Source: Saccharibacillus kuerlensis DSM 22868 (GTDB taxonomy: Bacteria; Bacillota; Bacilli; Paenibacillales; Paenibacillaceae). Taken from it: a stretch of DNA of 64,000 nt. Where the stretch lies: assembly GCF_000378145.1 (NCBI RefSeq), contig NZ_KB899279.1, positions 141,127-205,126 on the forward strand, in the 5' to 3' direction. Under the pieces are notes generated by a model. It was given only the letters and a program-made list of their open reading frames with translations, had not been told where the DNA came from and searched no databases. A program made the translations under genes and the position numbers. Numbering within the stretch: the first letter of the stretch is position 1; every line of letters starts with the position of its first letter. Positions 1 through 64,000 of this stretch are shown here, in pieces.

Positions 1-341
1 CCGCTCCGCTGACGCTGGCCCTACCTTACGCAAATCTGCTGTGGACCGGCATTCTGCTGACGTTAATCGGTCTTATCCTGCTGTCGAGCTTCTCGGTCGC
101 CGTCGTTTATGCCCAGATGCTCGTACCGGGACGGATCGGCGCAGTGTCCGGCCTTGTTACCGGTCTGGCTTTCGGCATGGGCGGCCTCGGCGGTTTGGTG
201 CTGGGCAATTGGATGGATGCCGCAGGCGTTGCTCAGGTCATGCGCTTCTGCAGCTATCTGCCGCTGCTCGGTGTGCTGACCTTCCTGCTGCCGAGTGATC
301 GGAAGCTGAACGGTTGGGCGAGAGAGAATCGAGCTGAGTAA
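1..341 (+). CDS. fsr: MFS transporter, fosmidomycin-resistance (Fsr) type, 3' end only
   Basis: The reading frame is open from base 3 and ends at the TAA at 339-341; the 5' part lies outside the window. It encodes the last two or three membrane segments of a major facilitator. The stretch around VVYAQMLVPGRIG followed by VSGLVTGLAFGMGGLG is typical of the Fsr branch, in which this conserved loop precedes the penultimate helix. The family exports fosmidomycin and related drugs by proton antiport. The last codons lie inside the first copy of a ~42-bp tandem repeat, so the C-terminal tail (DRKLNGWARENRAE) may be repeat-derived. Function is inferred from family resemblance of a fragment only. Confidence 0.75.
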   Translation, partial: APLTLALPYANLLWTGILLTLIGLILLSSFSVAVVYAQMLVPGRIGAVSGLVTGLAFGMGGLGGLVLGNWMDAAGVAQVMRFCSYLPLLGVLTFLLPSDRKLNGWARENRAE

Positions 342-426
342 TCGAAAACGGAACAGTTGAGGCGAGAGAGATCGAGCTGAGTAATTGAAAACGGGACGAT
401 TAGGCGAGACAGATCGAGCTGAGTGA
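317..426. repeat. ~42-bp imperfect tandem repeat, 2.6 copies, overlapping a stop codon
   Basis: Three successive units begin with GGCGAGAGAGA and continue to GAGCTGAGTAAT and GAAAACGG, at 317-360, 361-402 and 403-426 (partial). The first copy includes the last codons and stop of the upstream transporter gene. Confidence 0.8.
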
Positions 427-569
427 AGTGTGATCGTAAAAGATACGCGCTAAGCTAAGACACTCTAGGGCCGAGAAAGCTCCTGGGTCAAGACACTCCT
501 AGGAAAAGTAATTTGAGGCATTCCGTAAGATTGCAGTCGATTCTTTGGATCATCTATATTTCTGTATTA

Positions 570-601
570 AAAAAGGAGAGCCTTATGAGCTCTCCTTTTT
601 T
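570..601 (+). terminator. Rho-independent terminator
   Basis: AAAAGGAGAGC and GCTCTCCTTTT pair around a short loop and are followed by a T run. It probably ends the transporter transcript. Confidence 0.85.
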
Positions 602-798
602 GTGAAAAATTCTATTCTTTCTCGCTTGGGGAATTTGAAGATTGTTGAATAAGTGAGAGCGAACGCGTGCCAAGTGCTTAAGATTGTTGCATGTTAAGAT
701 CCCAGTTTCTAAGATTCCGAAATCTCAAGATTCTAAGATCTTAAGATTCCAAAACCTAAAATTCTAAAAATTTAAAATTTAAAATTTAAAGTTTTAAG

Positions 799-910
799 TT
801 CCTAAGTTCTTAAGTTCTTAAGTTCCTAAGTTCCTAAGTTCCTAAGTTCTTAAGTTCTTAAGTTCTTAAGTTCTTAAGTTCTTAAGTTCTTAAGTTCTTA
901 AGTTCTTAAG
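799..910. repeat. Octanucleotide tandem repeat, 14 exact-register copies
   Basis: Fourteen uninterrupted copies of TTCYTAAG (Y is C in the 1st, 4th, 5th and 6th units, otherwise T). The preceding 690-798 is a looser AAGATTCTAA / AAATTTAAA low-complexity tract. No ORF or known element explains it. Confidence 0.95.
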
Positions 911-941
911 TTCTATACTGCTTACGCGGTACTCGACGTTT

Positions 942-1124
942 TAACGAATCCTCATATCGCTATTTGCCAATTTTCGGCTCTTTTAAGAAACTAACGAATC
1001 CTCATATCCTTATTTGCTGTGAAAAGATCCTTTTTAGCACAATTGGGCTTAAATAGCATTACTACGATTCGTTAGAATTTTGAATAACTGTCTAAAGAGC
1101 AAATAACGTGATTAGGATTCGTTA
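942..1124. repeat. Four-box intergenic element, variant B (TAACGAATC...TATTTGC)
   Basis: Two direct 26-bp boxes (942-967 and 992-1017) read TAACGAATCCTCATATC then TATTTGC. Two inverted boxes lie at 1049-1074 and 1099-1124. Starts within each pair are 50 bp apart and the pairs are about 107 bp apart. The layout nearly equals that of the elements at 6676-6860 and 57942-58126, which use a different box sequence. Confidence 0.85.
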
Positions 1125-1369
1125 GACTGTCTACAATTCTGAATCAAAAAACAAATCCCCTCTAAGTACCGCTCACTATGATGTTGAATTTTGGCAGTCG
1201 TCTATTTCTGTTTTCATGTCCTTATTGGCTTCCGACTGCCTCCTTGCATGATTGGATCATGAATGAGCGCGCGCTTCTTATAGAGGACTTATGAAACTGC
1301 GAAGAAGTTCCCGTTTGCCGTACAATTAAAAAACAGATGTTGCAGGTTTATTCCGTTCTTCGAACATAC
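1125..1369. other. Gene-free stretch with one long inverted repeat
   Basis: No supported gene. GGCAGTCG (1193-1200) and CGACTGCC (1233-1240) form 8-bp perfect arms around a 32-nt loop, without a T run on either strand, so it is not an obvious terminator. Confidence 0.5.
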
Positions 1370-1401
1370 AAAAAGGCTGTCGGGAATTTACCCAGCAGCC
1401 T
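1370..1401 (-). terminator. Terminator of the sigma/anti-sigma operon
   Basis: On the minus strand AGGCTG pairs with CAGCCT (inner GGG/CCC) and runs into TTTTT. It lies about 120 bp beyond the anti-sigma stop codon. Confidence 0.8.
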
Positions 1402-1523
1402 CACCTTACTAATTCTTTTTGAACCGTAAACTCTGATAGCCAGCAGCAAAGCGATTATGGGAACAGCAATAAACGGAACGGAATGCCCGGGTCACAAAAC
1501 CCAGACGTTCTTTGGCTGCTCCT

Positions 1524-3344
1524 CTATTTGCGGATGATCACTTTGGCATTTTTGGTAGGGTCGATCGTTCCATATACACCTATGCCAATTTCGAAAGTTT
1601 CTCCTTCAGGCACATTGCGATACACGTCTACATAGTGATAGTTGCCTTCTTGGTCGCGAACATGACCTTCGTCCCCGGGGAAGGGGTCGAAAGAATATTC
1701 TTTTCCATCTACTCTCAAGCGTGTGCCTTCGTACACATCTGTGCCTTCCGGCACTTCTCTTTCAACCAGAACGTCTTTTCCTTTGCGATGGTACTTGTAC
1801 TTGATCTGCGTACCGTCTGGCAGTGCATCCGTTACCTGCTGCTCATCTTCCGTCGGAATTCCGATTACTTTCCAATGGTCGGGATGATTATGAGCAACCC
1901 AGGCATTACTAAAGCTTAAAGTTAACGGCTTGTTACGGAAGTCATAACTTGCTATCGTTTCCTCTGCCTCTACAGCCATACCGCCTTCCGTGCTAAAACT
2001 GATAATTTCCTGTGGATTTCCATTATTTTTAGTTGTTTTCAGCCCCGGAACATTATCTTGAGAGCCGGAAAATGTTGCTTTGCCATCTGTCAAAGAGATA
2101 CTTGAGTAATTTACAATCTCGCCATCTTCCAACGATACAACTGTTTTCCCGCGATCAAGCGTTATGATTCCTCCGTAAGCGCCGAAGTGTGCCTCGCCCA
2201 GCGTCCAACCGGTTTGCTCGTTCAACTCGGAGTCATCTGCGACTGGTACCGTCTCGGTCGGAATTTCGGCTTTCGACGGATCGAGCGTAAAGTCGAGCGT
2301 CCAAGGTCCTTCGATGACTCTGACCGGTTCGGCATAATGGAATGTCATCGTCATGTCGGAGATCTGGTCTTCGGTCAAACCGCGTATATTATACTCGCCC
2401 TCCATTTCGCTTACGACCAGTTCGGAGTCTATCGGTGCCATCCAACTGCTCGGACCCAGATCCCGATCACCCAACTGCAAGCTGACCACATTGCTTCGAT
2501 CCATCTCCAGTGTGGAAGAATCCTTCGTATCGAGTTTTGGAACATTTTTATTAGGCAAAAATTTGATCGTCATCCGATTCTGCTTCTCATCCCATTTAAT
2601 ATCGCTAATTTTCATTTTAAAATCCTGATCCGGCAGTACCGTGTATTCTTGTCCCAGCTTCACCTTGCCTTCAATCGGTATGGAAGTGCGGCGGATCATA
2701 TACAGACCGGACATCTCTAACCGGTAACGATGCATCCCTTCCGCTTCATTGAACGCTCCGGTTGCTTTTGCTGACGTATTCAACGTTCGATTCGCGGCCC
2801 AATCTTCGATGCTATCGATATAGTTCGTATTGAAATCGCCCATACTCAGCTGAAGTTTTTTGCCGGTATCGAGGTCCGTAATCGACGATTGGTCGAATTC
2901 TGCAATCTGCACATCTTCATCACCGAATCCGCTGAGCGAGAAATCGAGTGTCATCCGTTCTTCCGGCTGCTCCGTGCCGTATCCCCGCTCTGTGCCCTGC
3001 AGGACTTGATTCAGCTTTAGAACGACCCCTTCGGCTTCCGCCTGCACGCCGACCGACTGGCCGAGCGGAGCGGCTTTGGCATCCGGAAGCAGGTTTTCCA
3101 AGTAGCCCTGCGACGCTGCGGCGCCCACAGCGATCACGGCCGCAAGCGCGGCACAAGCAGCGGGCATCAGCCATTTTTTCTTCAAAGATTCTTTATTATC
3201 CGGCGCAGCGGTTTGCTCCTGCCAACCAGAACCGCGCTTGTCCGTTTCCAGCCGGATTCGGTTCCACATCGCATCATAGTTCGGATTTTCTTTCCGCAGC
3301 TCACGCAGCTTCTTCTCCGTATCGCTCTCAGTAATTCGAAGCAC
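1524..3344 (-). CDS. Membrane anti-sigma factor, DUF4179-type
   Basis: The protein is about 606 aa. Its cytoplasmic N-terminus (LRELRKENPNYDAMWNRI) would bind the sigma factor. One membrane helix follows at about residues 58-80 (WLMPAACAALAAVIAVGAAAS), then a long extracytoplasmic beta-rich region of the DUF4179/DUF5643 kind. The upstream gene is its ECF sigma factor and the two overlap, the usual arrangement of a sigma factor with its inhibitor. A GTG at 3353 directly abuts the AAAGAGG ribosome site. The GTG at 3344 has 9-nt spacing and is preferred. The large outer domain suggests it senses an envelope signal, but the ligand cannot be read from the sequence. Confidence 0.85.
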   Translation of the reverse strand: MLRITESDTEKKLRELRKENPNYDAMWNRIRLETDKRGSGWQEQTAAPDNKESLKKKWLMPAACAALAAVIAVGAAASQGYLENLLPDAKAAPLGQSVGVQAEAEGVVLKLNQVLQGTERGYGTEQPEERMTLDFSLSGFGDEDVQIAEFDQSSITDLDTGKKLQLSMGDFNTNYIDSIEDWAANRTLNTSAKATGAFNEAEGMHRYRLEMSGLYMIRRTSIPIEGKVKLGQEYTVLPDQDFKMKISDIKWDEKQNRMTIKFLPNKNVPKLDTKDSSTLEMDRSNVVSLQLGDRDLGPSSWMAPIDSELVVSEMEGEYNIRGLTEDQISDMTMTFHYAEPVRVIEGPWTLDFTLDPSKAEIPTETVPVADDSELNEQTGWTLGEAHFGAYGGIITLDRGKTVVSLEDGEIVNYSSISLTDGKATFSGSQDNVPGLKTTKNNGNPQEIISFSTEGGMAVEAEETIASYDFRNKPLTLSFSNAWVAHNHPDHWKVIGIPTEDEQQVTDALPDGTQIKYKYHRKGKDVLVEREVPEGTDVYEGTRLRVDGKEYSFDPFPGDEGHVRDQEGNYHYVDVYRNVPEGETFEIGIGVYGTIDPTKNAKVIIRK

Positions 3345-3861
3345 GAACGTCACCCTCTTTCCCCGGCAGGACCGGTTCTTTTTCCGCGAACTTTTTTAAC
3401 GACTTCAATCCTCTGCTAATTCTCGACTTCGCCGTTCCGATCGGGACGTCCAGCGCCTCTGCCGTTTCGGCTATCGACAAATCCGCCATATAATACAGCA
3501 GCAGCGCTTCACGAAGTTTCGGCTTAAGCCGGCCCAGCAGTTCCTCGAACTCTCCCGACGTCTCGGTTCGTTCATAGCTCTGCTCGACCGACTTCGGCAA
3601 GCGCAGCGGCAGGCTCAGCCAAAAAGCCCGCTTCTCCTTCATTTCTCCGTTCGTTCGGCGCCGCAACAGCGAATGACATTCGTTGGCGGCAATTCTCATC
3701 AGCCAAGCTTTGACGTATTCGATGCCGCTCCGATCTGCCAGCAGCGCTTTGACGAATACTTCCTGACAGACGTCCTCTGCATCCGCGCGACTGTGCAGCA
3801 TGTACAGGCAGTAGTGGTAGACCGCCTCTTTATGTGTCTCGAACAGTTCTCTGTCTTCCAA
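3328..3861 (-). CDS. ECF RNA polymerase sigma factor
   Basis: A 177-aa sigma-70 family protein of the ECF class. Region 2 spans roughly residues 5-75 (YCLYMLHSRADAEDVCQEVF, then VKAWLMRIAANECHSLLRRR). Region 4 spans about 105-160, with the helix-turn-helix around LSIAETAEALDVPIGTAKSR. There is no extra C-terminal domain. The start is a TTG at 3861 behind GGAAGTGAG. The 3' end overlaps the anti-sigma gene, so the two are probably translationally coupled. Known ECF sigmas of this type activate their own operon, and a GGAACC box upstream fits. The regulon is unknown. Confidence 0.93.
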   Translation of the reverse strand: MEDRELFETHKEAVYHYCLYMLHSRADAEDVCQEVFVKALLADRSGIEYVKAWLMRIAANECHSLLRRRTNGEMKEKRAFWLSLPLRLPKSVEQSYERTETSGEFEELLGRLKPKLREALLLYYMADLSIAETAEALDVPIGTAKSRISRGLKSLKKFAEKEPVLPGKEGDVRASNY

Positions 3862-3910
3862 CGTTTCTCACTTCCTTTGCCCCTCTGTAGTGATCACTCG
3901 TCTATAAGAA

Positions 3911-3934
3911 CTCGCAAACGCGAGAATCGGTTCC
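3911..3934 (-). promoter_or_regulatory. Candidate ECF-type autoregulatory promoter
   Basis: On the minus strand GGAACC (3934-3929) is followed after 14 nt by CGAG (3914-3911). That is the GGAAC-type -35 and short -10 spacing of ECF promoters. A small dyad CTCGC/GCGAG overlaps the -10 side. No transcript data support it. Confidence 0.35.
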
Positions 3935-4068
3935 TTTTTTCAACCAAAAAAATCAATAGTCCGGAAATAAGTCTCGCAAAAACCGTCTACAGCACTTCCC
4001 TTTTACCGTCCATCTTTCATAAACACTATGGATTCTCGCAAGTAGGATGCTTTTTGAAAATTTCTCAC

Positions 4069-4097
4069 AAAAAAAGGACAGCCGGAGGCCGCCCTTT
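4069..4097 (-). terminator. Terminator after the thioredoxin-like gene
   Basis: On the minus strand AAAGGGCGGCC pairs with GGCTGTCCTTT (two G-U pairs) and runs into TTTTTTT. On the plus strand the same positions are A-C mismatches, so it works on the minus strand only. Confidence 0.8.
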
Positions 4098-4099
4098 AT

Positions 4100-4164
4100 T
4101 GGTTCTAAATATTGGTTCTAAGCACTGGTTCTAAGCACTGATTCAAAACATTGGTTCGAAACTC
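4100..4164. repeat. 13-bp tandem repeat, 5 copies, in a 3' UTR
   Basis: Five consecutive 13-mers based on TGGTTCTAAGCAC, at 4100, 4113, 4126, 4139 and 4152. The second and third are identical; the fourth and fifth are degenerate. The array lies between the thioredoxin stop codon and its terminator. Confidence 0.85.
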
Positions 4165-4210
4165 CACCGATCAAAATAAGCTCAACGACGCGGTTCCGAA
4201 TCAATCCCGC

Positions 4211-4531
4211 TTACTTGCCGATCGACTCCAGATACTCGGACACCTGTGTCGGCGTCTTCGCGAACTTGCTGTGCAGGTGGGCGATCTTCTCGCCGTTCTT
4301 GAACACAAGCAGGCTCGGAATGCCGCGCACTTCGTTCGACTCTGCAATCTCCTGGAATTTCTCCGCATCCATCGCGAAGAACTGCTTATCCTGGTTCTTC
4401 TCCATGATGCCGCCGATGAACCGGTCCAGGTTTTTGCAATCCGGGCACCAGTTTGTATCAAATTTGATGACGGTCAGACTGTCCCCGCCGATCTGTTCGT
4501 TATATTGTTCCAAGCTTTCGATTCGTTCCAT
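4211..4531 (-). CDS. Thioredoxin-fold protein with WCPDC active site
   Basis: A 106-aa single-domain thioredoxin-like protein. The redox motif WCPDC is at about residues 29-33, and the cis-proline loop (GIPSLLVFKNGEKIAHL) is at about 71-87. No signal peptide or membrane helix is visible, so it should be cytosolic. CPDC differs from the CGPC of general thioredoxins, suggesting a dedicated oxidoreductase whose partner cannot be named. AGGAGAG lies 8 nt before the ATG at 4531. An upstream in-frame TTG at 4537 is too close to that site. The gene is downstream of the DivIVA-domain gene on the same strand and probably forms its own unit. Confidence 0.88.
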   Translation of the reverse strand: MERIESLEQYNEQIGGDSLTVIKFDTNWCPDCKNLDRFIGGIMEKNQDKQFFAMDAEKFQEIAESNEVRGIPSLLVFKNGEKIAHLHSKFAKTPTQVSEYLESIGK

Positions 4532-4618
4532 ATTCAAACTCTCCTCTCTGATCTGGGGGCTGGGCCCGTTCGCGCAGAATTGGAATATACGGTTCTAAAG
4601 ACGCCTGATTAACCGGTT

Positions 4619-5032
4619 TTAGTAAGGGTCCGAATACGAGTCTCCCCGAGCCGGTCCCATCCGTCGTTTGGCCGCCAGCAGCGCACGTTCCATGTCCTGC
4701 ACGGCTTCTTCCACAATTCGGCGGTCGACCAGATAATCCTGAACCTTCGCTTTTTCCGCCAGACGGGCGATCTCGGCATCTTTCTTCTCCAGATCGTAGC
4801 CGTGACGGCGCTGCAGCGCATTGTACTTATCGAGCAGATCCGAGATCACCTGATAGAAACGCTCATAGTCCACAATGATGTCGTCCAGAAAAGCATCCAC
4901 GTCTTCCTTCGTATACCCGCGCATTTTGACGGGAAAATCTTTCTCATGAATTTGCAAGGCGTCGAGTTTGATGCCAAGCTGCTTGAACAGTCTTTTCTGC
5001 TCCTCTAGCTGGCGTCGATACTGCTCTTCCAT
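4619..5032 (-). CDS. DivIVA/GpsB-domain coiled-coil protein
   Basis: About 137 aa. An N-terminal basic helix precedes a DivIVA-type domain (residues ~35-75: [20 protein letters not shown]). After that come a long coiled coil (~60-130) and a short tail. DivIVA/GpsB proteins recruit cell-wall and division enzymes to septa and poles. This one is longer than typical GpsB (~100 aa) and shorter than DivIVA, and its N-terminal extension is uncommon, so it is best called DivIVA-domain rather than assigned to either. AAGGAGG is 1 nt from the ATG at 5038 but 7 nt from the ATG at 5032, which is chosen. Confidence 0.82.
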
Positions 5033-5115
5033 GCCCATTCCTCCTTCATTTAATGTACCATATTTTGTGCTTGAGTTGATTGATTTTTAATTAAAAGGTT
5101 TTGTAAAATATAAAT

Positions 5116-6348
5116 TCAAATGGTCCATTGTCCGGCGCGGAACACTGCTTCAACGCTTCCATCCTGCCGTTCTCCGTCGATATCCAATTTGTCAGAGCCG
5201 ACCATAAAGTCCACATGGGTCAAGCTCGTATTGCCGCCCCGAGCCAGCAGCTCGTTCTGCGACAATTCCGTTCCACCCTTCATATTAACCGGATACGAGC
5301 TGCCCAGCGCAAAATGGCAGGACGCATTTTCATCGATCCCCGTGTTATAGAAGATGCGGTTCAGCTGTGAGATCGGCGAATTGTGCGGCACCAGCGCCAC
5401 TTCGCCAAGATACTTCGCGCCTTCGTCCGTATCCAGCAGCGATTTCAGATGCTCGCGTCCGGACTCGGCATCGTAATCGACAACTCGTCCGTTTTCAAAA
5501 GTCAGCGACAGCTTGTCAACGAGGCGCCCATTCAGATTCAGCGGCATGGTCGATGTCACCTTACCGTTCACGCCGGTGCGATTCGGCATCGTGTACACTT
5601 CTTCCGTCGGCATGTTGGCTACGAAGTATACGCCTGCTTGGTTGGTATCGCCGCCTCCAAGCCACAGATGATCCTGAGCCAACTCGACTTTGAGATCGGT
5701 GCCCGGCGCGCGATAATGCAAGCTCTTGTAATTTTTGTCGTTCAGCTTCTGCTGCATCACTTTCAGCGTCTCGATATGATTGCGCCAGTTCTCGACAGCA
5801 TCGCCTTCGCCTACCCGGTTCATTTGGAAAATAGTATCCCACATGGCATCAATGCGCTCGTTTTCCGGCAGATCGGCAAAGACTTTATTCGCCCAAGCAC
5901 GCGTCGGTGCTTTGATCAGGCACCAGGACAGCTTGTTGCTCCGGACGTAATGCTGATAGCCTTTGCGTGCCGCAGCTGCTGCTTTGGTCGCCCGAGCGAC
6001 ACGTGAAGATTCGATGCCGCGGTACAGCTCCGGGTCCGGTACCTTGATATGCATAACCGCTCCGCCGCCTTCAGCCAGCTTTTCCAACGCTTCAGCCTTG
6101 AATGCCGGATAATAATCGAACGTGTCCTCCGCAGCGTACTCGTAGCGCAGCCGCGTCGAGGCTTCGTCCTCCCATTCGACTTCAACGTATTTCGCTCCCG
6201 CTTCATACGCTTTTTGAATAACGAGCCGCGCAAACTCCGCCGCTTCGATGGGAGACTGCAGATGCAGCACCTGCCCTTTTTGAATATTGACCCCTACCTT
6301 TACGACCAGTTCCGCGTATTGTTCTAACTTTTGTGCAAATGTGTCCAT
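5116..6348 (-). CDS. ampS: Aminopeptidase, M29 family
   Basis: 410 aa, the full length of the M29 (AmpS/PepS/aminopeptidase T) metallopeptidases, which remove N-terminal residues from peptides using two metal ions. The C-terminal catalytic half carries the conserved metal-ligand regions: MPTEEVYTMPNRTGVNG (first Glu), LGEVALVPHNSPIS (second Glu), ENASCHFALGSSY (His and Tyr) and LTHVDFMVGS (His-x-Asp). There is no signal peptide, so it is cytosolic. The ATG at 6348 follows GGAGAG. The gene stands alone on the minus strand, with a repeat-rich spacer upstream. Confidence 0.93.
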   Translation of the reverse strand: MDTFAQKLEQYAELVVKVGVNIQKGQVLHLQSPIEAAEFARLVIQKAYEAGAKYVEVEWEDEASTRLRYEYAAEDTFDYYPAFKAEALEKLAEGGGAVMHIKVPDPELYRGIESSRVARATKAAAAARKGYQHYVRSNKLSWCLIKAPTRAWANKVFADLPENERIDAMWDTIFQMNRVGEGDAVENWRNHIETLKVMQQKLNDKNYKSLHYRAPGTDLKVELAQDHLWLGGGDTNQAGVYFVANMPTEEVYTMPNRTGVNGKVTSTMPLNLNGRLVDKLSLTFENGRVVDYDAESGREHLKSLLDTDEGAKYLGEVALVPHNSPISQLNRIFYNTGIDENASCHFALGSSYPVNMKGGTELSQNELLARGGNTSLTHVDFMVGSDKLDIDGERQDGSVEAVFRAGQWTI

Positions 6349-6556
6349 TTCTCTCCTGCCCCCTGGCTTCTGTTCTATGTAAAAAGGTGACGCTGGAAAA
6401 CGAGATTAAAAGATAGATGCGAAAATAAATGATAGATTAGCAGGACGATCGGTAAAACAGTTAGTGAAATGATCGGTTCCCCAATCAAAAAAACATATGT
6501 ACTTATCATAGTCAAAGATTTTGCAAAAATCCACAGAGCCGCTTTCGATTGTACGT

Positions 6557-6612
6557 TTGATCGCAATCGAAAGTTCCTTACGACTTGATCGCAACCGAAA
6601 GTTCCTTGCGGC
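6557..6612. repeat. 28-bp tandem duplication
   Basis: Two adjacent 28-bp copies (6557-6584 and 6585-6612), each starting TTGATCGCAA and containing CGAAAGTTCCTT. They differ at four positions and are flanked on both sides by GCTTTCGAT. Confidence 0.85.
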
Positions 6613-6675
6613 TTTCGATCCCGGAACGGGTCTGCTGGGAGCGAAAGCTTTCCTTCCTGTGAGCGATTCCCTAAA

Positions 6676-6860
6676 AATAAGTGCATATATACAACTATTT
6701 TGAACATTTCCTTCTTTTTCAAGCGAATAAGTGCATGCATACAACTATTCTTCACCTTCTCCTCCATTCCAACTATTTTCACGTGAAATAGTTGTATCTG
6801 AGCACTTAATTATCGAAAACCAAAAAATTCTGTTCAAATAATTGTATTTTCACACTTATT
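6676..6860. repeat. Four-box intergenic element, variant A (copy 1)
   Basis: Direct boxes at 6676-6700 and 6726-6749 read AATAAGTGC, then six or seven bases, then CAACTATT. Inverted boxes at 6786-6810 and 6836-6860 read AAATA..TTGTAT and end in CACTTA. Box starts lie at offsets 0, 50, 110 and 160, identical to the copy at 57942-58126. Short ORFs across this span are repeat shadows. Confidence 0.9.
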
Positions 6861-7000
6861 TTGATTCTCTCTCAATCGGCTGTCAGATCGGCTGCCGCTC
6901 GACGACCTTCATCCGTGCACCGATGCACAAATCTCGATTCTTTTTGCAAACTGAAGCGCTTTCTGTTATATTCGCGGCAACTACAGTCATTCAGAAAATG

Positions 7001-7072
7001 CAGCAGATACAGCAGATACAGCAGATACAGCAGATACAGCAGATACAGCAGATACAGCAGATACAGCAGATA
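7001..7072. repeat. 9-bp tandem repeat, 8 exact copies, upstream of a GNAT gene
   Basis: Eight perfect copies of CAGCAGATA. They are followed to about 7145 by degenerate relatives (GATTCGCCAGATA, ACGGTAGAT). The array ends about 128 bp before the ATG of the acetyltransferase gene. The unit preserves reading frame, but no start signal precedes it. Confidence 0.95.
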
Positions 7073-7200
7073 GCGTTGATTCGCCAGAAACGGCGGATAT
7101 ACCAGATATCGCTGATTCGCCAGATACGGTAGATACGGTAGATATCGCAAATGTGCACATGCGGAAGATACTGCTGATTCGCCAAAAGGAGCCAACGTCC

Positions 7201-8400
7201 ATGACCACTTACCGCCTACTGAAAGCCCAGGAACTTACCGAAGCCGTACGGTTGTCAGATTCCGTTTTCCGTCCGCAGACTCAGCCTTCAATGGGTGAGA
7301 TGTTTCCGCGTCTATTTGCGCCGGGGATTGTGCATTCCTACGGCGCGTTCAGCGAAGACGGCACCCTTGCCTCCTTCATGGGTCTTGCTCCTTCGACGCT
7401 GCGTATTGGCGTGAACAGGGACTCGATCAGAGCCTTCTCAATTGGCTCGGTCTGCACGGCGCCCGAGCATCGCGGCGCCGGCCACGCCGGTCGGCTGCTG
7501 CAGCAATGCATTGCTCACGCAGCCCGAGCCGAAGCGCCGCTGCTCTTCGTCTCCGGCGAACGTTCGCTGTATACACGAGCCGGTTGCGTCCCGTTCGGCC
7601 GCTCCGCGAACGTTGTACTGCGCCCGCCCGGCTCCGCCGAAGGAGCTCCTCTCCTCCTTCGGCAGTCCTTATATGAACCTGGCGCCGTCCTACCTGCTCT
7701 TACACTGCGAGAGGCCGGGCCGGAGGAGCTGCTGCGCCTACACGCACTGCATGCCGCTGAAAACATATCCTTCGACGAAAGCGCAGCAGGTCTCGGCGAG
7801 CTGCTGGGCGCAGCTGCCTACTGCGGCGTACTCGGGCTGACGCAGCGCATTATCCTAGCCAGCATCGAACATGAGCCTGTCGCTTATGCCGTAATCGGTG
7901 TACCGCCCCATCTGCAGCATGACTTTAATGACGGCGTAACGTCCATGCCGTCCGCTCAGGAAACTCCATCGGAGAATCTTCCAACAGTCATTGCCTACGG
8001 AGGTACGGCTCTTCACGCCGCTGATCTGCTCTCCGGTCTGCCGGAAACCTTGGGCTTGGAAGAGATTCATGTCCCTGTTCCCTGGCAGGATCGGGAGCTG
8101 CTGGCACTGCTGCAAAAGACCGATGCGGAAGTCTCTTACGGCCCCAACGCCGGTACGCTTCTGATCATCGACGCACGGCAGCTGCTTGAGCAGGCACAGG
8201 GACTGTGGCATCGGCCTTGGGAAGAAGCACTTAGAGTCGACAAGCAGGGACGCTTGTTCGCTGCTTCCAGCGGACGAGAGCTGGACCGCTCCGAATGGGC
8301 CGGTCTGCTGTTCGACCCCGAGTACCCTCGTCCTGACGATCTCCCTAATTGGCTGATACCGATTCCGCTGCCTTATCTATACGGGCTGCACTATATCTGA
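7201..8400 (+). CDS. GNAT-family N-acetyltransferase, Eis-like
   Basis: 399 aa. The N-terminal GNAT domain has the acetyl-CoA loop in VCTAPEHRGAGHAGRLLQQC (about residues 82-101). A second, more degenerate acyltransferase-like half and a C-terminal region follow, the layout of Eis-type enzymes of ~400 aa, which acetylate aminoglycosides or other amines. The substrate here is unknown. AAGGAG at 7187-7192 lies 8 nt before the ATG at 7201. An in-frame ATG at 7153 would read through degenerate repeat sequence and has no ribosome site, so it is rejected. A hairpin terminator follows. Confidence 0.82.
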   Translation: MTTYRLLKAQELTEAVRLSDSVFRPQTQPSMGEMFPRLFAPGIVHSYGAFSEDGTLASFMGLAPSTLRIGVNRDSIRAFSIGSVCTAPEHRGAGHAGRLLQQCIAHAARAEAPLLFVSGERSLYTRAGCVPFGRSANVVLRPPGSAEGAPLLLRQSLYEPGAVLPALTLREAGPEELLRLHALHAAENISFDESAAGLGELLGAAAYCGVLGLTQRIILASIEHEPVAYAVIGVPPHLQHDFNDGVTSMPSAQETPSENLPTVIAYGGTALHAADLLSGLPETLGLEEIHVPVPWQDRELLALLQKTDAEVSYGPNAGTLLIIDARQLLEQAQGLWHRPWEEALRVDKQGRLFAASSGRELDRSEWAGLLFDPEYPRPDDLPNWLIPIPLPYLYGLHYI

Positions 8401-8438
8401 CGCTGCACACCACTGCGCACTGTCCGAACGTTTGACCC

Positions 8439-8468
8439 GCCGCCGAGCTGCCTGCTCGTCGGCTTTTT
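8439..8468 (+). terminator. Terminator of the GNAT gene
   Basis: GCCGCCGAGC pairs with GCTCGTCGGC around TGCCT, followed by TTTTT. Confidence 0.85.
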
Positions 8469-8627
8469 ACTTTGTTCCGTTTTTTACTACATCATCGTAT
8501 ATTTATGCGCTTTCTTTTCTCCTGCGGGTAATCTTCATTTTCTACGGGTAATATGTACATGATGAAATAACAGACTTCCAATAGCAGATTGCCTACAACC
8601 GTAAGATCGGCCGTAGGGCGCAGTTTA

Positions 8628-8679
8628 CGAAGAGGCAAGGCGAAAAGAGCGCGGTATCGCTTTTCGCACTGCCTCTTCG
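8628..8679 (+). promoter_or_regulatory. Long hairpin in the leader of the ABC exporter operon
   Basis: CGAAGAGGCA pairs with TGCCTCTTCG. Inside it, across a 2x2 internal loop, GCGAAAA pairs with TTTTCGC and a further GCG/CGC closes a CGGTAT loop. No T run follows. It lies about 190 bp before the exporter start codon, so it could take part in attenuation or RNA control. Promoter and leader peptide were not identified. Confidence 0.5.
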
Positions 8680-8871
8680 ATGTCCCGCAGCAGCGTTGAA
8701 TGCTTTCAAGCATATCCCAGAGCCAAATTTGTCATACCTATTCCAGAGCTAAATTCGCCATGCACGTTTTTCTGCTGGATCTTGTCGTACACGTTTTGGA
8801 ATGCGCTTACCCAAACGTTCTCCTATCTGGGAACATGACCATCTATCCCACAGATCTCGCCCGGAAATTTT

Positions 8872-10692
8872 GTGATGCAGCGTAGTCCCGCTTTGATCAC
8901 AGCTTTCCACGGGGCGATTCGAAAGAGAGTTGAAGCCCATTTGAAAGGCAAAGAGCTGCTCAAAGATTATGTCACTGCCCATATTCCCGGGTACCTGCTG
9001 GCCGTTCTGCTGATCATTGTCGCCAATGTGGTCCAGTCCGCACTCCCGCTTGTACTCGGGAATTTTACCGACGATCTGCAGAGGGGAACACTGAACTATA
9101 ATTCCGTCTCGCAGTTTGCTCTCCTGCTGCTTGGAATCGGGGTATCGTACGGCGTGCTGTTCGGACTTGGACAGTATCAAGTCATGCGACTTGGCCGCCG
9201 CTTCGAATTCGAAGTACGCCAGAAATTGTTCGATAAATTTTCAACGTTGAGCGAGCACTTTTTCTCCAAACAAGGAACAGGCAAACTGCTCAGCTACGTG
9301 ACCAACGATGTCCAGTCTGTCCGTGAGTCGATCTCCAATGGTGTCACCCAGACGACCAATGCGGTTGTGCTTCTGCTGTCCTGTATTGTCATGATGATGA
9401 TCGGAAATATCCCGCTGTCGCTGATTCTAATCTGCATCAGCCCGCTCGTATTGATTCCGCTGATCGTCGTGCGTATTGGTCCACAGGTGCGCAAACGCTC
9501 GATGGACGTGCAGGAGTCACTGGCAGGTATGACCGAATCCGCGGAAGAACAGTTTGGCGGTATTCGTGTCACCAAGACGTTCGGAACAGAGGAAATTGCC
9601 GGAAACCGCTTCGGCGAAAAAGTCGATTTGATCCGCAGCACCCAGCTGTTTCTTGTTCGGCTGTCGTCGCTGTTTCAAGCTTCCATTCCGTTTCTCGGCT
9701 CCCTCTCACTGGTACTTGCGCTGCTGATCGGGGGAACACAGACGCTGAACGGTACGATAACTCTCGGCAGCTTCGTATCGCTGACGCTGTATATGCGCAT
9801 TATTGTCGGTCCGCTGCAGCAGATCGGCAATGTGATCAATATGATGCAGCGTTCCGGTGCTTCACTCGAACGGGTCAATCGCTTGATGAACGAAGTGCCC
9901 GATGTACAGAACGAAGAACATGCAGCAGCACTTGAACGTCCTGAAGTCATTCGGTTTGAGCATCTAACTTTCACCTATCCGGGCGGCCGGGAGCCTGCGC
10001 TTCAAGATATTGATCTGGCCATTCGCCCGGGACAAACCCTGGGCATTGTAGGCCGGACCGGCAGCGGCAAGACGACACTCGTCAAGCTGCTGCTGCGCAT
10101 CTATGAACCACCGCGCGGCTCTCTGTTTTTCGGTGCCACAGATATTCGTGACCTGTCATTGGAAAGTCTTCGCGGACGGCTGGCTTATGTACCGCAGGAC
10201 GGATTTCTGTTCAGTACGACGATCCGCGACAATATCGCATTCAGCGACCGCGAAGTACCACTGGAGAAAGTCGAGAAAGGCGCTAAGCGGGCCATGATCT
10301 ACGATAATATTTCACGTTTTCCGGAAGGATTCGAAACCAGGCTTGGCGAACGCGGCGTGACGCTCTCCGGTGGACAGAGGCAGCGAACGAGTCTGGCGCG
10401 CGGCTTGACCAAAAAAGCTCAGGTACTGATCCTCGACGACAGCATGAGCGCCGTAGATTCTGTTACGGAAACGGGTATTCTCGATAACCTGATTCGAGAA
10501 CGCCGCAGCAAAACGACGATCATCATTTCCCACCGGATCAGTGCGGTCAAGCATGCGGACGAGATTGTTGTGCTCAGCGAAGGACGGATTGTGCAGCGCG
10601 GAACACACGAGGAGCTGCTGCGCCGCGAAGGCGCGTATGCCATGCTGCACCGGCTTCAGGAGGAGGGACTTCGTCATGACGAATTTGAGTAA
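8872..10692 (+). CDS. bmrC: ABC multidrug exporter half-transporter (BmrC-like, degenerate site)
   Basis: 606 aa: a six-helix exporter membrane domain (~45-330), then an ATPase domain. Visible motifs are Walker A GRTGSGKTTL (~397), signature LSGGQRQR and Walker B VLILDDSMSAVD. The residue after Walker B is Asp where hydrolysing ATPases have Glu. In heterodimeric exporters such as BmrCD, that marks the subunit contributing Walker motifs to the degenerate, non-hydrolysing site. The second subunit follows with a 17-bp overlap. The start is a GTG at 8872 or the adjacent ATG at 8875, behind a weak GGA site. A leader hairpin lies upstream. Drug specificity cannot be read. Confidence 0.88.
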   Translation: MMQRSPALITAFHGAIRKRVEAHLKGKELLKDYVTAHIPGYLLAVLLIIVANVVQSALPLVLGNFTDDLQRGTLNYNSVSQFALLLLGIGVSYGVLFGLGQYQVMRLGRRFEFEVRQKLFDKFSTLSEHFFSKQGTGKLLSYVTNDVQSVRESISNGVTQTTNAVVLLLSCIVMMMIGNIPLSLILICISPLVLIPLIVVRIGPQVRKRSMDVQESLAGMTESAEEQFGGIRVTKTFGTEEIAGNRFGEKVDLIRSTQLFLVRLSSLFQASIPFLGSLSLVLALLIGGTQTLNGTITLGSFVSLTLYMRIIVGPLQQIGNVINMMQRSGASLERVNRLMNEVPDVQNEEHAAALERPEVIRFEHLTFTYPGGREPALQDIDLAIRPGQTLGIVGRTGSGKTTLVKLLLRIYEPPRGSLFFGATDIRDLSLESLRGRLAYVPQDGFLFSTTIRDNIAFSDREVPLEKVEKGAKRAMIYDNISRFPEGFETRLGERGVTLSGGQRQRTSLARGLTKKAQVLILDDSMSAVDSVTETGILDNLIRERRSKTTIIISHRISAVKHADEIVVLSEGRIVQRGTHEELLRREGAYAMLHRLQEEGLRHDEFE

Positions 10693-12502
10693 AAAGACAG
10701 ACCACGGCGGAGATGCCCGTTCATCCGAGCAAAAACTGTCCGCCTCCTCGACGCTCAAACTGCTGATGAACTACGCTAGGCCGCATCGGTTGGCTTTTGT
10801 CGGTGTCGCCTTCTGTGCGCTGCTCGGCATCTCGGCCGAACTGCTGCAGCCGCTTCTCGTTCAAATTGCAATCGATAATCATATTGTCAAAGGTGAAGGC
10901 GGAGGCGCGCTTGTGAAGCTGGGACTGCTCTACTTGGGCATCGCGATCGTCAGTTTTGTATTCACCTATTTGCAGAACAATCTGCTCCAATATGCCGGGC
11001 AAAGCATCGTAGCTCGAATACGCAAAGATCTGTTCGGACATATCTCGAAGATGTCAATGTCCTTTTTCGATCGTACACATAGCGGCAGCCTCGTGACGAA
11101 TGTCTCGAACGATACCGAAACGATCAGCCAATTCTTCACCCAAGTGCTGCTCAGCCTTGTGCGCGACGGTATGATGCTCATTCTGATCATCGTGTTGATG
11201 TTTAGTCTGGATGCCCGGTTGGCCGCTTTTTCTCTGCTGATTCTGCCGGTCATTTTTGTTGTCGCCGCCCTGTTTCGTTCTTATCTGCGCAGCACCTATC
11301 AGCAGGCACGCAGCAAGCTGTCCCGATTGATCGCCTTTACCGCAGAGAATCTGTCGGGCATGGGGCTGATCCAGTCGTTCCGCCAGGAAGAGGAACAGCT
11401 GGGACGCTTCACCGAACAGAATCGCAATTATTGGAATGCCAATCTGCGGCAGATCCGCTCCAACGTTTTGTTTAACCGCACCTTCGACATTCTTGGCAAC
11501 GCTGCTCTCGTGCTGATGGTCTGGCTTGGCGGCCGGGCTGTGCTCGGAGAAACGATGGAAGTCGGCGTACTGTATGCTTTCGTCAGCTATATCCGCCAAT
11601 TTTTCCAACCGATCAACCAGATTACGATGCAGTGGAATACGTTCCAATCGACGACTGTCGCTGTAGAACGTATTCAGCGGGTGTTGGAAACGAAACCGGA
11701 TGTGCGTGAACCTTCCGAGCCGGAGCGTCTGCCGCTGAAGCTCGATTCTATCCGTGGCGAAGTGGACTTCCGGAACGTGAGCTTCGGCTATCGGGCCGAC
11801 CGTCCTGTGTTGAAAAAGCTGAACCTGCATCTGAAAGCCGGCGAAATGATTGGTGTCGTCGGCACAACGGGTGCAGGCAAGAGCACACTGATTAGCCTCC
11901 TGAACCGTTTCTATGATGTCAACGAAGGTTCGATCCAGATCGACGGCACGGATATTCGACGCATCAGCGGCAGCGACCTGCATGCCGCCGTCGGCCTCAT
12001 CCAGCAGGATCCGTATCTGTTTTCCGGCTCTATCGTCGATAATGTACGGCTGTTCCGAGAGGACATTACGCGCGAACAGGTGATGGGAGCCTGCCGGTTC
12101 GTCGGTGCCCATCCAATGATTATGCGCCTGCAAAACGGCTACGATACGCATTTGTCCGAACGCGGCAGCGGATTGTCCGCCGGCGAACGCCAGCTGATTT
12201 CTTTTGCGCGGATCGTTGTGTTCCAGCCAAAAATTCTGATCTTGGACGAAGCTACCGCGAATCTCGATTCGGAGACGGAAAAACTTGTACAAGAGGCTCT
12301 GTCTTCCGTATCCCAAGGCCGCACTACTATTGTAATTGCCCATCGCCTCTCGACGATTATGCACGCGGATCGCATCCTCGTCATGAAGGACGGTCAATTG
12401 ACCGAACAGGGCACGCATGCGCAGCTGCTGACGCTTGGCGGTCATTATGCCGAACTGTATCGGCATGCTCGGCAGTCGGGGCGCGAGCAGCTCCCGGGCT
12501 AA
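10676..12502 (+). CDS. bmrD: ABC multidrug exporter half-transporter (BmrD-like, catalytic site)
   Basis: 608 aa with an exporter membrane domain (~25-330) and an ATPase domain: Walker A GTTGAGKSTL, Walker B ILILDEAT with the catalytic Glu, and a variant signature LSAGERQL. The odd signature pairs with the Asp-type Walker site of the upstream subunit. The heterodimer would therefore have one degenerate and one competent site, as known for BmrCD/LmrCD-type pairs. A strong AGGAGGAGGG precedes the ATG at 10676, inside the end of the upstream gene. A longer frame back to 10541 lacks a ribosome site. No dedicated regulator gene is adjacent. Confidence 0.9.
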   Translation: MTNLSKKTDHGGDARSSEQKLSASSTLKLLMNYARPHRLAFVGVAFCALLGISAELLQPLLVQIAIDNHIVKGEGGGALVKLGLLYLGIAIVSFVFTYLQNNLLQYAGQSIVARIRKDLFGHISKMSMSFFDRTHSGSLVTNVSNDTETISQFFTQVLLSLVRDGMMLILIIVLMFSLDARLAAFSLLILPVIFVVAALFRSYLRSTYQQARSKLSRLIAFTAENLSGMGLIQSFRQEEEQLGRFTEQNRNYWNANLRQIRSNVLFNRTFDILGNAALVLMVWLGGRAVLGETMEVGVLYAFVSYIRQFFQPINQITMQWNTFQSTTVAVERIQRVLETKPDVREPSEPERLPLKLDSIRGEVDFRNVSFGYRADRPVLKKLNLHLKAGEMIGVVGTTGAGKSTLISLLNRFYDVNEGSIQIDGTDIRRISGSDLHAAVGLIQQDPYLFSGSIVDNVRLFREDITREQVMGACRFVGAHPMIMRLQNGYDTHLSERGSGLSAGERQLISFARIVVFQPKILILDEATANLDSETEKLVQEALSSVSQGRTTIVIAHRLSTIMHADRILVMKDGQLTEQGTHAQLLTLGGHYAELYRHARQSGREQLPG

Positions 12503-12536
12503 TCATCTTTGATTTGAACCCAAAATCCCATGCAGC

Positions 12537-12574
12537 AAAAAAAGCCCCGCATCCATTCAAATGGATACGGGGCT
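12537..12574 (-). terminator. Terminator of the hybrid kinase operon
   Basis: On the minus strand AGCCCCGtATCCATT pairs with AATGGATgCGGGGCT and runs into TTTTTTT. The plus strand has no T run. Confidence 0.88.
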
Positions 12575-12637
12575 TCGCTGTACATAGAATTTGCGAATTT
12601 TGTACCATCGGTACACTTAAACTTCGTCTCGGATCTC

Positions 12638-15523
12638 TTAATCGGTAGTTTGTCCGACAGCGTTCAACAAGGCTTTCATCCGTTCCGCGACCACATCCAT
12701 ATCCAGAGGCTTGGTTAGATAATCGGAAGCACCGGCATTCAAGCATTTCTCCCGATCTTCCTTCATCGCTTTCGCCGTTAGAGCCAGAATCGGGATATGA
12801 GCCAGCTCCGGAACAAGACGAATGCGGCGCATCGTCTCCAGTCCGTCCAGCTCCGGCATCATAATGTCCATAAAGATCATATTGAACGGGCCTTCCTTCT
12901 GCAGCTTATCCAGCGCATCAAGTCCCGTCAAAGCGACAACGATTTCTACGCCATGCTTCTCCAGCATGCTTGTCAGCGCATAGACGTTGCGGATATCGTC
13001 GTCGACGATCATCATCCGCATTCCCGCAAAAGTCCTTTCCGACTCGGACTGCGTCTTCGGAAAGAAGGACTCGGCATATGGGCCTTCGCCTTCTCCGCCG
13101 TCGGAATCGGGTACGACCCGAATCGAGCCGGAATATTCCGGTACGAATCGATCTTCTTCCGTCTCGATCATATCCAGCTCAGGTTCGTCAAATTGCAGCT
13201 CCATAGCCGGCAGACGATCATTCAGCGAAGACGACCCCATCCAGATACGTTGAGTATTGGGAGCTTCGAAAAGATCGGCGTGCTTTCCATCTTCCTTGAT
13301 GCACGGCAGATACAGACAGAATGTGCTGCCGGAGCCGTATTTACTGTCCAACGTAATCTCTCCTCCAAGCAGCGTCGCAAGTTGAGTCGAGATGGACAAG
13401 CCCAGCCCCGTGCCTCCGTACTTACGGGCAATCGTGCCATCCGCCTGCTGGAAAGCTTCGAAGATCATTTGACGATTCTCTTCCGTAATGCCAATTCCGG
13501 TATCGCTTACACTAAATGCCAACTGCTCGTAGGCCGCCCATTCGGGATTCATTCTCTTGCCCGAAACTCGGCCAATACGCAGTACGACTTCGCCCCGATC
13601 CGTAAATTTGAAAGCATTCGAGAGTAAGTTTCGTAAGATCTGTTGAAGCCGGAGTTCATCTGTGAAAATAGAGGCAGGAACGTTCTCTTCAACTTCAATT
13701 CGGAAATCAAGTTGTTTGCGAACAGCAACCTCCTCGAAATAGCGGTTCATATCCGAAGCCACTTTACCGAGATCGACCGCACCAATATCAATTTGCATCT
13801 TGCCCGCTTCTACTTTGGACAAGTCCAGAATATCGTTGATCAAACTCAGCAGATCTTTGCCCGAAGAATGAATGCTCGCTGCATATTCCTGCTCCTTAGC
13901 CGTAAGTCTGCGGCCTTCGTTCTCGGCCAAAATTTGGGATAAAATCAGCATACTGTTAAGCGGCGTCCGCAGCTCATGCGACATATTCGCCAGAAACTCC
14001 GATTTGTACCTGGAACTGATCTGCAGCTGCTCCGCATACTTTTCAATTTCCCGGGCAGCCATTTCCGCCTCGTGCTTCTGCGCGGAAAGCAAATCGTTGA
14101 TACTTTCGAGCTCATCTCGCTGTGTCATCAATTCCTGGGCTTGGGTCTGAAGCTCTTCGGACTGCACCTGCAGTTCTTCAGTCTGTACCTGCAGCTCTTC
14201 GTTCAGTGTCTGGGATTCGCGGTACAGGCGCTCAATCTCCTGACGAACTTCTACAGAATGCAGCGTACTGCCGAGCAGTTCGGCTTTACGCTCAAGACGC
14301 TCAATTGCCGTACGGGTGAACGGCTTTGATGATGCCCACTCGATAACAGCTTTAACTTTTCCGCCATACATGGCCGGCACCAAGAGAACTTCCGCCGACT
14401 TGGCAGATCCGGTTGCGGAAGACACTTTTACATAATCTTCCGGTACATCTGTCAGGTGAATCGTTTTCCCCTTGATGGCGCAGTGTCCGACAAGCCCTTC
14501 CCCAAACGGAATTTCGACGTTTCCGGTCCGCATCGCATGTGCGGAATCTTCGGCAACTGCCGCCGTCTTGAGCAGTATTCTATTCGAGCTGTCCGCCGAG
14601 TAGAATACACCGACCGGAATACCGGTTGAATCGGAAACTCTCAGCATAAAGGCTTCGGCCAGCTTCGAGATGGAAGAAGAAGCCTGTTCCTGCAGCAGCT
14701 CCGCTAAGCGAATCAGACGCTCCTTGTGCTGATCTTCGGCCTGGATGCTTACCAGCAGCTCATTCGTCGACCGGCCCAAGTCGCCGACTTCGTCGTTCGA
14801 TCGAACCTCGACCCGTTCATGCAGATCTCCGCCTTCCGTAATGGAGCGGATCGCGTCGGTCACGTTGGAAATCGTTTTTGAAATATAGCCCGAAATAGCC
14901 AGAGCGGCTGCAATGGATATTAACCCGACCAGTACCCACAGCGCCGTCATTGCATAAATAGTCCGATCGCTTTCTGCCTTGAGTGCAGCTACCCGGGCAT
15001 TGGTCAGATTCTGTTCCGTACTGCGAAAAGCATCGAGTTCTACGCGCAGTTGGTCCATTTCGCGCTTACCCGCATCTCCCGTATAGAAACCGAGGACTTC
15101 TGCATCTCTTCCTTCTGCCTTCAATTGAATCGTTTGGTCGCCCATGTCGGAAATCCAACTCTCGACATTGGATCGGATCAGACGCAGATTCTCCTGCTGG
15201 ACAGGGTTGTCAGAAACAAGTTCATACAGTCTGCTGTAACTCGTTTCCCATTGCGTGCGTCCGTCATTATAAGGCTCCAGATAAGTCCGGTCTCCGGTCA
15301 GCAGGTAGCCCCGCTGTCCGGTCTCCATATCCAGCAAATTTTTCTGCAGCGCATTCAGCTCGTCGTGCACTGCAATATCGTGATTGCTGATAAATACGTT
15401 AGCCTCCTGCAGGTTGCGAACCTGCGAAGATACGGCAAACAGCGATAACCCCAGACAAGCCAAAACAAACAAATATCCTGCCAGAATTTTGGTGCGAACA
15501 TTAAAACGTCTTTTCTTTGGCAC
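12638..15523 (-). CDS. Hybrid sensor histidine kinase with CHASE3, HAMP, GAF and receiver domains
   Basis: About 961 aa. In order: an N-terminal membrane helix; a CHASE3 sensor (the stretch METGQRGYLLTGDRTYLEPY is diagnostic); a second helix (~190-212); HAMP; GAF (~280-430); a coiled coil with repeated EELQVQ/SEELQ heptads; HisKA with the phospho-accepting His in ANMSHELRTPLN (~516); an HATPase domain (ITEENRQMIFEAF, GTGLGLSIS); and a C-terminal receiver with Asp in MIFMDIMMPELDG (~886). No HPt domain is present, so phosphotransfer must go to a partner elsewhere. GGAGGG lies 1-2 nt from an ATG at 15529 but about 8 nt from a GTG at 15523, which is preferred. Signal and target are unknown. Confidence 0.9.
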   Translation of the reverse strand: MPKKRRFNVRTKILAGYLFVLACLGLSLFAVSSQVRNLQEANVFISNHDIAVHDELNALQKNLLDMETGQRGYLLTGDRTYLEPYNDGRTQWETSYSRLYELVSDNPVQQENLRLIRSNVESWISDMGDQTIQLKAEGRDAEVLGFYTGDAGKREMDQLRVELDAFRSTEQNLTNARVAALKAESDRTIYAMTALWVLVGLISIAAALAISGYISKTISNVTDAIRSITEGGDLHERVEVRSNDEVGDLGRSTNELLVSIQAEDQHKERLIRLAELLQEQASSSISKLAEAFMLRVSDSTGIPVGVFYSADSSNRILLKTAAVAEDSAHAMRTGNVEIPFGEGLVGHCAIKGKTIHLTDVPEDYVKVSSATGSAKSAEVLLVPAMYGGKVKAVIEWASSKPFTRTAIERLERKAELLGSTLHSVEVRQEIERLYRESQTLNEELQVQTEELQVQSEELQTQAQELMTQRDELESINDLLSAQKHEAEMAAREIEKYAEQLQISSRYKSEFLANMSHELRTPLNSMLILSQILAENEGRRLTAKEQEYAASIHSSGKDLLSLINDILDLSKVEAGKMQIDIGAVDLGKVASDMNRYFEEVAVRKQLDFRIEVEENVPASIFTDELRLQQILRNLLSNAFKFTDRGEVVLRIGRVSGKRMNPEWAAYEQLAFSVSDTGIGITEENRQMIFEAFQQADGTIARKYGGTGLGLSISTQLATLLGGEITLDSKYGSGSTFCLYLPCIKEDGKHADLFEAPNTQRIWMGSSSLNDRLPAMELQFDEPELDMIETEEDRFVPEYSGSIRVVPDSDGGEGEGPYAESFFPKTQSESERTFAGMRMMIVDDDIRNVYALTSMLEKHGVEIVVALTGLDALDKLQKEGPFNMIFMDIMMPELDGLETMRRIRLVPELAHIPILALTAKAMKEDREKCLNAGASDYLTKPLDMDVVAERMKALLNAVGQTTD

Positions 15524-15548
15524 TCTCATGCCCTCCGCTTCGCTCAGT

Positions 15549-15872
15549 TTACTCTTTGATGTCCGGCGGATCAAACCGCCGCGCACGCTGCTCGAACAGC
15601 TGATTTTCCAGCATTTCTATTCGCTTGCTCTGCCAATCCACTCTCTCTTTCTCTTCGATTGGCGGATCGGCGCTGTCGCTTTCCACCATGATCCACAAAT
15701 CGCTGAGCAGATAGCTCTGTACCTGTACCAAGCTGCCCGCATAAGGACCGTTCAGCCAGACCAATCCCGGTTGAAGAAGCCTTACGCGGCGCTGTCCATC
15801 CACTGTCTCCGCTACCTGCCCTAACTCAATCGCATTCAACATTTGGCCGAATGTGTACCTATTGGCGAACAA
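15549..15872 (-). CDS. Small protein of unknown function in the cupin-kinase operon
   Basis: About 107 aa, not recognised. The N-terminal ~65 residues look beta-rich (RRVRLLQPGLVWLNGPYAG). The C-terminal part is charged and probably helical or coiled coil (KERVDWQSKRIEMLENQLFEQRARR). The frame begins with a TTG at 15872, 5 nt after the cupin stop, and ends just upstream of the kinase start. Position and strand therefore suggest translation from one cupin-unknown-kinase transcript. An internal ATG at 15842 is an alternative start. Confidence 0.6.
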   Translation of the reverse strand: MFANRYTFGQMLNAIELGQVAETVDGQRRVRLLQPGLVWLNGPYAGSLVQVQSYLLSDLWIMVESDSADPPIEEKERVDWQSKRIEMLENQLFEQRARRFDPPDIKE

Positions 15873-15877
15873 GACTT

Positions 15878-16345
15878 TTACTTCCGTTCAATCAACTTGA
15901 AGTCGTCGTAATGGAAGCCCGGCGCTACGATGCACGATACAAGCACCGGTTGGTCTCCGAGCGGACGTGCCTTCTGCCAGACTTTTCCCGGAACCAGTCC
16001 TTGGAAAGATTGTCCGTTCGCCGTATCCGGCCCGAGGATGATTTCTTCGCTTTCCACAGGCTCTTCTCCATCTCCGCCAAGCGTTAGAGCCAGCGGGCCG
16101 CCTGTATGCCACAGCCAGAGCTCATCCGAATGCACAACATGCCATTCCGAGAATTCACCCGGATGCAGCAGGAAATAAATCGAGCTTGCCGCAAAACGAT
16201 CGCCCGTATAGAAGTCCGGAAGTACATTTTGCGGAATTTTAAACGAAGATTTCCACAACTCTTTATGCCATCCGCCTTCAATATGACGTTCAAGCCCCAA
16301 TAGTTCGACCAGCGGGGAAAGGGATGTCGGTTGATTAGAACTCAT
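15878..16345 (-). CDS. DUF985 cupin protein
   Basis: 155 aa, the normal length for this single-domain beta-barrel (cupin) family. Typical stretches are EGGWHKELWKS near the start, EWHVVHSDELWLWHTGGPL, and GPDTANGQSFQGLVPGKVWQ. The paired histidines could hold a metal, but the family's biochemical role is not firmly known. The ATG at 16345 follows GGAAGGAAG. It is divergent from the isoprenoid-synthase-like gene across a 146-bp spacer that carries a palindromic operator candidate. Confidence 0.85.
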   Translation of the reverse strand: MSSNQPTSLSPLVELLGLERHIEGGWHKELWKSSFKIPQNVLPDFYTGDRFAASSIYFLLHPGEFSEWHVVHSDELWLWHTGGPLALTLGGDGEEPVESEEIILGPDTANGQSFQGLVPGKVWQKARPLGDQPVLVSCIVAPGFHYDDFKLIERK

Positions 16346-16424
16346 GATTGCAATCTTCCTTCCTTCAATTAAAGATTTCTGATTCTCAGCATACTATAAG
16401 ATGACGGTTTCAACCAAACGATTT

Positions 16425-16464
16425 TTGCGATTTCGCTCTGTCTTACGGGTATACTAAGACAGAG
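16425..16464 (+). promoter_or_regulatory. Promoter with perfect palindromic operator
   Basis: CTCTGTCTTA (16436-16445) and TAAGACAGAG (16455-16464) are perfect 10-bp arms with a 9-nt centre. The -10 candidate TATACT (16450-16455) sits in the centre, with TTGCGA 19 nt upstream as a poor -35. A dimeric repressor on this palindrome would block the promoter of the plus-strand gene, and possibly act on the divergent cupin gene too. No regulator is encoded next to it. Confidence 0.6.
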
Positions 16465-16491
16465 TCGAAAAGTTCCCGGGAGGCGAAATCG

Positions 16492-17415
16492 ATGCAGCTA
16501 TCAGTCGAAACAAGACGAGAAATGGAACGGGCATTCGAGACGTGCCGTCAGATGATTGCCGGCTTCCCTGCTCCGTTTGCAGAAGCTGGCGTTCGCTATC
16601 TGGATCGGTTTGATCCATCACGCAGCGGCGGACCAACCAATTATATCTGCTGCCTGCTTCCCTATTGGCTGCAGCAGGCGGCGGAAGCGTCGCTGGAACG
16701 ATGCAGGGAAATTGCGGCAGCGAATGTATTCGGCATGCTGCATTTCCATCTTCAAGATGAACGAATGGATCGTTCAACAGGAATCGACCGTATTCATATC
16801 GCATTGTCCCAACTTTTGAGTGTAGAAATGAACGTACGCTATTCGGCATTGTTCGGTTCTTCCGAGGCTTTCCAGAGTGCGATGAGACTCTGCACATCGG
16901 AATGGGCTGTCGGCCTTGCCGTCGAAAAGGTAAACAATTCTTTCTTCGAACGTCCCCGAGATATTGCTGCACGTTCAGCTCCGCTGCTGCTGTGTCCGCT
17001 TGTCCTGCTCGAAGAGAACGAGAGGTTATGCTCCCGTGCACTCTATGCTGTACAGGAGACGCTCATTACACTGCAGATGGCTGACGATTGGACGGATTAT
17101 GCCGAAGATTTGAAAGAAGGCAGCTATAACTGCTTGGTGGCCATGTATCGGCATAAATACGAACTGGCTGCCGATACAGCCGTCAGCCCCGAAGAGATTG
17201 AAACTGCCGTCTATACACAGGGAATGTTGACGGAATATGCAAAATTCGCCTCCCTTCGTCAATTGAAACTTGAACATTATCGGGAAGATTTCCCGGGTCT
17301 GGTCGGCTTCCATGCCGCATTGGCCGGCGATCTTGAACGCATTGCGTCCAGTATAGAAGCAGAAAAGCATATCCTTGCATTGGGCGGTCTTAACTATTGG
17401 CTGCTTGGTCGTTAG
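16492..17415 (+). CDS. Putative class I isoprenoid-synthase-fold enzyme
   Basis: 307 aa, predicted all-helical. Two acidic motifs stand out: DERMD at 89-93 and DDWTD at 198-202, continuing YAEDLKEGSYN. They are about 110 residues apart. In class I isoprenoid synthases two such Asp-rich motifs bind the magnesium-diphosphate of prenyl substrates. It lacks the wider signatures of FPP/GGPP or squalene synthases, so it belongs to an uncharacterised branch. GGGAGG lies 8 nt before the ATG. The next gene encodes a RiPP precursor, so prenyl transfer to a peptide, or a separate terpene product, are both possible. Neither is shown. Expression is probably governed by the operator at 16436-16464. Confidence 0.65.
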   Translation: MQLSVETRREMERAFETCRQMIAGFPAPFAEAGVRYLDRFDPSRSGGPTNYICCLLPYWLQQAAEASLERCREIAAANVFGMLHFHLQDERMDRSTGIDRIHIALSQLLSVEMNVRYSALFGSSEAFQSAMRLCTSEWAVGLAVEKVNNSFFERPRDIAARSAPLLLCPLVLLEENERLCSRALYAVQETLITLQMADDWTDYAEDLKEGSYNCLVAMYRHKYELAADTAVSPEEIETAVYTQGMLTEYAKFASLRQLKLEHYREDFPGLVGFHAALAGDLERIASSIEAEKHILALGGLNYWLLGR

Positions 17416-17441
17416 AATTTCTTACAATCATTTTTTATCTG

Positions 17442-17470
17442 TTGATAAGACGAAAGTCCTATGTTATAAT
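17442..17470 (+). promoter_or_regulatory. Strong sigma-A promoter of the RiPP precursor gene
   Basis: TTGATA (17442-17447), exactly 17 nt, then TATAAT (17465-17470), preceded by TGT. Transcription would start near 17477, leaving a ~109-nt leader. The precursor can thus be expressed independently of the upstream gene. Confidence 0.75.
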
Positions 17471-17585
17471 TTTCGACAAAATCCCCTTTCTTTTCCTGCC
17501 AATATTTCCATGTCGTCTGTCTATCGCTCTGAAATCAACGGTATGGCACAGAATCACAAATCCGTATTCGAAAGGATGATTCAAG

Positions 17586-17858
17586 ATGACAACGCTGACA
17601 GCAGAAGCTTTGAGTAAGATGCAGGTCATTCAGAAAGCATGGGAAGATCCGGAATTCAAAAAACGCCTCCTGGCCGACCCTAGGGCGGCGCTGCAAGCCG
17701 ATTTCGGTATCGAACTGCCCGCTCATATCCACTTGACTGCGGTCGAAGAAACGATGCAGAGTTTCTACCTCGTTATTCCTCCGAATCCTTCGGCAATTAT
17801 TCCTCAGGCCGATCGCATCACGATCGAGCCGGCAGCCATGTGGGGAACCGGGTCTTAA
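17586..17858 (+). CDS. NHLP-family RiPP precursor peptide
   Basis: 90 aa. Residues ~12-67 match the nitrile-hydratase-alpha-like leader of the NHLP family: KAWEDPEFKKRLLADPRAAL, then FGIELPAHIHLTAVEET, then FYLVIPPNPS. The tail after the leader is short (residues 68-90, ending EPAAMWGTGS) and has no Gly-Gly cleavage site and no Cys. The usual lanthipeptide or cyclodehydration chemistry is therefore not suggested. AAAGGA lies 9 nt before the ATG. No protease-ABC exporter (NHLM type) or classical modifying enzyme is adjacent. The only enzyme candidate nearby is the upstream isoprenoid-synthase-like protein. Confidence 0.82.
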   Translation: MTTLTAEALSKMQVIQKAWEDPEFKKRLLADPRAALQADFGIELPAHIHLTAVEETMQSFYLVIPPNPSAIIPQADRITIEPAAMWGTGS

Positions 17859-17892
17859 AACGGTACGACTACAGCTCTACTCTGGTATACGC

Positions 17893-17910
17893 AAAAAGCG
17901 GGAACCCCGC
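17893..17910 (-). terminator. Terminator of the 7TM histidine kinase gene
   Basis: On the minus strand GCGGGGttCCCGC is followed by TTTTT, 20 nt beyond the kinase stop. Confidence 0.7.
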
Positions 17911-17929
17911 GGCGTCCGTACCGGACCTC

Positions 17930-19831
17930 TTATTCAGAGGCCTCCGGAAAACGAACCGTCGCTTCGGTTCCCGTTCCTTTTTTGCTGTCGAATTTTAACG
18001 TCCCCTGCATTGCTTCGATAATCCGGAAAGTGACCATGAGTCCCAGTCCCGTTCCTTTTGTCTTGTTCGAGAAGTACGGCTCTCCGAGCCGCTTCAGCTC
18101 CTCCGGTGCCATCCCTACTCCATTATCTTGGATACGGATCACAATCTCTCCATTTTCCTTGCAACCTTTAATTATGATTTTGCCTTCGTCCTGAAATGCC
18201 TCGATGCTATTTTTGATCATATTGATAAAAGCTTGTTTGAATTTCGATGAATTTCCCCTTACATACAAATCAGGATCGATATCAAGTGTGATTTGACCGT
18301 GATGAATACTGGCCAGCGGCGTCAGCACGCCTTCGATATGCCGGAATTCCTCTGCAATGGACAGCGTCTTTATACTTTCCGCTCCCGGTTTGGCAAAAGT
18401 CAGAAAGTCTGTAATAATGCCCGAAGCTCTGTCCAACTCATCTAATGCCATATTGATATAAGCTTTTTCCGAAGAGGCCGAACGCTCGCCCAGCAGCTGA
18501 AGGAATCCCCGAGTAACTTGGAGCGGATTTCGTACCTCGTGAGCAACGGAAGCCGCCAAGTCGCTAATAATCTCCATTTTTTCCGCACGCTGCAGTTCGT
18601 TGTTGAACATCTCGAGTTCTCTTGAGTACTGAAGCACCTGATTATGCGTCTCAACAAACCGTCGGCCCAACACTACGATCAGCGAGATAACGAAAACGAC
18701 CATTCCCCACTTCCACCAATATAAATTGTACTGTTCCCTACTCGCATAGTAGCTGACCAATTCAAAAATTCCAATTCCCGCAAAAATGATCAATCCGGCA
18801 TTAAAAATCAAGGCATCCTTGTTACGCTGCAGACTGTACAGGATCGAAGAGGCCAGCATCATGATCAATTCCACAATCATAAGAATACCGATAAAGGTTG
18901 TGGTCAAGAAATAATAAACGGAGAAATAGCGCTCGTCCGTAAAGACATTCCCGACCAACAGCAGCAGACAGAAATACGAGTAACCCAACTGAAATCGGCT
19001 TAAGTACAAGATAGAGTTTTTGTACCCGTTTCCGAAAATCGCTTGGAAAAAGTACAAGAAGGCGGGCAGCACCGCAAACAGTGCCATATCGAATATCCGC
19101 TGTAAAATACCTCCGTAGTCCGGATAGAGCGTAAATAAAAACGGAGAGTAAGAAACGACTAGCAGGCCGATCGACAGAATAACAAAGCTTAATGACAGCC
19201 ATGATTTTAAATATCCTCGATTAAGAAAAACAGCACAGATCAGCATAACCAGACCGATTAGCGTAAATGCCCCACCGAGCATAATATCCAGCATATCTTG
19301 GGACAAATATACGCTAAGCAATTCGTAGAAGCTTCCGAAAGCGATATGCTGCACGATGCCTGCCCTCTCTTCCGCAACCTGCATCCGAATATAAATGGAG
19401 CCTCCGGCATCTTCGGCACGCAGCGGCAGCAGCAGTTCGTTCAGCGCATAGCGGTACTGCCGACGTGAGTCCAGCAGTTCCCGGTATTCGGTATATACGA
19501 CAACTTCCCGCCCGTACGCTTTTTCGATTAGAACGGCGGGAATCGGCCAGTCAAGCTTCGGAATATCAATCTGTACCCAAGCCCAAACTGCATCCGCCGG
19601 TCTCGGAGGCGTTATCATACCCTGATCCATGACTACCCAGTCACTTGAATGAAGCACGCGTTCCGGCGGCGCTTCTATGGAATCAACTTTTGACGAATCC
19701 CAGAGAAATCGCCATTCTTCGACTTCGAATGCCCCGGCTGTACTCTGCTGCTTCGGGTATGCTTGTATGCACAAAAAAACGACAGCCAGCACTCCAATCA
19801 AAACAGCCAGCATTTTCGGTAAAGTTCTCAT
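17930..19831 (-). CDS. Membrane sensor histidine kinase, 7TM type
   Basis: 633 aa. A signal-anchor helix (~7-25) and an extracellular beta-type domain (~30-170) come first. They are followed by about seven helices (~185-395), the 7TMR-DISM-like layout. HisKA has the phospho-accepting His in SVAHEVRNPLQVTRGFLQLL (~434), and the HATPase domain shows IKNSIEAF, DNGVGM and GTGLGLMVTF. There is no receiver domain and no adjacent response regulator, so it is an orphan. GGGGGG lies 5-6 nt before the ATG. Converging on the RiPP precursor gene does not prove a link, but sensing an envelope or peptide signal is conceivable. Confidence 0.88.
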   Translation of the reverse strand: MRTLPKMLAVLIGVLAVVFLCIQAYPKQQSTAGAFEVEEWRFLWDSSKVDSIEAPPERVLHSSDWVVMDQGMITPPRPADAVWAWVQIDIPKLDWPIPAVLIEKAYGREVVVYTEYRELLDSRRQYRYALNELLLPLRAEDAGGSIYIRMQVAEERAGIVQHIAFGSFYELLSVYLSQDMLDIMLGGAFTLIGLVMLICAVFLNRGYLKSWLSLSFVILSIGLLVVSYSPFLFTLYPDYGGILQRIFDMALFAVLPAFLYFFQAIFGNGYKNSILYLSRFQLGYSYFCLLLLVGNVFTDERYFSVYYFLTTTFIGILMIVELIMMLASSILYSLQRNKDALIFNAGLIIFAGIGIFELVSYYASREQYNLYWWKWGMVVFVISLIVVLGRRFVETHNQVLQYSRELEMFNNELQRAEKMEIISDLAASVAHEVRNPLQVTRGFLQLLGERSASSEKAYINMALDELDRASGIITDFLTFAKPGAESIKTLSIAEEFRHIEGVLTPLASIHHGQITLDIDPDLYVRGNSSKFKQAFINMIKNSIEAFQDEGKIIIKGCKENGEIVIRIQDNGVGMAPEELKRLGEPYFSNKTKGTGLGLMVTFRIIEAMQGTLKFDSKKGTGTEATVRFPEASE

Positions 19832-19861
19832 CCGTGCCCCCCTGAAGCCGCTTTGACATAA

Positions 19862-20032
19862 ATTTCTGCTTGGCTCAACATTCGCCGCAGGCTTCGCGTT
19901 TCCCTGCCAATCTTCGTCCTGAAATCGGATTCCAGCCTGGTCGCTTCAACTTTCATCAAATACGCTGCTTATATTATTACGTTTGGCATTTTGTATTTCC
20001 TGGTTCGCTATGTATTCCCGATGTTCCAATAA
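19862..20032 (+). pseudogene. Start-less small membrane-protein frame
   Basis: The frame after a TAA at 19859 is open for 56 codons. It ends in a plausible membrane helix (YAAYIITFGILYFLVRYVFP, then MFQ and a stop at 20030-20032). It contains no ATG, GTG or TTG before the helix and no ribosome site. It may be a small membrane protein that lost its 5' end or a frameshifted remnant. Confidence 0.35.
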
Positions 20033-20064
20033 ACGCAAAATGGGCGACTTTAAACGCTCTATTC

Positions 20065-20112
20065 AAAAAAGACGAATTTCCTCAGCTTATGCTGTCGGAA
20101 ATTCGTCTTTTT
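20065..20112. terminator. Bidirectional terminator
   Basis: AAAAAGACGAATTTCC pairs with GGAAATTCGTCTTTTT; A and T runs flank both sides. It serves the minus-strand kinase gene ending at 20159. Confidence 0.9.
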
Positions 20113-20158
20113 ATGTTATGCATGGTTATGCGCAGGCCTGCAATTCCGTATTTCGCTA

Positions 20159-20968
20159 TTAATCGCGATACAAACGTTGAGCGGCATGCAGCGTAGGTCC
20201 TACAAAAGAGTTGATTGGGAAGCCGTGGCGAATCGCAGTGGTTACAAATGCCTTGGCGTTTTGTACTGCTGTTCTGACGTTAGCTCCCTTGGCGAGTTCT
20301 GCAGTAATCGCCGCAGAGAACGTGCAGCCTGCACCGTGAATATAATTGGTTTCGATGCGCTCAGATTCGAGCAGCTCGAATTCCTGTCCATCATAAATCA
20401 GGTCGACGGCTTTCTCGTGCAGCAGCTTTCCTCCGCCCTTAATGACGACATGTTTGGCGCCGAGTGCATGGATCTTGACGGCGGCTTCTTTCATATCTTC
20501 AACCGTATGGATCGGCGCTGTCTTCGCAAGCTGGGAGGCTTCAAACAGATTTGGTGTTACAACTGTTGCTTTCGGTACCAGCTTTTCAAGAATCGCTTCG
20601 GCTGTATCCGGGTTCAGCACCTCGTTCTCGCCTTTGCAGATCATAACCGGATCAACGACAAAATGTTGAAGCGGCCGTTCTTCGATCTTGCGTGCTACCG
20701 CGTCAATGATTTCCACTGTGCTGAGCATGCCTGTCTTCGCTGAAGCCACGCCAATACCGTTCAACACGGTATCGAGCTGGCTCTCCAGCAGTTCGGCCGA
20801 CATCGGTGTAACATTGTGACTCCACCGCTCCGGGTTCATCGTCACAATGCAGGTTAATGCGGTCATTCCATATACATTCAATTCCTGGAACGTCTTCAGG
20901 TCGGCCTGGATGCCTGCCCCTCCGCTCGTATCGGAACCAGCAATCGTCAAAACTTTAGGTATCGTCAT
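20159..20968 (-). CDS. pdxK: Pyridoxine/pyridoxal kinase of the ThiD-like family
   Basis: 269 aa ribokinase-fold kinase. The N-terminus [22 protein letters not shown] and the catalytic [10 protein letters not shown] near the end are ThiD-family hallmarks. The sequence closely resembles the Bacillus PdxK group (NVYGMTALT, VVDPVMICKGENEVL, VVTPNLFEASQL), which phosphorylates B6 vitamers to make pyridoxal phosphate. A separate ThiD in the thiamine operon at 59963 supports this split of roles. AGGAGG is 10 nt before the ATG at 20968. A GTG at 20977 is too near. It stands alone and carries its own terminator. Confidence 0.85.
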   Translation of the reverse strand: MTIPKVLTIAGSDTSGGAGIQADLKTFQELNVYGMTALTCIVTMNPERWSHNVTPMSAELLESQLDTVLNGIGVASAKTGMLSTVEIIDAVARKIEERPLQHFVVDPVMICKGENEVLNPDTAEAILEKLVPKATVVTPNLFEASQLAKTAPIHTVEDMKEAAVKIHALGAKHVVIKGGGKLLHEKAVDLIYDGQEFELLESERIETNYIHGAGCTFSAAITAELAKGANVRTAVQNAKAFVTTAIRHGFPINSFVGPTLHAAQRLYRD

Positions 20969-21177
20969 TTCGCACACGCCTCCTGGATCTATTTAAGCCT
21001 ATTGGATCAAGCTTATTGGATGACTTACATACAGTCGCTGCGGCGTATATCGCACCTGCAGCGGGCATTCGTTCTTGACGGCGCTTCCAACCGATTAACG
21101 GAATGCGGCGCAGCCTTCGGTAATGGTAAGACGAAGCGTCCATCTTGTCAACTGTCTGCGGCTGGGCGCATTTTCCC

Positions 21178-22404
21178 TTATTCCGGTTTGACGTCGACAG
21201 CAACTGTACGCCGAAACGGAACAGTCTGGTCAATCTTCTTGTAGTGGGCAATAAACGCGCAGATCAAGAGCGCAATCCCGTTGACAACGAAGATCCAATG
21301 AATCGGCATAAAAGCTCCGAGAATGCCGCCGATCAGAGGGCCAGCCATCGTGCCGATCTGTGTCGCCGACTGGCTCAGACCAAATGCACGGCCGCGGAAT
21401 TCCGGATTGGTCACCTGAACGATCATGGCGTTAACAGCCGGGAATACGCCTGCAAAGAATAGACCGTAAACGAATCGCAGAATACCGAAACCTACATAAC
21501 CCGTAACGAAAAACTGCAGCAGATTGCCGACAGCGCCGCCGATTAGACCGATCATCAATACTTTGCCGTAGCCGATCTTTCCGCCGATCCTGCCCCAGCG
21601 CGGCGCCATAATGACCGTAGCCACACCGACAGCCGAGAAAATAATGCCCGCGATCAACGAGGTCCGGTCGGACGAGACTCCCATCCCCTGCACATAGATG
21701 GTAAGCAGCGGCTCAAGAATCATGACCGAAAAATTGCTCATTGCCACAAGGCCCAGCAGCGCGAAGAACAATGGAATACCCGCCGCCTGCTTCAGGTCGT
21801 CCCGGATTCTGGAACGAACTTTGGGACGCTTGAATTCCTTCTCGTGCACCAAAAAGGTCGCAACGAGCGCCGAGATCAATACAACACCGCTCGAGAACAG
21901 AAAGGCACTTCGGTTATCGATTGTGAAACTAATCAAACCACCGAGAAGAGGCCCGATGATGGTACCTGAAGCGGTGGCCGTCGACATGACGCCAAGAGCA
22001 TAGCCGCTTTTTTCTTCCGGTGTATTTGTGCCTACCAGCGCAATCGCTGCGGGAATAAAGCCGGCAAGCAGACCTTGAAGCAGTCGCAGTGTGACCAGTT
22101 GAATCGGGTCCTGCACAAAATAGTTAATGAAGTACAGCACGGCCAGACTGTAGCCGGAACGAACCAACATCGGCTTGCGCCCATATTTGTCCGCAAGCGA
22201 TCCCCAGAAAGGCGAGATTAGCGCGCTCGACAGAAACGTAATGCCAAAAGCCAGTCCAGCCCAAATCGATAAGTATCTCTCCCCGACGCCAAGTTCGGTA
22301 TGCATAAAAATCGGCAGAAAAGGAATTGAGATTGAATAAGCCATACTGCAAAAAAACACGCCGGCCCATAGTACGACCAGATTTTTCTTCCATGAAAACT
22401 CCAT
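21178..22404 (-). CDS. MFS drug:H+ antiporter-type transporter
   Basis: About 408 aa with 12 predicted helices. Motif A is GSLADKYGRKPML after helix 2 (~65-78), and an antiporter-like motif C is near GTIIGPLLGG (helix 5). A second motif-A-like loop is APRWGRIGGKIGYGK. These fit the multidrug-efflux branch of the family; the substrate is unknown. The ATG at 22404 has AAGGG 11 nt upstream; a GTG at 22413 is an alternative. It is alone on the strand, with a 210-bp spacer to pdxK. Confidence 0.85.
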   Translation of the reverse strand: MEFSWKKNLVVLWAGVFFCSMAYSISIPFLPIFMHTELGVGERYLSIWAGLAFGITFLSSALISPFWGSLADKYGRKPMLVRSGYSLAVLYFINYFVQDPIQLVTLRLLQGLLAGFIPAAIALVGTNTPEEKSGYALGVMSTATASGTIIGPLLGGLISFTIDNRSAFLFSSGVVLISALVATFLVHEKEFKRPKVRSRIRDDLKQAAGIPLFFALLGLVAMSNFSVMILEPLLTIYVQGMGVSSDRTSLIAGIIFSAVGVATVIMAPRWGRIGGKIGYGKVLMIGLIGGAVGNLLQFFVTGYVGFGILRFVYGLFFAGVFPAVNAMIVQVTNPEFRGRAFGLSQSATQIGTMAGPLIGGILGAFMPIHWIFVVNGIALLICAFIAHYKKIDQTVPFRRTVAVDVKPE

Positions 22405-22878
22405 CGCCAGCACATCCCTTCGCTTCCAAAGCGGCAGTCTCTTTTTTCATATATTGTCCCCTGCTGCCCACCAGGAAACTTATCGGAAAAATTGCTTGTC
22501 GCTCTGCCAAATTCAACGCCTGCCTATATACGTGTGATACCTCCGTCGGCCCAATCGCACGCTGCAACACTCTGCTTCTTTTAACCTGTTTATTCTACTC
22601 CTGCCGGATCAAAACTTCCAATCGTTCATTGGACGTTTTGGAAGGTTCAAGCACCGTCTAAGCCCATTTAGCGCAGCAAGCTCGGAAAAACGCCCCTATA
22701 TAAGAAATATTATGGTTATGCTCTCCTGCCATGTTTGTAAGCACCGCAAAATTTTCAATTTCTTTTTATTGATAAGCCGTCTCTTTTTACAAGCTTACAA
22801 GCTGGGCGATTCCGATGTTCTTCTTTCGGGTAAAGTTAGGCAAGAACGCATAACGAACAACAGAAGGAGAGGATAACG
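22405..22878. other. Divergent intergenic region
   Basis: No gene supported. It holds the upstream regions of the MFS gene (minus) and the acidic-protein gene (plus), with AT-rich sequence at 22690-22800. No confident promoter was assigned. Confidence 0.5.
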
Positions 22879-23457
22879 ATGGTCTTTCAACCACCCAATG
22901 AATCCGATAGAGCTTATAAACGCTACGAGCTCTCCGAGGACGATCATACAAAAAGTGATATTCCTTCGGAAGAAATAGAATACGTTGACACTGTGCAGCA
23001 AGGAGCTCCGGAAATCGATCACGCCGTGACCGATCCTGAAGCTTACCCGAACCGTACGGAAGAAGATCCTGTCGTCAGCGAACCGCTGCTGGAGGACGTG
23101 GCGGACGCAGACGACCTGCATCCGGACAGCCCGATTGATCCTGCCTCTCCTGTGCAGGATGAACCTCACGGCACCGATCTGTTGAACGGAGCCGGCGGTG
23201 ATGAAGGTCGTCGCGCACTGGCGGCCGAATCGGAAGATGCTGCACGTCCGCTAATCAGTGACGGCAACCGCGAGACCGAACGCAATACCGACCCGCAGGA
23301 CGACCTGGTAACCGAACGCGACACCGACCCAGAGGGCGGAATGTTCCGCGAAGGCTCCTTCCCGGGTTCGCTTCCCGATGAAGTGCAGGAGAATCTGATT
23401 GACTCGGAGATGGACGCCGGCTACAAAGACGAAGTCCATACCGACGAAGACGCATAA
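22879..23457 (+). CDS. Highly acidic, probably disordered protein of unknown function
   Basis: 192 aa, not recognised. It is dominated by Asp, Glu, Pro and Ser with almost no hydrophobic core and no signal peptide, so it is probably disordered. Near-repeats such as ERNTDPQDD and ERDTDPEGG occur at about 135-160. The ATG follows AAGGAGAGG with good spacing, and codon use resembles the neighbours, so it is probably translated. A hairpin terminator lies 120 bp downstream. Such proteins are often stress- or spore-related, but nothing in the sequence proves this. Confidence 0.75.
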   Translation: MVFQPPNESDRAYKRYELSEDDHTKSDIPSEEIEYVDTVQQGAPEIDHAVTDPEAYPNRTEEDPVVSEPLLEDVADADDLHPDSPIDPASPVQDEPHGTDLLNGAGGDEGRRALAAESEDAARPLISDGNRETERNTDPQDDLVTERDTDPEGGMFREGSFPGSLPDEVQENLIDSEMDAGYKDEVHTDEDA

Positions 23458-23574
23458 GTTAGGCAGTTGAAACATACGCTGACGAGCATCAATAAGCTTG
23501 GCATTCTCGAAGTGTTCTACAGCCTTGTCTTAGTCTTGTATAAGGCTCAGAGCTTTTCGTTAACTTTGTTTTGC

Positions 23575-23637
23575 AAAAGGCGTACAGTTTCGCGATTCCG
23601 TAAGGGATTACGAACCGTACGCCTTTTGGCATTTCGG
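23575..23637. terminator. Terminator with long stem
   Basis: AAAAGGCGTAC pairs with GTACGCCTTTT; a less perfect inner stem (GTT/AAC, CG/CG) extends it. It follows the acidic-protein gene. Confidence 0.75.
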
Positions 23638-23713
23638 ACTTGACTGGATATGCGGACGGTTTTATGATAAGGATAACTTTGAGTGAAAAGGGGAAATTTT
23701 GATGACGGGGTAT

Positions 23714-23830
23714 GTTCTTAACTAATCAATTCCATAAGGGATAGCATTCACTAGAAGACGCGAAAATAATCGTCCAAACGGTTTTATTTGCGATGTCTAA
23801 TTTGAAGCTGTCCGGAATTCAGTTAAGAAC
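23714..23830. repeat. Widely spaced inverted repeat
   Basis: GTTCTTAACT (23714-23723) and AGTTAAGAAC (23821-23830) are perfect 10-bp arms 97 nt apart. They lie in a gene-free segment that ends in a terminator at 23888-23918. Confidence 0.7.
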
Positions 23831-23887
23831 AGCGAATCATTTCTCCATAAACTTAAGGTAGGTTCAATCTATCCTTTTGAGTTCTAT

Positions 23888-23918
23888 GGCCGCGCTGTTG
23901 CTGAAGCGCGGCCTTTTT
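23888..23918 (+). terminator. Terminator not preceded by a CDS
   Basis: GGCCGCGC pairs with GCGCGGCC and is followed by TTTTT. The nearest upstream gene already has its own terminator at 23575-23637. This one therefore implies a transcript starting within about 23640-23880. Confidence 0.8.
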
Positions 23919-24182
23919 GGCATTTGCTGCGCTGTGAAGCCGATGCAGGCAGCTGCACAGGGCTTCACGGCGCGGCAGATGTCTGCCGTGTGATAAGCGG
24001 CGGAAGGCGGCAGGATACTCGGGGAGCGGGCGTATTGGGTGTCCGTAGGCTGTGCGCAAGTACAGCTCATGAGGTGCGGGAAGCGCCGGAACCAAACCTT
24101 GGGAGACGGAAACAAGCTGATCTGAGGCTGTTCGGGAATCGGAATTTTCGATTTCGAACAGCCGACTGAATCGGCTTTTTTT
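23919..24182 (+). ncRNA. Candidate structured RNA or attenuated leader before the MutS2-like gene
   Basis: This 264-bp GC-rich block has no supported ORF and is dense in hairpins. GTGAAGCC pairs with GGCTTCAC enclosing GCAG/CTGC. GGCAG pairs with CTGCC, GCTGT with ACAGC, GGTGC with GCGCC, and CCAA with TTGG. It ends with GCTGTTCG/CGAACAGC (24127-24162), overlapped by the terminator stem at 24160-24176. I compared it by eye with the main riboswitch and housekeeping RNA consensus sequences and recognised none. A simple untranslated region is the alternative. Confidence 0.35.
24160..24182 (+). terminator. Terminator/attenuator upstream of the MutS2-like gene
   Basis: AGCCGA pairs with TCGGCT around CTGAA, then T8. 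Its 5' arm shares three bases with the preceding hairpin, so the two may compete. Confidence 0.75.
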
Positions 24183-24237
24183 CGTCTTTTTTCATTTTCC
24201 GGCTGTCTCTAATTCAATGAACAAGGAGAGATTTATC

Positions 24238-26415
24238 ATGAACACACATTCAACGATTAATCCGCAAACCTTCGAACGCCTCGAATACAAGCGCGTCAAA
24301 ACGGAACTGTCCGCCTACGCCGTTTCTTACCTCGGCAGGCGGCATATCGCTGCTCTGACTCCTTCCGCCGATGCCCGCATGCTGCGGCGCCGGTTGGACG
24401 AAACGGATGAAGCCGCCGGCGTACTTCGCCGCGGAGCCAGCATTCCTCTGCCGTCGCTGACCGGCATGGAACAGATTCTGGATCTGCTCGGCTCGGGTTA
24501 CGTGTTCCAGGAACAGGACTTTATGCATCTGCATCAATTTCTGCACAGCTGTGCGCAGTTGATCGATTATATGCGCACCAAGGCTGATTGGGCACCGAAT
24601 GCAGCCGCCTATGCTTCTGGCATGCACCGGCTCGAGCGGCTGCGCGAGGAGATCGAACGCTGCATCCGAAGCGGCCGCGTGCTGGACTCTGCCAGCCGCG
24701 AACTATCCAAAGTTCGCCGCCGCATGGCGACTGTTGAAGAACGTAGTTCCCGCCGCATGGCCGAACTGATGGCCAAGCATCGCTCTATTCTGCAGGAGAG
24801 CCTGGCTGTGCAGCGGGGCGGACGTTCAGCCATACCGGTTCGCAAAGAGTACCGGAAGCTGGTCAAAGGCAGCGTACTGGACGAGTCGTCCAGCGGTCAG
24901 ACCGTCTATATCGAGCCGGAAGAGATCCGGCAGTTCCACGACGAATTGGAGCTGCTGCGCGCTGAAGAGGCCCGAGAAGAGACCAAGATTCTCAGCGAAC
25001 TGACTGGCCTTGCCGAAGGATTTGGTCAAGAACTGCGTCTCAATGCAGAGCTGGTCGGCGAATACGACTTCCTGTTTGCCAAGGCGCGCTATGCGCTGGC
25101 CATAAATGCCGTCAACGTCAAGCTGAACGAGCACGGCCGGTTGACTCTGCGCGGTGCGCGCCATCCGTTGATGGGATCGAAGATGGTCCCGCTGAATTTC
25201 GAATTGGGCGGAAGATTCCGTATGCTGATCGTGACCGGTCCGAATACCGGCGGCAAGACACTGGCGCTTAAGACAGTAGGTTTACTTACCTTGATGGCCC
25301 AGTCGGGCCTGCTGGTTCCTGTTGAAGAAGGCTGTGAACTATCCGTCTTCACCGGTATTGAAGCCGATATCGGCGACGGACAGAGTATCGAGCAGGCGCT
25401 CAGTACCTTCTCGGCGCATATTCGCCGGGTCAAAGGCATTCTGGAAACGGCCAACCGCCGTACCCTCGTCTTGATCGACGAGATGGCTTCCGGTACCGAT
25501 CCCGGCGAAGGCGTCGGATTGTCAATCGCCGTTCTGGAAGAGCTGCATCGGCGCGGCTCCTGCGTTGTGGTCACAACCCATTTTACCGAGATCAAGAATT
25601 TCGCTTCCGCAATGCCGGGCTGCGAGAACGCCCGTATGGAATTCGACGCCGAGACGCTTCAGCCGCTCTACCGGCTGACGATCGGCGAAGCCGGACGCAG
25701 CTATGCCTTCGCGATTGCGAAGAAACTCGGTATTCCGGATGCTATCACTCGGCGGGCAGAAGAGCTGACGCAAAAAGGAACGGACAGGACTGCAGTATTA
25801 ATGGCAGAAAGATTGGCGGATGCACCGGATGGGGATGCGCTGAGCTCCGATGCTGCAGGGCCCGGTGCTGCAAAGTCCGGTGCAAATGGCTCCGATGCAG
25901 CAGGCACCGACACAGAGAAGTCCAACGCGTCTTGCTTTGATGCGATGGAATCCCCTACAGGCTCGCTCAATACGGCGGTGGTAGAAACCGCTGCAAGCTT
26001 ACCCGACACGGCCGAAGACCTCTCACTGCTTCCAGGTGCTTCGCTTCGCCCTATTGATCCTCCCTCGTCCCCTTCTTCGCAAACGGAAGACGACGGGGAG
26101 GGCTCCGACAAACCCGCAGCCTTCCGAATCGGCGACAGCGTAAGTGTTCCCTATCTGGGCAAGACAGGCATCGTCTATTCCGAAGAAGACGGCATGGGCA
26201 CAATCGGCGTACAGATTCAGGGCAAAAAGTTCCGGATCGCCCGAAAACGTCTGCAGCCGCATATTCCGCGCGAGTCGCTGTATCCGGAAGACTATGACCT
26301 CAGCATCGTGTTCGACTCCAAAGAAAACCGCAAGAAACGCCATAAAATGAAGCGCAGGCACATGGAAGGCGTAACGATTGAAATCTCTCCCGACGAATGG
26401 GGCGACAAAGTGTAA
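24238..26415 (+). CDS. MutS2-like ATPase lacking the Smr domain
   Basis: 725 aa. The order is an N-terminal MutS2-type core with coiled coil (RELSKVRRRMATVEERSSRR), then the MutS ATPase with Walker A GPNTGGKT (~334), Walker B LVLIDEMASGTDPGEG (~412) and the TTHFTEIK switch. After a short helical segment comes a ~90-residue low-complexity linker (about 520-620) rich in Ser, Ala, Asp and Gly. A KOW-like module follows (GDSVSVPYLGKTGIVYSEED), then a basic tail. The nuclease Smr domain that ends MutS2 is absent, so ribosome-rescue or DNA roles of MutS2 cannot be assumed. AAGGAGAG lies 7 nt before the ATG at 24238; the in-frame ATG at 24217 has no site. Confidence 0.85.
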   Translation: MNTHSTINPQTFERLEYKRVKTELSAYAVSYLGRRHIAALTPSADARMLRRRLDETDEAAGVLRRGASIPLPSLTGMEQILDLLGSGYVFQEQDFMHLHQFLHSCAQLIDYMRTKADWAPNAAAYASGMHRLERLREEIERCIRSGRVLDSASRELSKVRRRMATVEERSSRRMAELMAKHRSILQESLAVQRGGRSAIPVRKEYRKLVKGSVLDESSSGQTVYIEPEEIRQFHDELELLRAEEAREETKILSELTGLAEGFGQELRLNAELVGEYDFLFAKARYALAINAVNVKLNEHGRLTLRGARHPLMGSKMVPLNFELGGRFRMLIVTGPNTGGKTLALKTVGLLTLMAQSGLLVPVEEGCELSVFTGIEADIGDGQSIEQALSTFSAHIRRVKGILETANRRTLVLIDEMASGTDPGEGVGLSIAVLEELHRRGSCVVVTTHFTEIKNFASAMPGCENARMEFDAETLQPLYRLTIGEAGRSYAFAIAKKLGIPDAITRRAEELTQKGTDRTAVLMAERLADAPDGDALSSDAAGPGAAKSGANGSDAAGTDTEKSNASCFDAMESPTGSLNTAVVETAASLPDTAEDLSLLPGASLRPIDPPSSPSSQTEDDGEGSDKPAAFRIGDSVSVPYLGKTGIVYSEEDGMGTIGVQIQGKKFRIARKRLQPHIPRESLYPEDYDLSIVFDSKENRKKRHKMKRRHMEGVTIEISPDEWGDKV

Positions 26416-26444
26416 ATCCCGTATAAATCGATGATCCAACCGTC

Positions 26445-26481
26445 AAAAACACGCTCCCACACATCTGTGGGAGCGTGTTTT
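26445..26481. terminator. Bidirectional terminator between convergent genes
   Basis: AAAACACGCTCCCACA pairs with TGTGGGAGCGTGTTTT around CATC. It serves both the MutS2-like gene and the beta-mannosidase gene. Confidence 0.92.
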
Positions 26482-26508
26482 GTCGTCCTTATTATTTTAT
26501 CATTCTTA

Positions 26509-29500
26509 TTATTGTGCCGTATCCTGTCTGCCACTTTCCACCGAGTTGATCGCGCTCACCCGCAATTTCTCCCGTACAAACTCAATTGGCAGCGGCGATC
26601 CGTCCAGCATATCCAGCTGCACTATCCGGCTCTCGCCGGGCAGCAGATCGAAAAAGTTGTCGCTGAAACACACCCGGCCCAGCGGCAGCTCAAGCTTCAC
26701 CATACGGGCCAGCGAGCCGAAAGCCCGGATCGTGATCGCTATCGGACATGTCTGTGTCGTTATTTTCGCTATAGCTTCTGCAGCTTTCCACTCCAGTACG
26801 GTTTCGCCCAGCTTCAGTTCCCGCTGATCGCGAAGCATATAGATTTGTTCCGGCTGCTTAACTGAATCTGCCGGTTTCATCTCTTTGGATGCGGTTTCTG
26901 CTGTGTCCCTTTGCATCCCTTCGCTCCACTCTTCATACTCCCGCTCCCTGCCCTTGGCTGCTTCGTCGCGAACTTTGATCCAACGCAGCCGCACCGCCGT
27001 CTCCTCCGCCGAGCCGCCCTTCAGCGCTTCGATCTCGCTCACTTCTCCGAGCAGCGCCGGACCGTGTATCCCACCGTCCGAACGGAAGAGATATTCTCCG
27101 ACCTTCTCACCGCCAAACCGCCACACTTCCATGACCGCTTCGACCTCTACCGCTTCCAGTCCATCGTTGACCGCCCAGATCCGCAGCGGCTCGCCGGGCT
27201 CATATTCGAGCGACAGCAGCAGCGGTGCGTAGAACTTTTTGGCATAGTAATACGAAGCTTTCGGCAGCAGTTCGTAATCGATCATCGACCAGCTTGTACC
27301 CGGCCAACTGTCGTTGAGCTGCCAGATCAGACTGCCTCCGCTGCGAGGGTTGCGCCGATAATGTTCCACGCCGTATCTCAGCCCTTCCGCCTGGGTGAGC
27401 ATCGAGAAGTTCATGTACTCTTCGATGTCGCGCGGAATGCCGGTGTATCCTTCCATCAGCAGAATGCCTTTACGGTGATTGGTGTCTTTGTTGCGGTAGG
27501 CCATCTCTTCTCCGCCCCAGACCAGGCTGTCCTCCGGCATGTTTTTCTCCAAGGTGTAGCGGTTGGCCGAAGCATGCATGCCGAATTCACTGCTGAACAG
27601 CGCCATATCTTTCTTATAATTTTTGAACGTCACACCCTGTATGCTGTAGTCCAGAATCGGCGCTTCGCCGAATTCCCTCGGATAGACGGACCCGTGCCAT
27701 ACCTGCCAGTTATGCCGGTCGCCGGTTTCCGGATCGTTGTCGTCCTGCGTACCATCTCTGCCGTAAGGCGAAGAAGGCCAGTACGGACGATTCGGATCAA
27801 GCAGCTCCAGCACTTCCGGAATCAGCTCATGGTAGATGAGTTCGCCGTAGAAGTCGCTCCTAATATCTCCACTCGCACTCTTCATGTCGTACAGCCAGTC
27901 AATCTCATTATTGCCGCACCAAAGCGCAGGCGAGGGGCGCCCGCGCAGCCTTTTGACGTTGGCTTCAACTTCGGCGCGCACATTGTCCATAAAGTCGGCA
28001 TTGAAGTCAGGGAACAGCGCATTAGCAAAAGCGAAATCCTGCCAGACCAATACGCCGCACCGATCGCATTCATCGTAGAAGATGTCTTTTTCATAAATTC
28101 CGCCGCCCCAGACTCTCAGCATATTCATCCTGCCTTCTGCCGAGAGAGCAATCAGTTCACGGTAACGCGAATCCGGAATTGCCCCGATCATGTTATCCGC
28201 GGGAATCCAGTTGGCGCCCCGTGCATAGACCGGTTTATTGTTCAGGAAAAAGCGAAACGCCGCGCGGCCCTCTTCGTCTTTCGTCCGCAGTTCGATTGTA
28301 CGCACGCCGACTGCCTGGACTGCCGTGTCAATCAGCTCGTCTCCCGCATACAGTTCGGTCGTCAGCGTATACAGATGCGGCTTCCCCAGATCGTGCGTCC
28401 ACCACAGTTTCGGATTGGGCAGCACGGCTGCAGTTCGGAACGAAGCTGTGCGCCGCAGCACGGAGCGTCGGCCCGGTGTGATCGGGCTGGCGGAAGGATT
28501 TAGGCTCCGACGGCCGCTGCTTCTAATCCCCTTTTCTATCTTGCTTTTAGTTTCGGCTTTCGCTGAACTCGAACCCGGTATGCGTTCCAAAGCTGCACCG
28601 TCTTCCACATACCTCATGTTTTCCTCAATTCCCGTTCCGCACCCTGTTCTCTCTTCCTCTACTTCCGCTTCGTATACACGGCGCCCGTTCTCGTCCGTAA
28701 GCATCAGCTTAAGCTTCAGCGTCACATCCGGCATCCCTCGATAGGTTAGAATATCCGCCGATATCGCAAGCTGTGCTCCTTGATCGTCGATCAACAGCGT
28801 CTGAGCGAATACGCTTTCGATTTTGGCATACACATGCCGCTTCAGACTTACGCCTCCCCAGATCCCGACCGTGACCAGACGAGGCCCCCAGTCCCAGCCG
28901 AAATTCATAGCCGCTTTGCGCAGCCATGGCCGCTCTTTCGTGTATGAGGACCAATCGAATCGTTCTTTGTCCTTCTGATGCGGAAGCAGCGGATCGAAAC
29001 GAACGGCAATCATGTTCCAACCGGAGCGGATCACTCTGCTCACATCGAACGTATGCGGCATCAGCATATTGCGCGACGTGCCGATTTCATGTCCATTGAC
29101 GAAAATCGCTGCGAATGTATCCAGCCCTTCGAATGTCAGCTCAAAACGCTCGCCCTGTTCCCCAGTCAGCTCTCCACTATACTCGAACCCACGGCGGTAC
29201 CACCATTCACGTTCCTCAATCCAGCGGCTTTTGAGATCGTTATGTCCAAAATACGGAGGATCGATAATCCGGCGTTCCGTCAGCGCACTGTGCACATCAC
29301 CCGGTACGCTGGCCGTCATCCAATAGCGGTCGTCCAGCATGGGCGCCGCATTTTCCTGCGAAGAGATTGTTCCCGGAGCAAAATCTTTGATTCGCCAGCT
29401 TCCGTTGAGTTCGATAACTTTGGTAACGTTTCTGTCTACATGAGCATTTCTGTCTGCATGAACGTTTCTGTTTACACCATCGTTTCGATTTACGTAATCA

Positions 29501-29529
29501 TTTCTATCCAGATCATCATTTCTATTCAT
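26509..29529 (-). CDS. Beta-mannosidase, glycoside hydrolase family 2
   Basis: 1006 aa, longer than usual (~830-900). It has the GH2 jelly-roll, immunoglobulin-like and TIM-barrel parts. The acid/base Glu is in WCGNNEID (~539) and the nucleophile Glu in SSEFGMHA (~646). NFGWDWGPRLVTVGIWGGV is characteristic of beta-mannosidases, which release mannose from mannan oligosaccharides. There is no signal peptide. Two oddities explain the extra length: six N-terminal hexapeptides beginning RN (encoded at 29430-29525) and a Ser/Arg-rich insertion around residues 300-350. GGGAGGGG sits 7 nt before the ATG, so the hexapeptides are probably translated. A cre site overlaps the 5' region. Confidence 0.9.
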   Translation of the reverse strand: MNRNDDLDRNDYVNRNDGVNRNVHADRNAHVDRNVTKVIELNGSWRIKDFAPGTISSQENAAPMLDDRYWMTASVPGDVHSALTERRIIDPPYFGHNDLKSRWIEEREWWYRRGFEYSGELTGEQGERFELTFEGLDTFAAIFVNGHEIGTSRNMLMPHTFDVSRVIRSGWNMIAVRFDPLLPHQKDKERFDWSSYTKERPWLRKAAMNFGWDWGPRLVTVGIWGGVSLKRHVYAKIESVFAQTLLIDDQGAQLAISADILTYRGMPDVTLKLKLMLTDENGRRVYEAEVEEERTGCGTGIEENMRYVEDGAALERIPGSSSAKAETKSKIEKGIRSSGRRSLNPSASPITPGRRSVLRRTASFRTAAVLPNPKLWWTHDLGKPHLYTLTTELYAGDELIDTAVQAVGVRTIELRTKDEEGRAAFRFFLNNKPVYARGANWIPADNMIGAIPDSRYRELIALSAEGRMNMLRVWGGGIYEKDIFYDECDRCGVLVWQDFAFANALFPDFNADFMDNVRAEVEANVKRLRGRPSPALWCGNNEIDWLYDMKSASGDIRSDFYGELIYHELIPEVLELLDPNRPYWPSSPYGRDGTQDDNDPETGDRHNWQVWHGSVYPREFGEAPILDYSIQGVTFKNYKKDMALFSSEFGMHASANRYTLEKNMPEDSLVWGGEEMAYRNKDTNHRKGILLMEGYTGIPRDIEEYMNFSMLTQAEGLRYGVEHYRRNPRSGGSLIWQLNDSWPGTSWSMIDYELLPKASYYYAKKFYAPLLLSLEYEPGEPLRIWAVNDGLEAVEVEAVMEVWRFGGEKVGEYLFRSDGGIHGPALLGEVSEIEALKGGSAEETAVRLRWIKVRDEAAKGREREYEEWSEGMQRDTAETASKEMKPADSVKQPEQIYMLRDQRELKLGETVLEWKAAEAIAKITTQTCPIAITIRAFGSLARMVKLELPLGRVCFSDNFFDLLPGESRIVQLDMLDGSPLPIEFVREKLRVSAINSVESGRQDTAQ

Positions 29530-29546
29530 TCTCTCACCCCTCCCTT

Positions 29547-29560
29547 AGATAACGCTTTCA
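29547..29560 (-). promoter_or_regulatory. Catabolite-responsive element (cre)
   Basis: On the minus strand TGAAAGCGTTATCT matches the cre consensus TGWAANCGNTNWCA at 13 of 14 positions. It lies 18 bp before the beta-mannosidase start and 75 bp before the divergent sugar-kinase start. CcpA repression of one or both is likely. Confidence 0.7.
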
Positions 29561-29634
29561 ATATTCCATTTTAAAATAGCATATCGCTGGGAATGGGTAC
29601 AAATATAAGAGATCGTCCATAAGGAGGAACATTA

Positions 29635-30513
29635 ATGATCATTGGAGCAATTGAAGCGGGCGGAACGAAATTCGTCTGCGGGATCGGCAGTGAAAACGGG
29701 GAAATTCTGGACCGGATCAGCTTCCCTACGCAGGAACCGGAGGAAACGACAGCACGTGCCGCCGCCTACTTCGCAGATAAAAATATCGAAGCACTGGGTG
29801 TCGGCTCATTCGGCCCGCTTGATCTTGATCCACAGAGTCCGACCTACGGTCACGTCACGACGACACCAAAGCCGGGCTGGGCCAATTACGACCTGCTCGG
29901 ACATTTGAAAAAGACGCTGAACGTTCCGGCCGGTTTCGATACCGACGTCAATGCGGCGGCGTTCGGCGAAGCGCGCTGGGGAGCGGCTCAAGGCTTGGAC
30001 AGTTGTATCTATTATACGGTGGGCACTGGCATTGGGGTTGGCGTGTACACCGGCGGACAGTTGGTGCACGGCCTCGTGCATCCCGAAGGCGGGCACGTCC
30101 TGATGCGACGCCATCAGGACGATAAATTCGAAGGCGCATGCCCTTATCACGGCGACTGCCTGGAAGGCATGGCCGCCGGTCCGGCGATTGCCAAACGCTG
30201 GGGCCAAGGTGGCGACAGCCTGCCGGAAGATCACCCGGCTTGGGAGATGGAAGCCCATTATCTGGCCGAAGCGATTACGAGCGCCATCCTGCTGCTGTCG
30301 CCGAAGAAAGTTATTCTCGGCGGAGGCGTTATGCACCAGAATCAGCTGTTCCCGCTGATCCGAGAGAAAGTGTTCCGGAATCTGAACGGTTACGTTGCCT
30401 CTTCTGTTCTGGACGATCTGGATAGCTATATCGTACCGCCGGGACTCGGCGATAACGCCGGTCTTGCCGGATCGCTCGCGCTGGGAATACAAGCTCTAAC
30501 CGATAAAACATAG
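29635..30513 (+). CDS. ROK-family fructokinase/mannokinase
   Basis: 292 aa ROK kinase. The N-terminal ATP-binding loop is IEAGGTKFVCGIG. The zinc-binding module contains GGHVLMRRH followed by CPYHGDC, and FDTDVNAAAFGEARWG is the sugar-binding stretch with the catalytic Asp. It resembles the Bacillus fructokinases YdhR/GmuE, which also phosphorylate mannose. Divergence from a beta-mannosidase fits phosphorylation of released mannose or fructose. AAGGAGGA lies 7 nt before the ATG. The cre site in the shared upstream region suggests glucose repression. Confidence 0.9.
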   Translation: MIIGAIEAGGTKFVCGIGSENGEILDRISFPTQEPEETTARAAAYFADKNIEALGVGSFGPLDLDPQSPTYGHVTTTPKPGWANYDLLGHLKKTLNVPAGFDTDVNAAAFGEARWGAAQGLDSCIYYTVGTGIGVGVYTGGQLVHGLVHPEGGHVLMRRHQDDKFEGACPYHGDCLEGMAAGPAIAKRWGQGGDSLPEDHPAWEMEAHYLAEAITSAILLLSPKKVILGGGVMHQNQLFPLIREKVFRNLNGYVASSVLDDLDSYIVPPGLGDNAGLAGSLALGIQALTDKT

Positions 30514-30543
30514 AAAAAGACGGCTCAGACCGTCTTTTTCTAT
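30510..30543. terminator. Terminator of the sugar-kinase gene
   Basis: ATAGAAAAAGACGG pairs with CCGTCTTTTTCTAT; the stop codon TAG lies in the stem. Confidence 0.9.
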
Positions 30544-30664
30544 GCCTACAACACTCTTTATCATTTCACTGATTCCAAGGGAGTCAAGATGCTTTCTTCC
30601 AAAGTAATATCGGGTGCTTGTGCAGCAATGGTGAAATAAGTTGGCCAAAAATTCTCCTTCTCAC

Positions 30665-30690
30665 AAAAAAGAACCGACTGTGTCGGTTCT
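30665..30690 (-). terminator. Terminator of the DUF1232 gene
   Basis: On the minus strand GAACCGA pairs with TCGGTTC around a short CACAG-type loop and is followed by TTTTTTG. Confidence 0.85.
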
Positions 30691-30728
30691 TCAAGCTTTT
30701 TACACTCATTTTTCTTCTCTCTCAAATC

Positions 30729-31268
30729 CTATTTCGTCAGCTTTGCTTCTACTTCGCCCAAGCCCAGCGTCGCACTCTCTCCGAACCAAGCCACCAGCTT
30801 GGCCCGGGCTTTGCCGCGCGATTCGTCGTCGATATATTTGGCTACGACGGCGATCGCCGCCAGCAGCGTACCGAAGTCGTCCGTATAGCCGACAACCGGG
30901 AGGAAATCGGGAATTAGATCAATCGGCGAAATAAAGTATGCCAGCGCGCCAATAACGACAGATTTCGCCCACGGCGGGACGTCTGCGTCTTTCAGCGTGT
31001 AGAACAGCAGCAGCGCCGCGTATACGACTTTGACACCCGCTTTTTTGCCGAATCGCTTGATCTTGTCCCAGAACGATTTGTCCGAGTACTCCTTGCCGTA
31101 ACCTTTGATGCGTTCGTTCAGCTCTTCCGCATTTTTCGGCTCGGCTGCCGCTGCGGATGCCGCTCCCGGCTCTGCATTCTGCCCACTATCGCGGCCCTGC
31201 ACACCTTTGCCCAGTTTGTCTCTTCCGTAATCGGCTGCACGGTTGAGCCAGCTTTTTTTGTCCTCCAT
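30729..31268 (-). CDS. DUF1232 (YkvA-type) membrane protein
   Basis: 179 aa. A charged N-terminal region with an Ala-rich linker (~30-45) precedes a DUF1232 domain (~75-150). Its signature is FISPIDLIPDFLPVVGYTDD between two membrane helices. The family is widespread, and its molecular role is not known. AAGGAGG precedes the ATG with good spacing. It is single-gene by its own terminator; the M50-like gene upstream on the same strand ends 200 bp away. Confidence 0.87.
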   Translation of the reverse strand: MEDKKSWLNRAADYGRDKLGKGVQGRDSGQNAEPGAASAAAAEPKNAEELNERIKGYGKEYSDKSFWDKIKRFGKKAGVKVVYAALLLFYTLKDADVPPWAKSVVIGALAYFISPIDLIPDFLPVVGYTDDFGTLLAAIAVVAKYIDDESRGKARAKLVAWFGESATLGLGEVEAKLTK

Positions 31269-31470
31269 CTTTGCCTACCTCCTTATCCTTTTTTCGCTCA
31301 AGTAAATGTTTTATACCCCAAGGTGCGCTTCTCAGACGCTCCCTACCCCATCATGGGCAGACAGGCAAAACGTTCATCAATCATTTGGATCGTTTGGATT
31401 ATTTGGATCGGTTAAATCGTTTGGCGATACATTGCTCTGATACTTTTATCTCAACTCCGACTCTAGCGCG

Positions 31471-32196
31471 CTATACCCGTATCTTTTTCGCCCGGCGCGA
31501 TCCACTGTTCGAATGACGGCCCGCCGAGCGGCTCTCCCGACTTTTGGCAAACAGCCGGAGTGCCCAGCTGGCACACAGCAGCGAGAACGCCACGAACAGA
31601 ATCGACCAGCCGATCGCCGGTACGAAAGTAGTCTGCGCCAGCAGCGCCGCATCCCCGGCTGACCTCGGAGACGTTACCGACAGCCATGCCAGGTACAGCG
31701 AGCTGAAGATCGACTCTTCCAGCGTCAGGAAACACAGCAGCAAATAATAGAAATTGCACAGCGGCTCCCAGGCAGCAAAATACATCACCGCATTCAGCGC
31801 GATAAATCCGATCAGCCAGATCAAGCCGAATCCTTGATGCACGTACATGATTAGCATGATCAGCGCCACAGCCGTCATAATGATTAGTCCCTGCTTCTGC
31901 TGACGTTTGTAATATCCGTAGAACAGCAGTACCGCGAACAGCGAAGCGGACGTATATCCGGCCAACGAGACCAGAATGGAGCTCCAGGTCGAATAGGTCG
32001 TAACGTAAGTTACTCCGCTGTGGTTGGCGTTCAAATCAATGCCCGATACCTGACCCGATGTAGCGAGCGCCACGACCGCATGGCCGAATTCGTGGATCAT
32101 TGTGTTCAGATTGCGAAACAGCGATGAAAAAGGAATCAAACGCGTCAGAATCGCCGCTATCAGCAGATAAAGCGCCATTTTTGCCCATTTTGGCAT
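31471..32196 (-). CDS. M50-type membrane metallopeptidase-like protein
   Basis: 241 aa with about six membrane helices. The zinc motif HEFGH (~35-39) lies in helix 2, preceded by LNTMIHE. The layout matches the M50B-like family found in many Firmicutes, where an HExxH zinc site is buried in the membrane. The second metal ligand (usually an Asp in a later NxxPxxxxDG motif) is not evident, so proteolytic activity is uncertain. The C-terminus is basic and Ser/Arg-rich. AAGGAGG lies before the ATG. No partner gene indicates a substrate. Confidence 0.78.
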   Translation of the reverse strand: MPKWAKMALYLLIAAILTRLIPFSSLFRNLNTMIHEFGHAVVALATSGQVSGIDLNANHSGVTYVTTYSTWSSILVSLAGYTSASLFAVLLFYGYYKRQQKQGLIIMTAVALIMLIMYVHQGFGLIWLIGFIALNAVMYFAAWEPLCNFYYLLLCFLTLEESIFSSLYLAWLSVTSPRSAGDAALLAQTTFVPAIGWSILFVAFSLLCASWALRLFAKSRESRSAGRHSNSGSRRAKKIRV

Positions 32197-32481
32197 AAGT
32201 GAACCTCCTTAAACTGATCGCAGACTTTCATTTGTCCGAAAATCCGCTTAATTACTCTTCCATCTAACCAATCTTCCATATTCATCGCTCTGCACGCTGC
32301 ACGTTTCCGAACGGCGCATTCCTTTGAACATATGTCCCTGTCTTTGGTCTCAGTCTGAATCTCGATCTGCGTCTCCATCTGAATCTCCGTCTACGCCTAT
32401 GGTTACCCGTTACTTACGGCTTGCAGGGCCGGAGGTTGCATCCAGAAACGCTATTGTCCCGAATTTCGGTAAAAAGAACGC
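32197..32481. other. Intergenic with hexamer-like low complexity
   Basis: No gene supported. At 32346-32396 a degenerate array of TCTGAATC / TCTGCGTC / TCTCCGTC units is present. A 72-codon minus frame here begins inside this array and is considered a repeat artefact. Confidence 0.5.
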
Positions 32482-34608
32482 TTATACGCTCCCCGTCTTC
32501 TCGATCACGATTATGCATGTGCTGTGCGGCAGCGGAATCTCTTTCCCTGCATCGTCCATGACCCGCACCTTCCCCTGCAGCGCAAGTGTGTATCCCGGCT
32601 GCAGGAAGGATCGGCTGAATAAGATCTTCACCTGTTCCCCGAACAATTCCCCGATACAGGCTTCGTACTCAGGCAGCGTCATATACCCGAACTGCTCCTG
32701 CACTTCGTGTACGTATGCTTCTTCGCCCCAAGTGTACGTGTACAGAAATTCCATTGCATCGTTAACCGGCATCCGCACCTCGCTGGGGCCCAACTGCTCG
32801 TAAGCAATCTTTCGTCCCGCGAAGTCGTCGGCATAACGTTCCAGCCAGCGCAGGTCTTCCGGATCGGTGAAGATTAGACGGCGCATCTGCTCCCTCGGCT
32901 CGGTCATGATACCGTCCCGGATCAGGATGCGGCCTCCGGCGGGAATCAATTCGAACGCGCTTCGCAGCGCCGCCCGCACCGTGTCGAGATTGAACTTTCT
33001 GCCGTTAAACGGAATATAGGAATACAGCTCGTGCAAAATGGAAGAGAAAATGACCGTATCGATACTGCCTGAAGGAATCGTATCGGACAAATGAAGCGCA
33101 TCACCTTTCAGCACCCACCATGTACGACCTTCCAACCGTTTACGCCGCTCCAGCGCCTCAATCACATTTTCGCTGATATCGACTCCGATAACTTCCTTGT
33201 CCGGCAGTTCCTGTTCGATCAGATCCAGCATTACCCCGCCGCCCGGACCGATATCAAGTACACGCGATCCGACAATGAAAGGCAGCAGAATCTTTTTGTC
33301 GTCCGCCGAACCGTTCATCGTCTCTAAATAATCATCTTCGTTGTGAAACCGGTCGTACGCGTCGCGCCGCAGATCGAACAGATCCATCAGCATGAGCACG
33401 GCCCGTTCGTACAGCGGCGATTTCTCGGCTTCGACGCAGAAATCGATCAGCTTCTCCGCCGCTGGAGAAAAGAGGAAGCTGAAGAAACACGTATCGTTAT
33501 TGCTCTTCTCCCTCGTTGTTCGGTGACGAAGATGGGGGCTGCCGATATGACTTCCGCCTTGAAGCGCCGATGCCCAATCCAGCTCGCGCAAATATTTTTC
33601 GATAATTCGCTTCTTGTACAGATTGATCTTCTTGACGCCCTTGTAGTCGTAGTACAGTCCGTGCATCAGACGCTCAAAGCTGATATGGCGGGCTCCCTGA
33701 CCTTCTTCTGCGCCCTGCAGCGCCAGCAGCATTACCTTGACGAACTCCTCCAGCGAAAATTCGCTCAGCGCCGCCTCTACGTACCACAGCGTTTTGTCTT
33801 CCAGACGAGCGAAAGCTTCCTGCAATCCACCTTGAGCGCCTGCGGCTTTGAGCCGTTCTTCCATCGTCTCCAGTTCGCTGTCGAAATCTTCGCCGCGCCG
33901 AATCGAATCCGCCCGCAGCCTGCGCAATCGAGCAGTCAATCCATCGTCTTTTGGTACCGTTCCGAGCGAGATATGCAGTACGCAGTGTTCAAGATCGGGC
34001 TCGACCGACTGCCATAATTCTTCGGATACGGCGCCGATGACGCAGCGGTTCAGTGCCATAAGCAGCCGGGCCAGCTCGGTTTCGGTCAGCAGTCCTTCGT
34101 CGACCGGTCCGCGCAGCGGCAGATTGGCCGCGAATGGCACTTCACCGCGCAAATACTGCCCGAGCAAACCGTGCGTACGAATCAGCAGCGCAGTCAGACG
34201 CTCGCGGTCACCCATGCCTCCCTGTGACTTGGCCAAATACAGGTCCGCCGATCCTTCGTTATGTACAAATACGTTAATCCCTTGACGCTGCCAGCCGATC
34301 CGGTCCAGCCGGGTTCCACCCTTCGCCGTTTCGCTCCAGGCCAGCACTTCTTCCAGCAGCTCCTTCATCCAGAATGACAGATGCAGGCTGTGTAAAATAT
34401 CGAGACTGCGTTCTACATAGGCCAATACCGGATTCAGCTGCTCCAGCTCGCCGATCGATCCGATTCGCTCGTAATTGACGATGTATTCTTCCGCGGATGC
34501 CAGAATTTGCAGCCAGATCGGCAGTTCTCCGTCCCCAAGTCCGGAAAAGTCTTCACCGTCTTCCTCGCCTGCCATATAAGCACGTATTTCTTCAAGGGCG
34601 CTGCCCAT
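32482..34608 (-). CDS. SAM-dependent methyltransferase with long N-terminal helical domain
   Basis: About 708 aa. Residues ~1-400 are helical and unrecognised. Residues ~420-620 form a class I Rossmann methyltransferase: motif I VLDIGPGGGVMLDLIE, then VIGVDISENVIEAL and a WVLKGDALHL motif. The block FSSILHELYSYIPFNGRKFN is characteristic of a Firmicute methyltransferase family of unknown substrate. AGAGGAG lies 8 nt before the ATG at 34608. An in-frame start at 34671 lacks a site. It is monocistronic as far as seen. The N-terminal half may be the substrate-recruiting part, but nothing identifies the substrate. Confidence 0.75.
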   Translation of the reverse strand: MGSALEEIRAYMAGEEDGEDFSGLGDGELPIWLQILASAEEYIVNYERIGSIGELEQLNPVLAYVERSLDILHSLHLSFWMKELLEEVLAWSETAKGGTRLDRIGWQRQGINVFVHNEGSADLYLAKSQGGMGDRERLTALLIRTHGLLGQYLRGEVPFAANLPLRGPVDEGLLTETELARLLMALNRCVIGAVSEELWQSVEPDLEHCVLHISLGTVPKDDGLTARLRRLRADSIRRGEDFDSELETMEERLKAAGAQGGLQEAFARLEDKTLWYVEAALSEFSLEEFVKVMLLALQGAEEGQGARHISFERLMHGLYYDYKGVKKINLYKKRIIEKYLRELDWASALQGGSHIGSPHLRHRTTREKSNNDTCFFSFLFSPAAEKLIDFCVEAEKSPLYERAVLMLMDLFDLRRDAYDRFHNEDDYLETMNGSADDKKILLPFIVGSRVLDIGPGGGVMLDLIEQELPDKEVIGVDISENVIEALERRKRLEGRTWWVLKGDALHLSDTIPSGSIDTVIFSSILHELYSYIPFNGRKFNLDTVRAALRSAFELIPAGGRILIRDGIMTEPREQMRRLIFTDPEDLRWLERYADDFAGRKIAYEQLGPSEVRMPVNDAMEFLYTYTWGEEAYVHEVQEQFGYMTLPEYEACIGELFGEQVKILFSRSFLQPGYTLALQGKVRVMDDAGKEIPLPHSTCIIVIEKTGSV

Positions 34609-34934
34609 AACGTTCACTCCTCTGCATGTCTCTTTTTCGCTGCGTTCGGTACGTCTGCGCATACCGCCCATTTCTGCGCTTTCTCATTTCGCGGTATCCG
34701 GTAAATAGTCCTCTATATGATACCCTAAAATATCGGACAGAAAAATGTGGGCATAGGTGAAAGGAGCTTCAAACAATGTGCGTCTTAAAAGGATAAATGG
34801 AAGGACAACATAAAGAAGCGCAAGGAATAAGATCGTTCTCCCTGTGCGCTTCTTCTTTCATCCAATAGCTCTCAATATTCTTAGACGAAACCGACAGCTC
34901 AGCGACTTTGCAGCTTACGAAGCCAAAACTCTCG
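34609..34934. other. Intergenic region
   Basis: Holds the upstream region of the methyltransferase gene and the terminator at 34813-34855. Nothing else is recognisable. Confidence 0.5.
34813..34855. terminator. Terminator-like hairpin
   Basis: AAGAAGCGCA pairs with TGCGCTTCTT with an inner AGG/CCT. T-rich sequence lies on both outer sides, but the runs are interrupted. Confidence 0.6.
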
Positions 34935-35423
34935 TTATTCCGTTTCCCCGCCCTGTCTCGCTGCCATCTCCACATACTCTTTCATCGCGCGCAGGCTGTC
35001 CACCGGTGTGAACCATCCGTTTTCGCCTTCGTTAAAGCGTACGCCGTAGAGTCCCGACTGGCCGATTTCCTCCAGCCAAGCGATCATCGCTTCCACCTTC
35101 ATCTTGGCGATCAGGACATTGCCTCCGCCTGTGACCAGATTGTTGTTGCGGCCGAATACCTGAGCATGCATAGGGTCCGTAAACAAGAAAGCCCAACCGT
35201 GTCCGTCTACGTTGCCGAAGAAAGGCTCCGGCTGCTGTGGGTTGTCACTCGGCTTCATCAAGATCAGCCAGCTGTCCAGCTTGAATGCTTCTGTCCAGAT
35301 CAACGTCTGTCCTTCCGAAAACTGCATCTCTCTCGCCTGCTCTACCGTTACGTCGAAATGCGCGGCGAGCTCGGCGGCTTCGCGCACCTGCTGCTGTTGC
35401 TGCTGATTTTGTTCTTGAGTCAT
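34935..35423 (-). CDS. Conserved-looking small protein of unknown function
   Basis: About 162 aa, not recognised with confidence. The start region contains a Gln run (NQQQQQQ). After it comes a globular sequence with an alternating strand/helix pattern: FKLDSWLILMKP, GHGWAFLFTDP, and MKVEAMIAWLEEIGQSGLYGVRFNEGENGWF. The general look is of SseB-like or enhanced-serine-sensitivity folds, but no motif proves that. The ATG at 35423 is 10 nt after GAGGAG. An upstream in-frame start at 35456 is unsupported. It is alone on the minus strand, divergent from a lipoprotein gene. Confidence 0.65.
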   Translation of the reverse strand: MTQEQNQQQQQQVREAAELAAHFDVTVEQAREMQFSEGQTLIWTEAFKLDSWLILMKPSDNPQQPEPFFGNVDGHGWAFLFTDPMHAQVFGRNNNLVTGGGNVLIAKMKVEAMIAWLEEIGQSGLYGVRFNEGENGWFTPVDSLRAMKEYVEMAARQGGETE

Positions 35424-35843
35424 GAATAAAACGCTCCTCTCGATCTTGCCCGGCACTGCCTTACCCTATGGGGTGCCCGGCAATCGGTATAAATAAATAC
35501 TCTCTATCATTGTACCCAATCAGAAGGTCAAGTGTGTAAATTTCATTTTTTCTTCTATTAATAATAGTTAGCGTTTGAGATAAGCATGCAAAGACGGCTC
35601 AGACAGATTGATTTCGCCTTGCAAGAGTTTAATGAAAAATGCTGTAAAATGCAGCTTTGCTGCGTCTGTCTATTCAGCTCGTTTGCACAGAGGGTCCTTT
35701 TTGGGTAACAATACATAGTAAGCTTTTTTCGGGGTCTTCCCGTAAGCCCGGCCTATCGGCTGTGTTCCGTATTTTGGAGCTGCCGCCGGTCAAGTAACTT
35801 TTGAGACTTTTCAACGTATAACTATTCGGAGGTGTTTAACTGT
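35424..35843. other. Divergent intergenic region with hairpins
   Basis: 420 bp without a gene. GCAGC/GCTGC around TTT (about 35650-35663) is enclosed by GACAGA/TCTGTC, and C/G-rich complementary segments occur at 35728-35790. It may be a structured leader of the lipoprotein gene; no riboswitch class was recognised. Confidence 0.4.
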
Positions 35844-36479
35844 ATGACTAAAATGAAATCTTTATCCGCTCTTGCTTTGACGCTGATGCTAACTGGCGTA
35901 CTGGCTGCATGCGGAAACGACCAAGCTGCTTCACCTGCAGCAAACGATGCTCAAACCAACGCCGAACAATCGATCGAGGAAATCCCGGCAGCAGAAGATA
36001 ACGACGCTCATCCGACCAGCGAAGTCGACATTGAGATCGACGAGGAGGCTGCCGCGGAAGGCTCTGATGCCAGCACGGCTACAGAAAGCACGGATCTGAA
36101 CACCATGACCGGCGATCCCGATCCGGCTGACAACGGAAGCGGTTCGACCGATTCCAGCGCTGCGAATTCGGGTTCGACAAATAATACTTCTACAGGCAGC
36201 ACGAACTCCGGCGAAACCGCAGGTTCAACCGGTACTACGGATAGCCCTGCAGCGGCAGCCGAGCAAACTGGCGAAGGCACTTACTCGGGACTGGCGGACA
36301 ATCATACCGCCGAAATCGAAGTAAATGGTCAACCTGTCTCGTACCAGCTGTCCGAAGAAGCTCAGGCACAAATCGGAAAAATTCCGACAGATGCCGACGT
36401 TTCCTTCACTTATACGGAGGAGAAGTTTGACGCTGAGACAACTGTAATGACGATTACCGACATCAAAGCTGCCGAATAA
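35844..36479 (+). CDS. Lipoprotein with acidic linker and small C-terminal domain
   Basis: 211 aa. A type II signal sequence ends in the lipobox LAAC with Cys at ~24, so it is anchored outside the membrane. Residues ~28-140 are a low-complexity Ala/Asp/Glu, then Ser/Thr/Asn/Gly linker. Residues ~145-211 form a compact beta-rich domain (GTYSGLADNHTAEIEVNGQPVSYQL). The layout resembles lipoproteins that present a small domain within the wall; its function is unknown. GGAGGTG ends 9 nt before the ATG at 35844. A GTG at 35832 lies in the ribosome site and is rejected. A strong terminator follows. Confidence 0.8.
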   Translation: MTKMKSLSALALTLMLTGVLAACGNDQAASPAANDAQTNAEQSIEEIPAAEDNDAHPTSEVDIEIDEEAAAEGSDASTATESTDLNTMTGDPDPADNGSGSTDSSAANSGSTNNTSTGSTNSGETAGSTGTTDSPAAAAEQTGEGTYSGLADNHTAEIEVNGQPVSYQLSEEAQAQIGKIPTDADVSFTYTEEKFDAETTVMTITDIKAAE

Positions 36480-36492
36480 TCGACATTCCCTC

Positions 36493-36530
36493 CCCTCCAT
36501 TTCGGTTTCTTACCGGATGGAGGGTTTTTT
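36493..36530 (+). terminator. Terminator of the lipoprotein gene
   Basis: CCCTCCAT pairs with ATGGAGGG, with an inner CGG/CCG, then TTTTTT. Confidence 0.92.
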
Positions 36531-36629
36531 CATTTTCCATCAACGAGTATTTTATTAAACCAAATTGTTCGGCAGTCGAATTCTTCACCAAAATGAAGCA
36601 GCAGCTTTGTCTGCGACTGGAGGGTATGG

Positions 36630-37238
36630 ATGAACATGAAATCGGATCAAGAACTGCGTATCCGTCCGGCCATGCCGGAAGACTCTCAAGCAGTCTCACT
36701 GCTCATGTATGATGCGATCGGAGATATTGCGCATACTATCGCAGGCACAACCGATATGCCCGATACGATGGACGTTCTGGAGCAATTGTTTCAGCAGCCT
36801 GGCTGTCGATTGAGCTATACAAACGGATTGGTCTGCGAAGCTGAGAACGGCGATATTGCCGGATTTATGCTGAGCTATTCCGGCGATGAAGCCCAATCGC
36901 TGGACGAGCTGCTGATACGGCGTCTCCAAGATCTCGGCCTGCAGACATCTGGGCTGGTTCCTGAAGCCCGACCAGGCGAATACTATTTGGATTCACTGGC
37001 AGTCAGCGGTGCCTACCGCGGAGCCGGCATCGGGACTCGCCTGATTGAAGCGTTCGAGCAGCGAGCTGCCGAACTCGGCTGGACGAGAGCCTTGCTGCTT
37101 GTCGACCGCACCAACCTGAGAGCCAGAGCGTTATACGAGCGTCTGGGCTACCGCGAAGACGGCTTCGTGGAATTGAGCGGCCATCCATACGACCGGATGA
37201 CAAAAAGGGTCGGGACAAATACCGGGAGTCCAATGTAA
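36630..37238 (+). CDS. GNAT-family N-acetyltransferase
   Basis: 202 aa single GNAT domain. The acetyl-CoA motif is LDSLAVSGAYRGAGIGTRLIEAF (about 118-140). The C-terminal signature is NLRARALYERLGYRE. The family transfers acetyl groups to amines or proteins; the acceptor is unknown. GGAGGG precedes the ATG at 36630, and a second in-frame ATG lies at 36636. It is monocistronic between two terminators. Confidence 0.88.
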   Translation: MNMKSDQELRIRPAMPEDSQAVSLLMYDAIGDIAHTIAGTTDMPDTMDVLEQLFQQPGCRLSYTNGLVCEAENGDIAGFMLSYSGDEAQSLDELLIRRLQDLGLQTSGLVPEARPGEYYLDSLAVSGAYRGAGIGTRLIEAFEQRAAELGWTRALLLVDRTNLRARALYERLGYREDGFVELSGHPYDRMTKRVGTNTGSPM

Positions 37239-37766
37239 AGAACCCAGTATCCGTCCATATTCACATCGAATCGATCTTCAGCCGTTTTTCCGAACTTGTC
37301 TGCAGCCGCCATCGTATCTGGGCAGCTAAGATGCAATCGGAAAAACGGCTTTTTTTGCAATTCAGCCATCATTTCGGCATTCTCTACATCTTGATTAGCT
37401 ATCCCCATTATCCACGCCATCCACAGCCGTATATCCCATCGTTATCCCCGTCATCCACAGCTTTTCAGTCGTTTTTTTTGCCAAAATTCAGCCCTTTCTT
37501 TCGTACCTTTCCCGTACATCTAACTTTTTTTCACCTTAGTTCAAAAATTTTATTTGCACTTCTTTACACCTTCCATGCTCTTTTCCAATCTTGTCCGCTG
37601 CTTGTTCCGCACCGTTAAGCCATTCTCCGAAAAAACCCCTACCATTTTCTCGCGTCAATTCCCGTTTACAGAAGCTTGCACGGCAAAACCTCTCTTTTTC
37701 CTCAAATTGCTCGCTTTTTCGCGTCCGCTGTCAATTTGATCGCTTTTATTTTTAAAATTTTCTGCT
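37239..37766. other. Gene-free region before nrdI
   Basis: After the terminator at 37280-37357 there are about 400 bp rich in pyrimidines on the plus strand (CTTTT, CCTT, CATCC runs). No convincing gene is present. Confidence 0.5.
37280..37357 (+). terminator. Terminator of the GNAT gene
   Basis: AGCCGTTTTTCCGA (37280-37293) pairs perfectly with TCGGAAAAACGGCT (37337-37350), then T7. The loop is 43 nt. Confidence 0.8.
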
Positions 37767-37829
37767 TTGACAATCCCCATATATGGTTATAGAATGATTA
37801 ACATTGACTCACTTAAAACTATATATAGT
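37767..37829 (+). promoter_or_regulatory. nrd promoter with two NrdR boxes
   Basis: TTGACA (37767-37772), 17 nt, TAGAAT (37790-37795). Palindrome CCATATATGG (37777-37786) lies between -35 and -10. ACTATATATAGT (37818-37829) lies just after the start site, embedded in AAAACT..AGTTTT. Centres are 42 bp apart, four helical turns. NrdR represses ribonucleotide reductase genes from such box pairs. Confidence 0.85.
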
Positions 37830-37861
37830 TTTAAGTCGGTATCGAAAGGATGTCGGTGCAG

Positions 37862-38221
37862 ATGGTGATCGCTTACGATTCCAAGACAGGAAACGTACGG
37901 AGATTTATCGAAAAATTGGAACTGCCTGCAGTTCAGATCGACGAGCAGATGAAGCTGGACGAGCCTTTCATCCTTGTCACTTACACGACAGGGTTCGGCC
38001 AGGTGCCGGACAAAGTCAAACTTTTCTTGCAAAAAAATGGAAATCAGCTGCGCGGCGTGTCCGCCAGCGGTAATCGCAACTGGGGACATTCCTTCGCCAA
38101 AAGCGCAGATAGCATCTCCCAGACTTACGGCGTGCCAGTGCTCTGCAAATTCGAATTATCCGGAACTCATAAAGATATCCAACACTTCAAAGAGGAGCTG
38201 AACACCCTTGCGGCATATTGA
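37862..38221 (+). CDS. nrdI: NrdI flavodoxin-like protein for class Ib reductase
   Basis: 119 aa. A flavodoxin-like fold starts with YDSKTGNVRRFIEKL (FMN phosphate loop) and has VTYTTGFGQVP and ASGNRNWGHSFAKSAD. NrdI delivers an oxidant to the manganese centre of NrdF. AAAGGA at 37845-37850 lies 11 nt before the ATG at 37862. An ATG at 37850 overlaps the ribosome site, and a GTG at 37856 is possible. First gene of nrdIEF, overlapping nrdE by 14 bp and expressed from the NrdR-controlled promoter. No nrdH is next to it. Confidence 0.93.
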   Translation: MVIAYDSKTGNVRRFIEKLELPAVQIDEQMKLDEPFILVTYTTGFGQVPDKVKLFLQKNGNQLRGVSASGNRNWGHSFAKSADSISQTYGVPVLCKFELSGTHKDIQHFKEELNTLAAY

Positions 38222-40292
38222 ACTGAACAACCAACTGATGCTGAGAAACGCCGACGGATTTTTCCGCCTAGAGAAAGATAAAGAAGCGGTAGCTGCATTT
38301 ATGGAGGAAGTCGCTCAGCGCAGCCTGACTTTCCCGGACTTCGGCAGCCAAGTCGATTATATGATCGAGAATGATTACTACGAGAACGTATATGCGAATT
38401 ATACCCGTGAGGAAGTTATATCGGTGTTTGAGACATCGCATAACGTTCCGTTCGAATTCGCTTCGTACATGGCCGCTTCCAAGTTCTACACGGACTACGC
38501 AATGAGAAGCAACGACAAGGCTGTCTACCTGGAGCAGTATGCTGACCGTGCCGCAATCGTGGCTTTGCACTTGGGCGGTGGCAATGTGGAAACGGCAAAA
38601 GCGCTCGTAACAGCCATTATGGAACAGCGCGTTCAGCCGGCAACTCCAACATTCCTGAACGCAGGCAAGAGCCGCCGCGGCGAGCTTGTCTCCTGCTTCC
38701 TGCTGGAAATGGACGATGCGCTTAACTCCATCAACTACGTGCTCTCCACCTGCATGCAGCTGTCGAAGATCGGCGGCGGCGTAGCGGTCAACCTGTCTAA
38801 GCTGCGCGGACGCGGCGAGCCGATCAAAGGCGTAGAAGGCGCGGCCAAAGGCGTGATGCCGGTATTGAAGCTGATGGAAGATGCATTCTCCTATGCGGAC
38901 CAAATGGGACAGCGTAAAGGTTCCGGAGCCGCTTACTACAACATTTTCGGCTGGGACGTACTTGAATTCCTGGACAGCAAAAAGATTAACGCCGACGAGA
39001 AATCGCGCCTCAAAACGCTGTCGATCGGTCTGATCATCCCGAACCGCTTCTACAAGCTGGCGGAAGAAAACAAACCTCTCGTTGTATTCGGTCCTTACTC
39101 CGTCTACAAAGAATACGGCAAACATCTCGACGATCTCGATATCGACGAAATGTACGACGAACTGCTCGCCAACGACAAGGTCAAGAAAAAGACTATAATG
39201 AGTGCCCGCGATATGCTGGTGAAGATCGCCATGATCCAGCTCGAGTCCGGTTACCCGTATATCATGAATAAGACCAATGCCAACCAGAATCACGCGCTGA
39301 AAGATCTGGGTATGGTCAAAATGTCCAACCTGTGTACAGAGATCTACCAGCTGCAGGAAACGTCGACAATCGGCGACTATGGACAAGAGAACGATATCCG
39401 CCGCGACATTAGCTGCAATCTGGCTTCGCTGAATATCGCTAATGTCATGGATCTGGGCAAAATCCGTGAATCCGTGCATGAAGCAATGCTGGGCCTCACT
39501 GCTGTCAGCGACATGACCGAAGTACAGAATGCTCCGGGTGTTGCCAAAGCAAACCGCGAGATGCACTCTGTCGGCCTTGGCGCAATGAACCTGCACGGCT
39601 ACCTGGCGAAGAACAAGATTGCCTATGAGAGCGACGAAGCGATCGATTTCGCCCGCACGTTCTTCATGATGATGAACTACTATTCGATCGAGAAAAGCAT
39701 GGAGATCGCAAGAGACCGCGGCGTAACGTTCGCAGGCTTCGAGCAGTCCGAGTACGCGAAAGGTACATACTTCGACAAGTACGTACAGACCGACTATAGC
39801 CCTCGCACGGATAAGATCAAAGCATTGTTCGGCGATATGCATATTCCGACAACTGCCGACTGGAATCATCTTCGCACGCTGGTTCAGGCCAACGGCCTCT
39901 ACCATGCGTATCGTCTGGCAATTGCTCCGACGCAGAGTATCTCGTATATCCAGAACTCCACGTCGAGCGTTATGCCGATCGTTGATGCAATCGAGACGCG
40001 TACTTACGCGAACTCGACAACGTACTATCCGATGCCGTACCTGTCGCAGGAGAACTTCTTCTACTACAAATCGGCTTACCAGATGAACCAGTTCAAAGTC
40101 ATCGATCTGATCTCCGAAATTCAGGAGCATATCGACCAAGGAATCTCCGCGATCCTGCACGTAAACAGCAACGTGACGACTCGCGATCTGGCCCGTTATT
40201 ATCTGTATGCCGCGCGCAAAGGCCTGAAAGCTCTCTATTACACGCGTACGAATCACTTGAGCGTGGAAGAGTGCATCAGCTGCGCCATCTAA
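38208..40292 (+). CDS. nrdE: Ribonucleotide reductase class Ib, large subunit
   Basis: 694 aa, normal for NrdE, without an N-terminal ATP cone. Visible are the substrate/radical region SCFLLEMDDALNSINYVLS, the redox-cysteine stretch ISCNLASLNIANVMDL, the SVMPIVDAIETRTY region and the C-terminal CISCAI cysteine pair that is re-reduced by a thioredoxin-like partner. It makes deoxyribonucleotides with NrdF. The start is a TTG at 38208 inside nrdI, 10 nt after AGAGGAG, so the two are translationally coupled. Confidence 0.95.
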   Translation: MRHIELNNQLMLRNADGFFRLEKDKEAVAAFMEEVAQRSLTFPDFGSQVDYMIENDYYENVYANYTREEVISVFETSHNVPFEFASYMAASKFYTDYAMRSNDKAVYLEQYADRAAIVALHLGGGNVETAKALVTAIMEQRVQPATPTFLNAGKSRRGELVSCFLLEMDDALNSINYVLSTCMQLSKIGGGVAVNLSKLRGRGEPIKGVEGAAKGVMPVLKLMEDAFSYADQMGQRKGSGAAYYNIFGWDVLEFLDSKKINADEKSRLKTLSIGLIIPNRFYKLAEENKPLVVFGPYSVYKEYGKHLDDLDIDEMYDELLANDKVKKKTIMSARDMLVKIAMIQLESGYPYIMNKTNANQNHALKDLGMVKMSNLCTEIYQLQETSTIGDYGQENDIRRDISCNLASLNIANVMDLGKIRESVHEAMLGLTAVSDMTEVQNAPGVAKANREMHSVGLGAMNLHGYLAKNKIAYESDEAIDFARTFFMMMNYYSIEKSMEIARDRGVTFAGFEQSEYAKGTYFDKYVQTDYSPRTDKIKALFGDMHIPTTADWNHLRTLVQANGLYHAYRLAIAPTQSISYIQNSTSSVMPIVDAIETRTYANSTTYYPMPYLSQENFFYYKSAYQMNQFKVIDLISEIQEHIDQGISAILHVNSNVTTRDLARYYLYAARKGLKALYYTRTNHLSVEECISCAI

Positions 40293-40584
40293 GTTTAAGA
40301 AACTTGTGCATCAGGAGCTTGCCTATCACTGCTTGAACTTGAATTTTCCGAGTACCGTTCGAACGATAATGTGAACCTGCGGGGCGCCTTTTTCACGATC
40401 CGGATTGCCGGTCTGACCAAAACGCCCCGCTTTACTTTTGCAAATTTATAGCCCATAATAAGTAACTTGTGTGTCGTTCCTATGTGAGCGACCGTTACTT
40501 GCGGCTTATTTCATCCAACATTGCCCACAAATTCCTTTATTATATATTTCCCCACCTACTTCACACCGAAAGGGATGACTTAAC
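40293..40584 (+). other. nrdE-nrdF spacer
   Basis: The spacer contains a hairpin terminator (40379-40439), AATAAGTAAC/GTTACT..TTATT dyad elements at about 40458-40510, and an AT-rich promoter-like stretch near 40535-40550. nrdF may thus have its own promoter; no NrdR box was seen here. Confidence 0.5.
40379..40439 (+). terminator. Terminator between nrdE and nrdF
   Basis: GCGGGGCG (40379-40386) pairs with CGCCCCGC (40423-40430), followed by TTTACTTTTG. The loop is 36 nt. Confidence 0.7.
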
Positions 40585-41577
40585 ATGATCAAAGCCGTCA
40601 ACTGGAACCGCCCTGCCGATGACTTTACCCAGATGTTCTGGAATCAAAATATTATGCAGTTCTGGACCGATGAAGAAATTCCGCTGTCCGACGACAAAAT
40701 GTCCTGGATTACACTGAACGAGGACGAGCAGGAAGCCTACATGCAGGTGCTCGGCGGATTGACACTGCTCGACACGGTACAAGGCGGAGTCGGCATGCCG
40801 CAAATTATGGAACATGTAGAGAACCTTCAGCGTAAAGCCGTACTGGCCTTCATGGGCATGATGGAACAGATCCACGCCAAGTCGTACAGCAGCATCTTCA
40901 CGACGCTCGCTTCGACGGAAGAGATTGACAAAGTATTCCGCTGGGTCGAAGAGAATCCTCTCCTGCAGAAAAAGGCGGAAATCATCACTCGTTATTACCA
41001 GAACATCCAGACGCAAAAAGATCTGTATCTGGCTATGGGCGCTTCGGTTATGCTGGAAAGCTATCTGTTCTACAGCGGCTTCTTCTATCCGCTCTATCTG
41101 GCGGGACAAGGCAAAATGACAAGCAGCGGCGAGATCATCGACTTGATCCTGCGCGATGAGAGCATTCACGGCCTGTACGTCGGTGTACTGGCTCAAGAAA
41201 TTCTGCGCGACCTCCCGGCATCGGAAGCCGAAGAGGCTACTAAAGAACTGTACGAACTGCTGCACACGCTGCAGGAGAACGAAGAGCAGTATACGGCTCA
41301 GCTGTACGCCAAGATCGGCATCAAGGAAGAAGTCGACAAGTTCGTACGCTACAATGCCAATAAAGCGATGATGAACCTCGGTCTGGAGCCTCAATTCGAA
41401 GAAGACGACGAAAGCATCAACCCGATCGTCCTCAACGGCCTGAAGACACAAACTAAGCAGCATGACTTCTTCTCCAAAAAAGGCAATGGCTACGTTCGTA
41501 CAGTTCACGTAGAACCGCTGCGTGACGAAGACTTCTTGTTCGACACGGTGGAAGCACCGGTAACCAGCGGACTGTAA
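40585..41577 (+). CDS. nrdF: Ribonucleotide reductase class Ib, small subunit
   Basis: 330 aa. Helical di-metal protein with ligand-bearing helices around LTLLDTVQG, MEQIHAKSYSSIF (Glu-x-x-His), MLESYLFYSGF and LILRDESIHGLYVG (Glu-x-x-His). The C-terminal tail binds NrdE. It carries the tyrosyl radical formed with NrdI and manganese. AAAGGGATG precedes the ATG. It is separated from nrdE by a spacer with a terminator, so its level may be set separately. A large hairpin terminator follows. Confidence 0.95.
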   Translation: MIKAVNWNRPADDFTQMFWNQNIMQFWTDEEIPLSDDKMSWITLNEDEQEAYMQVLGGLTLLDTVQGGVGMPQIMEHVENLQRKAVLAFMGMMEQIHAKSYSSIFTTLASTEEIDKVFRWVEENPLLQKKAEIITRYYQNIQTQKDLYLAMGASVMLESYLFYSGFFYPLYLAGQGKMTSSGEIIDLILRDESIHGLYVGVLAQEILRDLPASEAEEATKELYELLHTLQENEEQYTAQLYAKIGIKEEVDKFVRYNANKAMMNLGLEPQFEEDDESINPIVLNGLKTQTKQHDFFSKKGNGYVRTVHVEPLRDEDFLFDTVEAPVTSGL

Positions 41578-41651
41578 ACGGTCCGACCTGCCTGCCCTAT
41601 AACATCTATATAGCAGCCTTATAGCCTCTATATAGTAATAGTAGAAAAAAT

Positions 41652-41716
41652 AAAGCTCTGCTCTGCGGACAGAAATCCGATTTTCGGATTTCATGTCACG
41701 GGCAGCGCTTTTTTTA
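41652..41716 (+). terminator. Terminator of nrdF
   Basis: AAAGC..CTGC, GACA and GAAATCCG pair with CGGATTTC, TGTC and GCAGCGCTTT across small mismatches, then T7. Confidence 0.88.
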
Positions 41717-41843
41717 TTATGAGCAAAACTGGTGAACCGGTATGAAATGCCTTATAGTATTCGCGAGGTGCCGACCGGCCGAACGATTGCTGCTGTAATG
41801 ACCTGTTTAAAAGACTTTATTCCTAAGAGACGAGGCGAAGTTC

Positions 41844-42788
41844 ATGATGAAAGCCGCTGTCATACGCAAATATGGAGGTCCGGATGTATTTCGGATCGAA
41901 GAAGTCGAAGAACCCCGTCCGTCCGCAGGCGAGATCAAAATACGCCTGCAGGCAACATCTATAAATCCGATCGATTATAAAGTACGCAAAGGATACCTAT
42001 TCTTTCTATCCGGATTTCGATTCCCCAAAATTCTATGTTCGGATTTCTCCGGAACCGTAGAAGAATGTGGAGCCGGCGTAACCGACTTCTCCCCCGGCGA
42101 CGAAGTCTACGGATTTACGAACGGAGCCGCCAAGGGAGGCGGACTTGCGGAAGTGCTCTGCTGCAAAGCCTCGCTCGCCTCCAAGAAACCGGCTTCGCTG
42201 AACTTCGAAGAAGCTGCCGCTGTTCCGCTCGCCGCATCTACCGCTTACCAAGCGCTGACGCATGTGGGCGGATTGAAATCCGGCATGCGTGTACTTGTGA
42301 CGGGTGCGACCGGCGGCGTCGGTCATTATGCCGTACAGTTGGCCTCTATCGCCGGTGCTCATGTGACGGGCGTCTGCCGCTCTTCCGGCGAAGCGACAGC
42401 CAAGTCGCTCGGCTGCGACGAAGTCATTGCTTACGACCGTGAAGACTTCCGCCGCAGCGGTCAGCATTTCGACTTGATCTTTGATGCGGCAGGCAAATAC
42501 GGATTCGGAGACTGCCGCAGCCTGCTGACTGAACAGGGGACGTACGTAACGACCATACCCGGCCCTGCTTCTATGCTCCGACAAATTCTATCCGGCTCTA
42601 AAGGCCGAAAAGCACGTTTCATCGTCGCTAATTCCAACGATGAAGACCTGAGCCTGCTGCGCCAATGGTGCGAAGATGGACAGCTGAAGCCGATGATTGA
42701 AGCCGTATTCTCACTGGAAGAGACCCGACAGGCTTATGAGCTTGCCGAGTCGGGTAAGATCCGCGGGAAGGTGGTCATTCGGACATAG
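41844..42788 (+). CDS. NAD(P)-dependent MDR-family oxidoreductase (quinone-reductase-like)
   Basis: 314 aa zinc-independent medium-chain reductase. The N-terminal GroES-like domain includes IRKYGGPDVFRIEEV and INPIDYKVRKG, with FSGTVEECGAGV. The Rossmann nucleotide site is VLVTGATGGVGHYAVQLA (~150-167). No structural or catalytic zinc cysteines are present. Relatives reduce quinones or enones with NADPH. Two ATGs in tandem (41844, 41847) follow GAGGCGAAG. It is monocistronic, convergent with the protease gene. Confidence 0.85.
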   Translation: MMKAAVIRKYGGPDVFRIEEVEEPRPSAGEIKIRLQATSINPIDYKVRKGYLFFLSGFRFPKILCSDFSGTVEECGAGVTDFSPGDEVYGFTNGAAKGGGLAEVLCCKASLASKKPASLNFEEAAAVPLAASTAYQALTHVGGLKSGMRVLVTGATGGVGHYAVQLASIAGAHVTGVCRSSGEATAKSLGCDEVIAYDREDFRRSGQHFDLIFDAAGKYGFGDCRSLLTEQGTYVTTIPGPASMLRQILSGSKGRKARFIVANSNDEDLSLLRQWCEDGQLKPMIEAVFSLEETRQAYELAESGKIRGKVVIRT

Positions 42789-42842
42789 ACATTGACAAGC
42801 GAATGAAAATCGGAGTCGGACAAGGCGCTTTTTGTCCAACAC

Positions 42843-42880
42843 AAAAACCGCCTTCACGGCCCTAAGGACCGAGAAGGCGG
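42843..42880 (-). terminator. Terminator of the subtilase gene
   Basis: On the minus strand CCGCCTTC pairs with GAAGGCGG (inner CGG/CCG, CC/GG) and runs into TTTTTG. No T run on the plus strand. Confidence 0.82.
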
Positions 42881-42975
42881 TTCGGATGAAGCCTAGTACA
42901 TGAAGCATAAAGCGTGAAGTGTAAGACATGGAGCATCAAGCATGAATGCCAAGACTTCCTTACAGAAATAGTCGA

Positions 42976-45900
42976 TTATTTCTTCGGAGTACTCGGCAGC
43001 AGTGTTACTGGTACGATGAACGTCTCGTTGATTCTGGAGTTCTTCTTGTAAGAAGCGGTAACCGTCAGATTGACAACTGTTGGCTCTTTCGGCAGTCCAC
43101 GCAGAGCACCCCTGCTGTTGATCAGATTCGGGTGGTCGCTATCTGTGACTTGGAACTTGACTTCGCTAGTCGAAGTTAGCTTCAGCACGTTAGGACCGAT
43201 TCGAGTCGTATTGACGACTGCGGCTTCTTTGTCGAATGCCGCGATCGCTTCTTCAACCAGCAGGATTCGGCGTTCCGCGATACGGTAACTGGAATACGCG
43301 ATATACTGGATCGGATTTCCATACTGATCGTTGGCAACCTGGCCGCTAGGCGTCAGTTGAACTGCCATGATCTCAAGCTGGTAGGTGCCTTCCGGCAGTT
43401 TGCCCAGCTTCATCGTTTTTTCATCGAGATAAGTGTCTCCGATCTTGTCGAACGTATAACGTCCCGGTTCCAGCAGACGCATGTTGCCTTGAGCGTCTTC
43501 ATCGACAATTTGGCCAAGCAGGCCGATGTACTTGTCGTCGACACCGTATGCGGCAATCTGGATATAATTCACGTTATCTGCCGTCAAGGTGAAGGATACA
43601 TCTGTTGTATCGCGCTGACCATCGCCATCAGGCGTAATAATGCGTTCTGTCAGCTCGATGTCCTGCAGACCGAAGCCATTGTCCGGACGTTCGTCACCAA
43701 CATGCACCACGAACGGCAGGTGCAGGTCCGGCGATCCGGCGGACTGAAGCAGAACTTCACCTTCATACACGCCTTTGACTGCATTGGACGAAGGGGCAAT
43801 TTCCAGTGCAAACGATGTCGGCGCTCCTGCGGATGCACTTACCGTGCTGCCCGCTCCAAGACCGGTCAAACGGGCCGAGATGTCACTTGTATCCGGTGTA
43901 GCGATCGGATTGGCAGGGTCAGAAGTCACGCTGTTATGCCAAACGACACTCGCCGTATACGAAACCGGCGCTCCCGATACGCTCTTCAACTGCAGTTCGC
44001 GGCTGCGTGCTTCTCCGCCTGCGCTTACGACACCGAACGATGTCGAGGAAGCGTAGTTTGTAACCGGAACCTCAATCAGATCGGTATTAAGAATACGGAC
44101 TTCTTCAACAGCCTGCAGCAGTGCAGGTGCATTCAGCGCGTCCGCCACATAAGCGCGGCCGGCGCCCTGCGAGTACACATCGTACGGCGTGCCTTGTTCA
44201 TTGACCAGAGTGTCTGCCGTATTGGCCAGTGCAGCCCGGACATCGTAAGGTGTCCATTCCGGATACTTCTGCTTCAGCAGCAGTGCGAGACCCGCAATAT
44301 GTGGAGCCGCCATACTTGTGCCGCTCGAGCGGGAATAAGCTTCGTCATAAGTGACGCCTTCAATGAACTTGCCGTATTCCGGATAAGTCGACAGCAGATT
44401 GACACCCGGAGCCACTACATCCGGCTTAATGCTCAGATTCTCGTCGCTGTTAGGTCCGCGCGAGCTGAAACCTGCCATACGGTCACCAGCTACAATCTGG
44501 TTCGGATAGTCGGTACCGAATGTGATTGCAAACTCCGGCGTTTCCAGTTCCAATACCTGTCTGGCCAACTTGCGGCCTTCCGTACCGCTCATATCGAAGT
44601 ACGGAACATAATCGAAGCTGTCACCGAGGAAGGCTAGCGAGCCGACCGGCGCGTCGCGTCCCGGAATCGATTCGGACAGATCCGCTTCGTTCGGGTTGCC
44701 CGGTTGAGTGTTGCCGTTGAAGATCACGATCGCTTTGGCACCGTGTGCCTCAGCACCGCGAACTTTTGCGTCAAATGTCAGACTACCGCGGGAAACGACT
44801 ACAACCTTGCCCGTGACGTCAATGCCTTGGGCAGCCAGCTTGTCGTAATCCGCATCACTTCCAAGATTCGCATAAACGGCATCGTTCGGCTCTGTACCGA
44901 GCAGCTCGGCGAAGTTCTCCTGCCCTGTTCTCCAAGCCAAAATGTCGGTCGTATATGGACCATAGTCTCCATATACCGCCTGCGATACCGTATCGGCTGC
45001 AGCAGTCTCCGACTGAGATGCCGCCGCTTCTTCCGCAGCAGGTTCTTCCGCGGCAGGTTCTTCCGCAGCAGGTTCTTCAGAAGACTGTTCGGCAGCAGAT
45101 TCTTCTGCTGCGTTCTCATCCGCAGCCGGAGCTTCAGGCTGAACCGCTTCGTCCGATAGAGCCGGAGTCTCTTCCGGTGTCTCTTCCACCGGCGGTGCTT
45201 CGACAGCTTCATTGCCTACGGAAGCTGAGAATGTGCCCATATAATGATTGCTTTCGCTTGTTACCGCACCGACCGAAATGGCCAGCTGCGAGGATGCCGG
45301 GGAACCCATAGAATAGTAATAATTCCCGTTGTTGGCTTCATTCCCGTTGGCGATGACCGCTGTAACACCGGACAGAACGGCATTATTGACTGCCACCGAG
45401 TCTGGTGAATTTGCATCCTTGTTCGATGCCGAGCCAAGCGACAGATTGATTACGTCCATGCCGTCTTTGACTGCACGCTCGATACCGTCGATAACCTGTG
45501 CGGAAGAACCCGAAGCTCGTCCTGTCTGCAGGTTGCGTCCGAGTACTTTGTACGCGTACAGATCTGCTTCGTACGCCACGCCTTTTTGGACCAATTCGGA
45601 AGTCGGGTTGGTTCCGCGTCCGACGATTGTACCGGCTACATGCGTACCATGGCTGGTGCCGGCATAAGTCGTTCCGTTGATCACGATCGGCGGCTCTTCA
45701 TAAGGATCGTTATCCTGCGAGAAGGAGTCGTATCCGCCTTTATAAGCGTCCTTCAGATCCGGGTGTAGGTAATCGACGCCGGTATCGATAACGCCGACTT
45801 TCAAGCCTTTTCCAGTGAAACCTTCTGCCCAAGCTTTGTCGACACCCATCTGCTTCAGCGGCTGGATCTCGAAATTCGCTTCAGTCGAAGAATTGTTCTC

Positions 45901-46455
45901 ATTGATCGGAATTTCATAATAAGTCTGGTTCTCATCAATGGAAATAACGCTCGGAATCGAGGCTAGCTTCGTCAGATCCTTCGCCGATACTGTCACTTCA
46001 AATCCGTTTAGGACCGTATCGTACTGATAGTTGACATCCAGGTTGATCCCCAGCGCTGCGGCCTGGTTAAGGAAAGAGGACTGTTCGCTGTCGACCAACT
46101 GCTGTGCCGAGGCAGCCGAGAAGCTTCTCAGTCCCGCCTCTTCTGCCGAAGATTCTGCGGCAGCTACAGGTTCCCGGCTGAGCTGTATAATTGCCCGCAC
46201 TTTATGTAAAGATTCGGTGTTTAGCTTGGGTGAGATAATGGAAGCGGGATCACGGGTTTGAACAGCAAAAGCACTCATGGTTCCTTCTGTGGACGCGCCG
46301 TTCAAAGATTCTTCGGACAGCTGATAAGGTGCCAGCTCGCTCGGCGATTTGGTCGACTGGGCGGAGGCCATGCCCGGAAGCGCCGTTCCCAACGCCAACG
46401 CTAGACTAAGCGATACGCCGGATAATTTACGGAACAGATGCTGCTCTCTTTTCAA
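42976..46455 (-). CDS. Secreted subtilisin-family protease, Vpr-like
   Basis: About 1159 aa. The signal peptide ends near MASAQS. After an I9 propeptide (~100-190) comes the S8 domain with Asp in GVIDTGVDYLHPD (~222), His in GTSHGTHVAGT (~267) and Ser in RSSGTSMAAPHIAGL (~711). A PA domain is inserted between His and Ser, and beta-rich C-terminal domains follow. Just before the PA region lies an unusual acidic Ala/Glu/Pro segment with EEPAA repeats (~410-475). The best start is the TTG at 46455: GAGGGG lies 9 nt upstream and a clean signal peptide follows. Longer frames back to 46596 have no site. It likely degrades extracellular protein. Confidence 0.9.
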   Translation of the reverse strand: MKREQHLFRKLSGVSLSLALALGTALPGMASAQSTKSPSELAPYQLSEESLNGASTEGTMSAFAVQTRDPASIISPKLNTESLHKVRAIIQLSREPVAAAESSAEEAGLRSFSAASAQQLVDSEQSSFLNQAAALGINLDVNYQYDTVLNGFEVTVSAKDLTKLASIPSVISIDENQTYYEIPINENNSSTEANFEIQPLKQMGVDKAWAEGFTGKGLKVGVIDTGVDYLHPDLKDAYKGGYDSFSQDNDPYEEPPIVINGTTYAGTSHGTHVAGTIVGRGTNPTSELVQKGVAYEADLYAYKVLGRNLQTGRASGSSAQVIDGIERAVKDGMDVINLSLGSASNKDANSPDSVAVNNAVLSGVTAVIANGNEANNGNYYYSMGSPASSQLAISVGAVTSESNHYMGTFSASVGNEAVEAPPVEETPEETPALSDEAVQPEAPAADENAAEESAAEQSSEEPAAEEPAAEEPAAEEAAASQSETAAADTVSQAVYGDYGPYTTDILAWRTGQENFAELLGTEPNDAVYANLGSDADYDKLAAQGIDVTGKVVVVSRGSLTFDAKVRGAEAHGAKAIVIFNGNTQPGNPNEADLSESIPGRDAPVGSLAFLGDSFDYVPYFDMSGTEGRKLARQVLELETPEFAITFGTDYPNQIVAGDRMAGFSSRGPNSDENLSIKPDVVAPGVNLLSTYPEYGKFIEGVTYDEAYSRSSGTSMAAPHIAGLALLLKQKYPEWTPYDVRAALANTADTLVNEQGTPYDVYSQGAGRAYVADALNAPALLQAVEEVRILNTDLIEVPVTNYASSTSFGVVSAGGEARSRELQLKSVSGAPVSYTASVVWHNSVTSDPANPIATPDTSDISARLTGLGAGSTVSASAGAPTSFALEIAPSSNAVKGVYEGEVLLQSAGSPDLHLPFVVHVGDERPDNGFGLQDIELTERIITPDGDGQRDTTDVSFTLTADNVNYIQIAAYGVDDKYIGLLGQIVDEDAQGNMRLLEPGRYTFDKIGDTYLDEKTMKLGKLPEGTYQLEIMAVQLTPSGQVANDQYGNPIQYIAYSSYRIAERRILLVEEAIAAFDKEAAVVNTTRIGPNVLKLTSTSEVKFQVTDSDHPNLINSRGALRGLPKEPTVVNLTVTASYKKNSRINETFIVPVTLLPSTPKK

Positions 46456-46960
46456 ATGCAACTTCCCCTCTCTAATGGTTGAAATGTGAACAGGAATGTC
46501 CATCGCCAACACGGTTTTGTCAGGTAACTTCACAGAGAAACAAAAAACCGCTTCAAATACTGGCCTCCCTTCGTTTATTGTCAAAAAGCTTGCCACCTAT
46601 GTTAACACCACTGTAAAAATTTGACCACTTGTAAATTTTTCGAAACAAGTGTTTCATTATTTAAAGAAGATGAAAATTGTCGAAATTTAACCTCCCTTCT
46701 TGCTTCTTTCCTGTAAAACTTTTCAGCATAAGCAAGCAAAAGTCTTAACAGTGTTATAGGTTTGTAAGGTCTGTATGATTAAGACTGATTCTTTAGTTCG
46801 ATAAAGCCAACCTGCTTTTAAGAACAAGGACTTAATTTTTCGACAAAGTGCAGCCTATCGAAACAATGCTCAAGATCGTCCTTGAAAACATTTTAAACAG
46901 CACTTTGAAGAGCCGATTCAAGACGCTTTAAAGGCACTTTTAAGGCACTTTCAACAGCAC
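46456..46960. other. Long upstream region of the protease gene
   Basis: No gene supported. AT-rich at 46600-46700; near 46905-46955 short direct repeats of GCACTTT (AGCACTTTGAAG, GGCACTTTTAA, GGCACTTTCAA) occur. Confidence 0.5.
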
Positions 46961-46990
46961 AAAAAGACCCCACCTTGATGGCCGGGGTCT
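46961..46990 (-). terminator. Terminator of the SLH-protein gene
   Basis: On the minus strand AGACCCC pairs with GGGGTCT and is followed by TTTTTG. Confidence 0.85.
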
Positions 46991-47033
46991 CAAACATATG
47001 GATAAACGAGATCATTCAAGCATCAGAATCGAA

Positions 47034-49331
47034 TTACCATGAATTCCAGTTCATGAAGGTATCCGTCTTGCCCTGCAGTTCAGACAGCTGAAGCAGAACA
47101 ACAGCTGCATCGGCTTTGGTGACAACTTGTTCCGGCAGGAAGCTGCCGTTGATAGGAGGAAGAAGTCCCAGCTTGATCGCCAGCACAGCATCACCTTTAT
47201 TCACGATGGACTCAGCGTCAGCAATACCCGGCAGCTCGACAGTCGAATTGTAGTAAGAGGCCAGCTTGTCGTATTTCAGCACGCCCATTAACAGCTGGGC
47301 CAGCTCGTCGCGAGTCAGTTCCGCTTCCGGCCTGAAGTTCGACGACTGGTCCGGCTTCAGCCAACCTTGGCTGACCAGGAAGCCGATCGCCGATTGATCG
47401 GGACTATCCGCTTCTACATCTTTGAACAAGGACATGCCCGCATAGGAATTATAGGATACGTAATCCGGCTGCATAGCACGCGCCAACATATCGGCCCATT
47501 GAGCACGTGTCAGTCGGGCATCCGGATTGATATTGCCCGCTTCGTCAGGAATCAGTACACCATGGTCTACCATTTTTTCGAGTGCTGCCTCGTTCTTGTG
47601 TCCGGCGATATCCGATGCGGCGGTAGATGGACGCTGCTCTATGCCAAAGCCGTACAGCGTCTTCCATTTGCCATCGGAAGCATCCAGAATGTTGAAGTTT
47701 CCGAGCTGTCCGCCCGCTTTGAGCATTGGAACGTACGTCAGCTTCATTACGGAATCGACCTCGCCGGAAGGCCCGGAAGAACGGTCAAATCGGCTGTAAT
47801 ACAGCTGCAGCTCTGCCTCATCCAGAAACTTTTCTTTGGCATCGGCTGCGGAGATCTTGACCGTATCCGCGGACGGGAACGTTCCTTTCATCCCGGAGGA
47901 TGGTGCAGTAAAGTAGTATTCTTTCAGCGTTCCCGCCTTGTCGATCGTTACGCTAGCCGTATCGCCTGCAACCGGAATACCGGATTCATAACGTTGGAAG
48001 GTGTAATTCAGAACCCAGTCACCGCTCTTCGGTACCGAGATCATCCGCCATTCTCCAGCGTTTGGCAGCAGTTTGCTCGCCCAAGCGGCTGCCTGCGATT
48101 GATTCGCTGCAGTCGGCTGTACATCTCCGTTATTCGACACATTTTGCTCGTAAGAGTAGTAATTGTACAGTTGGCCCGTTTCCGCATTCAACTGCGCATT
48201 GATATTCCCCGAGCTTCCTTTGGTCATCCGGTTCAGATCGAGCATCCAGACTTTCGTGTTCTTCTTCGGGTAATCCTGCGTATGGGTCTGCTGTCCGGTC
48301 AGCTTGTATCCGGCCGGGATTAAGCCCAGCTTCTCAAGCTGGCGCTGTGCAGCTTCTTCCGTCTTGAGCGGAGTCGGCACAAACGCGCTTCCGTTCTTGA
48401 GCGCTTCTCCTTCGGCACCGATAGCGGATGCATAGGCAAGGCCGGTAGTTGGATCCAGCTTCTGTCCGGTAGAGGCATCGATCGGAACTGTCGAAGCGGC
48501 ATGCGGCACATAGCCCAGATAGTAACGGGAGGCGCTTCCTCCCCATCCGTTAACAGGAACATAAGAAAGCTCCATGTCGAAATCCGACTCGAACGATTGC
48601 TGTGCTTCGGCCTCCGAAACCTTCGGGGTTGCAGACGGATAAGACAGGTTATTCATGCTTCGACTGAAACCTGTGATCGAGCCGCTTGCGCCAATGGACA
48701 CAAAGGCGGTCTCGCTCTGTGACGGTACACCGTTCACTTTGATCCGGAACGAGAAGGAGTAGCTGGAGCTGCCGAACAGAGGGGTCAGAGTACGGCCTCC
48801 TCCGTATCCGGCGGGTGCCGGGGAAGTCAGGTCTTCTGCCACAAAATCGGAAGCTTTTTTGTCCGGCATAGCACGACGCAGGAATGATTCGGCCTGCTCG
48901 GATGCCTGTTCGCGCGTTACTTTTGCCTCATTCTCTCCGGAAACCGGAAGATAAGCATCCAGCACGTTTCCGTTTACAGCGTCAACTGATACCGAAGCGG
49001 TGCCATTATCGCGGCTTGAGAGCGTATATGTAATTCTCCACGTTTTGCTGGCATTGCTCTCATTGTAATAGGCGCTGTAATCGACCGATGTTACCTTGGC
49101 GGGTGTCAATTCCGGGAACAGCTTCTGAGCGGTCGAAGCAGCGGCAACGGACGAGATTTTGGCTCCTTCCGGGATCGCGTTGGTCAGCGCCGATGCTGTA
49201 AAGTTTGTCGTCTCGCCGCTTTCCGCAGCGGATGCCTGCCCTGTCCATACAGGCGAGCACAGCATGGCTGCTGCCAGCACGGCTGCTGCCGTTCTTCGGG
49301 GAGCAGGGAATTCAAGTTTGATCCTTTTCAT
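47034..49331 (-). CDS. S-layer-homology protein with YcdB/PepSY-like repeats
   Basis: 765 aa secreted protein. The signal peptide ends near GQASAAES. Residues ~45-540 hold repeated PepSY/YcdB-type units (WRITYTLSSRDNGTASVSVDAVNGNVLDAY is one unit; similar units recur near 210, 370 and 440). Three SLH-like modules follow (~575-765; LTRAQWADMLARAM, LTRDELAQLLMGVL, VTKADAAVVLLQL) that would anchor it to wall pyruvylated polymers. YcdB-like proteins may inhibit or chaperone extracellular proteases, and a large secreted protease is the neighbour on the same strand. That link is inference. AGAGGAG precedes the ATG. Confidence 0.85.
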   Translation of the reverse strand: MKRIKLEFPAPRRTAAAVLAAAMLCSPVWTGQASAAESGETTNFTASALTNAIPEGAKISSVAAASTAQKLFPELTPAKVTSVDYSAYYNESNASKTWRITYTLSSRDNGTASVSVDAVNGNVLDAYLPVSGENEAKVTREQASEQAESFLRRAMPDKKASDFVAEDLTSPAPAGYGGGRTLTPLFGSSSYSFSFRIKVNGVPSQSETAFVSIGASGSITGFSRSMNNLSYPSATPKVSEAEAQQSFESDFDMELSYVPVNGWGGSASRYYLGYVPHAASTVPIDASTGQKLDPTTGLAYASAIGAEGEALKNGSAFVPTPLKTEEAAQRQLEKLGLIPAGYKLTGQQTHTQDYPKKNTKVWMLDLNRMTKGSSGNINAQLNAETGQLYNYYSYEQNVSNNGDVQPTAANQSQAAAWASKLLPNAGEWRMISVPKSGDWVLNYTFQRYESGIPVAGDTASVTIDKAGTLKEYYFTAPSSGMKGTFPSADTVKISAADAKEKFLDEAELQLYYSRFDRSSGPSGEVDSVMKLTYVPMLKAGGQLGNFNILDASDGKWKTLYGFGIEQRPSTAASDIAGHKNEAALEKMVDHGVLIPDEAGNINPDARLTRAQWADMLARAMQPDYVSYNSYAGMSLFKDVEADSPDQSAIGFLVSQGWLKPDQSSNFRPEAELTRDELAQLLMGVLKYDKLASYYNSTVELPGIADAESIVNKGDAVLAIKLGLLPPINGSFLPEQVVTKADAAVVLLQLSELQGKTDTFMNWNSW

Positions 49332-49655
49332 CGTTCATTCTCCTCTCGTTTGATCGTTCAATATGCGTGCAGTGACGGTTTGATTCATCCGATGACCGTT
49401 TGACCGGCCTGCCATCATCTTATCACCGGACCCCCAAAGAAAAGTAACGCTCAGGATACGAAAAAATGACAAAGCGAGCGTTTGCAGGGTTCACTTTTAA
49501 AACGAGTACAATGAAGGAAATGTTACCGTTAAATTCAAAAAAAACATAAAAAAAACCCGCCTTACGGCGAGCTTGAATTAGAATGCCTTCATTTGCTGCA
49601 AATCTTGTTCTTTCCCTTTAACTATGTACCTCTGCTTCAACTACGTGCTTCTGCT
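49332..49655. other. Spacer between SLH gene and AIM24 gene
   Basis: Contains the promoter region of the SLH gene, the terminator at 49549-49572, and 19-bp repeats running into the AIM24 stop codon. Confidence 0.5.
49549..49572 (-). terminator. Terminator of the AIM24 gene
   Basis: On the minus strand CGCC pairs with GGCG (GCTCGCCGTAAGGCGGG), then T8. Confidence 0.8.
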
Positions 49656-49672
49656 TTAACTGCGTCCCCCCG
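49616..49672. repeat. 19-bp tandem repeat, 3 copies, overlapping a stop codon
   Basis: Copies at 49616, 49635 and 49654 start CTTYAACTA/GYGT and end in CTCTG or similar. The last includes the stop and final codons of the AIM24 gene. Confidence 0.8.
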
Positions 49673-50339
49673 GGATATAAGGCCGAATCCATTCGCCGAA
49701 CGATTTCGGACTGCGGGTCTGAATCAGCACAACGCCTTCTCCCCGGAAACGGCAGACAAGCCCTTCTCCGCTTGTAAAGCTGGACACCCAGCCTTTGGAC
49801 GCTTTTTCGATCTCATAGTGCATATAATCCGGCCAGGCGACGAGATGACCATTGTCCACTACGACTTCCTGCCCTGCTTCCAGATTGATTGCATGAATCC
49901 CTCCGTAGGATGACAGAAATACCGTACCGCGCCCACTGATTTCGACAATAAAGAACCCTTCTCCCGACATCAGACCGCGGCCCAGATTCTGCATCTTCGT
50001 GTTCACTTGAATCCCTGAAGTCCCTGCAAGAAATCCGTCTTTTTGCACAAGCAGACTGTACGAACCGTCCAATTCGACCGCTTCAATCGCACCCGGACTG
50101 GAAGGAGCAAGCGTCGCTTCTCCATATCGTCCAACCGACAGCAGCTCCTGGAAAAAGAACGATTCGCCGCTGAGCATCCGACCCAGCCCTCGCATAATGC
50201 CGCCCTCTGTCGTACCGCGCAGCTCAATGTTCGGCGACATGGACACCATCGCGCCCGATTCGGCTTTGATGCTCTCGCCATTTTCAAGCTGAACTTGAAG
50301 CAGCGGAAATGCTCCCGGATACAAAATTTGATATTGCAT
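49656..50339 (-). CDS. AIM24 / TIGR00266 family protein
   Basis: 227 aa beta-helical protein. Family-typical stretches are QLENGESIKAESGAMVSMSPNIEL, GSGESFF-like LSGESFFFQ, and LMSGEGFFIVEISGRGTVFL. The C-terminal GEGLVCRFRGEGVVLIQTRS is diagnostic. Members occur across bacteria and in mitochondria; the molecular role is unsettled. No signal peptide. GAGGGG precedes the ATG at 50339. It is monocistronic with its own terminator. Confidence 0.9.
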   Translation of the reverse strand: MQYQILYPGAFPLLQVQLENGESIKAESGAMVSMSPNIELRGTTEGGIMRGLGRMLSGESFFFQELLSVGRYGEATLAPSSPGAIEAVELDGSYSLLVQKDGFLAGTSGIQVNTKMQNLGRGLMSGEGFFIVEISGRGTVFLSSYGGIHAINLEAGQEVVVDNGHLVAWPDYMHYEIEKASKGWVSSFTSGEGLVCRFRGEGVVLIQTRSPKSFGEWIRPYIPGGRS

Positions 50340-50497
50340 GCTCTGATCGCCCCTCTTTTCTTCATACTCTTCCTTATAATCTTCTGTATTGTCTTCTTCA
50401 TAGTAATGAGATTTTATCCGCTGCGCAATGCGGATGTCAGCTGTGATATAATCAGATGCAGCAAGATTTCATACTTTCAATCAAGGGGGCAACATCC

Positions 50498-51211
50498 ATG
50501 TACAGAAACGGGAGAGCCGGACGCAGTGTGACGCTGGCCGCGCTCCTGATGCTGACGCTGATTCTGCTCGCCGCCTGCGGCTCCAAAACTCCGCAGCAGA
50601 GCGAGACGGCGACGGAAACAAAGACACAGACCGGGAATACCGGAACGCAGGCAGCAGGCGAGACACCTGCAGGCAGCAAAGACAATCCGATCGTAACAAT
50701 CGAAATGGACAACGGAGGCATCATCAAGTTGGAACTGTATCCAGAGATCGCTCCTAATACGGTCAACAACTTTATCTCTCTGGTCAAGTCGGGATTCTAC
50801 GACGGGCTGACCTTCCACCGTATCGTCCCGGGCTTCGTCATTCAGGGCGGCGACCCGAACGCTGATGGCAGCGGCGGACCGGATTACGCGATCAAGGGTG
50901 AGTTTACCTCCAACGGCTTCAACAATACGCTCAAACACACTACCGGCGTACTGTCGATGGCCCGGACAGGCGCTCCGGATTCCGCCGGCTCGCAGTTCTT
51001 CATTATGCTGGCCGATCAGCCGAGTCTTGATCAACAGTATGCCGCTTTTGGCAAAGTTGCTGATACAGCCAGCATGGACGTGGTGAATGCGATCGCCGCT
51101 CTGCCGACGGATGGCAAAGAAAAGCCAGTATCTCCCGAAGGCGCAACGATGAAAAAGGTTACGGTCGATACTCTGGGCAAAGAGTATCCGGAACCGGAGA
51201 AAATTCAATAA
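50498..51211 (+). CDS. Peptidyl-prolyl isomerase (cyclophilin) lipoprotein
   Basis: 237 aa. The type II signal ends in LLAAC (Cys ~27), followed by a Thr/Glu/Gly linker (~30-60) and a cyclophilin domain (~63-235). Active-site segments are [17 protein letters not shown] and [21 protein letters not shown]. It would catalyse proline isomerisation of exported proteins at the outer face of the membrane. AGGGGG lies about 9 nt before the ATG at 50498; the frame from 50456 lacks a site. The next gene overlaps its stop (TAATG), so they are coupled. Confidence 0.93.
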
Positions 51212-51474
51212 TGGAAGCCTTTGAATGCCGTCCCGACTGCGGCGCATGCTGCACGGCAGTCTCGATCGCTTCGCCCATTCCGGGCATGCCGAACGGCAAG
51301 CCTGCGGGGGTACCGTGCGTACAGCTCAACGAACGCAAGCGCTGCAAGCTGTTCGGAAGCCCCGAGCGACCGAGCGTATGCGGAGGCCTGCCTCCTTCGC
51401 TTGAAATGTGCGGCTCTTCCGCCGAGGAAGCTTTCGCCTACCTCGAATGGCTGGAACGCGAGACAACACCTTGA
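51211..51474 (+). CDS. YkgJ-type cysteine-cluster protein
   Basis: 87 aa. Contains [37 protein letters not shown] and EMCGSS, the cysteine pattern of small YkgJ-like putative zinc/iron-binding proteins best known from proteobacteria. The function is unknown. The ATG overlaps the cyclophilin stop by one base (TAATG), with GGAGAAA upstream, indicating translational coupling. The strong match to a proteobacterial-style family could reflect transfer, though codon use is not obviously foreign. Confidence 0.82.
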
Positions 51475-51788
51475 CTGAACTAGACAGCACCCCAACCGAA
51501 CAAGTCAAAGCGGCGGAACCGCCGGACGCTCAATACGCGCCCGGCGGTTTTTCGCATCCGGTGCTTTTCAAGCTTATGCTCTTCCAGAGTTATCTGCTCA
51601 CCCGATCCTTTTCTCACGTAGGCTCTTCTCGCTTGGGCTCTTCTCACTTAATAATACTGTTCATTCTAGTGGTATTCCGTTTCCTAGCAGTTACCCGTCG
51701 TGTGACCGGCCGCGCCAAATCGGTTATAGTTAACACATACATAGGACCTATCGGAGCCGGAAAGTCCATACCGGAAAGGAAGATCGCA
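51475..51788. other. Spacer with terminator and 15-bp repeats
   Basis: After the terminator, about 51612-51652 holds three approximate 15-bp units of CTCTTCTCRCTTRGG. No gene. Confidence 0.5.
51517..51553 (+). terminator. Terminator of the cyclophilin-YkgJ operon
   Basis: ACCGCCG pairs with CGGCGGT across 17 nt, then TTTTT. Confidence 0.8.
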
Positions 51789-52532
51789 ATGTCTGTAACT
51801 AAGCTGCAAAAAAATAAACGCCTCTATGCGCTGATTGTGCCGATAGTGCTGTGCCTCCTGCTCAGCGCCTGCGCCCAGGGAGTCGTCGATGTCACCGTCA
51901 ATACCGATGGTACCGCCGATATCCGCATGGACGCCGCAATTGACAACTCAGCGCTGAATACGCTCGGGCAGGGCGACCTGTTTGAGAAAATCGCTGCCGG
52001 TCTGCGTGAACAGGGAATAGACGCTCAGGCCGTGAACAAAGACGATCAGACCCTTCTTACCGCTTCGAAAAAAGTAGAACTGAGCGGCAGTGAAATCCCG
52101 GAACTGCCGGACGGGATCACCCTGCAAAATCGCAGAGAAGATGGCCTGTTCTCGACGACCTATCATATCGTCGTCACGGCCAACCCGCCGCAGCTGTTCC
52201 CGAATGAAAGTTCGTCACTCACCGGATTTATCGGTTCTCGACTGCTGGGCCGCTTCATCAATCGGGAATTCGACTTCGACTTCAAGCTTAATCTACCGAT
52301 CAAGCCGGATGCTCATAACGCCGACGAGATCTCCGCCAACGGCCGTTCGATGACCTGGCATCTCTCCCCAACCCGCGAAAACCGGATCGAACTGAGCGTC
52401 ACCGTTCCGGACGTTAAACGGATCATCTATACGGCCTCCGGAGCGCTGATCGTCATCATCGGTATTGTGGCCTTCCTGCTTCTCCGCCGGAAGCGCCGCC
52501 AAAAAGCTCAAACCGACACGACACCTTCATAA
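51789..52532 (+). CDS. LppM-like lipoprotein with C-terminal membrane helix
   Basis: 247 aa. The signal ends in the lipobox LLSAC (Cys ~28). A beta-rich domain follows (VVDVTVNTDGTADIRMDAAID, typical of LppM/DUF3153 proteins). A C-terminal helix (~215-235, ASGALIVIIGIVAFLLL) and a basic tail RRKRRQK complete it. It should be membrane-attached with the domain outside. Function unknown. GGAAAGGAAG precedes the ATG at 51789. The open frame extends back to 51408 but crosses the neighbouring gene and terminator, so that extension is rejected. Confidence 0.82.
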   Translation: MSVTKLQKNKRLYALIVPIVLCLLLSACAQGVVDVTVNTDGTADIRMDAAIDNSALNTLGQGDLFEKIAAGLREQGIDAQAVNKDDQTLLTASKKVELSGSEIPELPDGITLQNRREDGLFSTTYHIVVTANPPQLFPNESSSLTGFIGSRLLGRFINREFDFDFKLNLPIKPDAHNADEISANGRSMTWHLSPTRENRIELSVTVPDVKRIIYTASGALIVIIGIVAFLLLRRKRRQKAQTDTTPS

Positions 52533-52540
52533 AATGAAAA

Positions 52541-52569
52541 GGCTGACGGAAAATTCCGTCAGCCTTTTT
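52541..52569. terminator. Bidirectional terminator containing a stop codon
   Basis: GGCTGACGGAA pairs with TTCCGTCAGCC, then TTTTT on plus; TTTT on minus. The TGA of the minus-strand phosphoesterase (52561-52559) lies inside the stem. Confidence 0.9.
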
Positions 52570-53275
52570 GCCATGTTAGCTGGCGCCGCGTTACTTTGCC
52601 GCTGCCGCAGTTGTATACCGCATACTCCCCGCCTGTCAGATCCACCAGCGAAAGACTGCGCGATTCCTCAATCCCATACGTATGCGAACCGAGATCGCAG
52701 TTCAACCTCGCTCCATCAAAGCAGATAAACTCGCAGGGTGTGTGCCCATGAACAACCGTTCTGCCGTCTGTCGCCTGCAGAACCGACTCGGGCGGATAAT
52801 CGTAAAATTCATTCTCCGACATCCACAAAATATCCCGGCTCTGCCCATGCAGCGGTTGGTCGGGAATAAATCCGGCATGCGTGTAGACGTATTCGTCGTC
52901 CTCGGCCATGATCGGCAGCGTCAGCAGCCAGTCCAGATTCTCACGGCTTTCCTCATCGTCCTCGAATGTACGCTCGAAGCTTGCCAGCGCCTCTGCTCCA
53001 CCGTGAATAAGCCATATATTCGATTTATCCGCCCGATACCAACGCAGCATCTCTTCATGGTTGCCAGCCAGCACCGTTACCCGATCCGGATGCATCCGCT
53101 GCAGCGTGCGCAGATAGCGAACCACAAGCGCACTGTCGGGCCCTCGGTCGATGAGATCGCCGCCGACCGTCAGCCGATCTGTAAAAGCATCATAATCCAT
53201 CTCCCGCAGCAGTTCGATCAGCCCGCGATATTCGCCGTGGATATCGGTAACGAACAATTTGCGCGGTTCGTTCAT
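52559..53275 (-). CDS. PPP-family metallophosphoesterase
   Basis: 238 aa with the full set of PPP motifs: VTDIHGEYRGL (Asp-x-His), VGGDLIDRGPDS, VLAGNHEEML, and later VVHGHTPCEF. Relatives are small Ser/Thr phosphatases and diadenosine-tetraphosphate hydrolases (PrpE-like); which one cannot be decided. No signal peptide. GGGGGAAG precedes the ATG at 53275. The frame extends to 53380 without a site. Its stop codon lies inside the shared terminator. Confidence 0.9.
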   Translation of the reverse strand: MNEPRKLFVTDIHGEYRGLIELLREMDYDAFTDRLTVGGDLIDRGPDSALVVRYLRTLQRMHPDRVTVLAGNHEEMLRWYRADKSNIWLIHGGAEALASFERTFEDDEESRENLDWLLTLPIMAEDDEYVYTHAGFIPDQPLHGQSRDILWMSENEFYDYPPESVLQATDGRTVVHGHTPCEFICFDGARLNCDLGSHTYGIEESRSLSLVDLTGGEYAVYNCGSGKVTRRQLTWQKG

Positions 53276-53454
53276 TGTCTTCCCCCTTCGCCTGTTTACC
53301 GTAAAAGCTCTCTTTCCATTGTAGCCGCAGACGCTCCCGGCGTCCAAATCGGAAGACTGAATACTAAACCCGCCTTTCATTCCTAACGATCAAGCCCATT
53401 TCACAGATAAAATGATATATTCCCTCAAATCGACGAATATATGCCATCATTTCG

Positions 53455-53483
53455 TTGACACTCCAAATCGAATAGTCTATCAT
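53455..53483 (+). promoter_or_regulatory. Promoter of the LacI-family regulator gene
   Basis: TTGACA (53455-53460), 17 nt, TATCAT (53478-53483). Confidence 0.7.
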
Positions 53484-53495
53484 TCTCGGCGAATA

Positions 53496-53509
53496 GGGAA
53501 GCGATTACA
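53496..53509 (+). promoter_or_regulatory. Possible cre or operator site
   Basis: GGGAAGCGATTACA matches the cre consensus at 12 of 14 positions and lies just after the transcription start. It could bind CcpA or the regulator itself. Confidence 0.4.
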
Positions 53510-53570
53510 TCATGAATATTCCTTCGCTGTTCTCTTACTTCTGACTATCTTACATAAAGGATACGATGCC

Positions 53571-54605
53571 ATGAAATCAAATAGACGCTTAACCGTGAAA
53601 GAAATCGCCAAGGAGGTTGGTCTGTCTGCAGCCACCGTAGACCGTGTGCTGAACAATCGGGGCAAGGTCAAGCCGGAAACCGTGCAGCTTGTGACGGATA
53701 AGGTCCGCGAAATGGAAAATGCCTCCGACCATTCGGCGAATGCCCTGCCAAAAAGCCGCAGCATTTCGCTTGCCGTCGCTTTCCCCGAGCTGCCGGAATA
53801 TTTCTGGAGCCAAGTAGAGACCGGCATTGACGCCGCTGTTCACGAATTCCGGGAATTGGGTCTTCATGTACATACGATACGTTCCAAAGATTACGATCTT
53901 ACCGACCAAAAAAATACGATGCTTCAATTGATCGAATCCGGCGAATACGATGCAATAGCCATTTCGCCCAATGATCCGCAGGAAATGACAGACGTCATCG
54001 ACCATGCAGTAAGCCGAAATCTGACCGTAGGCACTTTTAACAGTGATTCTCCGCTCAGTTCCCGGCTTTTCTATGTAGGATGCGATTATCGGGTTGCCGG
54101 TCGTTTGGCCGCTGATACGCTGTGCCGATTCATCGGGCGGCAGGGACGAATTGGCCTGATCATGTCGTATACCAATTTTCAGATGCAGCAAAAAGTCACC
54201 GGATTCCGTGAAGTCATCGGCAGCTGTCCGCTTGTGGAGCTTCGGGCGCCGCTTAAGGTCGAGCAGGAAGAATATACGTCGTTCGAGACATTTGCCGATT
54301 ATTTTGACGGACTGGACGGCATCTATGTAGCCAGTGCCAAGCTGCATGTTATTGCTCGGCATCTTGAAGCGGCAGGCCTTGCAGGACATGTAGCGCTGAT
54401 CGGGCATGATATGAATGAGGAGATTCACGAAGCTCTGCAGCAGGACATCGTTACGGCGACAATCTGCCAGAATCCGTTTAACCAAGGTTATCTGATTATC
54501 AAGTTGATGTTCGAATATCTTTCTTCCCGAAAGCTGCCCGCAGTGAAGGAAAAAATGATGAAACTTGAGCTTGTGACGAAAGAGAATGCGCAATACTATA
54601 TTTGA
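53571..54605 (+). CDS. LacI-family transcriptional regulator
   Basis: 344 aa. The N-terminal helix-turn-helix and hinge read LTVKEIAKEVGLSAATVDRVLNNRGKVK (~8-35). A periplasmic-binding-type sugar domain follows (~65-344; ISPNDPQEMTDVIDHA, GRQGRIGLIMSY, QNPFNQGYLIIKLMFEYL). AAAGGA lies 9 nt before the ATG at 53571; the frame back to 53412 runs through the promoter. The alpha-xylosidase gene directly downstream is its likely target, with a xylo-sugar or related inducer as inference. Confidence 0.93.
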   Translation: MKSNRRLTVKEIAKEVGLSAATVDRVLNNRGKVKPETVQLVTDKVREMENASDHSANALPKSRSISLAVAFPELPEYFWSQVETGIDAAVHEFRELGLHVHTIRSKDYDLTDQKNTMLQLIESGEYDAIAISPNDPQEMTDVIDHAVSRNLTVGTFNSDSPLSSRLFYVGCDYRVAGRLAADTLCRFIGRQGRIGLIMSYTNFQMQQKVTGFREVIGSCPLVELRAPLKVEQEEYTSFETFADYFDGLDGIYVASAKLHVIARHLEAAGLAGHVALIGHDMNEEIHEALQQDIVTATICQNPFNQGYLIIKLMFEYLSSRKLPAVKEKMMKLELVTKENAQYYI

Positions 54606-54635
54606 ACGTATAGGCTTGACTGAGTTGTTGGCAGA

Positions 54636-54669
54636 GGGAGTGCCGCACATGTCGGAAACTCTCCTTTTT
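54636..54669 (+). terminator. Possible terminator after the regulator gene
   Basis: GG-GAGT pairs with ACTC-T-CC (one bulge), then TTTTT. Weak. Confidence 0.45.
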
Positions 54670-54715
54670 AGCGCGAAATGATGGATGTACGTCATTATCG
54701 AATGGACGTCTTTCG

Positions 54716-54754
54716 TCATTCACATCAATCATTCACATTAATCATTCTCATCAA
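54716..54754. repeat. 13-bp tandem repeat, 3 copies, in the alpha-xylosidase leader
   Basis: Units at 54716, 54729 and 54742 read TCATTCACATCAA, TCATTCACATTAA and TCATTCTCATCAA. They end about 4 nt before the ribosome binding site. Confidence 0.9.
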
Positions 54755-54773
54755 CATCCGGGAGGGAACCCGA

Positions 54774-57584
54774 ATGAAATTCACCGACGGCTACTGGCAC
54801 ATGAGACCCGGCATAACGCTGAATTATCCGGTGGAAGTGCGCGATCTGCATGTGCAGCAGGATGGGATCGAAGCATTCGCTGCCTGCAAAAAGATTGTTA
54901 CCCGCGGAGACACGCTCAATACGGCTATCCTCACTTTCCGCTATTCTTCTCCGATGCCCGACGTGATCTGCGTGGAATCGGTGCATCACGAGGGGAAGCG
55001 GATAATCGGACCCCATTTTGACAAAAATATTGATGCCGATACACAGCCGATCGTAACGGAAGACGACGAGGCAGCAGTGCTGACCAGCGGAAACTTGAGC
55101 GTGCGTATCGATAAAAATAATGGTTGGAGCACTCACTTCTACTACCGGGATCGGCGGCTGACAGGCAGCGGCTTCAAAAGCCCGGGACACCTCAAAACGG
55201 CGGATGGAAGTTATATGCGCGAACAGCTTGATCTTGGCGTCGGTGAGCGCATCTACGGGCTTGGCGAACGCTTCACTCCTTTTGTCAAAAACGGCCAGGT
55301 GGTCGATCTATGGAACGAAGACGGCGGGACGTGCAGCGAGCAGGCGTACAAAAACGTCCCGTTCTATCTGTCGAGCTTTGGCTACGGCGTGTTCGTCGAT
55401 CATCCGGAAAAAGTATCGTACGAGGTCGGTTCGGAACAGGTGGAAAAAGTACAGTTCAGCGTTCCCGGCGAGCGGCTGCGCTATTATATCGTCGGCGGCG
55501 ACACGCTGAAAGAAGTATTGAAAAACTACACGGCACTGACCGGACGCCCCGCTCTGCCTCCCGCTTGGTCATACGGCCTGTGGCTGAGCACTTCGTTCAC
55601 GACTCCTTATGACGAAGATACGGTCAATCACTTTGTTGACGGCATGTTTGAGCGGCATATTCCGGTGCATGTGTTCCACTTCGACTGCTTCTGGATGAAG
55701 GAATTCCAGTGGTGCGATTTCCGCTGGGATACCGAGCAGTTCCCGGATCCTCAAGGCATGCTGGATCGGCTCAAAGCCAAAGGCATGCATATCTGCGTAT
55801 GGATCAATTCCTATATCGGGCAGAAGTCGTACTTGTTCCGGGAAGGGATGGAGAACGGCTATCTGGTCAAAACGACCGAAGGCGACGTATGGCAGTGGGA
55901 TCGTTGGCAGGGCGGGATGGGGCTAGTGGACTTTACGAATCCGGAAGCGGCGGAATGGTTCAAGTCCAAGCTTCGCCCCTTGATCGAAATGGGCGTAGAC
56001 AGCTTCAAAACGGACTTTGGCGAACGGATCCCGACAGAAGGCATTGTCTACCATGATGGCTCCGATCCGGTGAAAATGCATAATTACTATACACTGCTGT
56101 ACAACAAAGCCGTATTTGAAGTGCTGGAAGAGGTCAAAGGACGCGACCAGGCTCTCGTATTCGCCCGTTCGGCAGCGGCAGGCGGCCAACAGTTCCCCGT
56201 ACACTGGGGCGGAGACTGCACAGCCTCCTACGTCTCGATGGCCGAAAGCCTGCGCGGCGGATTGTCGCTTGGCCTATGCGGGTTCGGATTCTGGAGTCAT
56301 GATATTAGCGGCTTCGAGAACACGGCTTCGCCGGACATCTACAAGCGCTGGAGTGCATTCGGCCTACTGTCTTCGCACAGCCGATTGCACGGCAGCCAGT
56401 CGTACCGGGTACCGTGGCTGTTTGACGAAGAGGCGAGTGAAGTGCTGCGGCACTTCACCGCTCTCAAAATGCGCCTGATGCCGTATCTCTTCGCGGCTTC
56501 GATCGAAGCGGCGGAGAGCGGCCTGCCGATGATGCGGGCCATGCTGCTGGAATTCGGCGAAGATCCGGCATGCGAGGAATTGGACCGCCAATACATGCTG
56601 GGCGGCTCGCTGCTCGCAGCGCCGATCTTCAACGAGCGCGGCGAAGCGCTCTATTATTTGCCGGAAGGCCGCTGGACCCACCTGCTCAGCGGCGAAGAAG
56701 TTCAGGGCGGACGCTGGCGGCGCGAACAGTACGATTATTTCAGTCTGCCGTTATTCGTACGGCCGAACAGTCTGCTGGCGCTTGGCGCGGATCATTCGCG
56801 TCCGGATTATGACTATGTCGACGGTGCGGAGCTGCATCTGTTCGCACTGGAGGATGGCCGCGAGGCACGCGCGGAGATTTATGCGGTGTCCGGAAGCGAG
56901 GCCGTGACGCTTGGCGATCCCGAGAGTCAGGGCGCGGAGCGGAACGCACGGGAGGCGGATCAGGGCGCGGAGCAGAACCTATGGGAGACGGGCCGGAGCG
57001 CGGACTGGGACGCGGATCAGGACATCCGAAGCACGGACCGGGACCGGGGCACGGACTGGGACGCGGACCTTGACGTTCAGGACGCGGAACGGGACGCATG
57101 GAATGTGGACCGAGACATAGGCCGGGGAGCCGACGCAGCTTCGAAGAAGCGACAGCCTGAATTGTCCGTCGCCGTACGACGCGACGGGCGAGTATTAACG
57201 GTAACCTCGACGATGGCAGATGCAGCTTCGCTTCCGCGGGTAGAGACTTCTGCGTCTTCGGCGGCAAATGCATTCCCGCTTCCACCGGTAGAGACTTCTT
57301 CATCTTCGGCGGCAGACACATTCCCGCTTTCGCCGGTAGAGACTTCTTCGTCTTCGGCGGCAGACACATCCCCGCTTTCGCCGGTAGAGACTTCTTCGTC
57401 TTCGGTAGAAGGCGCATCCCCAGGTTTTGAGGCCGCAATGTCTCGACGCCCTTGGACGCTTGTGCTTCGGGGAATCGGCTCTATCGAATCCGCCGATGGA
57501 GCAGAGTTTACTGTCACTGAGCAGGGCGTCATGCTGACACCGGACAGAAACGGCTCATTTACCATTACACTGAACCGCCGTTAA
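54774..57584 (+). CDS. GH31 alpha-xylosidase with two low-complexity insertions
   Basis: 936 aa; YicI-type alpha-xylosidases are ~770. The N-terminus (FTDGYWHMRPGITLNYPVEV) and catalytic TIM barrel match that group. The nucleophile Asp is in SFKTDFGERIPTEG (~413) and the acid/base Asp in HWGGDCTASY (~480). No signal peptide. The C-terminal beta region is split by two insertions: an Arg/Asp/Ala/Trp-rich segment (~720-790) and a set of 16-aa repeats around PVETSSSSAAD (~815-880). Normal beta-strand sequence resumes after each. GGGAGGG precedes the ATG at 54774. It acts on xylosylated oligosaccharides and is probably controlled by the upstream LacI protein. Confidence 0.92.
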   Translation: MKFTDGYWHMRPGITLNYPVEVRDLHVQQDGIEAFAACKKIVTRGDTLNTAILTFRYSSPMPDVICVESVHHEGKRIIGPHFDKNIDADTQPIVTEDDEAAVLTSGNLSVRIDKNNGWSTHFYYRDRRLTGSGFKSPGHLKTADGSYMREQLDLGVGERIYGLGERFTPFVKNGQVVDLWNEDGGTCSEQAYKNVPFYLSSFGYGVFVDHPEKVSYEVGSEQVEKVQFSVPGERLRYYIVGGDTLKEVLKNYTALTGRPALPPAWSYGLWLSTSFTTPYDEDTVNHFVDGMFERHIPVHVFHFDCFWMKEFQWCDFRWDTEQFPDPQGMLDRLKAKGMHICVWINSYIGQKSYLFREGMENGYLVKTTEGDVWQWDRWQGGMGLVDFTNPEAAEWFKSKLRPLIEMGVDSFKTDFGERIPTEGIVYHDGSDPVKMHNYYTLLYNKAVFEVLEEVKGRDQALVFARSAAAGGQQFPVHWGGDCTASYVSMAESLRGGLSLGLCGFGFWSHDISGFENTASPDIYKRWSAFGLLSSHSRLHGSQSYRVPWLFDEEASEVLRHFTALKMRLMPYLFAASIEAAESGLPMMRAMLLEFGEDPACEELDRQYMLGGSLLAAPIFNERGEALYYLPEGRWTHLLSGEEVQGGRWRREQYDYFSLPLFVRPNSLLALGADHSRPDYDYVDGAELHLFALEDGREARAEIYAVSGSEAVTLGDPESQGAERNAREADQGAEQNLWETGRSADWDADQDIRSTDRDRGTDWDADLDVQDAERDAWNVDRDIGRGADAASKKRQPELSVAVRRDGRVLTVTSTMADAASLPRVETSASSAANAFPLPPVETSSSSAADTFPLSPVETSSSSAADTSPLSPVETSSSSVEGASPGFEAAMSRRPWTLVLRGIGSIESADGAEFTVTEQGVMLTPDRNGSFTITLNRR

Positions 57585-57588
57585 GTCG

Positions 57589-57623
57589 AGCGGCCTGTCT
57601 CCAATAGACGGGCCGCTTTTTTT
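57589..57623 (+). terminator. Terminator of the alpha-xylosidase gene
   Basis: AGCGGCC pairs with GGCCGCT (inner GTCT/AGAC), then T7. Confidence 0.9.
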
Positions 57624-57941
57624 CGCCTCGACCTCCTGCTTTCCAGCCCGGCTGCTCCGCAGAAATTATTCGCCTGTTTGTTAACCTTACTAGGGCATGT
57701 ACGCAAACTCATCAACTTTTTCGAATAGAAGATGCTTTCAACACCCAGGTCTGGTTTCCAAATTCAAATGAAGTCTTTGAACGTAAATACGAAGCCAATT
57801 ATTGGTTCGCGTATATGCCGTAATGGAACGCGTCCCATAAGAAATGCTGAATAAGACGCGTTCAACAAGAAACGATGAATAGGATACTTCTAATAAAAAG
57901 CGTCTAATAAGATTCCATCAATAAGATTTAAGGTAAGGCCC
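57624..57941. other. Gene-free region with degenerate AATAAG repeats
   Basis: 57830-57930 carries irregular ~25-30-bp units with AATAAGA and GCGTC/TTCAA. No gene or promoter was assigned. Confidence 0.5.
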
Positions 57942-58126
57942 AATAAGTGCTTATATGCAATTATTTTCCGCAAAAGCTCACCTAATCGTACAATAAGTGC
58001 GTAGGTGCAACTATTTCACATAAAAGTAAGGTTAGAAACGCGAAAACGCTGAAATAAGTGTATGGGAGCACTTATTTCAGCGAAAGTTAAAAATGTGAGA
58101 AAAATAAGTGTATAAGCGCACTTATT
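57942..58126. repeat. Four-box intergenic element, variant A (copy 2)
   Basis: Direct boxes at 57942-57966 and 57992-58016 (AATAAGTGC, then 6-7 bases, then CAA..ATTT). Boxes at 58052-58076 and 58102-58126 are fully palindromic (AAATAAGTG..CACTTATT). The third extends to 14-bp perfect arms, CGCTGAAATAAGTG / CACTTATTTCAGCG (58047-58082). Offsets are 0, 50, 110 and 160. Confidence 0.9.
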
Positions 58127-58273
58127 TTCTTTCCCCCTATTACACCTTCAATAAACTCTTTTGGATTTTGTGGAAACAGGTTTGCATACAGGCCCTAAAC
58201 GTTTAAGTTTAAAATATTGCGGGGTTCGCTGCACGCGTACTCCATTCTACTCCACTCGAAAGAAGGCGAGATT

Positions 58274-59209
58274 TTGTCCAATGTCATTCTGCGGCTCAAG
58301 CAGTTCACTCAGGCTTCCCGCATGCTGTTTCTTCCGATCATGGTCATCTGCATTGCACTCGGGACTCTGGCAGCTTATTTATGGAACGACGTTTTTCATC
58401 CCGTCTTATTCCTGATCGCGCTGATCGGCTCCTGTGCCGCGCATCTATTCTCTACCATGTTCAATGACTTCTGGGACTACCTCAGCGGCGCGGATGTGGC
58501 AGCCTACGAAACAGAAGATACGGCTTCGACCGATTCCGGCTTTCTGACCCAGAAAATCTGGAGTCTGCCGGTATTCCTTGGCGTAACTCTTCTGATGGGA
58601 GGAATAGCGGCTCTCAGCGGATTGATCCTGTTCCTGACCAGCGGTTGGGGAGTCATTCCGCTGTGCGTCATAGGTGGATTTCTTGCCTTCTTCTATGTGG
58701 CGCCTCCGGTACGTTTCGGTTACTGGGGTCTTGGCACAAGCGAATTGGCGCATGTGATCTGCTTCGGCGTTCTGCCGGTCATGGGCGCTTTTTATGTCCA
58801 AACCTCGCATTTTGACTGGAAGCTGCTGCCGCTATCGCTGCCGATCGGCCTGCTGACGACGCTTGTTTTTTTCAACCATCATTTCCTGCATTGGAAAACG
58901 GATCGTCAGGTCGGAAAACGCACGCTCGTCGTTTCGCTCGGCGAATCGAGATCGTTCCGCCTTTCGACCGTCATCTTCCTGCTCGTCTGTCTGAGCGTGA
59001 TTGTCTGCGTGCTGACGAATACGCTGCCGGTGTACGCACTGCTTGCCTTGATTACGGCCTGGCCGCTTATCCGGATGTACCGCAGCATGCGAAGCGAACG
59101 CAATCTGCAGTCCTACAAATCGCTTATGGCCATGTCCATGACAATGACGATTCGCTGCGGAGCGATCCTGATTGCAGCGATGTTCGTGCAGGGCTTCAGT
59201 CCTTTTTAA
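58274..59209 (+). CDS. UbiA-family prenyltransferase
   Basis: About 311 aa with eight or nine membrane helices. The first Asp-rich motif is NDFWDYLSGAD (~60-75) and the second region HWKTDRQVGKRTL (~210). UbiA enzymes join a prenyl chain to an aromatic or other acceptor in the membrane, MenA being the common Firmicute example. No men genes are adjacent, so the acceptor is uncertain. AAGG lies 7 nt before a TTG at 58274, giving a short N-terminus. The open frame back to 58217 also starts with TTG but has no site. A terminator follows. Confidence 0.83.
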   Translation: MSNVILRLKQFTQASRMLFLPIMVICIALGTLAAYLWNDVFHPVLFLIALIGSCAAHLFSTMFNDFWDYLSGADVAAYETEDTASTDSGFLTQKIWSLPVFLGVTLLMGGIAALSGLILFLTSGWGVIPLCVIGGFLAFFYVAPPVRFGYWGLGTSELAHVICFGVLPVMGAFYVQTSHFDWKLLPLSLPIGLLTTLVFFNHHFLHWKTDRQVGKRTLVVSLGESRSFRLSTVIFLLVCLSVIVCVLTNTLPVYALLALITAWPLIRMYRSMRSERNLQSYKSLMAMSMTMTIRCGAILIAAMFVQGFSPF

Positions 59210-59256
59210 CAAAGTCGGAATCAGGTTCTGATACATTCCGATTTTTCCGTCTTCCT

Positions 59257-59278
59257 ACCGCCTTAGGGCGGTTTTTTT
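59257..59278 (+). terminator. Terminator of the prenyltransferase gene
   Basis: ACCGCC pairs with GGCGGT around TTAG, then T7. Confidence 0.88.
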
Positions 59279-59431
59279 GCGTTTTATCGATTTTTCGAAG
59301 CAAGATTACCCCATGAAATTTGGAAAGATCAAGCAAAAAGAAAAGGAAATTATAGCCTTAACGGCAAACCTGTTTTAAAATAGAAAAAACAAAAGAAATA
59401 TAATTGTCATTTTCAGAAAAGGAGGTCTAAC

Positions 59432-59584
59432 ATGCCTGACCGCAACAAAAATAAGTGGCTGTTGGCAATGGCCGCTGCGCTGCTGCTGACGAGCGCTTGG
59501 ACGTGGAGTCACGGAGCCGCTTCACTGGCCAGCCACAGTACACCCGCACCGTCGTCTTCGTCGGTCCTGACGTTTCTCGACTGA
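59432..59584 (+). CDS. Small secreted peptide, 50 aa
   Basis: A 50-codon gene with an ideal AAAAGGAGG site 5-6 nt before the ATG. The peptide has a basic start (MPDRNKNK), a hydrophobic core (WLLAMAAALLLTSAW) and a plausible signal-peptidase site near SHGAAS. A short polar tail rich in Ser/Pro follows and ends LTFLD. Size and shape resemble Phr-type or other exported signalling peptides, but no Rap-type receptor is next to it. It does not match any family I know. It stands between two terminators and is probably monocistronic. Confidence 0.65.
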   Translation: MPDRNKNKWLLAMAAALLLTSAWTWSHGAASLASHSTPAPSSSSVLTFLD

Positions 59585-59962
59585 TCCTGCGGACAATCGC
59601 GGATTTTCTTCGCCTACATAATTCAACATCCTATGTTGATTGCATTTCTCGCTTGTCCGCTCTTCAAACTGATGGATGTGCTAACCCACCCGCCTTCGCA
59701 CTCGCTACGGGTATTTTTCCGCGTGCTCTGGCGGGATTTTTGTCTGCCTTGATCGGTTTGCATCGGGATTAATTGGAATGACAAACAGACCCTCCATCTA
59801 AGACAGAAGGCCTGTTTGTCGTTTTGTCTGTTTGTCTGTTTGGTCGGACCGAAAGATTCATCGGCGCGGCAGAAGACGGCTTTACAGCGGCCGCCTGTCC
59901 GCCTCCTGTCTTGTACCCCTTGCCTCTTCGCTTTTCGCTTTTCCCTTTTCCCGCCGCCTTGC
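59585..59962. other. Spacer between the small-peptide gene and the thiamine operon
   Basis: Contains the terminator at 59689-59741 and a further GACAAACAG / CTGTTTGTC hairpin at 59777-59821 that may end the thiD transcript on the minus strand. No gene. Confidence 0.5.
59689..59741 (+). terminator. Candidate terminator of the small-peptide gene
   Basis: CCCGCC pairs with GGCGGG over a 35-nt loop, then ATTTTTG. Confidence 0.5.
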
Positions 59963-60835
59963 TTATCCCTGCCCTACGCCAATTCGGCGGCGATAAGCCC
60001 AATGGGCGGTTGGTCCATGTCCTCCGCCCAGATTCAGCTCAGGCGCACCTTCGATTGCGGCCTGGATGAAATCGCGCGCGGTTCGTACCGCTTCGCGTAC
60101 ATTCGAGCCCGCAGCCAATCGTGCGGCGATTGCGGCCGAGAACGTACAGCCCGTGCCATGCGTATGGCGTGTCGGAATGCGCACTCCCGACAATTCCTCG
60201 AAGCCGCGGCCGTCATAGACCAGATCGACGACCAGATCCTGCACGGACGTTCGGGATTCCCCACTTTCCGATTGCGCTTTTTCTTCTCCATGTTCCCCGG
60301 CATGTCCGCCTTTGATCACGACGGTCTTCGCTCCGTATCCGGCGATGCGCTTCGCCGCTTCACGGCGATCTTCCATCGTCTTGATCTTCATCCCGGCCAG
60401 TACCTCGGCTTCCGGAATATTCGGCGTAGCAACAAGGGCAAGCGGCAGCAGATGCCGCTTCATCGCTTCCACCGCCTCCCATCTCAACAGTTCCGCACCG
60501 CCCTTAGCGATCATCACCGGATCGACTACCACATTGGTCCAGCCGAAAGCGGAAATTCGCGCAGCAGCCGCTTCAATGATCTCCGCATCGAACAGCATGC
60601 CGGTCTTCAGCGCATCGACTCCGATATCCGAACCGACGGCATCGATCTGCTCCGCTACCGCACGAGCCGTCATCGGATAGACGCCGCTGACGCCAAGCGT
60701 ATTCTGCACGGTTACCGCAGTTACAGCCGACATGCCGAAGACACCTAGTTCCTGAAACGTCTTCAGATCGGCCTGCAGACCGGCACCGCCGCCGCTGTCT
60801 GATCCGGCGATCGTGAGTCCGCGCGGCGCCGTCAT
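59963..60835 (-). CDS. thiD: Hydroxymethylpyrimidine/phosphomethylpyrimidine kinase
   Basis: 290 aa ribokinase-fold enzyme that phosphorylates HMP and HMP-phosphate for thiamine synthesis. The N-terminus [23 protein letters not shown], mid-region [15 protein letters not shown] and [12 protein letters not shown], and catalytic [13 protein letters not shown] are canonical ThiD. An ~18-residue hydrophilic insertion ([17 protein letters not shown]) near residue 180 is unusual. The ATG overlaps the thiM stop (ATGA), with GGAGGTG upstream, so the two are coupled. Last gene of the TPP-riboswitch operon. Confidence 0.93.
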
Positions 60836-61668
60836 CTTGCACCTCCGCCGATTACCGGCGAGAGAGACAAAGCCCGGACCCTGCCTTCAGACATAGAATC
60901 GGAGCGGAGTCCCGCCAGCTCATCCAAGAGCGAGACCTGGAAGCTGCCCGGACCGCGGCCGCCCGATGCGGATACTGCCGATTCGGCAGCGGCTCCGTAC
61001 AGAGCCATCGCAGCCGCTCCAGCTTTCAGCATATCCCGCTCCACGGCCGCGAATGCACCCATCACCGATGTGAGCAGGCAGCCTGCACCCGTTACACGGG
61101 CAAGCAGTTCATCGCCGCCGCTTACGACGTATCCCGATGCTCCGTCCGTAATGACATCTTCGCGGCCTGTCACCGCAACTGCTGTGCCCAGTTTGATCGC
61201 CGCGCGTACCGCCAGATCCACCTGCGCTTCGCCGCCGCCTGCTCCGGCGTCCACTCCCTTGATCTCGCGGATTTCACCGGTCAGATGCGCAATCTCTGCC
61301 GCATTGCCCCGCACGATCGAGACTTTCACTTCGCGCAGGATGCGCAGCGACGAGTCCGTCCGGTAAGGCGTAGCTCCGGCTCCCACCGGATCGAGCAGTA
61401 CCGGCACACCGACTTCGTTCGCCGCTTGTCCCGCGATGATGCAGGCTTCGACCAGCTCTTCCGTCAGCGTTCCAATATTAAGCACTACCGCGCCGGCGAT
61501 CTTCGCCATGTCCGCGACTTCCTCCCGCGCATAAGCCATCACTGGCGATGCGCCCAGTGCCAGCAGACCGTTAGCTGTAAAGTTCGTCACCACCGTATTT
61601 GTGATGTTATGTACCAACGGTCGCTCACTGTGCAGCTTGTCCAACAATCCGCCCAGTTCTTTTTCCAT
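60832..61668 (-). CDS. thiM: Hydroxyethylthiazole kinase
   Basis: 278 aa. Typical start region [29 protein letters not shown], then [26 protein letters not shown] and the catalytic [15 protein letters not shown]. It phosphorylates salvaged hydroxyethylthiazole. GGGAGGC lies 8 nt before the ATG at 61668. The open frame to 61878 is rejected because it overlaps tenA without a site. Second gene of tenA-thiM-thiD; no thiE is in the window. Confidence 0.95.
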
Positions 61669-61757
61669 ACTTGTCAGCCTCCCGATTTCTTTGTCGCCGC
61701 AGCTTGTGCCGCTTTGCTGCGACCGCTCCGATTTCTGCGCAGCCGCCTGACCCTCTT

Positions 61758-62423
61758 TTAGACCGGCCACTCTTCCAGCTTGTAAGCCATATCCCAGAAC
61801 ATATACTCCAATCTGCAGCTGGAATCGTACTGTTCTTTGAGTTTGAGCTTGCGCGATTCGCTCAGCGACCCCGCCCACTCGTCAAGCAGCACGCGCATTT
61901 TATCCGTGACGCCCGCTCCGCGGCTGCCGTAGAACTGCATCCATTCGTAGAACGGATGATCCGGTCCCGGTTTTACTTCTTCCAGCAGCCGTTCTCCAAT
62001 CTCCGCATACGTCCACGGGCAAGGCAGCAGTGCGGCCAAAATATCTTCCAATGTACCTTCATAGGCCGAAGTCAGCATATGCTGGATATAATGATGTGCG
62101 GATGGAGCAAGCGGGTAACCCTGCAGTTCTTCGTACGTTACACCGGCCCGATCGCAGAAATTCTGATGCGGATGAATCTCGCTGTTCAGAATAAACGCGA
62201 TCTGCTCGTTGAACATCTGGATATGCTCGCGATTCTCGCATTTGGAAATGGCAATGCCGTAGATGCGCATGTACGCATTGAGGTATTCAAAATCCTGTTT
62301 CACATAGTGGATCAGCTGTTCCTTGTCCAGAGTCCCTTCTGCAATACCGCGTACGAAAGGATGCTTAAAGATAGCTTGATAGATCGGGTCGGCCCCGCGG
62401 CGAAGTTCTTCAGTGAAAGACAT
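61758..62423 (-). CDS. tenA: Thiaminase II / aminopyrimidine aminohydrolase
   Basis: 221 aa all-helical TenA protein. Visible are [26 protein letters not shown] (with the substrate Asp), the Cys-bearing [15 protein letters not shown], and the Glu/Tyr-containing EYMFWDMAY at the end. TenA hydrolyses amino-HMP from thiamine breakdown to HMP, which ThiD then phosphorylates, so with ThiM this operon is a salvage pathway. GGAGGTG lies 10 nt before the ATG at 62423. Expression is controlled by the TPP riboswitch and terminator upstream. Confidence 0.94.
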
Positions 62424-62485
62424 AAAATGATGCACCTCCGATAAGTTTGGGCTGCCGCTCGGTACCCATTCCACGAGAGAGAACG

Positions 62486-62514
62486 CAAAAAAACCGCTCC
62501 GAAATGGAGCGGTT
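62486..62514 (-). terminator. Riboswitch expression-platform terminator
   Basis: On the minus strand ACCGCTCC pairs with GGAGCGGT around an ATTTC loop, then T7. It lies between the TPP aptamer and tenA. Confidence 0.88.
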
Positions 62515-62557
62515 CCTGTTGGATGTATAAGGGATAAATATATCCGTTGCAGATAAG

Positions 62558-62655
62558 GACCGGCTCCACTTCCCTACGCCGGTACGAGCCGGATCAGGTT
62601 CGAAGGGTCCAAGAACTGTTCTTGTCTCAGCCGCGCCGCGGCTCCCCCAGTGGAA
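62558..62655 (-). promoter_or_regulatory. TPP (THI-box) riboswitch aptamer
   Basis: On the minus strand GGGGGAGCC and GGCTGAGA are followed by ACCCTTCGAACCTGATCCGG and later GCGTAGGGAAGTGGAGC. These are the conserved pyrophosphate- and pyrimidine-sensing parts. Bound TPP should favour the downstream terminator and shut off tenA-thiM-thiD. Confidence 0.95.
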
Positions 62656-62724
62656 TGCGATATTCGATTGACGAACGGGCAAGCTGTGTTACGTGTCTAC
62701 TGTAGCTTCTCCCGCTATGTCTTG

Positions 62725-63003
62725 TCAATGCTGCCGGTAGCGGAAATAATAATCGATCAGCGGTAAACACATAAAAGCCGCAAGACTTGCAAGTCCGATC
62801 GCCACACTTGCAGCGCTCATCGTCAAGCCGTCAAAGCGGTTCAGATCGAAGCTTATAAAGATCATTATAAAACTTGTCAGCAATGTCGTTCCCGATGGAA
62901 TATATGTGAGCTGCTGCCGGTAAGGATATTTTTTGTAGATCAAGTATGAAGCGCCCATCAGGATGATAAACGTGGAGACTGACAGTAAAACGATGCCGTT
63001 CAG
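62725..63003 (-). CDS. YesK-like four-helix membrane protein, probable CTG start
   Basis: About 92 aa, four predicted helices (VLLSVSTFIILMGASYLIY; TLLTSFIMIFISF; SAASVAIGLASLAAFMCL; short end). It resembles the YesK-like small membrane proteins of Bacilli, role unknown. A perfect AAGGAGGTG (63018-63010) lies 6 nt before CTG (63003). No ATG, GTG or TTG follows at usable distance. In-frame starts upstream (GTG 63087, ATG 63045) have no ribosome site and would add a non-hydrophobic extension. I therefore prefer the CTG; the longer form ending at 63087 remains possible. Confidence 0.6.
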   Translation of the reverse strand: MNGIVLLSVSTFIILMGASYLIYKKYPYRQQLTYIPSGTTLLTSFIMIFISFDLNRFDGLTMSAASVAIGLASLAAFMCLPLIDYYFRYRQH

Positions 63004-63393
63004 CTTGAACACCTCCTTGCCCACGAGAATATCATAAATGCCCATCAAAGAAGTAAAAATATTGTTAATTTTATGTTTCAATCCCACATTTTAGAAGAGT
63101 CAGAAAGCTTTTTGTTCAATGAAATTCAGATTATACAAAAAAACGCCCTACGTCAACCAAGCGAATCGGGGCCAACGAATCTTTTTATACTTTTCGGATC
63201 AACCCAAAAGCCCTTGATCTACAGCTGAATAAGAATTTTATATTTATGCAGCACCTTTCACTCTTTTTGACAGCTGGTCTATTAAACTTCTTTACGGAGC
63301 AAGCATTTTTATGCAAAAATAGGGGTTAAGCAAAAACAGTTGTTCATTAAAGCGAAAACGCGAAAACGCAAGAAAGCAGAAGGAGGCTTACTG
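63004..63393. other. Divergent intergenic region
   Basis: AT-rich, about 390 bp, with no gene; it serves as the upstream region of both neighbours. Confidence 0.5.
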
Positions 63394-63699
63394 ATGATCA
63401 AATCCCACGAACTGGACTCGGAAATCATTGCGGCACATTTGAGAGAGGCGCTGGAACGGAAACGACTGCTCTTCACCGAACGTGCGGAACGGGACATGGA
63501 ACGTGCCCATTTCGACGGCGAAATGCTGAGTGAGTTTCTCCGTGCACCACGCAGGATCGACAAGTACGAAGGCCGACGCGACAACGGCTGTTCCTACATT
63601 TTGTACGGCGAACGTACAACACGCGCGGTCGTATCTGTACATGACGGTTACGTCACCCTTGTCTGCTTGAAGCATAATCCTTTTCCCGCCGTCGGCTGA
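63394..63699 (+). CDS. Small protein, DUF4258-like
   Basis: 101 aa. An N-terminal helix (LDSEIIAAHLREALERKRLLF) precedes a small alpha/beta domain. Its pattern (RAHFDGEMLSEFLRAPRRIDKYEGRR, then YILYGERTTRAVVSVHDGYVTLVCLKH) recalls the RelE-like DUF4258 fold. No antitoxin gene is adjacent, so a toxin role is not supported. AAGGAGG lies 7 nt before the ATG at 63394. The frame from 63340 has no site. A terminator follows. Confidence 0.65.
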   Translation: MIKSHELDSEIIAAHLREALERKRLLFTERAERDMERAHFDGEMLSEFLRAPRRIDKYEGRRDNGCSYILYGERTTRAVVSVHDGYVTLVCLKHNPFPAVG

Positions 63700-63739
63700 T
63701 TAGATGCAATTTTCGATAATTTCTCACACTTGTTTATAC

Positions 63740-63780
63740 AAAAGCTCCTATCCTGCATTAGCGGGTTTAGGAGCTTTTCT
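63740..63780. terminator. Terminator of the last gene
   Basis: AAAAGCTCCTA pairs with TAGGAGCTTTT around a 17-nt loop. Confidence 0.85.
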
Positions 63781-64000
63781 CGTTTTAATGCGCTTTGCTT
63801 GCATTTTCCAGTAAACATTGAATATAAAAAACCCTTAGGCTTTTTATAACTTATACAACTCGGCTTATATGAATATTTGATTAACCTAAGTGCTATATTA
63901 ACGGGCATGCTATTTTGTTTTTTTTAAATATACCTTGAAATCATATGTGATTTATGTTTATTATTTATTGCAAGCGCATTCAAGATTCAGCATTATATAA
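63781..64000. other. AT-rich end of the window
   Basis: No gene supported. Clearly more AT-rich than the rest; it may be an upstream region of a gene beyond the window. Confidence 0.5.

Follow-up and report, generated by a model that had tools for sequence, protein, structure and literature searches.

Here we describe a large, old family of intergenic elements of 185 bp in the Paenibacillales, with dozens of copies per carrier genome, in which four near-palindromic boxes stand at a spacing fixed almost to the base. Judged from its sequence, the element is probably a DNA-wrapping site, in which the setting of the DNA on a protein would be encoded by the boxes and by the bases between them. The analysis starts from a stretch of 64,000 nucleotides from Saccharibacillus kuerlensis (the window), which contains two complete elements. 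Their parts, the repeat that carries the first of them and the neighbouring genes (given as context only) are as follows.

57942..58126, no strand: complete first element, 185 bp, dyad-symmetric, with spacers of 26, 37 and 26 bp
57942..57965, plus strand: box 1 of the first element
57992..58015, plus strand: box 2 of the first element
58053..58076, minus strand: box 3 of the first element, inverted, within a longer palindrome with 14-bp arms
58103..58126, minus strand: box 4 of the first element, inverted
57691..58197, no strand: 507-bp repeat carrying the first element, with terminal inverted repeats TAGGGCATGTACGCAAACT / AGGTTTGCATACAGGCCCTA, a recent family of the S. kuerlensis genome
58217..59209, plus strand: UbiA-family prenyltransferase gene, downstream neighbour of the first element
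6676..6860, no strand: complete second element, common to S. alkalitolerans VR-M41 at the orthologous place, with a weak match at a similar place in G011
6676..6699, plus strand: box 1 of the second element
6726..6749, plus strand: box 2 of the second element
6787..6810, minus strand: box 3 of the second element, inverted
6837..6860, minus strand: box 4 of the second element, inverted
5116..6348, minus strand: M29 metallopeptidase gene, neighbour of the second element

All eight boxes follow the 24-bp pattern AATANNTGY-N6-RCANNTATT, which is widened by the adjoining bases to A-AATA-NN-TGY-N6-RCA-NN-TATT-T in 33 pooled elements. The boxes start at 0/50/111/161 in both elements, with boxes 1 and 2 direct and boxes 3 and 4 inverted, and the steps between them (50/61/50 bp) are identical in the two loci and correspond to about 5, 6 and 5 helical turns; the boxes are near-palindromic and polar. 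In the 64-kb window the pattern matches 11 times, three of the eight boxes being hit on both strands, where shuffled sequence predicts 0.11 matches, and every one of the window's eight boxes with at most one mismatch falls in one of the two elements. At the same threshold, no four-box match is given by seven other geometries or by three shuffled windows, and a family model trained without either window copy finds only these two window loci up to E 10. The original prediction that two loci share one architecture of two direct and two inverted boxes is thereby confirmed, and the palindrome with 14-bp arms that it reported in the first element is readable around box 3. Its offsets of 0/50/110/160 need a small correction: the 50 stands, while the other two are +111 and +161 for the 24-bp box, and become +110 and +160 if the preceding A is counted.

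Searching the S. kuerlensis genome (G000) with the 185-base query returns 23 rows with at least 121 aligned bases and 81-100% identity, several of them clipped at contig ends, together with a tail of divergent or short matches. The box pattern with up to three mismatches matches 223 times in this genome, against 6 for a reversed-pattern control. Sixteen of 30 fetched loci have exactly 50/61/50, another adds a fifth box to this geometry, three deviate by a single base, and the remaining 10 are truncated or only partly recognised.

An alignment of 39 elements fills 185 columns without a gap. Searches with the family model (at most 150 candidates scored per genome, matches halved since both strands match) give about 43 elements in S. 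kuerlensis, 41 in S. alkalitolerans VR-M41 (G008), 83 in G002 (a count inflated by arrays), 75 in G011, 27 in G003, 26 in G006, 18 in G015, 12 in G013, 11 in G009 and 1 in G012, and none in the other 6 of the 16 congeners. Within the close clade, defined as the 10 genomes in which the M29 protein shares 87-100% identity with the one in the window, nine are positive, S. kuerlensis included, and the exception is G014. Across the order, 116 of the 246 genomes searched, and 28 of the 46 genera, have model matches with E ≤ 0.001, weak ones included, in a search resting on about 10 scored candidates per genome. Two boxes 50 bp apart, used as a pattern, match in 27 of 394 genomes of the family, and the reversed pattern in none among the matches listed. 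At least 84 stretches of public genomes match, and the titles of the 80 listed name Cohnella, Saccharibacillus or Paenibacillus in every case. A first DNA search of relatives, far less sensitive, was positive in 7 of 59 genomes, the own one included. A scan of viral sequences returned one stretch, in which a single degenerate box and no four-box element were recognised.

Forty further regions were fetched by the model, of which 15 come from congeners and entered only the larger spacing and single-element phasing sample. The other 25 are strong matches outside the genus; measurements cover 23 of them, of which 7 belong to the same family and 16 to two other families, and leave out two arrays with boxes about 51 bp apart (in G022). 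The box places in these elements come from lax matches (up to four mismatches), a few chosen by hand among overlapping ones. In 21 of the 23, no measured step departs from 50/61/50 by more than one base (three of these elements have only three boxes scored); the two outliers are 48/60/50 and 51/52/51, the latter with a middle step shorter by about one turn. The core TGC-N6-GCA is kept outside the genus, while the outer arms vary. The idea of a fixed-spacing family had been staked on finding further copies at that spacing in relatives, and it survived the search.

Boxes also occur in longer arrays. In G022 (L309, L310), tandem arrays carry a box every 49-51 bp with similar spacers and without the 61-bp step. 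In G002 (L343:8912-10009), 21 boxes over 1.1 kb form an array built of element repeats; close by is a histidine kinase gene, whose relative in S. alkalitolerans (87% identical) is also near an element. In P. phocaensis (L064:18-552, L346), tandem 50-bp duplications of a box with its spacer have lengthened a four-box element into one of 11 boxes.

The geometry is held while the spacer sequence diverges. When any box spacing between 48 and 62 was allowed in the single contig of G002, 70 forward matches were obtained; the 50 distinct places listed are all at 49-51 or 61-62 and are spread over 0.12-3.27 Mb, with 19 of them in one array. In 91 loci chosen neither by spacing nor by the model, the 145 distinct box pairs up to 130 bp apart lie at 49-51 (60 pairs), 61 (24), 99-100 (4) and 110-111 bp (57), and nowhere else. 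A larger, less even sample of 249 box pairs, which includes four loci fetched by the 50-bp pattern (L126-L129) and the model-fetched loci that the 91-locus count leaves out, adds only 60, 62, 72, 101-102, 109, 112 and 121-122 bp. With the recent S. kuerlensis copies left out, the median best-orientation spacer identity within a genome is 0.36-0.42 (five genomes), against 0.33-0.38 between species, although some closely related pairs occur within genomes (maxima 0.69-0.93); in 14 P. sacheonensis elements, shifted ones included, it is 0.34. With the geometry kept almost to the base and the spacers near between-species identity, sequence comparison indicates that the spacing is selected, as had been suspected from the two window copies.

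The spacers nevertheless share a rhythm. This was first measured in 33 of 98 elements, chosen for exact 50/61/50 steps, a low number of box mismatches and spacers no more than 55% identical to those of any element kept. Their pooled spacer AT content is high at positions 31-33, 41-43, 81-83 and 91-93 and low between, with a period of 10.0 bp and a power of 126, a value that in 2000 within-spacer shuffles never exceeds 8.2; for the 20 Saccharibacillus elements alone and the 6 P. sacheonensis elements alone, none of 500 shuffles reaches the rhythm in either case. A held-out set of 16 elements (of 70), selected by the same rules, gives a period of 9.95 bp in the same phase, with a power of 81 against at most 11.8 (0/2000 shuffles), and all 49 independent elements correlate positively with the rhythm. 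AA/TT peaks at 2+10n, and GC, CG and GG/CC peak in antiphase at 7+10n, phase-locked to the boxes. In the 23 elements from outside the genus, the peaks lie 20.5 and 30.5 bp from the box centres (0/2000 shuffles), and the same 0/2000 is obtained for the 21 that remain after removal of two related ones, for the 7 of the same family alone and for 14 from other families alone.

Single elements carry the rhythm as well: at 10.0 bp all 66 examined have an AA/TT resultant (a sum that includes the boxes) above that of their own shuffles, and at 10.5 bp 59% do. In a set of 66 elements the rhythm extends into the flank, where the intervals -32..-2 and -62..-32 are each reached by 0/1000 shuffles; beyond about -60 it is marginal (32/1000). 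In the flank nearest the boxes a period of ~10.5 bp fits slightly better than 10.0, which counts against the proposed wrapping site.

A rhythm that stands on the same grid as the boxes is the trace to be expected of a protein surface that would bend the DNA all along the element. In nucleosome-positioning sequences, AA/TT recurs in phase and GC in antiphase with a period of about 10 bp. The four-box element appears to work like these, with phased AA/TT and antiphase GC over more than 180 bp, the features by which a nucleosome-like wrapping site would be recognised, and the phasing may be the mark left by a protein around whose surface the DNA is wrapped; the element differs in being bacterial and dispersed and in having four specific palindromes, and the likeness is one of sequence. 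One reading in the original prediction was an array of sites for protein, spaced by some five helical turns, and this is now strongly supported at the level of sequence, in part by the 10-bp AT phasing, which that prediction had not noted.

In the wrapping site that we favour, each box would bind a protein dimer, and about four dimers would assemble with the DNA into one particle, the DNA being bent continuously around them with its minor groove facing the protein at AT-rich positions, as in the nucleosome. The core repeats at 10.0 bp and shows no excess at 10.5 bp, which suggests that the DNA would follow a superhelical path and not a bend in one plane. The role, which is less certain, may be that of a chromosome-architecture or supercoil-constraining site scattered between genes. 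The central bases of the polar boxes are species-specific in the four genomes compared, which exceeds the needs of a simple dimer site and counts against this explanation; it suggests that the protein and its sites have changed together.

A bolder form of this proposal, which we advance tentatively and hold to be somewhat less probable than its contrary, is a nucleosome-like code running across a bacterial order, in which a dedicated protein of four dimers would wrap ~185 bp and ~60 bp on each side into a left-handed superhelix at about ten to eighty loci, in a setting encoded by the boxes and by a selected 10-bp AA/TT rhythm. Bacterial chromatin is generally viewed as being without defined, sequence-positioned particles of fixed size. 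Loci with exact geometry and a rotational code preserved in evolution would amount to a list of genomic addresses for such a particle; a locus family of this kind would make its protein findable by pull-down and would allow tests of what bacteria gain from a wrap fixed at chosen places.

Candidates for the protein were sought among known wrapping proteins and neighbouring genes. LrpC/AsnC and RemA octamers of Bacillota have been proposed to wrap DNA around four dimers or a ring of eight, the AsnC/LrpC wrap being proposed as nucleosome-like, in the part of PMC8481266 drawn on here. Across the 16 congeners, the number of Lrp/AsnC genes does not rise with the number of elements, in which the element differs from what a binder of that family would lead one to expect: there are 3-4 in nine carriers of the close clade, 3 in G014 and 5-6 in six distant congeners. 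The family, a natural candidate, was rejected as the binder by copy number, there being no positive association, though the count does not exclude one particular paralogue. For LrpC, AsnC and RemA we know of no such site geometry. A search for a partner gene by neighbourhood, in which the ORFs of 129 loci and nine long-array regions were clustered, found only large multi-copy families recurring; from their length and pairing, these were taken for transporters and regulators. Both this outcome and the Lrp/AsnC count weigh against the wrapping site.

Two of the competing explanations are about equally improbable in our judgement. The first holds that the element is a non-autonomous mobile element, whose boxes and wrap serve its own transposition complex and whose copies are genomic parasites without a host function. 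The dispersed, intergenic copies fit this, and the close S. kuerlensis copies are alike beyond the 185 bp, being parts of an inverted-end repeat that measures 507 bp in the window. A look for empty orthologous sites had been proposed as a check, and no 507-bp element is seen upstream of the orthologous UbiA-family gene in S. alkalitolerans or G013; when the two flanks of the window copy are joined, patches of them can be aligned with S. alkalitolerans sequence, with a possible TA target duplication. In another genome (G224; L206-L211), the same four-box core sits inside a different repeat of ~300 bp, with ends GTTACTACTTAGG / CCTRAGTAGTAAC around the core. Positions are also seldom common to congeners. 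Between 29 S. kuerlensis and 34 S. alkalitolerans elements, one pair has a common neighbour at 90% identity and one at 71%, besides the pair at the 6676 locus. Four further element pairs in different species do have a common neighbouring gene at ≥87% identity. Since most compared positions are not shared, the turnover of elements is real; its route was not found in this analysis, a point that also counts against the wrapping site.

Against a mobile element stand the older copies. No flanking inverted repeats above shuffles are found in S. alkalitolerans (33 elements), G360 (14) or among older S. kuerlensis copies (12); three in G002 all lie within one box array, whereas two of eight G011 elements (L032, L042) have a 13-of-14 inverted flank match against 0 expected, a point in its favour, although these matches could be terminators or carrier ends. 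No clear target duplication is detected in 141 elements, where lengths of 2 to 8 bp are near expectation (largest departure 10 against 6.2 ± 2.2 at 4 bp, box edges ± 5 bp). The inverted ends of the G000 and G224 carriers are unrelated, and the flanking sequence of the recent family has no match at the divergent S. kuerlensis copies; from these different carriers and carrier-free copies it follows that the core is sometimes carried by mobile repeats and is not defined by them. At the 6676 locus, both the S. kuerlensis and the S. alkalitolerans element lie ~330 bp upstream of the same (M29) gene; their spacers are unrecognisable as related, while the boxes and the geometry persist, with the boxes in each species' style, which dead parasites would not do. 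Retention of this kind, with the spacers replaced, also speaks for the wrapping site. A weak match occurs at a similar place in G011 (E 4e-5), and no element is seen at the other 13 of the 16 orthologous loci.

The suggestion of a small mobile repeat thus stands in part: the first window copy does ride in a 507-bp inverted-repeat element, and the older copies in three genomes lack flanking repeats and clear target duplications, so that the tests support hitch-hiking only. The two carriers share terminal inverted repeats with MITEs, and the bare element, in the three genomes with enough older copies, differs from MITEs in the same two respects; as a MITE it is unsupported for these copies. The 507-bp repeat has about 20 copies in S. 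kuerlensis, several at contig ends, and is probably responsible for breaks in the assembly.

The second unlikely alternative is that the elements are operator arrays of an ordinary transcription regulator, which would loop or wrap the DNA to repress promoters. Palindromic, dimer-like boxes with polar half-sites in intergenic DNA would suit an operator. Of 113 elements, 109 lie outside ORFs of at least 200 aa (found by a simple longest-frame rule) and 4 inside; the recent S. kuerlensis copies (L001-L023) were left out of the placement and box-polarity counts and of the larger spacing and single-element phasing counts. The gaps that hold an element number 80: convergent gaps account for 26 (21.3 expected from length and 18.0 from count), tandem gaps for 38 (38.6 and 40.1) and divergent gaps for 16 (20.1 and 21.9). 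Placement therefore roughly tracks intergenic length, and promoter-bearing gaps are if anything slightly avoided. This lack of preference argues against a promoter operator. The annotated neighbours are ordinary and unrelated to each other, comprising GH31, UbiA, M29 peptidase and GNAT, and further a histidine kinase, a PLP enzyme, an ABC transporter, another GNAT and a CobW C-terminal domain.

Rather less credible again is the view that these are preferred sites of a general topoisomerase such as gyrase, whose DNA wrap would account for the phasing, as for BIME-2 in E. coli, which binds gyrase according to a section of PMC2817692. The phased pattern has a length suitable for a gyrase wrap, but its 10.0-bp core period is shorter than would be expected for a right-handed one. 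Elements are missing from 6 of the 16 congeners, whereas gyrase is to our knowledge universal, and we know of no need of this enzyme for four fixed palindromes.

A family of structured RNAs or cruciform hairpins, an earlier suggestion in keeping with the near-palindromic form of each box, is contradicted and can be set aside as extremely improbable: in 196 boxes of 49 elements, the variable stem positions show no covariation (113 pairs against 108.3 ± 5.6, and 69 against 63.4 ± 6.0), the central bases do not form a palindrome, partners 1-4 and 2-3 match in 269 and 263 of 490 cases against 261 and 267 for the controls 1-3 and 2-4, neither window copy matches an Rfam family, and we know of no RNA explanation for the 10-bp AT phase. 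The only match in the window at gathering score is a TPP riboswitch (Rfam RF00059, 82 bits) at 62554-62658 on the minus strand.

Returning to the wrapping site, its nearest relatives in form among repeats are REP, BIME and REPIN sequences, which are short imperfect palindromes with many extragenic copies per genome and ordered clusters, some REP and BIME binding architectural proteins or gyrase (PMC2817692, in part). The four-box element shares with them its many extragenic palindromes and its clusters with defined orientation. REP and BIME are defined by a GTAG or CGTC tetranucleotide at the palindrome end (PMC3733652, in part), and neither tag is found in the box consensus or its adjoining bases, which are A/T-rich. 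The RAYT gene (Y1 transposase, PF01797) occurs in only one of the 16 congeners, G007, which has no element, and is absent from the carrier congeners. The four-box element further differs in its stems without compensatory changes (the same 196 boxes), in its spacing fixed almost to the base and in its 10-bp phased spacers. REP/REPIN membership was ruled out on the absence of compensatory stem changes and of the Y1 transposase from carrier congeners. A search of open-licence papers found no description of a four-box element, in agreement with the original prediction, whose author knew of no described family of this layout, and PMC12306157 contains none of the genus names looked for.

One further repeat lies close to the second element: a short tandem repeat (CAGCAGATA-like) occupies window positions 6998-7130, before a GNAT gene, and is not seen at the same place in S. 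alkalitolerans.
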